From positions 1 to 23,835 of IMG/VR virus record IMGVR_UViG_3300045999_009983: DNA of 23,835 nt, one strand, 5' to 3'. Below are positions 1-23,835 of the stretch, in pieces. A program made the position numbers and the translations under genes. Below the pieces are notes generated by a model. The model worked only from the letters and a program-made list of their open reading frames with translations, was not told where the DNA came from and searched no databases. This stretch comes from a virus. The stretch's first letter is position 1; the number at the start of each line of letters is the position of its first letter.

Positions 1-165
1 ATGGCGGTTCTAGCACAGCTAAAGCTTAGAGTAGAGAGGATTGCACCGTTGCTAAGAGTAAGGATGCCTGGGTTAGATATTACGATATTTGAAGAAGTGG
101 AAAGATTAACACGCGAAGCGTTGGAAGGAGTGGCCAGCCATGACTATAGCGAGGAAGCAGAATGA
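1..165 (+). CDS. Short ORF in the small-terminase position, possibly 5'-partial
   Basis: An open frame runs from the first base (ATG) to TGA at 163-165 and would encode 54 residues. The stop overlaps the large-terminase ATG (ATGA, 162-165), which is typical translational coupling in a packaging operon. The peptide is charged and probably helical (IFEEVERLTREALEG near the C-terminus). In lambda-like phages the gene directly upstream of terminase A is the small terminase subunit (Nu1), which binds the cos/pac site. I infer that role from position only, since no helix-turn-helix is visible in this piece. At 54 residues it is much shorter than a normal small terminase, so either the frame continues upstream of the window with the first ATG internal, or it is a separate small ORF. 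Arginine is mostly AGA/AGG, as in the start of the terminase gene. Confidence 0.5.
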   Translation: MAVLAQLKLRVERIAPLLRVRMPGLDITIFEEVERLTREALEGVASHDYSEEAE

Positions 166-2111
166 TCATAAGAGAAGTCCCTAAGATTGCGTCAAGCATA
201 GCGCAATTTTTCAAGCCAAGAGAAAAGCTAAACGGGTTGGAATATGTAGAAAAATTTGGATATGTAACGGGTTCGGCGCTGTCTCAAGGCAAGTGGCATA
301 CCAGGCCATACCAGGAAAGGTGGTTCACGTGGTTTACGGATCCGATTGTTGAAGTGTTTTGGTGCATGAAATCAGCGCGGATCGGATGGACTAGGGGGAT
401 AATTGTAGGCTTTCAACAATATCATATTGAGTATAAACCTTCTCAGATTATGGGATTGTTTCCTACGGATACGGAAATAAAAAAATATGCAGCGGAATTT
501 ATAGACAAGCATTATGATAGGAATTCCGGGGCGCCATGCTGTCGTGGGCTGTTGTCGCCAAGTGGCTCTAAGACTGGCGAAAAGAATACTTACGACTACA
601 AAGTATTCAAAAATGGCGCGGTGCTGGATCTAGCAAGTGCAGCAACCCCACGATTTGGCCGCATGGTTGAGCGTTCAATCATCTTTTTGGAAGAGCCTTC
701 AGCTTATGGCGCAATCAGAGAGGGAGATATCTTAAAGATCTTGCTAAAAAGAGCTGCAACGGCTCCCGATCCTAGGATTTGTGGCGGGGGGACACCTGTT
801 GAGCTTTTTGATTATACCCATGCTGGTTACTTAAAAGGAGACCAGCAACACAGATACTACCCTTTCCCATGCTGTGGGCATTATCAAGAATTGACAATGG
901 AGAAGCTTATAAAAGAAGGGCGAGATTATGGGAAAATGAGATGCGAAAACTGTCAAACGCCTATTGAACACTCGTCTCTTCCGGCGATGGACAGGCACGC
1001 TGGCTGGGCGTGTCCGCTGATGGTGGAGCATGGGCGTGAAAATCAGCTATTGCGCAATGGCCAGCCGGTGTGGGAGTCGCAGCACGCATGGGCAGCAATG
1101 AGTTATGAGCGTGGTGCAGCGTGGCCGCTGATCGCAGAAGAATATAACGATGCCTTGCGAGAATTGAGAAAAGGCAATTCTGACCCAATGCTTACGTTTA
1201 AGAACACGGTTGAAGGTGTGCCATGGCAAGATGAGATCGTTCTAAAGATTGGCGCTGAAGGTCTCAGGAAAAGAAGAGCAGATGATAAAGCGGGGAATGA
1301 TTATGATCCCGATGTTGTGCCAAATGGCGTGTTGCTGATCACGCTAGGGGTTGACGTGCAGGGTGGTGACGGTTCGTTGGGGCAAGGGTTGCATATTCAT
1401 GTGTGGGGGATGGGGCGCGGCGAAGAGCGCTGGCACCTGGCCCAACATGTGATTGATTGCGACCCCGCCCATAAGGGAGTAATCACTCAAATGCTGGATC
1501 CATTTAGCACGTCTACATGGCGCCGCGAGGATGGCGCAGAGCTTCCGATGACGGCTGGCGCTGTGGATGATGGCGGCCACGCGAGTGAGGAGGTGAGAAG
1601 ATTTTGCGCGGCAAATACAGGTTGCTGGATTGCGTGCAAGGGGCAAGGAGCGGAATTGTTCAGGAGGGGGACTCAGCCAGTTGGATTCAAGAGCAAGCGC
1701 AAAGGAGGCGCACAAGCCAAAGATTTATTTCTTTACAATGTTGGCTATGAGCCAAGCATTGTGCTGTGGAAGAACCGGCTGAGAGTAGAGCAACCGGGAC
1801 CGGGATATATTCACCTGGGACGGGGCACCAGTGATCAGACGTTGAGCGAGCTGTTCCCGTGGAAACGCGTGCGGGTGCAAGGGAAGCTCACTAAGTCTGG
1901 CCTACCTGTATACGAATGGGTCAAACCAACGAGTGCAAGGGACGAATCCGGGGACTGTGCCAGGCTGGCTTACGCAGCCTTTCAGTATGTGTGTACGATT
2001 AGCAATCCGCGCCGCTTGTGGGACCAGCTGGAAGCACAGGCCCTTGCTAGGCGGAAGGGATCGACAGGCAATGAACCGTCGCCACTGCTGAGGGGTTTGC
2101 GGTTCGGCTAA
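162..2111 (+). CDS. Phage terminase large subunit (lambda GpA family)
   Basis: ATP-driven DNA packaging motor and nuclease that cuts concatemers and pumps DNA through the portal; 649 residues, close to lambda gpA (641). Seen: a GpA-type deviant Walker A, KSARIGWT (residues 70-77), matching the KSARVGYS motif of lambda gpA. A Walker B/catalytic-Glu region IIFLEE lies at 173-178, where the usual Asp-Glu is Glu-Glu. A Cys cluster (C237/C238 and C261/C264) matches the zinc-ribbon-like insert common in this family. The C-terminal nuclease has candidate acidic residues D398 (GVDVQG), D469/D470 (VDDGG) and a late Asp in ESGDCARLAYAA. A Shine-Dalgarno-like GAGGA at 151-155 supports the ATG at 162. 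It overlaps the upstream ORF by ATGA. Codon use is AT-rich in the first third and more GC-rich later. Confidence 0.95.
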   Translation: MIIREVPKIASSIAQFFKPREKLNGLEYVEKFGYVTGSALSQGKWHTRPYQERWFTWFTDPIVEVFWCMKSARIGWTRGIIVGFQQYHIEYKPSQIMGLFPTDTEIKKYAAEFIDKHYDRNSGAPCCRGLLSPSGSKTGEKNTYDYKVFKNGAVLDLASAATPRFGRMVERSIIFLEEPSAYGAIREGDILKILLKRAATAPDPRICGGGTPVELFDYTHAGYLKGDQQHRYYPFPCCGHYQELTMEKLIKEGRDYGKMRCENCQTPIEHSSLPAMDRHAGWACPLMVEHGRENQLLRNGQPVWESQHAWAAMSYERGAAWPLIAEEYNDALRELRKGNSDPMLTFKNTVEGVPWQDEIVLKIGAEGLRKRRADDKAGNDYDPDVVPNGVLLITLGVDVQGGDGSLGQGLHIHVWGMGRGEERWHLAQHVIDCDPAHKGVITQMLDPFSTSTWRREDGAELPMTAGAVDDGGHASEEVRRFCAANTGCWIACKGQGAELFRRGTQPVGFKSKRKGGAQAKDLFLYNVGYEPSIVLWKNRLRVEQPGPGYIHLGRGTSDQTLSELFPWKRVRVQGKLTKSGLPVYEWVKPTSARDESGDCARLAYAAFQYVCTISNPRRLWDQLEAQALARRKGSTGNEPSPLLRGLRFG

Positions 2112-2120
2112 GCTGCTGCC

Positions 2121-2357
2121 ATGGCAACTCTCACAGAGCTGGAGCAGCGGCTAGCAGCGTATCGGCAAGCCGAACTAGATGTGCTCACCAAAGGTCAGAG
2201 CTATGAAATTCCCGGCCCGGACGGCTCGCGCAGGTTCAGCCGCGCAAGCCTGGCGGACCTGCAACGAATGATCCAAGCGCTGGAGCTGGACATCTCTAGG
2301 GCAACCGCGCTGGGCCAGGGCACGCCCCGACGTCGCGTGCTGGTGCCGTACCCATGA
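2121..2357 (+). CDS. gpW-like head-tail joining protein
   Basis: A 78-residue protein resembling the lambda gpW family, which binds below the portal after packaging and stabilises DNA-filled heads for tail attachment. The family pattern is visible: an N-terminal helix (ELEQRLAAYRQAELDVLTKG), a short beta hairpin carrying the phrase FSRASLADLQRMIQALE (compare the lambda W segment around VSDLKKYIAELE), then a basic tail with RRRV. Lambda W is 68 residues, so the size fits, as does its position between terminase and portal. It starts 9 nt after the terminase stop without an obvious Shine-Dalgarno, and its stop overlaps the portal ATG (ATGA at 2354-2357). Confidence 0.85.
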   Translation: MATLTELEQRLAAYRQAELDVLTKGQSYEIPGPDGSRRFSRASLADLQRMIQALELDISRATALGQGTPRRRVLVPYP

Positions 2358-3934
2358 CACGCAAAAAGCGGCCAACGCCACCGGCCGCGCCATCTGCTCC
2401 TGTCTCAATCGCCGATGCTCCGGCTGCCATGGCATGGGGACAGCCTGGAACCTCGGCGCTGTTTGCTCGCGCTGCGTTTGGTGCGTGGGCGCCAGGCCTG
2501 AGAGACGCGGATGGAACTGACTGGTACGAGCGCAGAGACCAGCGTGCTCACTGCCGCGACCTGGATCGAACGGCGCCAATCGCGTCAGCAGCCATCAACC
2601 GTCACGTTGAGTATCGAGGCGGGACGGGGCTTCACCTTCAATGCGCCATTGATTGGGAAGAGTTAGGAATCACAGAAGAGCAGGCAGGTGAGTGGAAAAA
2701 CCGCACAGAAAAGCGGTTCCACATGTGGGCATCTAGCAAGTTTTCCACCGTGTCTGGAGAGCTTGATTTCTATCAGGCCCAAAGATTGTCAATTCTTTCT
2801 CAAGAATTAAGTGGCGACGTTGGGATTCAGCTTGTGCGGAAAAAACGCGAAGCCTGGCCCTTCCGCTTGGCACTGCAACTGATTGAAGCTGACAGGATTT
2901 GCAATAAAGATGGGACCGTTAATACGGCGCTTTTGCATGAAGGTGTTGAGCGAGCAGATGATGGCGAAATCGTTAAATTTTGGATTGCCAACCATCACCC
3001 TGGCAGTATCAACTCAAGCTCTAGTCAAACATGGACAGAAATTGGGCAATATGGCCCTAACGGAGAGCTGCAATTCATTCTGCGCAGACGCATTAGAAGG
3101 CCCGGATCAAGCCGGGGAATGCCGCGCCTAGGTTCGATTATTGATACATTGAAGGGTTTAGATGATTATACAGAATCGGAGATCACGGGAGCACGTGCCG
3201 CGGCCAAGATGGTTTTAGCCGCAACGATGGACACCGAAAGTTTTGATGCGCTTTTTGGCAAAACACCAGCCGACGCAGATCAGTACATGAAACTAGCGCT
3301 GGCCGCTAGAGAAAATAGCACGGCATGGACTGATGGCCAATTAATCCATCTAATGCCTGGTGAAAAGCTTACATCACCTACGCCCGGCCGCCCAAATCCA
3401 GCCCACAAGGCATTTTGGGAAACGGTTGTGCAAGTTTGCGCAATGGGCGCCGACACTCCTCCCGAGGTTGTAAAGGGCCTTTTTGAGTCCAGCTATACAG
3501 CGGCAAGGGCCGCCCGTGAGCAGCATTGGCAGACAATAAGCATTGATCGCTATGATGATATGGCTGATTTTTGTCAGCCAATCTACAAGGAATGGCTGGC
3601 CGATGCTGTAGCACTTGGCATTATTGAGGCCCCCGGCTTTTTCGCCGACCCGTTCATCCGCCATGCGTGGAGCGGTAGCGAGTGGCACGGCACCACGCCC
3701 GGCTCGCTGGATCCGCTGAAGGAGGCCACGGCGGCAGAAAAGCGTGCTCAGTTCCTCACCAGTGAGCACGAAGAGAGCCTGGCGTTTAACGGCGGCAATT
3801 GGGATTCAAAGCACGCGCAAAGAGTCCGTGAGGCCAGAGCCAGGGAGCGCGATGGCCTGCCACCCTTGGGTGCTAAGCCTGTGGATGCGGTGGTAGACCA
3901 GCCTGCTGACGGAGGGAACACAGGAGCGGTATGA
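2354..3934 (+). CDS. Portal protein (lambda gpB family)
   Basis: Dodecameric ring at the capsid vertex through which DNA enters and leaves; 526 residues against 533 for lambda gpB. Family hallmarks visible in order are: an N-terminal segment with RAHCRDLDRTAPIASAAINR; a GTGLHLQ strand after HVEYRG; LSQELSGDVGIQLVRKK and LIEADRICN in the wing/crown region; LLHEGVERADDGEIVKFWI; IIDTLKGLDDYTESEITGAR; LMPGEKL; and the late clip/stem motif ADTPPEVVKGLFESSYTAAR. It lies between gpW and the capsid protease exactly as in lambda. The start is fixed by the 4-nt overlap with gpW. The Ala/Pro-rich N-terminus and the charged C-terminus (about the last 60 residues) look disordered. Confidence 0.95.
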   Translation: MTRKKRPTPPAAPSAPVSIADAPAAMAWGQPGTSALFARAAFGAWAPGLRDADGTDWYERRDQRAHCRDLDRTAPIASAAINRHVEYRGGTGLHLQCAIDWEELGITEEQAGEWKNRTEKRFHMWASSKFSTVSGELDFYQAQRLSILSQELSGDVGIQLVRKKREAWPFRLALQLIEADRICNKDGTVNTALLHEGVERADDGEIVKFWIANHHPGSINSSSSQTWTEIGQYGPNGELQFILRRRIRRPGSSRGMPRLGSIIDTLKGLDDYTESEITGARAAAKMVLAATMDTESFDALFGKTPADADQYMKLALAARENSTAWTDGQLIHLMPGEKLTSPTPGRPNPAHKAFWETVVQVCAMGADTPPEVVKGLFESSYTAARAAREQHWQTISIDRYDDMADFCQPIYKEWLADAVALGIIEAPGFFADPFIRHAWSGSEWHGTTPGSLDPLKEATAAEKRAQFLTSEHEESLAFNGGNWDSKHAQRVREARARERDGLPPLGAKPVDAVVDQPADGGNTGAV

Positions 3935-3941
3935 TATAGCC

Positions 3942-5405
3942 ATGGGAATTCTTGACGTTCTTTACTCCCCCTGGGCGATTCTCCCCGAGCATCTGGCACA
4001 GATGCAGGAAATTTACGCGGCTCGCATCCGTGGCGAGCGCTTGGAGGCAGGGCGCAGCGCCCCCCTGGCTGGCCCCGTTCCTGGCGGATATGAAATCCAG
4101 AATGGTGTGGCTATTATTCCAGTGCGTGGCGCAATTGCCCAGCGAATGAGTCTAATGCAAGACGTCAGTGGCGGCACTTCTAGTGATTTGCTGGCGCGAG
4201 ACATCAGAGCTGCGGCTGATGATAAAAAAGCCAAAGCAATTTTATTGCACATTGATTCGCCCGGAGGCACGGTTGCTGGCACCGAAGCGGCGGCATCTGT
4301 GTTGTTCCAGGCCCGCCAGGCCAAGCCCACTGCCGCCTTAAGTGATGGCGTGATTGCATCGGCGGCTTACTGGATTGCTTCGGCTGCTAGTCAAATCTAC
4401 GTCGGCAGTCAAGTAGACAGGCTCGGATCTATTGGAGTTGTTGCTACTCATCGCAACATTGCCGAAATGGAAAAAGCGGCAGGAATTCAAACAACTGAAA
4501 TAACAGCAGGTAAATATAAGCGGATCGCAAGTCAGTACGGCCCATTGACCGAATCAGGAAGAAAATCAATTCAAGATGAAGTCGATGCAATCTACAAAAT
4601 TTTTGTAGACACTGTTGCCGATTATCGAAGCATCACAATTGACAAGGCGTTGGCGATGGCTGACGGCAAAGTCTTTATCGGGCAGCAGGCAATAGATATT
4701 GGCCTTGCTGATGGGTTCTCTTCGTTAGATACACTGATGTCACAGCTCAACGACCAAACAGCCGGATGGGAGCCGTCTCCCGCCCGTCGTCCATCAGCGG
4801 CATTGCCGCCCCTTCCAATGGCTGCAACCGGTCCCCCGGCACCTGCGGCTCAACTGACCACCCTCTCCCCTCTCTCTTCTATGACGACCACCCCGGAGCA
4901 GGTGGCCCAGTGGGCCACTGAAAATCCGGCGGCTGCCACCATCCTTCGCGATGAAGGCGCAGCTGCCGAACGGGCTAAGCTCCAGCCCCAGATCGAACAG
5001 GCCCGCGCTGCTGGCGCAGATGCCGAGCGTGAGCGTGTTGCAGGCGTCCGCGCTGCGCTGGTTCCGGGCCACGAGGCCCTGATCGAGCGGTTTTGCGCCG
5101 ATGGCAAAACCACGGGCGGAGATGCTGCGCTGGCAGTGATCGCTGCAGAGCGGGAGCTGCTCGAGGCTGCTGCTGCCACGCGCCTCGCCCAGGCTGTTCC
5201 AGTGGCTCCATTTGCAGGCGTAGAGGAAACCAGGCTTGAAGCAGCTGCGCCCAGGGAGTTAACGCAAGAAGAGAGCGCCGCCCTTGGCCAAAAGCTGGGC
5301 TTTCGGGCCCGTGAGATCATTGATGCGGCCAAGGCGCAGGGCCGCACCCTAACGCCAACTCAAGCCATGGCCCAGGCCAGGGCTGAATTTTCCACATCCG
5401 CCTGA
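3942..5405 (+). CDS. S49 (SppA/ClpP-like) capsid maturation protease with C-terminal scaffold region
   Basis: Prohead protease of the lambda gpC type, 487 residues. The N-terminal 270 residues form an S49 peptidase fold: IDSPGGTVAG (104-113) is the oxyanion-hole strand, GVIASAAYW carries the probable nucleophile Ser140, and AGKYK (189-193) carries the probable general-base Lys (191 or 193). After about residue 270 comes a Pro/Ala linker, then an Ala/Glu/Arg-rich helical region (about 314-487) that resembles a scaffolding domain such as lambda Nu3, which is the C-terminal part of C. An in-frame ATG at 4881 (Met314) sits exactly at the linker/scaffold junction and could be an internal start, though no good Shine-Dalgarno precedes it. 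The start lies 7 nt after the portal stop. Confidence 0.92.
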   Translation: MGILDVLYSPWAILPEHLAQMQEIYAARIRGERLEAGRSAPLAGPVPGGYEIQNGVAIIPVRGAIAQRMSLMQDVSGGTSSDLLARDIRAAADDKKAKAILLHIDSPGGTVAGTEAAASVLFQARQAKPTAALSDGVIASAAYWIASAASQIYVGSQVDRLGSIGVVATHRNIAEMEKAAGIQTTEITAGKYKRIASQYGPLTESGRKSIQDEVDAIYKIFVDTVADYRSITIDKALAMADGKVFIGQQAIDIGLADGFSSLDTLMSQLNDQTAGWEPSPARRPSAALPPLPMAATGPPAPAAQLTTLSPLSSMTTTPEQVAQWATENPAAATILRDEGAAAERAKLQPQIEQARAAGADAERERVAGVRAALVPGHEALIERFCADGKTTGGDAALAVIAAERELLEAAAATRLAQAVPVAPFAGVEETRLEAAAPRELTQEESAALGQKLGFRAREIIDAAKAQGRTLTPTQAMAQARAEFSTSA

Positions 5406-5412
5406 GGTTGCA

Positions 5413-5799
5413 ATGTCTCTTCGTGTTCCTGGAACGCAGCTTGCCTTTGAGGCAGGCGGCACCGTCAACAACTTTCGCCTAGTTAAGTTTGGATCGGGCG
5501 ATCGAATTGCAGTGCAGGCTGATGCGGCGACTGATGCGATCATTGGCGTCGCCGATGTTGCTGCGACAAGTTGCGCTACTGGTGAAAAATTTGATGTTGT
5601 TGTCCAGGGGGTTTTCCCCGTCACCTACGGCGCCAACGTTACCCGTGGACAGCCTTTGACATCCAACAGCTCGGGTCAGGCAATTCCAGCTGCACCGTCT
5701 GCGGGTTCAAACGTCTCCGTGATCGGCAGGGCGCTTGTTTCTGGCGTTTCAGGAGATCTTGGCTCTGTCCTAATCAATCCTGGATCTCTCCAGGGCTAA
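5413..5799 (+). CDS. Capsid cement/decoration protein (DUF2190-like)
   Basis: A 128-residue, beta- and small-residue-rich protein in the lambda gpD slot between protease and major capsid protein. The pattern resembles the DUF2190 capsid cement family: RLVKFGSGDRIAVQADAATD, then IIGVADVAA, a beta strand EKFDVVVQGVFPVTYGA, and a late IGRALVSG and VLINPG. Members bind the outside of the capsid and stabilise it after expansion. A GAGG at 5404-5407, overlapping the upstream stop, is a plausible ribosome binding site 5 nt before the ATG. Assignment rests on pattern and position, and no catalytic motif is expected in this family. Confidence 0.75.
   Translation: MSLRVPGTQLAFEAGGTVNNFRLVKFGSGDRIAVQADAATDAIIGVADVAATSCATGEKFDVVVQGVFPVTYGANVTRGQPLTSNSSGQAIPAAPSAGSNVSVIGRALVSGVSGDLGSVLINPGSLQG
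5779..5794 (+). other. Stem-loop at the decoration/capsid gene junction
   Basis: CCTGGA (5779-5784) and TCCAGG (5789-5794) form a perfect 6-bp stem with a TCTC loop, in the last codons of the decoration gene and about 30 nt upstream of the capsid ATG. There is no T-run after it, so it is not a standard terminator. It may be an mRNA-processing or stabilising hairpin that separates expression of the two very abundant head proteins, or simply coding-sequence coincidence. Confidence 0.3.
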
Positions 5800-5823
5800 T
5801 TCATTATCCAAGAGGGTTTAACC

Positions 5824-6786
5824 ATGTCTTACATGAATTTTCCTTTTCCGGTTCAGCCGCAATACACCGGGATTTCACTTGCTTACAGAAACACAAGTCT
5901 TATTGCGGACGAAGTCAGTCCAAGGGTTCCTGTCGGCGCGCGAGAGTTTAAGTGGTTCCAAATGAACCGCGCTGATCGATTTACTATCCCAGATACGCTG
6001 GTTGGACGCAAAAGCGAACCAACTCAAGTTGAGTTTGGGGGGACTGAACAGCCCGGCTTTGTCAAAGACCGCGCGCTAGATGATGTCGTACCACAGGAAG
6101 ACATTGACAGTGCTTATCAAGGTTATGATCCCCTCGGCAGTGCAATTGAAGGAATTACAGAGCTTTTGGCTCTTGACAGGGAAAAGCGGGTGGCTGATCA
6201 GTATTTTACTTCAAGCACTTATCCAGCCGCGAATCGTACGACCCTGAGCGGTACATCTCAATGGTCTGATTATGTCAACTCAGATCCTTACACGGCAATG
6301 ATGACCGCCATGGATGGGATGTTGATGCGGCCAAACACTATGGTGATTGGCCGGGTAGCATGGAATCGACTAAGAGTGCATCCCAAGATCACTGCTGCCG
6401 TAGTTCCTCCGGCAACCGGCAATACTGGGACCAGTAACGCTCAAGGCACTCCAGCGACCCTTCAGGCAGTCGCTAACTTGTTGGAAATCGAGCAGATTCT
6501 AGTCGGAGAGGCGTGGTACAACTCCGCAAAGCCAGGTCAAACTGCAGTTATGACCAGGCTTTGGGGCAAGCACTGCGCATTGCTGCATCAGCGCCCCCTG
6601 GCCAGCCTTCGTGGCAATGGGATCACGTTTGGCGCCACTGCAGAGTACGGAACCCGCGTAGCGGGAACGCTTGCAAATCCCTTCAAGGGAATGCGTGGCT
6701 CTATTCAGTGCCGTGCTGGTGAATCCGTTCAAGAGCTGGTAATTGCCAGCGATGTAGGCTATTTCTTTCAAGACTGCATTGCTTGA
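5824..6786 (+). CDS. Major capsid protein (probable HK97 fold)
   Basis: Main shell subunit, 320 residues. I recognise the phage capsid family beginning with a region like LAYRNTSLIADEVSPRVPVG (about residues 20-39), followed by FKWFQMNRADRFTIPDTLVGRKS and the E-loop-like segment around VEFGGTEQ. The A-domain half has NTMVIGRVAWNRLRVHPKI, a helix LQAVANLLEIEQILVGEAWY, and the C-terminal segment WGKHCALLHQR. A fragment AGESVQELVIASDVGYFF closes the protein. The position after protease and decoration genes and the size match capsid proteins of lambda-like packaging modules, although it is not a close relative of lambda E. AGAGGG at 5811-5816 gives a ribosome binding site. No propeptide cut site can be identified by eye. 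Confidence 0.9.
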   Translation: MSYMNFPFPVQPQYTGISLAYRNTSLIADEVSPRVPVGAREFKWFQMNRADRFTIPDTLVGRKSEPTQVEFGGTEQPGFVKDRALDDVVPQEDIDSAYQGYDPLGSAIEGITELLALDREKRVADQYFTSSTYPAANRTTLSGTSQWSDYVNSDPYTAMMTAMDGMLMRPNTMVIGRVAWNRLRVHPKITAAVVPPATGNTGTSNAQGTPATLQAVANLLEIEQILVGEAWYNSAKPGQTAVMTRLWGKHCALLHQRPLASLRGNGITFGATAEYGTRVAGTLANPFKGMRGSIQCRAGESVQELVIASDVGYFFQDCIA

Positions 6787-6788
6787 TT

Positions 6789-6968
6789 ATGCCGACTTTT
6801 GTTGTCACAGATCTGGGGCCTCTTACTCATGACGGTGTCACCTTAACTGAAGGTGATCATGTTGTCATACAAGACGCCTCTGTTGCTCATCTTCTTGAGA
6901 TTGGTGTAATCACGCCAGCTCAAGAGCCAAACAGCAAAGAAAAGTCCACTGCAAAAAATGTCGGCTAA
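6789..6968 (+). CDS. Small conserved head-region protein (DUF7210-like pattern)
   Basis: About 59 residues. It begins with MPTFVVTDLGPLTHDG and contains LTEGDHVVIQDASVAHLLEIGVI. This is the pattern of short phage proteins found next to capsid genes (a charged strand, then 'D..A..LL..GVI'). I chose ATG 6789 rather than the upstream in-frame TTG at 6783, because TTG would put the start inside the capsid stop codon with no ribosome binding site. The 3' end overlaps the next gene by 11 nt. Role unknown; probably a minor head or connector factor in the lambda FI slot. Confidence 0.65.
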   Translation: MPTFVVTDLGPLTHDGVTLTEGDHVVIQDASVAHLLEIGVITPAQEPNSKEKSTAKNVG

Positions 6969-7350
6969 CTTTGATGCCGATCTAGATGCGATGCTCGGCG
7001 AGCCGTTTGGGTCACCCCTTGCGGCTGCTGGGCAAAGCGATTGGGGTGTTATGACATACGAAGGGACGATGATTTTTGGAAATGAAGTTGTGCATGTTGG
7101 CCCAAGTATATTGGCCAGGCGATCGCTATATGACGGACTGGACTATGGCGATCTTTTAACCTTTGAAGGCAGTGTCTACAAGGTTTTGCATAAACCGCTA
7201 ACAGGCGGAGACGGAAAACTTTGCAGGATTCCGCTTCAATTCCAAGGGCCGGCAATCTCGCTACAGGTGTTTGCCTTGACAACTGCCGACTCTGGCCGTC
7301 AATTTGTCACTGCAGATACTGGCCAGCCAATTCACACCCAGCCCACCTAG
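6958..7350 (+). CDS. Putative head-tail joining/completion protein (lambda FII slot)
   Basis: A 130-residue, beta-rich protein. The visible core, TYEGTMIFGNEVVHVGPSILARRSLYDGLDYGDLLTF split over residues about 32-68, followed by GSVYKVLHKPLTGGDGKLCRIPL, resembles small beta-barrel connector proteins (the FII or ATP-binding-sugar-transporter-like group) that sit on the portal and receive the tail. It is the last gene before the fibre block, which is where lambda FII would be. It contains an exact HIP1 octamer (7119-7126). The start ATG at 6958 overlaps the preceding gene by 11 nt. Function is inferred from position and fold style, not from a catalytic motif. Confidence 0.55.
   Translation: MSANFDADLDAMLGEPFGSPLAAAGQSDWGVMTYEGTMIFGNEVVHVGPSILARRSLYDGLDYGDLLTFEGSVYKVLHKPLTGGDGKLCRIPLQFQGPAISLQVFALTTADSGRQFVTADTGQPIHTQPT
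7119..7126. repeat. HIP1 octamer GCGATCGC
   Basis: Exact palindrome GCGATCGC, the highly iterated HIP1 element of many cyanobacterial genomes. One of two exact copies in this window; one-mismatch variants also occur (for example near 5495 and 8845). Confidence 0.6.
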
Positions 7351-7353
7351 GCC

Positions 7354-9414
7354 ATGACGACCACGCCCACCACCATCAGCCAGCTGCCCGCCCAGAGCGG
7401 CGCATTGACAGGCGGTGAGCGCCTGGTGATGGATCTGGATGGGGCCACGGTTGCCGCCTCCGCGATCACCGCAGGCGGTGCCTACCGAGTCCTGACGGTG
7501 GGAACCACGGACTGGACAACAATTGGTGCTGCATCGAGCGCGATCGACGTCGCCTTCGTGGCCACAGCCACAGGGACAGGCACAGGCACAGCCGTGGCGC
7601 TGCTGACCCGGAGAGTCTCTGCCCAGCAAGTGGCAGACCTGGCCAGCACGGGGCCGGTGGACCTGGCATGGAATCCAACAACCCGCACGATCAGCAGTTC
7701 TGCTGGTGCTGATGCTCAACTGACGCTGGCCAGCTCTTCGGCGGATGGCCTGATGCCATCTGGCGATGCTGCCAAAATCGCGGCAATTGTCACCACTGGC
7801 ACTCCAGGCCAGGCCCTGCGACTGGGTTCGGACGGAATCTATCGCGGCCACACGTTCACCGCCGGAGACGTGGGAGCGGACTCAGTCGGCGCTGCTGCAG
7901 CTGCGATCGCTGCCCACCTGGCGGCACCTGACCCGCATCCTGGGCTGGCCCAGGTTTCGTGGACTGGCGCCTACGGAGACCTGTCAGGCCTGCCCACACT
8001 AGGCACGGCAGCCGCGCTCAACCATGGAGCAGTGGCGGGGAACCTGGTCCGGCTAGACCCGACGACTGGGCGGCTGCCTCCTGTTGATGGCTCTCAGCTC
8101 ACCAACTTGCCAACCGGCCCGGGCGGAGGGGTCAGCGATGGCGACAAGGGGGACATTGTTGTCAGTGGTGGCGGAACAACTTGGCTAATTGATGTAACAG
8201 TCCGCGCTAATTGGGATACAGCCTATACCGAACGGCTGAGTTGGGACGGTTCGTCAACAGGCCTAAACCCTGGAACTGGGCGGACCTCTCTGGGTCTGGG
8301 CACAGCCGCTCAGTCCCAGGTTGGAGATTTTGCCACAGCCGCTCAGGGCGCGATGGCGGCCAGCGCCATCCAGCCAGGCAATCCTGCGCTCAGCGATGCT
8401 CGCGAGTGGTTGGCCCCCATGGTCTCGCGGGCGGATGCCGAAGCTGGCACGGCCACCGATCGCCGCGCCTGGTCAGTTCAGCGAGTTTGGCAGGCGATTG
8501 CGGCCTGGTGGGCAGCCGCCAGCAGTCCCCTCGGTCGCTCGCTGGCCGGCGCAACGGATGCCGAAGCGGCTCGCACCCTGCTGGGCCTTGGCTCGTTGGC
8601 CACGCAATCCGGGACGTTTGCTGCACTCAGCTCGACTGCGCCGTCTCCCCTTGGGACGGCTGCGGTGGGGACGGGCTCAACTGCGGCGAGGGCGGATCAC
8701 GTGCACGAGCTGCCCACCCTGGCGGCCCTAGGAGCTGCGGCATCTGGCCCAATTGGTTCCAGCGGACTCGTCATGGCCGCCGGAGTTCTGGGTCGGGAGA
8801 CCGGGTCTGGAGCGCCTCAGGTTTATTCGCTGGGATCAGGCCTGGCGATCGTTGCGGGTGCGCTCACGGTAACGGCTAGCGGCTCCGGCACTGTGACCAA
8901 CGTGGGTCTAAGCCTCCCATCGATTTTCTCTGTAACAAACAGCCCGGTAACGACTACCGGAACACTGACCGCAACACTGGCCAATCAATCGCCGGGCCTA
9001 GTTTTCGCCGGTCCGGCTTCAGGATCCCCTGCTGAACCCGGATTCCGCCAGCTGGGATACAGCGAATTGACTGGGCTGCCCACCCTGTTTGATCCCGCCA
9101 GCCCTGGCGCGATTGGTGGGACCACGCCTGGATCGGGAGCATTCACCTCGCTCACTGCGTCTGCCCGGATTGGCCTGCCGTCCGGCGCGCATGCCTCCCC
9201 TGCTGCCCGCGATCTGTATGCGTTAGGGTCATCAGTAGCGTTTCGCAGTAGTTCAAATGTGGAGGTGCTTCTACTGAATGCCGCTGATAATCTGAGCAAT
9301 CTGTCCAGTCCGGCAACTGCCAGGACTAATTTGGGTGCACAAAAAGCCATCACTGTTGGCACTGCCGCCCCTTCTGGCGGTCAGGATGGGGACATCTACA
9401 TCCAGATCACCTAG
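7354..9414 (+). CDS. Tail fibre / receptor-binding protein
   Basis: A 686-residue protein rich in Gly, Ala, Ser, Thr and Leu, with the segmented repeats of trimeric phage fibres. Residues 40-85 match the small fibre module with YRVLTVGTTDWTTIGA followed by FVATATGTGTGTAV. Later come 'GDLSGLPTLG' and 'SELTGLPTLF' repeats, LGTAAQSQVGDFATAAQGAM, LDPTTGRLPPVDGSQLTNLP, and an HxH motif (H449-V-H451 in ARADHVHELP), which in T4-type fibres binds metal at the trimer axis. The C-terminus GTAAPSGGQDGDIYIQI is a common fibre ending. It lies between head completion and tail genes rather than at the end of the tail operon. The start lies 3 nt after the upstream stop. It is likely the main host-range determinant together with the lectin-like genes. 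Confidence 0.88.
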   Translation: MTTTPTTISQLPAQSGALTGGERLVMDLDGATVAASAITAGGAYRVLTVGTTDWTTIGAASSAIDVAFVATATGTGTGTAVALLTRRVSAQQVADLASTGPVDLAWNPTTRTISSSAGADAQLTLASSSADGLMPSGDAAKIAAIVTTGTPGQALRLGSDGIYRGHTFTAGDVGADSVGAAAAAIAAHLAAPDPHPGLAQVSWTGAYGDLSGLPTLGTAAALNHGAVAGNLVRLDPTTGRLPPVDGSQLTNLPTGPGGGVSDGDKGDIVVSGGGTTWLIDVTVRANWDTAYTERLSWDGSSTGLNPGTGRTSLGLGTAAQSQVGDFATAAQGAMAASAIQPGNPALSDAREWLAPMVSRADAEAGTATDRRAWSVQRVWQAIAAWWAAASSPLGRSLAGATDAEAARTLLGLGSLATQSGTFAALSSTAPSPLGTAAVGTGSTAARADHVHELPTLAALGAAASGPIGSSGLVMAAGVLGRETGSGAPQVYSLGSGLAIVAGALTVTASGSGTVTNVGLSLPSIFSVTNSPVTTTGTLTATLANQSPGLVFAGPASGSPAEPGFRQLGYSELTGLPTLFDPASPGAIGGTTPGSGAFTSLTASARIGLPSGAHASPAARDLYALGSSVAFRSSSNVEVLLLNAADNLSNLSSPATARTNLGAQKAITVGTAAPSGGQDGDIYIQIT
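7903..7910. repeat. HIP1 octamer GCGATCGC
   Basis: Second exact HIP1 palindrome, inside the tail fibre gene at codons for an Ala-rich stretch. It supports, weakly, a cyanobacterial host. Confidence 0.6.
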
Positions 9415-9419
9415 GCCCC

Positions 9420-9863
9420 ATGGAATCCCTCGCCGCCCGCGTCAGCCAGCCGGACCTTGCCAACCTGCCTGAGTGGCAAGTCGCTGAGATCCTCAATCAG
9501 CCGGATCAGACATTGCCAGAGCGGGTGGAGGTGGTTAGGCGGATTGTGGGCCAGGCTGAAATATTGGAAGCCCTGGGGCCAGACACGGGAGCGGCCTTCC
9601 TTGGGTCTCTGAGTGCTGCCGCCGCTCAGCGCCCAGCATTTGGCCTGGTCTTCGGAATCCTGGAGAGGGGCCAGCTCAACGCAGGCAGCCCTGTGGTGCG
9701 GCAGGAGGTGCAGGACATGCGCCAGGCTGGGCAGATCACGGTCGAACAGGAGGAGGCTTTGCTTCGCCTAGGCGAGGTGCGGCGCCCTCAGTCATGGGCT
9801 GAGCTGCACGGCATTCAGGTGAATGCCCAGGCCGTTAGCCTGGCTCGCGGCTCCACAACGTAA
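9420..9863 (+). CDS. Conserved phage protein following the tail fibre (function unknown)
   Basis: A 147-residue helical, acidic protein. The N-terminus (PDLANLPEWQVAEILNQPDQ) and C-terminus (ILERGQLNAGSP...VRRPQSWAELHGIQVNAQAVSLARG, read in two parts) follow a layout I recognise from a family of small caudoviral proteins: 'L.. L.D..VA..LN.P' at the start, a middle helix bundle, and an ending 'SWAE..G..V....V..AR'. These are usually found beside fibre or tail genes. No enzymatic motif is visible. Its location 6 nt after the fibre stop suggests a fibre-associated structural or assembly role, which is inference. Confidence 0.7.
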   Translation: MESLAARVSQPDLANLPEWQVAEILNQPDQTLPERVEVVRRIVGQAEILEALGPDTGAAFLGSLSAAAAQRPAFGLVFGILERGQLNAGSPVVRQEVQDMRQAGQITVEQEEALLRLGEVRRPQSWAELHGIQVNAQAVSLARGSTT

Positions 9864-9884
9864 TCCTCATCACCGGAAACTATC

Positions 9885-10313
9885 ATGCCAATTGCAAAGT
9901 GGGGCACGCCATCCGCGCGATCCGGAAACCTAGCGGGAACCCTTCTTAACGGCTTGGCCGTCGGGGCGGAGTCTGCCGCAATTTCTTTTAACAATAGTGG
10001 CAGCAGTAATCAGTTTATAAACGCTGTGATTACGGTCAAGCTAGGGTCAATTACTGCAAGCTCAACAGCATCAATCACGCTAACAGTCATTGGGTCGGAT
10101 GGCGTAGATTTTGAAGACTCAGCATCAGGAGATCGATATCTTGGGGCGGTGTCAAGTGGCACATCGGCGAAGGTTGTAATGTTTAAGATGGTGCGGCTAT
10201 ATGCATTTCCGCTACGTTTCACAATTACGAACAATACTGGCGCCACCTTTCCCACAGGCTCCCCAAGCGGAAATGAATTTTATGTAACTGTCTACCCTGA
10301 GGAAATCAACTAA
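9885..10313 (+). CDS. Unrecognised beta-rich virion protein candidate
   Basis: A 142-residue protein dominated by alternating Ser/Thr/Val/Ile strands (for example FINAVITVKLGSITASSTAS and MVRLYAFPLRFTITNN), without charge clusters, transmembrane segments or Cys. This is the composition of a beta-sandwich decoration or adhesin domain. I do not recognise the family. It sits between the fibre-linked gene and a lectin-like gene, and its stop shares a base with the next ATG (TAATG, 10311-10315), so it is translated with the adhesin. Probably a virion surface or tail-tip component, but that is inferred from neighbours. Confidence 0.6.
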   Translation: MPIAKWGTPSARSGNLAGTLLNGLAVGAESAAISFNNSGSSNQFINAVITVKLGSITASSTASITLTVIGSDGVDFEDSASGDRYLGAVSSGTSAKVVMFKMVRLYAFPLRFTITNNTGATFPTGSPSGNEFYVTVYPEEIN

Positions 10314-11107
10314 TGCCGCGCGGAGTATCACTGCTGGATGAAGCCAGGATACAGGGTCGGCTGTGGACTCCTGCGGAATTCAGGCCAACCATATGGGTTT
10401 CTGCGCTCAATCTAAACACTGTAGCTAGTGCTACGGGGGTGTCTTCCCTTGCGAATATGGGCACAGCTGGCGGCAGTTTTGTGCAGGCCACAGCGGCCAA
10501 TCAGGCACTGTTTAGAAGGGGAGACGGCGACAGGGGGCCAGCGTATCCATATCTAGATTTTGACGGCACAAACGACAGCCTGAGCCTGTCAGCAGCAGCC
10601 GGAGCAGCTATCAATCGATTTATGTATTTGTTTGCCGTGTGCAGGCCTGGCCCAAATACAGCAGCCTTTAAATCTACAATTTATGGGAGCAATGATGGCT
10701 CGCTGTGGGTTGGGCGCAACAGTAGCCAATGGCGCCACGCTGGATCAGGCTCTGTCACTGATACAGCTTATGCAAATGGCAGACAAGTCGGCACGCTTAC
10801 GTTTACGGCATTTTCTACTGGCGTTGCGTATAACATGCCTGATTCGTGGGGTGTTCATAGTAGATCGCTAGTCGGAGTGTCTGGAGCGGGAATAGATTTT
10901 GCGCGAAACCCAACACATTTAGCGCGGGGAGATAGCGGCTCTGGAGCAACAACAGCCGCGACTAAGCTCGCTGAATTTCTTGCTATTCCATTCGACATAG
11001 GACTGGCGGGCCTCAGGAAAGTCGAGGGGTACCTGGCATGGCGCCATGGCTTGCCCCTGGTCGCTGAGCACCTGTTTGCTTCCAAGCCTCCACTCATAGG
11101 AGACTGA
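10313..11107 (+). CDS. Concanavalin A/lectin-like adhesin candidate
   Basis: 264 residues. The middle has the LamG/ConA-type entry motif YLDFDGTNDSLSL (about residue 79 onward), followed by beta strands RFMYLFAVCRPG, SLWVGRNSSQWRH and RQVGTLTFTAFSTG. The C-terminus, RKVEGYLAWRHGLPLVAEH, matches the ending 'K.EGYLAW..GL...LP..HP' common to phage and bacterial carbohydrate-binding domains of this fold. Such proteins bind cell-surface glycans and act in attachment. The N-terminus (SLLDEARIQGRLWTPAEF) looks like a docking peptide. It is coupled to the preceding gene by TAATG and followed 4 nt later by the Trp-repeat gene. Confidence 0.7.
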   Translation: MPRGVSLLDEARIQGRLWTPAEFRPTIWVSALNLNTVASATGVSSLANMGTAGGSFVQATAANQALFRRGDGDRGPAYPYLDFDGTNDSLSLSAAAGAAINRFMYLFAVCRPGPNTAAFKSTIYGSNDGSLWVGRNSSQWRHAGSGSVTDTAYANGRQVGTLTFTAFSTGVAYNMPDSWGVHSRSLVGVSGAGIDFARNPTHLARGDSGSGATTAATKLAEFLAIPFDIGLAGLRKVEGYLAWRHGLPLVAEHLFASKPPLIGD

Positions 11108-11111
11108 GCCC

Positions 11112-11282
11112 ATGCCCCTGCGGATCCGCGTACCTCCGCTGTTTGTTCCGCCGGCAACAGCGCCCAACCTGGTTTTTGTGAGGGTTGCTGGGGTTTGGGT
11201 GCAAGGGGCCTTTTGGGTCCGCGTAAACGGCGTTTGGGTGCAAGGTGCTCCGTCAGTTAAAGTCAGCGGCACATGGAACTGA
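11112..11282 (+). CDS. 56-residue Trp-repeat virion peptide
   Basis: A small frame from ATG 11112 to TGA 11280-11282 encodes 56 residues. After a Pro-rich start (MPLRIRVPPLFVPP) it consists of 13-residue units of the form G-V-W-V-Q-G-A-x-x-V-R/K-V-N/S: two full units and a partial third ending GTWN. I recognise this 'V.V.GVW' repeat from short phage proteins next to adhesins, where tandem beta hairpins with invariant Trp are expected. It starts 4 nt after the lectin-like gene stop and is in the same operon. The DNA repeat is nearly exact, so recent unit duplication is likely. Likely a minor tail or adhesin component; function unproven. Confidence 0.65.
   Translation: MPLRIRVPPLFVPPATAPNLVFVRVAGVWVQGAFWVRVNGVWVQGAPSVKVSGTWN
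11193..11245 (+). repeat. 39-nt-period direct repeat encoding the Trp unit
   Basis: The 14-mer GTTTGGGTGCAAGG occurs at 11193-11206 and again at 11232-11245, 39 nt (13 codons) apart, and codes for VWVQG-type units of the 56-residue peptide. Confidence 0.75.
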
Positions 11283-11337
11283 TGTCACTCGTCTGACACT
11301 TTTATGTCTCACTCAAACGCGTCACTTCCATAAGGCC

Positions 11338-11724
11338 ATGTCAATATGGTTCAATAGCCGGCCAGAGCCTGGTGAGCCATCACATCTGCAAATCTATGAG
11401 CAGGTGATCAGGATGGAAGAATCTTTGCAGGAAATACAACTATCTATTGCTGGATTAAGGGCAACAGTGGAAGAACGCGGGAGACAGCATGACAGAGTTG
11501 AACAAGTTCTTAATTCCCATGATTTAAGCATTTCACAGATAAAAACGCAGATTGCCACGATGGAAGCAACAAACAAGCAATCGGGTTCAATGTTTAAGGA
11601 TTATATCTATCCCATCCTGGTTTCTGTTTTAAGTTTTGGAATGATGGCCATAATGGGGTTTTATGTGTTTCAGGCAAGGACGGAATCACAGTTACAGCGC
11701 GAGAGGCAAAGTCAACTACGCTGA
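11338..11724 (+). CDS. XhlA-like coiled-coil membrane protein (holin-accessory candidate)
   Basis: 128 residues from ATG 11338. A longer in-frame start at 11245 would overlap the Trp-repeat gene and add a non-homologous His/Thr-rich leader, so I reject it. Residues about 18-80 are a heptad-patterned amphipathic helix (LQIYEQVIRMEESLQEIQLS, then LRATVEERGRQHDRVEQVL). Residues about 90-111 form a single transmembrane helix (YPILVSVLSFGMMAIMGFYV), followed by a short basic cytoplasmic-type tail. This is the layout of the haemolysin XhlA family, which cooperates with holins in lysis. It sits between adhesin genes and tail genes and is coupled to the next membrane gene by TGATG. An alternative is a tail-fibre assembly or superinfection-exclusion membrane protein. 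Confidence 0.65.
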   Translation: MSIWFNSRPEPGEPSHLQIYEQVIRMEESLQEIQLSIAGLRATVEERGRQHDRVEQVLNSHDLSISQIKTQIATMEATNKQSGSMFKDYIYPILVSVLSFGMMAIMGFYVFQARTESQLQRERQSQLR

Positions 11725-11930
11725 TGAACAGACTTATCGGCCGATGTTTGTTTTTTGCATTCCTGTCGCTTTCTATTGGTGCAAGCTTGTCTTCTGTTGA
11801 TTACCTGCACTGCATTGTGCATGAATCTACGGCGCAGTGTAGGCCAGCACTGTCCGGCGCAATATCATCCTGGACCAATGCCGCTACAATGGTCTTGGCG
11901 TTTGCTGTCCAATCTAAGGAGAATACCTAA
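11724..11930 (+). CDS. Small membrane protein, holin-like candidate
   Basis: 68 residues with an N-terminal hydrophobic helix (CLFFAFLSLSIGASLSSV, about 8-25), a short loop with two Cys (C30, C39), and a second, weaker hydrophobic segment (TNAATMVLAFAVQ, about 51-63). A start with MNRLIGR followed by a hydrophobic core could also be read as a signal anchor. Size and double-pass layout fit a class II holin, and the partner upstream looks like a holin accessory protein. No lysin is present in the window, however, so the lysis role is inference. TGATG overlap with the upstream gene and a one-base overlap with the tail terminator (TAATG) place it in the same translationally coupled string. Confidence 0.55.
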   Translation: MNRLIGRCLFFAFLSLSIGASLSSVDYLHCIVHESTAQCRPALSGAISSWTNAATMVLAFAVQSKENT

Positions 11931-12400
11931 TGGCCGATACAAAAATTTGTCAAATCTTGGATCACATCAAGCAGCTGTTGTCCGCCATTCCGGGGGCTTT
12001 ATTTGTTGATGATCCAAGCAGAGTGACTAATCCATCTAATGGGGTCGTAATCATGTTGGAATGGGCCCAGGAGCGGGGTTTTCGGCGGCAGGAACCTGAC
12101 ATTTGTAACGCAGTGGATGTCCTGCCGGTCTTTGTAACTATTCAATGTCCGCGCACGATTGGCCAGGCTGACACAATTTGGAAAGCCTTCAGCCCCTGGC
12201 ATCAGGCCGTACATGCCGTGATGTACGCAGACCGCAGCTTGGGAGGGCTGGCTGGTGCCAGGCTTGCCGGGGTTGGCCCAGGAGGCGTTTCCTATCTCGG
12301 CCAGCAGCCGACTACCTCTCCAGAGGTGCCGGACGTGTCTAGGCTAGTGTTGGCTTATGACATTGGTTTTTCGACCGCGCAGGACGATTTGACGCAATGA
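11930..12400 (+). CDS. Tail terminator/completion protein (lambda gpU role)
   Basis: 156 residues. The N-terminal helix (ICQILDHIKQLLSAI) is followed by a strand region with LPVFVTIQCPR, then SPWHQAVHAVMYADRSLGGL and a C-terminal strand RLVLAYDIGFSTAQDDL. These match the alpha/beta layout of tail terminator proteins, where a helix is followed by 'V..A...DRTLGG' and a final strand ending 'Y.T...DP'. They cap the tail tube and join it to the head. It lies just before the tail tube gene, which is the gpU/gpV order of lambda. Start by TAATG overlap, stop by ATGA overlap with the next small ORF. Confidence 0.75.
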   Translation: MADTKICQILDHIKQLLSAIPGALFVDDPSRVTNPSNGVVIMLEWAQERGFRRQEPDICNAVDVLPVFVTIQCPRTIGQADTIWKAFSPWHQAVHAVMYADRSLGGLAGARLAGVGPGGVSYLGQQPTTSPEVPDVSRLVLAYDIGFSTAQDDLTQ

Positions 12401-12561
12401 ACTCACCTCCCTACAGCACAGAGGCAGGGCACTGGATCAGCGATCCCGCTACCGGCGAAATCACGCCAGATCCCAGCTACCACCAGCCGCAGGAGCCCCC
12501 CTGCACAGCCTTGGCGGCCCCCTGCTGTCCACCCCAACCCGCTGAGGAGGATCAGCCGTGA
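12397..12561 (+). CDS. 54-residue Pro/Cys-rich ORF between terminator and tail tube
   Basis: ATG 12397 overlaps the upstream stop (ATGA), and the stop TGA 12559-12561 overlaps the GTG of the tail tube (GTGA), so it is fully embedded in the coupled chain. The product is Pro-rich (10 or more Pro) with three Cys (PPCTALAAPCCPP region) and an acidic end (AEEDQP), and is predicted disordered. I do not recognise it. It may be a real small protein, or mainly a translated spacer that brings ribosomes to the GTG start of the tube gene; the strong Shine-Dalgarno for that gene lies within it. Confidence 0.55.
   Translation: MNSPPYSTEAGHWISDPATGEITPDPSYHQPQEPPCTALAAPCCPPQPAEEDQP
12544..12550 (+). promoter_or_regulatory. 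Shine-Dalgarno that fixes the GTG start of the tail tube gene
   Basis: GAGGAGG at 12544-12550 is close to the anti-SD optimum and lies 7 nt before GTG 12558. It is the strongest ribosome binding site noticed in the window, which fits a high-copy tube protein and decides in favour of the unusual GTG start. Confidence 0.8.
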
Positions 12562-13502
12562 GCAACTTTCGCGATCAACTGTTCCTGGTCAAGGCGGAGA
12601 CTACGCCAGGGGTGTTTGAAACCCTCGCGGGAGCGGACGTTGTTCCCTGCCAGAGCACCACGCCCACGATCTCTGCCACACCGGTTGAGCGCAGCATTCT
12701 GTCGCCGGCAGTGCCTGGCAAGCTGACGCCCGACGTGATGGCGGAGGAGCAAACTGCTGTCACGATCACCACAGAGGTGTCAGGCAGCGGGCAGGCAGGC
12801 ACTCCATCGCCCGTGCTCGGAAAAATGTTGGCGCTGGCGGGATTCAATCAAACCATTGCCACTGGACAGACTGTCACCAATGCCCTGCCGTGGCCGCATC
12901 CGACAGCGCGGTACTCGTTTGCGTTTGACCACTCCGGCCAGCGATTTGCGGGGCGTGGAGGTCTCGCGGAGACAATAACATTCTCAGGGGAAGCCGGTCA
13001 AATAATGAACGTGGAAACCGCCATAAGAGGAATATATGTCCCAATCTCTGCCGTATCGGCTGTCACCCCAACTTTTCCAACTCTGCAAACGCCTGCAATT
13101 ATTAACTCTAGCGGAGTAGGAACGGTAACCATAGCTGGCGTCTCTTCTTGTATTGCTGCTTATAGCTGCACAGTGCAGAACACCGTAACCCGAAGGGACG
13201 ATGGTGGAGATTGTCCGCCGTCCATGGTGGTCACAGATCGCAGGGTTTCCGGCTCTATTACAATCAGAAGGCCAGAAAATCTTGCAACCTTAAACCTATA
13301 CGAAAAAGCCTTAGCCAGTGAAACTATGGCGATTGTTTTCCCCTACGGCAAGACAGCAGGCAACATCATAACATTTAACCATCCCAAAGTTGCTGGGATG
13401 ATCCCAGCATCAAACGATAGAAATGGATTGATATATCTCACTATTGAGTGGACACAGATAAACCCACTCCTTACAGACCAATTCACCATTGTGCAATCAT
13501 GA
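12558..13502 (+). CDS. Major tail tube protein
   Basis: 314 residues starting at GTG with an excellent Shine-Dalgarno (GAGGAGG). The N-terminus LFLVKAETTPGVFETLAGAD is the typical opening of phage tail tube proteins ('L..K.E.T.G...TL..AD'), followed by alternating strands (AVTITTEVSGSGQAG, SGSITIRRPEN) and a conserved helix-like segment GKMLALAGF. It polymerises as stacked hexamers to form the tail lumen. Its position between the tail terminator and the frameshifted chaperones matches lambda gpV. The C-terminus TIEWTQINPLLTDQFTIVQ looks like the closing beta strand. The stop shares ATGA with the downstream chaperone gene. Confidence 0.85.
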   Translation: MSNFRDQLFLVKAETTPGVFETLAGADVVPCQSTTPTISATPVERSILSPAVPGKLTPDVMAEEQTAVTITTEVSGSGQAGTPSPVLGKMLALAGFNQTIATGQTVTNALPWPHPTARYSFAFDHSGQRFAGRGGLAETITFSGEAGQIMNVETAIRGIYVPISAVSAVTPTFPTLQTPAIINSSGVGTVTIAGVSSCIAAYSCTVQNTVTRRDDGGDCPPSMVVTDRRVSGSITIRRPENLATLNLYEKALASETMAIVFPYGKTAGNIITFNHPKVAGMIPASNDRNGLIYLTIEWTQINPLLTDQFTIVQS

Positions 13503-13954
13503 GCTTCGTTTTAAAACAAAAGCGCATCATCAAGCGCCTGTTAGAAGGTAAATGCGGAGATGATCCGTATAGATTTACGGTGCATTTTTATGTTTTGCCT
13601 GAAAGCAAGTCTAGGCCCCTGCTTAGAGAATTAAACGAAGCGCTGCAAATTGCCACCAAGGCAAAATCTGATCCTTCTATTGACCTAGTCAATAGCCGAG
13701 GGGAAAGGTTGGAAGACCTAGACCTAAAGATTGCCGAACTCGTCCTAGCCGGTTGGGATGATGATCTGCTCGGGGAAGACGGAAACCCCTTGCCTGTTAC
13801 TGAAGAGAATAGACAAATGCTCCTTGACGAGCAAGGCTTGCCGACTAAGATTGCCGCAGAATGGGCGGAAGCCTATGGCGAATCAGTAAAAAACTCACAG
13901 AGTTCGCAGCCTTCTGGTGCGAACCCAGCAAGCGATCAAACCCAGAAGGACTAA
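13499..13954 (+). CDS. Tail assembly chaperone G (zero-frame product)
   Basis: 151 residues from ATG 13499, chosen over an in-frame ATG at 13448 because it gives an ATGA overlap with the tube stop and removes a leader that lies inside the tube gene. The sequence MSFVLKQKRIIKRLLEGK, then YRFTVHFYVLPESKSRPLLRELNEAL and a C-terminal ELVLAGWDDDLL region, fits lambda-G-like chaperones that coat the tape measure before tube polymerisation. The end of the frame carries the slippery heptamer A AAA AAC (13888-13894) and a pseudoknot. About 20 residues after the slip site, this frame stops at 13952-13954. The abundant short product ends with a polar Ser/Gln tail. Confidence 0.85.
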   Translation: MSFVLKQKRIIKRLLEGKCGDDPYRFTVHFYVLPESKSRPLLRELNEALQIATKAKSDPSIDLVNSRGERLEDLDLKIAELVLAGWDDDLLGEDGNPLPVTEENRQMLLDEQGLPTKIAAEWAEAYGESVKNSQSSQPSGANPASDQTQKD

Positions 13955-14256
13955 AGGACAGCGCCAAGCTTTGGGGGCTTACTCTCCCGCCAGAGTGGAC
14001 AGATCAAAAGCCAGAAGAAGAAGTATTTGAATATCTGCCTGAGAATTATGATGCAATCAATCTGTTTTTGCTCATCCAGACTCAGTGGCTCATGGGGCCT
14101 GGCGGACCAACAGGCCTAAACCATGCCATTGCGTTACAGTACCTCCAGCCCCTTGCAGATGGCACCGTGCTGTGTCCAGTGGATGATATCCAGAGGACCA
14201 TGCAAGGCCTTCGTACAATCGAGCTGGAAATCCTGAAAATACGGGCAGAGAAATAA
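13861..14256 (+). CDS. GT frameshift extension of the tail chaperone (DUF1799-like)
   Basis: This frame is -1 relative to G and is expected to be read as the C-terminal part of a G-T fusion: 132 residues of G, then 120 residues from 13894 to the TAA at 14254-14256, total 252. The expression span is therefore 13499-14256. The ATG at 13861 is merely the first in-frame ATG, inside G, with no ribosome binding site. The T part contains the DUF1799-like core NLFLLIQTQWLMGPGGPTGL, a conserved region of phage proteins that lie between the tube and tape measure genes, and a final helix TMQGLRTIELEILKIRAEK. GT links the chaperone-coated tape measure to the tube subunits. The last base of its stop overlaps the tape measure ATG (TAATG). 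Confidence 0.88.
   Translation: MGGSLWRISKKLTEFAAFWCEPSKRSNPEGLKDSAKLWGLTLPPEWTDQKPEEEVFEYLPENYDAINLFLLIQTQWLMGPGGPTGLNHAIALQYLQPLADGTVLCPVDDIQRTMQGLRTIELEILKIRAEK
13888..13949 (+). promoter_or_regulatory. Programmed -1 frameshift signal: slippery A AAA AAC plus H-type pseudoknot
   Basis: Zero-frame codons GTA AAA AAC (13886-13894) contain the canonical heptamer A AAA AAC (13888-13894). Seven nt later, stem 1 pairs GTTCGCA (13902-13908) with TGCGAAC (13918-13924), 7 bp. One unpaired base (13909) is followed by CCTTCTGG (13910-13917), which pairs perfectly with CCAGAAGG (13942-13949) as an 8-bp stem 2. Loop 3 is 13925-13941 (17 nt), and there is no base between the stems, so they can stack coaxially. 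The zero-frame TAA follows 2 nt after stem 2. Pairing was checked base by base by eye. Confidence 0.9.
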
Positions 14257-16892
14257 TGGCAACGACTCTCGATGCTGTTTTAAAAATTGCGGCGCAGGTT
14301 ACCGGTGTTGACCGGATCGCAAACCTGACCGATCAGATGGGCCGCGCGGAGAAGAGCGCCGGGGCCCTTTCGCGATCCTCGGGCGTGCTAGGCGCCGCGA
14401 TGAGCGGACTAGGCGGGCAACTGGCTGCGCTGGCCTCTGCGGGGGCAATCGTCGCGTTTGCTGGCGGGCTCATCAAGGCTGGCGATGAGGCCGTGCGGCT
14501 GCGCACGCGGATTGAGACGCTGGCCGGACCGCTGGGCGAGGTGAACCGCCTGTATGCCATTGCAGGTACAGCAGCGCAACGCTACGGGTTGTCGAACCAG
14601 GGCGCAACCACGGCGCTGGCGGATCTTTACAGCCGGCTGAGGCCCATGGGGCTGGAGCTGAAGGATGTTGAAACCACCTTCAATGGCCTGATGACTGCAA
14701 CGCGCAGAGCAGGCCTGAGCATGCTCGACGCTAAGGCCGCAGCGCTCCAGCTGGGGCAAGCAATCGGATCGGGAAGGCCGCAGCGCGATGAGCTGCGAGC
14801 ACTTCTTGAGCGCCTCCCTGGAATGGCTCAGGCGTTGGCGGATGCGTTCAATAGGGTAGCAAGGAGCAATGGCCTTGAGCTGATCAGCAAGGAGCAAGCA
14901 AAAAAAACGACAGAAGCCCTCAAAGAAGGCGAAAGGCAGCAAATCGCAAATCTTAAAAATTCTATTGAAGAAAAGAAAAGACTAATAAAAGGCGAAACCG
15001 ATGATTTATTGCGTGAGATAGAGCGCCGCTATGAAGAGATAGAGAAGCGCATAAATGACTCATTCGATGACGTAAGCGACCAAGAGGCAAGGCGCGAAAC
15101 CGAACTAAGCGAACAAAGGCTAAAAAGGATAAGCGAGCAAACGGATGAGGAAGTAGAGCTAATTCGAGAGAGATACGAAGATCAAAGGCGAGAGATGTTA
15201 AGAGGAGAAGAAAGCATAGCAGAAGATCAAAAAGTAGCGATCGAAAGGAGGCTGAAAGATCAAGAAGAAGAAGAGATCCAGTCCATACAGGACAGAGCGC
15301 GGGCGCTGTCCACCGCTGAGCAAAATGCCGCCAGCGACGAGAGGAAGCGCCGCTCAAGGCTGGCAAGGGATGCAAGATCGTTCAGGCTGCAAGAGCTGCA
15401 AGACCAGCGAAGGGAAGAAGAGCGTCAAGTCAAGGATAATTCAGAGCGAAGACTAGAGCAATTAAAAGCATCTCAAGAAAAAGAACTAGCAGCAATTAAA
15501 GAAGCAAACGTAAAAGCACAAGCGCAAATTGTGGCAAGGACAGCTGCAACAGCTGGAGATATCAAAAAGCTAGGAGAAGCTGGTCTTTTATCTGCTCGCG
15601 TGTCAGTTGAAGCGATGAAAATATTCTCTGAGCAGGCAATTCCTCCTCCAACTGCTTTACAGCTGCTGACAAAAGCTTTTGAGGACATGAGGCTAGAGCT
15701 AGCCAATCAATTGTTCCCAATGGTAGAGCAAAAAATGCCTGTATTCCTTGAGTCACTGAATAGCTTCAAAGCAATACTAATAGAGCTTAAGCCTACGCTA
15801 GAAGTTATCACGGCCGTACTGGTAACAACCCTTCAGATTCTGAATGGTCTAGTTACCGCATTCCAGGCCTTGCCTGAGCCTATTCAAAATCTGATCGGGA
15901 TACTTGTAAACTTGCGGATTGTGATGGGGCTGCTAGGCGCGGCTACTGCGTTCCTGTTTGGCACATCGCTCCCAGCTATTCTGACTACATTTGGTGTTCA
16001 ACTAATTGTGCTACTTGCCAAGATTGAGCTAGCCTTCACTGGCTTGTCTGTATTCGTAACTGCGAAGTTTGTGCCTGCTTTAACTCTGGCATTGTCTGGT
16101 TTTCTCTCGTGGATGGCTGCTACTTTTGTGCCGGCTATGATTGGATTTTTTAGTGGGCCAGCAGGTTGGATCACGCTAGCTGTAGCTGCGTTGTTGATTG
16201 CATTCAGGGACCCAATCATAAAGGCAATCCAATTTGTAATTGAGGAGTTTAAAAAATTGCCTGCCTTCCTGGCCCAGGAGGCTAGTGTCTTTCCGAAGAA
16301 ATTTGAAGAAGCTTACACCATTCCAGTGCAAAAAGCATTCCAATCCTCTTTTGATAACATAAAGAAAGGGTGGAGTGAATTGATGAAAGGCCTTGAAAGT
16401 AGAGCAAGGCAGTTTGCTGCAACCTTCTCCGATATATTTGGAAGCTTTTTAAACTCTAACTTTCAAAAGCTAGAACAAAGAATAAACTTCTTCATTGATA
16501 GCCTAAATCGCATAGCTAGGGCAATCCCTGGTAACACCACGACAATCCCCCGCGTTAACGTTCCCGAGCTGGGTGATGGCGGCTACGCAACAGGCGAAGC
16601 GGTCGTAAGAATCGCAGAACGCGGCGAGCCTGAATATGTTATCCCTGAGCGGAAAATGCAACGTGCTGCCATAAACGTCCTACGGGGATACACTGGCATC
16701 GATGTTCTGAACAATCGCCCTAGCCTCCCGGCAGAAACGCCACCAGCCAGGAACGTAACAATACAAATCAAGCCAAACTATGTTCGCTTTAACGGAGATG
16801 AATTTGTAAAAGCGTCAGAGTTTAATCAGATTATCAATCGAGTCTTTAGTATAATGTCAGAACCAGAAGCACAAGAAGCGATTAGATTCTAA
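14256..16892 (+). CDS. Tape measure protein with an inserted charged coiled coil
   Basis: 878 residues. The N-terminal part has the usual tape measure features: AAQVTGVDRIANLTDQMGRA, a hydrophobic Gly/Ala segment (about 44-72), and the GxPxRDELRALLERLPGMAQAL phrase (about 173-193) of the tape measure domain that normally continues into 'T..DI..L...G..S...'. Here that continuation (GDIKKLGEAGLLSARVSVEA) appears only at about 434-453. Between them, residues about 212-428 form a very charged Glu/Arg/Lys/Gln coiled coil. Residues about 520-665 are strongly hydrophobic (tandem membrane-type helices), and the end carries PEYVIPERKM and ITIQ-like strands. By the usual ~1.5 Angstrom per residue rule the tail would be about 130 nm. 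Coupled to GT by TAATG. Confidence 0.95.
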   Translation: MATTLDAVLKIAAQVTGVDRIANLTDQMGRAEKSAGALSRSSGVLGAAMSGLGGQLAALASAGAIVAFAGGLIKAGDEAVRLRTRIETLAGPLGEVNRLYAIAGTAAQRYGLSNQGATTALADLYSRLRPMGLELKDVETTFNGLMTATRRAGLSMLDAKAAALQLGQAIGSGRPQRDELRALLERLPGMAQALADAFNRVARSNGLELISKEQAKKTTEALKEGERQQIANLKNSIEEKKRLIKGETDDLLREIERRYEEIEKRINDSFDDVSDQEARRETELSEQRLKRISEQTDEEVELIRERYEDQRREMLRGEESIAEDQKVAIERRLKDQEEEEIQSIQDRARALSTAEQNAASDERKRRSRLARDARSFRLQELQDQRREEERQVKDNSERRLEQLKASQEKELAAIKEANVKAQAQIVARTAATAGDIKKLGEAGLLSARVSVEAMKIFSEQAIPPPTALQLLTKAFEDMRLELANQLFPMVEQKMPVFLESLNSFKAILIELKPTLEVITAVLVTTLQILNGLVTAFQALPEPIQNLIGILVNLRIVMGLLGAATAFLFGTSLPAILTTFGVQLIVLLAKIELAFTGLSVFVTAKFVPALTLALSGFLSWMAATFVPAMIGFFSGPAGWITLAVAALLIAFRDPIIKAIQFVIEEFKKLPAFLAQEASVFPKKFEEAYTIPVQKAFQSSFDNIKKGWSELMKGLESRARQFAATFSDIFGSFLNSNFQKLEQRINFFIDSLNRIARAIPGNTTTIPRVNVPELGDGGYATGEAVVRIAERGEPEYVIPERKMQRAAINVLRGYTGIDVLNNRPSLPAETPPARNVTIQIKPNYVRFNGDEFVKASEFNQIINRVFSIMSEPEAQEAIRF

Positions 16893-17356
16893 TGTCAAGA
16901 CCATCCGCCTTCTTCGTTGAACTGAAAAACTCCGAGGCCAGTTTTACTTATGCGCGTTGGCAATCCCGCTGGATCGAGCAGGTGGTGACATGGGAGAGCC
17001 AACAATGGTTTTATCAACGCATGCGGGTGACTGGCGTGATGTCTGGTCAATCCCTGGGAGCACAGGCAGAGATACAAATCCCACTGACTGATATTGCGCA
17101 CAATCTAATGAACATACTTCAATATCCGCCAGGTATTGCCATAATCAGAAAGTATCACATGAATGCCAATTATACTACTGTTGCTCCTCATCCTACTCAG
17201 GTTGTGGTGGCTGAAACGGTTGGGCAGATTGTCCAGGTGAGCAGAACGATGTCCGAGATATCGATAGCAATTGGCAGTTCCCTGACACCTGTTGGCGCTT
17301 CATTCGTGCCCAGGCGGTACACAACGCGGCTGGTAGGGCTGCCGCTGATCCTATGA
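16892..17356 (+). CDS. Putative distal/minor tail protein
   Basis: 154 residues, beta-rich: SRWIEQVVTWESQQWFYQRM, then RVTGVMSGQSLGAQAEIQIP, IAHNLMNILQYPPGIAIIR, and a C-terminal FVPRRYTTRLVGLPLIL. The ending, an R-R-aromatic followed by 'GLP', and the order after the tape measure recall the DUF1833/lambda gpL-type minor tail proteins that connect the tube end to the hub. I see no catalytic or metal motif. Starts with TAATG and ends with ATGA overlap to the hub gene, so it is made together with it. Family assignment is tentative; the tail-tip role is well supported by context. Confidence 0.6.
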   Translation: MSRPSAFFVELKNSEASFTYARWQSRWIEQVVTWESQQWFYQRMRVTGVMSGQSLGAQAEIQIPLTDIAHNLMNILQYPPGIAIIRKYHMNANYTTVAPHPTQVVVAETVGQIVQVSRTMSEISIAIGSSLTPVGASFVPRRYTTRLVGLPLIL

Positions 17357-19437
17357 CCAACTGGAAATTGATCGGCGGCAGCAGCTCCCCAGCAGGCAAC
17401 GGAGAAGCTGGTGGCGGTCTGGACATTCGAGGGGGAGGCGTCACGATTGACGCCCTACCACCAGGCGTAGCCGAGGTTGTTGGCGGCCGCAGCCGGCCAC
17501 GTACTGGCGGGCAGGCGCCAGAGACGAACCCGCTGATCGATTTCAATATTGAACCCGTAAAAATTGGCGACCCTATTCCTGTTGTTTTCTGCCGCAGAGT
17601 GAACGGCATTGGCGGAGTGATGGTTAGACCTAAGGCAAGCTTTGTTGCAATAGAAAACACCGATGAAACCATCACAACTAAATGGCACTGCGTTGTCAGT
17701 GAAGGACCAATAGGGCCAATTCTTGTCAAGAATGTGCGCCGAGGTGGATGTCGTTCGGACTTTCAGTTCACATGGAACTTCAACCAGCGGTCTGGATCAT
17801 GGACACCAGGCAACTACGCCACGCCACAGGAAACCTATGAACTGCCGGCGTTTCCTACAGCAACTGGGCTGGGGGGCAACTACGCCAGGCTAACAACTAT
17901 TGAATTCCGCCAGACTCTGCCATATTCCTTTAACTGGCGTGCGGGTTACAATGTATTCATTGAAGAAGGTTTGTATGTCAACAGAATACTAGACAACGTC
18001 TACGGGTCAAGCAACAACATTGTCGATTTAATCCTGTGGGCCAGAGATCAGACCAAAAAAATACCATCATTTCTTAACGATATTCCTTCATTGAAACATG
18101 CTGCCAGGTTTGTCAATGCGGAGGGATTGTTCTGCAATGGAGAATTTAACAACAGCGAAAGCCTGATGCAATTCATAACAGGAATCCTTCCTCATTTTCT
18201 ACTTCGTCCCACCAAGGTCAACGGCAAGTTTTCCCTGCGTCCCCTGGTACCGACAAGGCCAGACGGCACCATAAACACAGACACGATCTATCCTGATCAC
18301 TGCTTTACGGAAGATGTAATCGTACCGGGTAGCTACAAAGAAACAAGCGCAGAAGTATCTACAATTGTGCCTCCCGTTCTTTCCATCATATGGAGGCAGC
18401 AAGATTCCGCTAATGATTTTCCGCTGATTAGATCCAGCCCTGTGGCAGATCAATCCGTAACAGTGGAAGATCTAGAAGATTCTCCTGAGCAAATTGACAT
18501 ATCTCGGTTTTGCACTAGCGAGTCTCATATGGCGAAGGTTGGCGCGTACATCCATGCAAAACGCACGCTATGCCGCAATACCGCATCGGTTCAGCTTGTG
18601 CCAGGCAGCCACACGGGCAGGATACGCGAAGGAGATGTGGTGCAGATCAAGATCAACATCCGCCCTTCTGAGCCATCAGAATTCTTTTTAAATCGATGGT
18701 GGGAAGTGGTTTCAATCTCAGAAAATGAAACGCTAACCCTGACTGAATTCCCTGTAAATCAGTGCGGCAAGAGTCTCATAGCTCTGGCCGTAGCAAACGC
18801 ACCAGTGTCCGGAGTAGTCCTGCTGCCCCCGCAGCCGGCGGCCTGTGACATTCCTGGCAGGGAGTCCGACTCGTCTTCTCCCCTTCCGCAGATCATTGTC
18901 ATTCCGCCTCCGACGATCACCAAGCCTGGCGGGCCCTCCCCCGGCGGTGGCGTTGACGTGCCTTTGCCGGTCAGCCCCCCGTCGGATCCCCCGCCCACCA
19001 CGCCTACGCCACCAGCAGCGCCAGGGGGCGTCCCGACCGGTCCGAACCAGCCTCCCTATCCTGCGCCCATCCCCAACGGGCCATGGCGGAGCTGTGAGAG
19101 GGGGTGGGCGGAGATCACATTGGTTCATTCGGCCACGTTTAACAGTGGCAGTTGGGGGCCAAAGATCGACACAATCAGATCAAGAGGCGGCGTAAAGATT
19201 GACTACGATGAAGGAGTGAACGGGCAGATACTAAACTGGTGGTATCGGATTAGATACATTGACGCAGACAGCAACATCGAACAAGATGTATTCCTAACAG
19301 CATCAGAAGACGGCACGGGCGGACCAAACTCCGCCAATGGCGTGCACAGAGTCTTCGCTGCAACAACGGACGCGGAATGCATGCCAGTCGATGAGGATAT
19401 ACTGCTGGAAGGCGCAGTAAGCACAGCATTCTCATGA
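17353..19437 (+). CDS. Tail tip hub / host specificity protein (J-like)
   Basis: 694 residues. The front half resembles J-like central tail proteins: IGDPIPVVFCRRVNGIGGVM (about 71-90) is the typical strand 'G.PIPV.YGR..VGG', followed by WHCVVSEGPIGPI, a characteristic 'V.SEGPI' motif of the hub fold, then a domain with ILDNVYGSSNNIVDLILWA, LFCNGEFNNSESLMQFITGIL and KVNGKFSLRPLVP that matches the baseplate-hub domain. Residues about 509-577 are a Pro-rich linker (runs such as SPPSDPPPTTPTPP), then a C-terminal beta domain (580-694) with SATFNSGSWGPKIDTIRS, probably an adhesion or fibre-docking module. Start and stop both overlap neighbours by ATGA. It is the likely initiation platform for tail assembly and a host-range determinant. 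Confidence 0.85.
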   Translation: MTNWKLIGGSSSPAGNGEAGGGLDIRGGGVTIDALPPGVAEVVGGRSRPRTGGQAPETNPLIDFNIEPVKIGDPIPVVFCRRVNGIGGVMVRPKASFVAIENTDETITTKWHCVVSEGPIGPILVKNVRRGGCRSDFQFTWNFNQRSGSWTPGNYATPQETYELPAFPTATGLGGNYARLTTIEFRQTLPYSFNWRAGYNVFIEEGLYVNRILDNVYGSSNNIVDLILWARDQTKKIPSFLNDIPSLKHAARFVNAEGLFCNGEFNNSESLMQFITGILPHFLLRPTKVNGKFSLRPLVPTRPDGTINTDTIYPDHCFTEDVIVPGSYKETSAEVSTIVPPVLSIIWRQQDSANDFPLIRSSPVADQSVTVEDLEDSPEQIDISRFCTSESHMAKVGAYIHAKRTLCRNTASVQLVPGSHTGRIREGDVVQIKINIRPSEPSEFFLNRWWEVVSISENETLTLTEFPVNQCGKSLIALAVANAPVSGVVLLPPQPAACDIPGRESDSSSPLPQIIVIPPPTITKPGGPSPGGGVDVPLPVSPPSDPPPTTPTPPAAPGGVPTGPNQPPYPAPIPNGPWRSCERGWAEITLVHSATFNSGSWGPKIDTIRSRGGVKIDYDEGVNGQILNWWYRIRYIDADSNIEQDVFLTASEDGTGGPNSANGVHRVFAATTDAECMPVDEDILLEGAVSTAFS

Positions 19438-19634
19438 CGACTTATCCCCTCCCCTATAGAATTTACTATGTAGCGCCAGACCAAACCCTAGCTATTGTTG
19501 CCGAGAATATGTATGATGGAGACGGTAGCCAGGTAAACCAGGATTTGATTTACGCGGCAAACAGCGATCGATTCTTGTGTGGTGATAGAACATTGCGCCA
19601 ATACATGCGTCTAATAATTCCGCCATTGCCATGA
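19434..19634 (+). CDS. Small tail protein with a LysM-like pattern (P2 gpX-like)
   Basis: 66 residues: YVAPDQTLAIVAENMYDGDG, then VNQDLIYAANSDRF and a C-terminal YMRLIIPPLP. The order 'TL..IA...Y.D......I..AN......L..G..L.IPP' is that of a LysM module. Short LysM-like proteins such as P2 gpX are tail proteins that associate with the hub or act on peptidoglycan. Here the canonical 'L.G..L.IP' is altered (FLCGDRTLRQYMRLIIPP), so the assignment is a suggestion. ATGA overlaps on both sides show it is part of the hub/tip transcript. Confidence 0.55.
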   Translation: MTTYPLPYRIYYVAPDQTLAIVAENMYDGDGSQVNQDLIYAANSDRFLCGDRTLRQYMRLIIPPLP

Positions 19635-20890
19635 CTGAAGATTTTCCGCTATTCAAGAAGGCGACGGAAGCCATACGACTCGGCACGTTTGGCGAAGAAG
19701 AATTCACAACAGCCACAGGCAAGATCGTTGTTGTCACGCATTCAAGTGCAATGCTGGGCACAGTTGTTGATATGGAGTTTGATCTTAATGAAGAAGAGCT
19801 GCAACAGTTAATTGATCACTACAATACAGAAACCAAAAGCATAATCAAGGGATTTTTATTTGATCCCAGCAATGCTCCCGATGGCATCACCCTCCCCCCG
19901 GGTTTTGCCTGGCACTACGAGGGGGAGCCCAGCGGAAGCGATCCGTACAACGACGTTCATCGTGTGCGCGTCTCGTTTGTCATGTCAGCACGCCAGGGCA
20001 TCCTGCAGGTAGCTGGGGGGTCGCTGTTGGCAGGCGTCTCGATTTCTGGCGGTGTGCCCACGGTTGAGCGGTTACAGCTGGGCGACCTGGGAGCAGAGCT
20101 GACCGGGGGCAATGCCAGGCAGGCGTGGGAGCTGCCAGCAGGGATTGAGATTGTCTACTCAGAGAGCGCTCAGCCCTCGCGGTTTGCAGGCCTCGGGACC
20201 GAGCTGGTGGGCGGCGAGCCGTCAGCTGGTGGTGGTGATCCAATCCGATCCCTGCGCCAGTTGATCCTGCATTTTGAAGGTGCCAATGGCTCAACTCTGA
20301 TTGTTGATTCGTCGCAATACAACAGGAGTGTGATAGCTTATGGCGGCGCAGCGCTAACTACAGCAAACAAACTCTACGGAACTGCAGGGTTAAGGAGTCC
20401 AGGTACAACACTATCTAAGATTGCGTTTTCTATTCCTGGCGGGTTAGGCACTGGCGCGTTCTGCGTGGAGTGGTTTGAGTATCTATACACTGCTGATAGC
20501 TCAAGAGTTACGTTTAACTCTAGAGTGTCAGGAGCTACGTCTGCAACTGGAATAGGCATAAATGAAGACGGCAGAGCTACAACCCAGAATCTGTGGATAT
20601 TTGGCGAGTCTTTGCCGTCTCCAGCCAAGCAGCTTTTAACGTGGAGGCATGTAGCAATTGTTAGAAGAGCAGATCTTGTTATGCTGCGTTTCTACAATGG
20701 CCAGCAAACGGGTATATCGGCGTTTCCAGTTACAAACAATTTTGAAGCGCCAAATTTTGAATTTAGCGGCAGTGATGGAATCTTCCCCTCATATCAGGAA
20801 GGGGACTATGATGAGCTACGTATAACTGTTGGGGATCCAGTTTACCTCAGCAGCTTCATCCCTCCAACATCCCCCCATCCTGACACCTAG
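19631..20890 (+). CDS. Tail-tip protein fused to a LamG/ConA-like lectin domain
   Basis: 419 residues with two parts. Residues 1-122 form a tail-tip domain: DLNEEELQQLIDHYNTETKS, then ITLPPGFAWHYEGEPSG and VHRVRVSFVMSAR. This has the same 'L...E...L..HY........F.LP........W.....' plan as the 128-residue gene at 21345. A Gly-rich linker with two copies of a 'LGAELTGG/LGTELVGG' phrase (151-160, 188-195) follows. Residues about 208-410 are a LamG/ConA-like jelly roll: LILHFEGANGSTLIVDSSQY, GTAGLRSPG, GAFCVEWFEYLYTAD, WRHVAIVRRADLVMLRFYNG and DYDELRIT are the typical strands. It probably binds surface glycans of the host. It is a clear tip-plus-adhesin fusion. ATGA start. Confidence 0.8.
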   Translation: MTEDFPLFKKATEAIRLGTFGEEEFTTATGKIVVVTHSSAMLGTVVDMEFDLNEEELQQLIDHYNTETKSIIKGFLFDPSNAPDGITLPPGFAWHYEGEPSGSDPYNDVHRVRVSFVMSARQGILQVAGGSLLAGVSISGGVPTVERLQLGDLGAELTGGNARQAWELPAGIEIVYSESAQPSRFAGLGTELVGGEPSAGGGDPIRSLRQLILHFEGANGSTLIVDSSQYNRSVIAYGGAALTTANKLYGTAGLRSPGTTLSKIAFSIPGGLGTGAFCVEWFEYLYTADSSRVTFNSRVSGATSATGIGINEDGRATTQNLWIFGESLPSPAKQLLTWRHVAIVRRADLVMLRFYNGQQTGISAFPVTNNFEAPNFEFSGSDGIFPSYQEGDYDELRITVGDPVYLSSFIPPTSPHPDT

Positions 20891-20892
20891 CC

Positions 20893-21348
20893 ATGGCAAC
20901 AACCGCTTTTCTTGCTAACAACCTCACCGACCTAGCGCTAGAGAGCTTCTTTCTCTTCAATGCTGAGGCTGGCACAGCTGCTCAATTTAAGTTAATGCTA
21001 TTGGGGGCAGGTTTTACGCCAAGCAAAACATATGCCACGATTAGCCAGATTGTCAGCAATGAAGTCTCCGGCGCCGGCTACACAGCTGGCGGCAACGTCA
21101 TAACTATCACAGTGGGAAACGTGAATAATACTCTTAACGAAACTAGAGCGGAGTGTCCAGGGTCTTCATGGCCCAATGCTTCGTTTTCGGTCAAAGCCGC
21201 AGTGGTTTACAAGGCCAAAGCTGGAAACTCCACTCATCAAATCGTGGGGACTTTTGTATATGATACCCTTCAAATCGTGACCGGGACAACGTTTTTTGTC
21301 GGAGCCTTTGAGATTCCCCTGAAAAACCTCGGCACCTTGCCAGCATGA
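20893..21348 (+). CDS. Conserved phage tail-region protein (gp17-like pattern)
   Basis: 151 residues with the layout of a common phage protein family: FKLMLLGAGFTPSKTYATIS, then NEVSGAGYTAGGNVITITV, then SSWPNASFSVKAAVVYKAK, and an ending with IVGTFVYDTLQIVTGTTFFV followed by IPLKNLGTL. The marks are the 'E.SG.GYT.GG' motif and 'W....A..AVVY'. Such proteins are found beside tail-tip genes of siphoviruses and are thought to be structural. Begins 2 nt after the upstream TAG and overlaps the next gene by ATGA. Confidence 0.75.
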   Translation: MATTAFLANNLTDLALESFFLFNAEAGTAAQFKLMLLGAGFTPSKTYATISQIVSNEVSGAGYTAGGNVITITVGNVNNTLNETRAECPGSSWPNASFSVKAAVVYKAKAGNSTHQIVGTFVYDTLQIVTGTTFFVGAFEIPLKNLGTLPA

Positions 21349-21731
21349 CGACGTTCCCATCAGTCCGACCCGATCCCGGCAGGTCCTACACCTTCGGCCA
21401 GTACCAGGGTGAGATGCTCACGTATCCGAATAAAGACGTGTCTAGATATATGACGGGAAACCAAATAACAAATCCAACTCTTACACTTCCGTATTCTATC
21501 CTTAGCACAGCCGAAAAAAATCTGCTGGTGGTTCATTATACAACTCATGGCATGTGGTTAGCGTTTGATCTGCCTGCGATGATTTGGTGTTACCTGACTG
21601 GTGATGATCATCCGGTTTTTTCATCGGATGACATATTTTTTTGGAGGGAGCCCTTCAGCTACTCGGCGAGGGGCGCAGGCTTCTGGGAGGGGAGTGCTGT
21701 GCTGCGGCGTGCGATCAGGATGATTGACTAG
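21345..21731 (+). CDS. Distal tail-tip protein, last gene of the late operon
   Basis: 128 residues: FPSVRPDPGRSYTFGQYQGE, TLTLPYSILSTAEKNLLVVH, then GMWLAFDLPAMIWCYL, FFWREPFSYSARGAGFWEG and a final strand SAVLRRAIRMID. This is the short phage tail protein plan: 'FP.I.P......G', strands, 'L...E...L..HY', 'F.LP', 'W......', strand. The N-terminal domain of the 419-residue gene shares it, so the two are probably distant paralogues. The gene ends at TAG 21729-21731. A candidate promoter starts inside its last codons, so the late operon seems to end here. No T-tailed terminator was seen directly after it. Confidence 0.7.
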   Translation: MTTFPSVRPDPGRSYTFGQYQGEMLTYPNKDVSRYMTGNQITNPTLTLPYSILSTAEKNLLVVHYTTHGMWLAFDLPAMIWCYLTGDDHPVFSSDDIFFWREPFSYSARGAGFWEGSAVLRRAIRMID

Positions 21732-21752
21732 GGGCCAGGGACCATATATGGT
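21724..21752 (+). promoter_or_regulatory. Candidate sigma70-type promoter for the zinc-ribbon cassette
   Basis: TTGACT (21724-21729, 5 of 6 to TTGACA), a 17-nt spacer, then TATGGT (21747-21752, 4 of 6 to TATAAT). The -35 lies inside the last codons of the tail-tip gene. The first start codon after it is ATG 21776, preceded by GAGG at 21765-21768. The -10 overlaps a palindrome, which suggests regulation. The -10 match is only moderate. Confidence 0.5.
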
Positions 21753-21765
21753 ATGTAGTGCCCTG
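21736..21765. promoter_or_regulatory. Palindrome ACCATATATGGT with flanking CAGGG/CCCTG arms (possible operator)
   Basis: ACCATATATGGT (21741-21752) is a perfect 12-bp palindrome covering the candidate -10. It is flanked by CAGGG (21736-21740) and CCCTG (21761-21765). A dimeric regulator site is plausible. An mRNA hairpin is possible, but no T-run follows, so a terminator is unlikely. Confidence 0.45.
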
Positions 21766-21775
21766 AGGGATCATC

Positions 21776-21883
21776 ATGAGCCACTGCGCTAATGAGGTTG
21801 GAATTGTTCCGTTTGCCTTGATTATTGGATTTTGCACGGGATGCCTGGCCTCCTGGTATTTCTTCGGCAAAATGTACAGATAA
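21776..21883 (+). CDS. 35-residue single-pass membrane protein
   Basis: ATG 21776 to TAA 21881-21883. A GAGG ribosome binding site at 21765-21768 is well spaced. The product starts MSHCANEVGI, has one hydrophobic helix with Gly and Cys (VPFALIIGFCTGCLASWYFF, residues about 11-30), and ends in GKMYR. It is the first gene after the candidate promoter, and its stop is 4 nt before the zinc-ribbon ATG. I do not recognise it; small phage membrane peptides of this size include holin-like and exclusion factors, but nothing in the sequence decides this. Confidence 0.55.
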   Translation: MSHCANEVGIVPFALIIGFCTGCLASWYFFGKMYR

Positions 21884-21887
21884 TCAA

Positions 21888-22145
21888 ATGCCAAAATATG
21901 AATGTCCATCTTGTGAAGAAGGGGAGACTTACGTCGCGCAGACTCTTCGGTTTTACAAAAGGGGAAGCAGGCTAGAAAGAAGGCGCAAGTGTAAGAATTG
22001 TGGTTTTGTTTTTAATACATATGAAGTCACAGATGTTGCCTGGTCTAGAAAACAAAGCCGGACCGCGAAGGCCCGGCGAGAAAAGGAGGTTGATTGCTTC
22101 CTGGAATCACAGAAACGGGCCACCAGCAGGACTAGGCCGGCTTAA
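21888..22145 (+). CDS. Stand-alone NrdR-like zinc-ribbon protein
   Basis: 85 residues from ATG 21888, chosen over an in-frame GTG/ATG-less extension to 21825 that would overlap the 35-residue gene. Two Cys pairs, C6/C9 (CPSC) and C35/C38 (CKNC), flank a 25-residue strand-loop, and LERRRKCKNCGFVFNTYEV is very close to the second half of the NrdR zinc ribbon, where 'RRRREC..C..RFTTYE' is diagnostic. NrdR is a repressor of ribonucleotide reductase genes that also has an ATP cone. Here the ATP cone is missing and is replaced by a basic, Lys/Arg-rich tail (RTAKARREKE). It is probably a small DNA- or RNA-binding regulator. It ends in a 4-nt overlap with a gene on the other strand. Confidence 0.7.
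   Translation: MPKYECPSCEEGETYVAQTLRFYKRGSRLERRRKCKNCGFVFNTYEVTDVAWSRKQSRTAKARREKEVDCFLESQKRATSRTRPA
22049..22077 (-). terminator. Intrinsic terminator of the leftward operon, antisense inside the zinc-ribbon gene
   Basis: On the minus strand GCCGGGCC-TTCGC-GGTCCGGC (22077 down to 22057) forms an 8-bp stem (one G-U pair) with a 5-nt loop, followed by TTTGTTTT (22056-22049). It lies about 65 nt after the last leftward stop (22142). On the plus strand the stem has an A-C mismatch and no T-tail, so it acts leftward. Confidence 0.8.
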
Positions 22146-22378
22146 GGCAGCCAGTCCGCTTCCTGGGGAGGTTTGGGTGGCTTAGAGATGTCAACGAGTC
22201 GGCCGCCATAGGGCTGGGGGCGCCGTGGATCTGCGGAACCACGGGGCTGGGAGAGCCTTTGCTGCTGAGCCTGGTTGACGCGGTGGTTCCAGGCCGCTAC
22301 GGCCCACAGCAGGGCCGTAGCGGCTGATCCAACTAGGGCGCCACATGCAGCGCCGTGGAGCCAGATGGCAAGAGTCAT
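22142..22378 (-). CDS. 78-residue membrane protein, last gene of leftward operon
   Basis: One long hydrophobic N-terminal helix (LHGAACGALVGSAATALLWA, about residues 7-26) followed by a polar, Gln/Arg/Pro-rich cytosolic-type tail (QAQQQRLSQPRG and DISKPPKPPQEADW). ATG 22378-22376 overlaps the upstream stop by ATGA, and its own stop at 22142-22144 overlaps the convergent zinc-ribbon stop. Not recognised. A hydrophobic helix with a Gly/Ala-rich face could be holin-like, yet the position in an SSB operon argues for an early or DNA-metabolism function. Confidence 0.65.
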   Translation of the reverse strand: MTLAIWLHGAACGALVGSAATALLWAVAAWNHRVNQAQQQRLSQPRGSADPRRPQPYGGRLVDISKPPKPPQEADWLP

Positions 22379-22752
22379 GATGCGCGTCTACGGAAAGGTC
22401 TGTCAGCTGGCAATCGCTCTGCTTTGCTGGGCTGAGGCAGGGTTTCCAGCTGCAAAAGTTCAGAATTTGTTATTTCAATTAAGCCAGCGCGACTGGCTAT
22501 GCGCTGCTGGACCCGCAAGGGAGTGGCATTCAGAACGCCTTCGAGCGTGATCAGGCTCCTGGAGGGCTCGACACGGGCATGGCTCACGGGTGCCTCCGCC
22601 GGTGGCTGCGCTGGCCTCCACCCCGCTAGGGCCAGAGCCAGGCCAGCCAGGGGGATCAGGAAATCCCTGGTGATGGTCAGCACAGCCCAGCCGATGGCCA
22701 GGCAGGAGACGAGAACGCAGTTTTCTGCGCTGATGGTGGTGGTGGTGTTCAT
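22375..22752 (-). CDS. 125-residue protein with two predicted transmembrane helices
   Basis: Start ATG 22752-22750 (MNTTTTISAEN) rather than an upstream ATG at 22782, because it forms ATGA with the preceding stop. Two hydrophobic segments lie at about 12-28 (CVLVSCLAIGWAVLTIT) and 31-45 (FLIPLAGLALALAGW), then a polar tail with helical SRSLITLEGVLNATPLRVQQ and an Arg-rich end (PFRRRAS). The function is not recognised. It is the largest of the small genes downstream of SSB, and with the next gene forms a pair of membrane proteins. Confidence 0.6.
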   Translation of the reverse strand: MNTTTTISAENCVLVSCLAIGWAVLTITRDFLIPLAGLALALAGWRPAQPPAEAPVSHARVEPSRSLITLEGVLNATPLRVQQRIASRAGLIEITNSELLQLETLPQPSKAERLPADRPFRRRAS

Positions 22753-22946
22753 GGTGTTGGGTCGATGTTTGCCGCTCTCCACGCGGCATTAAGTTCTTGC
22801 CGTATGCGCACTGGGCCGACGGCATTCATCCATCGCAGAGCCACTTCGAGGTGAGCCGCGGCAATGGCAGCATCCACGTTTCCAATGTTGTCAGACCGCT
22901 CAATGGCGGCATCGCTGGCGCTGATCATCTGCTGCCAGAGGTTCAT
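22749..22946 (-). CDS. 65-residue helical protein of the SSB operon
   Basis: ATG 22946-22944 overlaps the upstream stop (ATGA), and a GAGGG a few nt upstream provides a ribosome binding site. This favours it over an upstream ATG at 22973. The product is mainly helix, NLWQQMISASDAAIERSDNI then IAAAHLEVALRWMNAVGP, with no cysteine, metal motif or membrane segment. Not recognised. Coupled both upstream and downstream. Confidence 0.6.
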   Translation of the reverse strand: MNLWQQMISASDAAIERSDNIGNVDAAIAAAHLEVALRWMNAVGPVRIRQELNAAWRAANIDPTP

Positions 22947-23206
22947 GCCACCCTCGCCACGGAGGTGACCCATCCGCTGGGCAGCGCGGCGAGGAGCCTC
23001 TGGCGGGCCATTGCCACGTCTAGGCTTGCCGAGGTCCAGGCGCTGCCTTGTTCGCCCAAAGTTAGGCCAGGCAGGAACAGCGGCTCACCTGTGCCGGGAT
23101 AGGTCAGGTCGGCAGCAATCTCGGCCCTGGTGGCCCTGCGGCGCTGGTGAGTGGCAGAGGGGAGGCAGACCCACTGGCTGCCCCTTAAAAGTCCGTAGAG
23201 TTTCAT
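22943..23206 (-). CDS. 87-residue protein of the SSB operon
   Basis: ATG 23206-23204 overlaps the preceding stop (ATGA). The sequence starts MKLYGLLRGSQWVCLPSATH, has a basic patch QRRRATRAEIAADL, a beta/turn GTGEPLFLPGLTLGEQG, and a helical C-terminus SLDVAMARQRLLAALPSG. No recognised domain. It may be a nucleic-acid-associated factor given the basic patch and SSB neighbour, but this is a guess. Confidence 0.6.
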   Translation of the reverse strand: MKLYGLLRGSQWVCLPSATHQRRRATRAEIAADLTYPGTGEPLFLPGLTLGEQGSAWTSASLDVAMARQRLLAALPSGWVTSVARVA

Positions 23207-23484
23207 AGATCAATAAAGTCTTCGATTAGTTTGCTTAAAAGTTTGTAGGTAGGAGATTTATCTTCGAATTGCTCTCGTCTGGACTTGGCGATTTCAATGG
23301 CTTTATGCTTCATCGCAAAGCCGCCATCTATTATGCCTTGCTCGCGGATGGCTGGCGTGCACCCCTCCGCGAGCTGCTTGATGTCAGCCTCTTGCTGATC
23401 TAAATCAATGATTTTTTGCCTGATTAGTTCAGACAACCTGTCACCAGCCTGGCGCCAGTTTTCAAACTCTTGGGTGAGATCCAT
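23203..23484 (-). CDS. 93-residue coiled-coil protein downstream of SSB
   Basis: The start ATG (23484-23482) shares its first base with the SSB stop (TGATG). It has helices MDLTQEFENWRQAGDRLSEL and RQKIIDLDQQEADIKQLAEG, a short Cys-containing turn, and a C-terminal helix SPTYKLLSKLIEDFIDL. The charged heptad pattern suggests a dimer. Not recognised as a known replication partner. The translational coupling makes co-expression with SSB almost certain, and physical interaction is possible. Confidence 0.65.
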   Translation of the reverse strand: MDLTQEFENWRQAGDRLSELIRQKIIDLDQQEADIKQLAEGCTPAIREQGIIDGGFAMKHKAIEIAKSRREQFEDKSPTYKLLSKLIEDFIDL

Positions 23485-23835
23485 CAGAATGGAATCTCCT
23501 CGTCAGCGGCTGGCTCGGGGTTGCTGTCGTTGTCGCGTTTGCTGCCTAGCAGATCGAGACGATCAACCCGAATCACGATTTTACTGCGCTCCTCCCCCGT
23601 AGTGCGATCCGTCCAGGCCTGACTGCCAACCGAGCCAGTGATGCCTAGCAGCGATCCCTTGCGGACGTAGTCCGCTGCTACCTGAGCTTGCTTGCCCCAG
23701 GCTTCTAGGTTGAACCAATCCGGCTTGTCATCGCGGCTGCGACGGTTTACGGCCAGCGTGAGATTGGCCACCACGCTGCCAGACTCGAAGTAACGCATTT
23801 CAGGGTTGCGTCCAGCGCGGCCCACCAGGGCGCCT
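23484..23835 (-). CDS. ssb: Single-stranded DNA-binding protein, 5' end outside the window
   Basis: OB-fold protein that coats single-stranded DNA in replication and recombination. The frame is open to the window edge, and the first visible codons read GALVGRAGRNPEMRY, so the start lies just outside, probably within about 10 codons. The apparent start near 23825 is a GTG that codes for the Val of the conserved 'LVGRAGR' strand. The signature RYFESGSVVANLTLAV and the WGKQAQVAADYVRKG helix are typical of SSB. The last residues, DEEIPF, are the conserved acidic tip that binds partner proteins. About 117 residues are visible. I find it most like cyanobacterial SSB, which points to the host or to a gene picked up from one. 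It leads the leftward operon. Confidence 0.93.
   Translation of the reverse strand, partial: GALVGRAGRNPEMRYFESGSVVANLTLAVNRRSRDDKPDWFNLEAWGKQAQVAADYVRKGSLLGITGSVGSQAWTDRTTGEERSKIVIRVDRLDLLGSKRDNDSNPEPAADEEIPF

Follow-up and report, generated by a model that had tools for sequence, protein, structure and literature searches.

An NrdR-type zinc ribbon without an ATP cone, encoded by a virus of probable picocyanobacterial host

What does a phage do with a protein that resembles the DNA-binding half of the repressor NrdR and lacks its nucleotide sensor? The question is posed by an 85-residue protein, P0001, encoded in a viral DNA of 23,835 nucleotides (IMG/VR record IMGVR_UViG_3300045999_009983), the whole of which we refer to as the window. 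Where phages without a ribonucleotide reductase (RNR) get their dNTPs when they infect slow-growing cyanobacteria is a question of current interest, and a sensor-less protein resembling half of a repressor offers a testable route to it, by binding either NrdR or DNA of its own. An initial annotation had described an orphan ribbon, sitting alone behind its own candidate promoter and a palindrome, and had suggested an anti-repressor, a derepressor of host nrd genes or a late regulator. The features discussed below are the following.

21345..21731, plus strand: minor tail protein (phrog_15525), the upstream neighbour
21724..21752, plus strand: promoter-like TTGACT-17-TATGGT, matching at 9 of 12 positions, which is chance level
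21741..21752, plus strand: palindrome core ACCATATATGGT, at chance level and not an NrdR box
21776..21883, plus strand: 35-aa membrane-peptide ORF, MSHCANEVGIVPFALIIGFCTGCLASWYFFGKMYR, with one hydrophobic segment
21888..22145, plus strand: NrdR-type zinc ribbon gene (P0001, 85 aa; ribbon at residues 5-46)
21900..22025, plus strand: coding stretch of the ribbon gene matched by PF22811 (35.3 bits in the six-frame search, above the cut-off)
22057..22077, minus strand: intrinsic-terminator-like hairpin of 8 bp, 7 of them GC, followed by TTTGTTTTCT, serving the SSB operon if functional and located inside the ribbon coding sequence
22142..22378, minus strand: convergent neighbour of 78 aa with a hydrophobic N-terminus and a homologue in contig L002
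23484..23834, minus strand: SSB, start of the convergent operon

The ribbon protein

The ORF at 21888-22145 does encode an NrdR-type ribbon without the sensor, as had been recognised. Its translation (MPKYECPSCEEGETYVAQTLRFYKRGSRLERRRKCKNCGFVFNTYEVTDVAWSRKQSRTAKARREKEVDCFLESQKRATSRTRPA) carries the pairs CPSC and CKNC together with RRRKCKNCGFVFNTYEV; none of the four cysteines is missing, the RRR and TYE segments are preserved, and the frame is clean. The profile search that the initial annotation had called for placed P0001 in the NrdR ribbon family: Zn_ribbon_NrdR of Pfam (PF22811) matched residues 5-46 with 34.2 bits (cut-off 27.2, E 2.4e-8), and NrdR ranked first when the single sequence was used as a phmmer query. 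The ribbon-HTH family phrog_10675 matched residues 3-55 only (E 3e-4), and the helix-turn-helix (HTH) that follows the ribbon in proteins of that family is absent from P0001. In its place residues 51-80 form a basic tail that is predicted to be helical.

The absence of the ATP cone was likewise borne out. The full-length NrdR model TIGR00244 covers the protein at profile positions 2-49 of 147 only (27.1 bits, cut-off 124.65), and a profile made from the cone part of 80 picocyanobacterial NrdRs found no match in the six frames of the window, which excludes a cone hidden by a frameshift. Lacking the cone, P0001 would have no known means of sensing ATP or dATP.

The AlphaFold2 model (mean pLDDT 76) predicts a confident ribbon (pLDDT of its blocks 72-93), three-stranded as in solved NrdR structures, followed by a helix at 51-80. 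Among PDB matches to this model, rows 1-13 of the Foldseek search are all NrdR from E. coli and S. coelicolor; in VIA-align the top five rows are NrdR, with Z 5.7-6.9 and 1.5-1.8 A over 44-46 residues, and of the matches listed those to RNA polymerase subunits and TFIIS come after NrdR. Since host NrdR ribbons were part of the alignment from which AlphaFold2 built the model, the fold is not an entirely independent confirmation of the profile match.

Searching IMG/VR and GTDB contigs for direct homologues of P0001 gave nothing at E <= 1e-3, and phage records gave weak matches only. One of these, in an Acinetobacter 'phage', has glnK, amtB and ribD around it and appears to be host DNA. The protein is more similar to host NrdR (33-36%) than to the other phage ribbons aligned (22-28%). 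A recent insertion is not indicated by base composition, as the GC content of the gene (0.48) is close to that of the adjoining tail genes (0.49-0.52).

Gene neighbourhood, upstream sequence and NrdR boxes

The gene lies, as described, between tail genes on the plus strand and an SSB operon on the minus strand. Its stop codon overlaps that of the convergent 22142..22378 gene in TTAA, and the terminator-like hairpin within its coding sequence stands 65 nt past the last stop codon of the SSB operon. Another hairpin with a T-rich run lies inside the tail gene 21345-21731, at 21608-21631 on the plus strand, about 100 nt before its stop codon.

The terminase TerL is nearest to that of S-LBS1, a Synechococcus phage, with 448 bits, the score listed next being 157. 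S-LBS1 is the nearest cultured phage and a freshwater cyanosiphovirus (PMC6157547). A picocyanobacterial host is therefore likely, and the phage probably infects freshwater picocyanobacteria. In the presumed host family, 178 of 201 genomes have an NrdR that scores above the cut-off. In S-LBS1 the gene A39 is the last plus-strand gene before a convergent SSB operon, the same slot that the ribbon gene occupies here. Contig L002, with tail proteins 63-71% identical to those of the window, has neither the 35-aa ORF nor the ribbon gene, and other minus-strand genes follow; because both are missing there, we regard the two as variable cargo at a module junction. A search for right-end relatives by means of the tail genes returned L002 again and nothing else. 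At the level of structural genes, contig L014 has portal and capsid proteins 97-98% identical to those of the window and a terminase only 27% identical, which points to a terminase swap.

The ribbon gene does not sit alone. The 35-aa ORF separates it from the candidate promoter; this ORF is preceded by a Shine-Dalgarno-like GAGGG at 21765-21769 and ends 4 nt ahead of the ribbon ATG, for which no clear Shine-Dalgarno sequence is seen. Given this 4-nt gap the two are probably co-transcribed and possibly translationally coupled. The proposed promoter is one of two matches of 9 of 12 positions in the region, where 0.9 are expected, and carries no weight beyond chance. Nor does the palindrome stand out: the window has four other perfect 12-bp palindromes besides its core, which occurs there once and as RNA folds no better than shuffled sequences. 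It was also rejected as a terminator, since it has no T-run and shuffled sequences on average fold better. The window yielded no repeated candidate operator; late promoters upstream of the terminase fall outside it.

The palindrome (21736-21765) was further considered as an NrdR box that P0001 might bind. We derived boxes from the nrdJ upstream regions of 25 picocyanobacterial genomes (L195-L219), taking as the mark of an NrdR site paired boxes with a spacer of mostly 14-17 bp. Pairs were found in nine genomes, with the consensus ACACCANNNNTGGTGT and a spacer of 15-16 bp, in agreement with the published two-box architecture of NrdR sites (PMC12051234). These paired boxes score 8.4-19.3 bits with the host-derived matrix, values that are optimistic because these boxes also served to train the matrix. 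The pairs, ACACYRNNNNYRGTGT, stand some 90-170 nt ahead of the point where the nrdJ profile match begins and are unlike the general AT-rich consensus. With this matrix the window palindrome reaches 7.0 bits, against about 8-19 in host pairs, and ranks 29th in the window; it has no partner at an accepted spacing, which argues against an NrdR site independently of the bias of the matrix. The idea is thus contradicted. No pair in the window approaches the host pairs, the best totalling 14.3 bits in all. The picocyanobacterial box obtained here provides DNA for binding assays.

Cone-less ribbons in other phages

A survey that combined a ribbon-profile scan of fetched contigs, one further IMG/VR scan and phage records found NrdR-type ribbons without the cone in many phages, so that P0001 is no orphan and belongs to a commoner protein type than first supposed. 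We found no description of them in the open-licence literature; they are widespread in phages and apparently undescribed. The ribbon occurs with an HTH, with a Cys-rich module, doubled, with an unknown domain (as in S-SRP02 and S38C3, where it is annotated 'NrdR') or alone, the stand-alone proteins having 60-100 aa. Ribbon+HTH or ribbon+Cys proteins occur in other phages as well as S-LBS1, whose A39 has a ribbon of 23.4 bits, below the PF22811 cut-off, then an HTH-like stretch and a Cys-rich part; its residues 1-97 match phrog_10675 with E 6e-32. In contig L015 a ribbon-only gene overlaps a separate HTH gene, the HTH and Cys parts of which resemble A39 by eye. Ribbon and HTH therefore occur both fused and side by side. 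Contigs L264, L266, L267 and L268 (5374-6072), which are cyanophage-like, encode a double ribbon with an HTH and a Cys-rich module (CxxCxFW...GWPDPE) downstream of SSB.

SSB, RusA or primase/polymerase genes adjoin several of the relatives. The order in L305 is primase/helicase, ribbon (75 aa), ThyX, exonuclease; in Rhodobacter phage RcZahn ThyX is followed by the ribbon (gp96, 71 aa); and in L321 the ribbon (76 aa) stands between RusA and a primase-like gene. The ribbons of L015, L305, L321 and RcZahn, the four scanned, all exceed the PF22811 cut-off. Stand-alone ribbon genes overlap thyX in two unrelated phages (L305:3001-3854 and L326, RcZahn 76724-76939). An unannotated 68-aa ribbon of S-CRES2 (24616-24819, L194:4001-4204) keeps the DNA-face residues except R12; RNR and dUTPase genes lie 3-4 kb upstream of it, the RNR gene at 3.8 kb, and no convincing NrdR boxes were seen near that RNR gene. 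The recurrence of such ribbons, some beside thymidylate synthase or replication genes, raises a general question: stripped-down copies of NrdR in several unrelated phages may hijack or block a switch of nucleotide synthesis.

Which surfaces of the ribbon are kept bears on this question. In NrdR, R12, R26-29 and R37 contact the DNA backbone and D15/R17 read bases (PMC9110341). In the E. coli protein Asp15, Arg17, Arg26, Arg28 and Arg37 face DNA, and the ribbon dimer is held by strand 39-45 together with Arg27, Arg29 and Glu42 (PMC12176259). All the DNA-contact positions (12, 15, 17, 26-29 and 37) are invariant in 80 picocyanobacterial NrdRs, with E at 15. P0001 has Y, Q, R, E, R, R, R and V at positions 12, 15, 17, 26, 27, 28, 29 and 37, and E at 42. 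The pairing set R27, R29 and E42, which corresponds to R31, R33 and E46 in the numbering of P0001 itself, is thus complete, and half of the DNA contacts are gone: R12, D/E15, R26 (now E) and R37 (now V) are lost, R28 is kept, and R17 is kept subject to the placement of a one-residue insertion that makes the hairpin longer than that of NrdR. Because of these losses P0001 is unlikely to read NrdR boxes as the host protein does.

Sixteen stand-alone phage ribbons, counting a Pan4 match that looks like a Lar-type finger rather than an NrdR ribbon, retain R27 in 15, R29 in 15 and E42 in 13 cases, and R26 in two, R28 in nine and R37 in five, from which we conclude that the pairing surface is better kept than the DNA face. 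Fisher's test gives p 1e-9 with relatedness ignored, with counts at positions 15 and 17, which hairpin length affects, entering it, and for residue sets compared after the alignment had been seen. Retention of R27, R29 and E42 may reflect a need for the fold or for homodimers alone.

Possible roles and known systems

We tentatively prefer, as a possible reading, that P0001 is a small dimeric ribbon of the NrdR superfamily that serves as a nucleic-acid-binding regulator with an altered specificity of its own. We infer dimerisation in the manner of the NrdR ribbon pair, binding of zinc and DNA, and the target and timing of its action; by analogy with P2 Ogr, the dimer would bind nucleic acid with altered specificity and probably tune phage transcription. 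We chose this reading because the counterpart in the same slot of S-LBS1 is a ribbon-HTH protein, because ribbon and HTH are recurrently fused or side by side, as in L015, and because Ogr sets a precedent; the first two also favour a ribbon-type regulator acting on phage genes. Small size, basic character and a helical tail fit as well, as does the position of the gene directly behind tail genes. Against the regulator speak the lack of an HTH and of an Ogr_Delta match, the lack of a repeated operator in the window, and the closer similarity of P0001 to host NrdR than to the phage ribbons aligned.

The main rival reading is a dominant-negative antagonist of NrdR, which we consider somewhat unlikely. 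Here P0001 would pair with the host NrdR ribbon through the third strand and the R27/R29/E42 salt bridges, the mixed tetramers would fail on NrdR boxes, and host RNR would be derepressed, giving more dNTPs during phage replication. The complete pairing set beside a DNA face reduced to R17 (gap-dependent) and R28, and the same bias among the stand-alone ribbons, lend the anti-repressor idea some support, as do ThyX, primase, RNR or RusA genes near ribbons in L305, RcZahn, S-CRES2 and L321, the convergent SSB operon and the prevalence of NrdR in the presumed host family. A pneumococcal two-hybrid screen recorded an interaction of orf6 of phage Cp-1 with NrdR (PMC4840434), which we count on the same side. 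However, the window locus has no dNTP-related neighbours, the retention test ignores relatedness and used residues picked after the alignment was seen, and erosion of the DNA face is not general, as S-CRES2, RcZahn and ctLwi270 keep [DE]SR. P2 Ogr presumably also carries R27/E42-like residues, which may then serve the fold or homodimers. In S. coelicolor, moreover, R27 and R29 of NrdR are also at the DNA backbone (PMC9110341). The wider proposal, that amputated NrdR ribbons are carried independently by phages of different lineages, pair with host NrdR, poison it and unlock RNR during infection, P0001 being an example with an eroded DNA face, is doubtful in our view.

It is improbable that P0001 is a non-regulatory accessory protein that binds nucleic acid in replication, recombination or packaging. 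Zinc ribbons do so in many machines, the fold matches listed after NrdR include RNA polymerase subunits and TFIIS, and replication or recombination genes adjoin several relatives, but fold and profile are specifically NrdR-like and the gene is on the structural strand, outside the SSB operon. More improbable still is that P0001 is what remains of an NrdR or ribbon-HTH gene in decay, functionless and carried as mosaic cargo at the module junction. The terminator inside the coding sequence, the lack of any match to P0001 at E <= 1e-3 among IMG/VR and GTDB contigs and the absence of both ORFs from L002, the closest tail relative, would fit decay; the intact cysteines, RRR and TYE, the clean frame with another ORF close in front of it, and the confident ribbon predicted by AlphaFold2 do not.

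In comparison with known systems, P0001 shares with NrdR (TIGR00244; 9fxk, 9gex, 7p37) the CxxC..CxxC pairs, the RRR segment, the F.TYE strand, the pairing residues and the fold (Z up to 6.9), and differs in the missing cone, the losses at R12, D/E15, R26 and R37 and the longer hairpin; unlike NrdR targets, the window has no paired boxes. A39 of the related cyanosiphovirus S-LBS1 (phrog_10675) has a ribbon N-terminus and the same position convergent with the SSB operon, but it is 152 aa long with an HTH and a Cys-rich C-terminus, is without R29 and E42, and shows low similarity. The stand-alone ribbons (L015/L303, 70 aa; L305; L321; S-CRES2; RcZahn gp96) are likewise ribbon-only, of 60-100 aa, with pairing residues kept; they often stand beside ThyX or replication genes, some have [DE]SR, and their tails are different. 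The Ogr/Delta model (PF04606) gave no match to P0001 at E up to 10, in a search whose HMMER filters drop weak hits, and the second cysteine pair is CX4C in Ogr and CX2C in P0001. Ogr of phage P2, a late activator that consists of a ribbon alone, has its gene behind those for the tail and is thus a phage precedent for ribbon-only regulators; P0001, too, is a small ribbon-only phage protein encoded behind tail genes.
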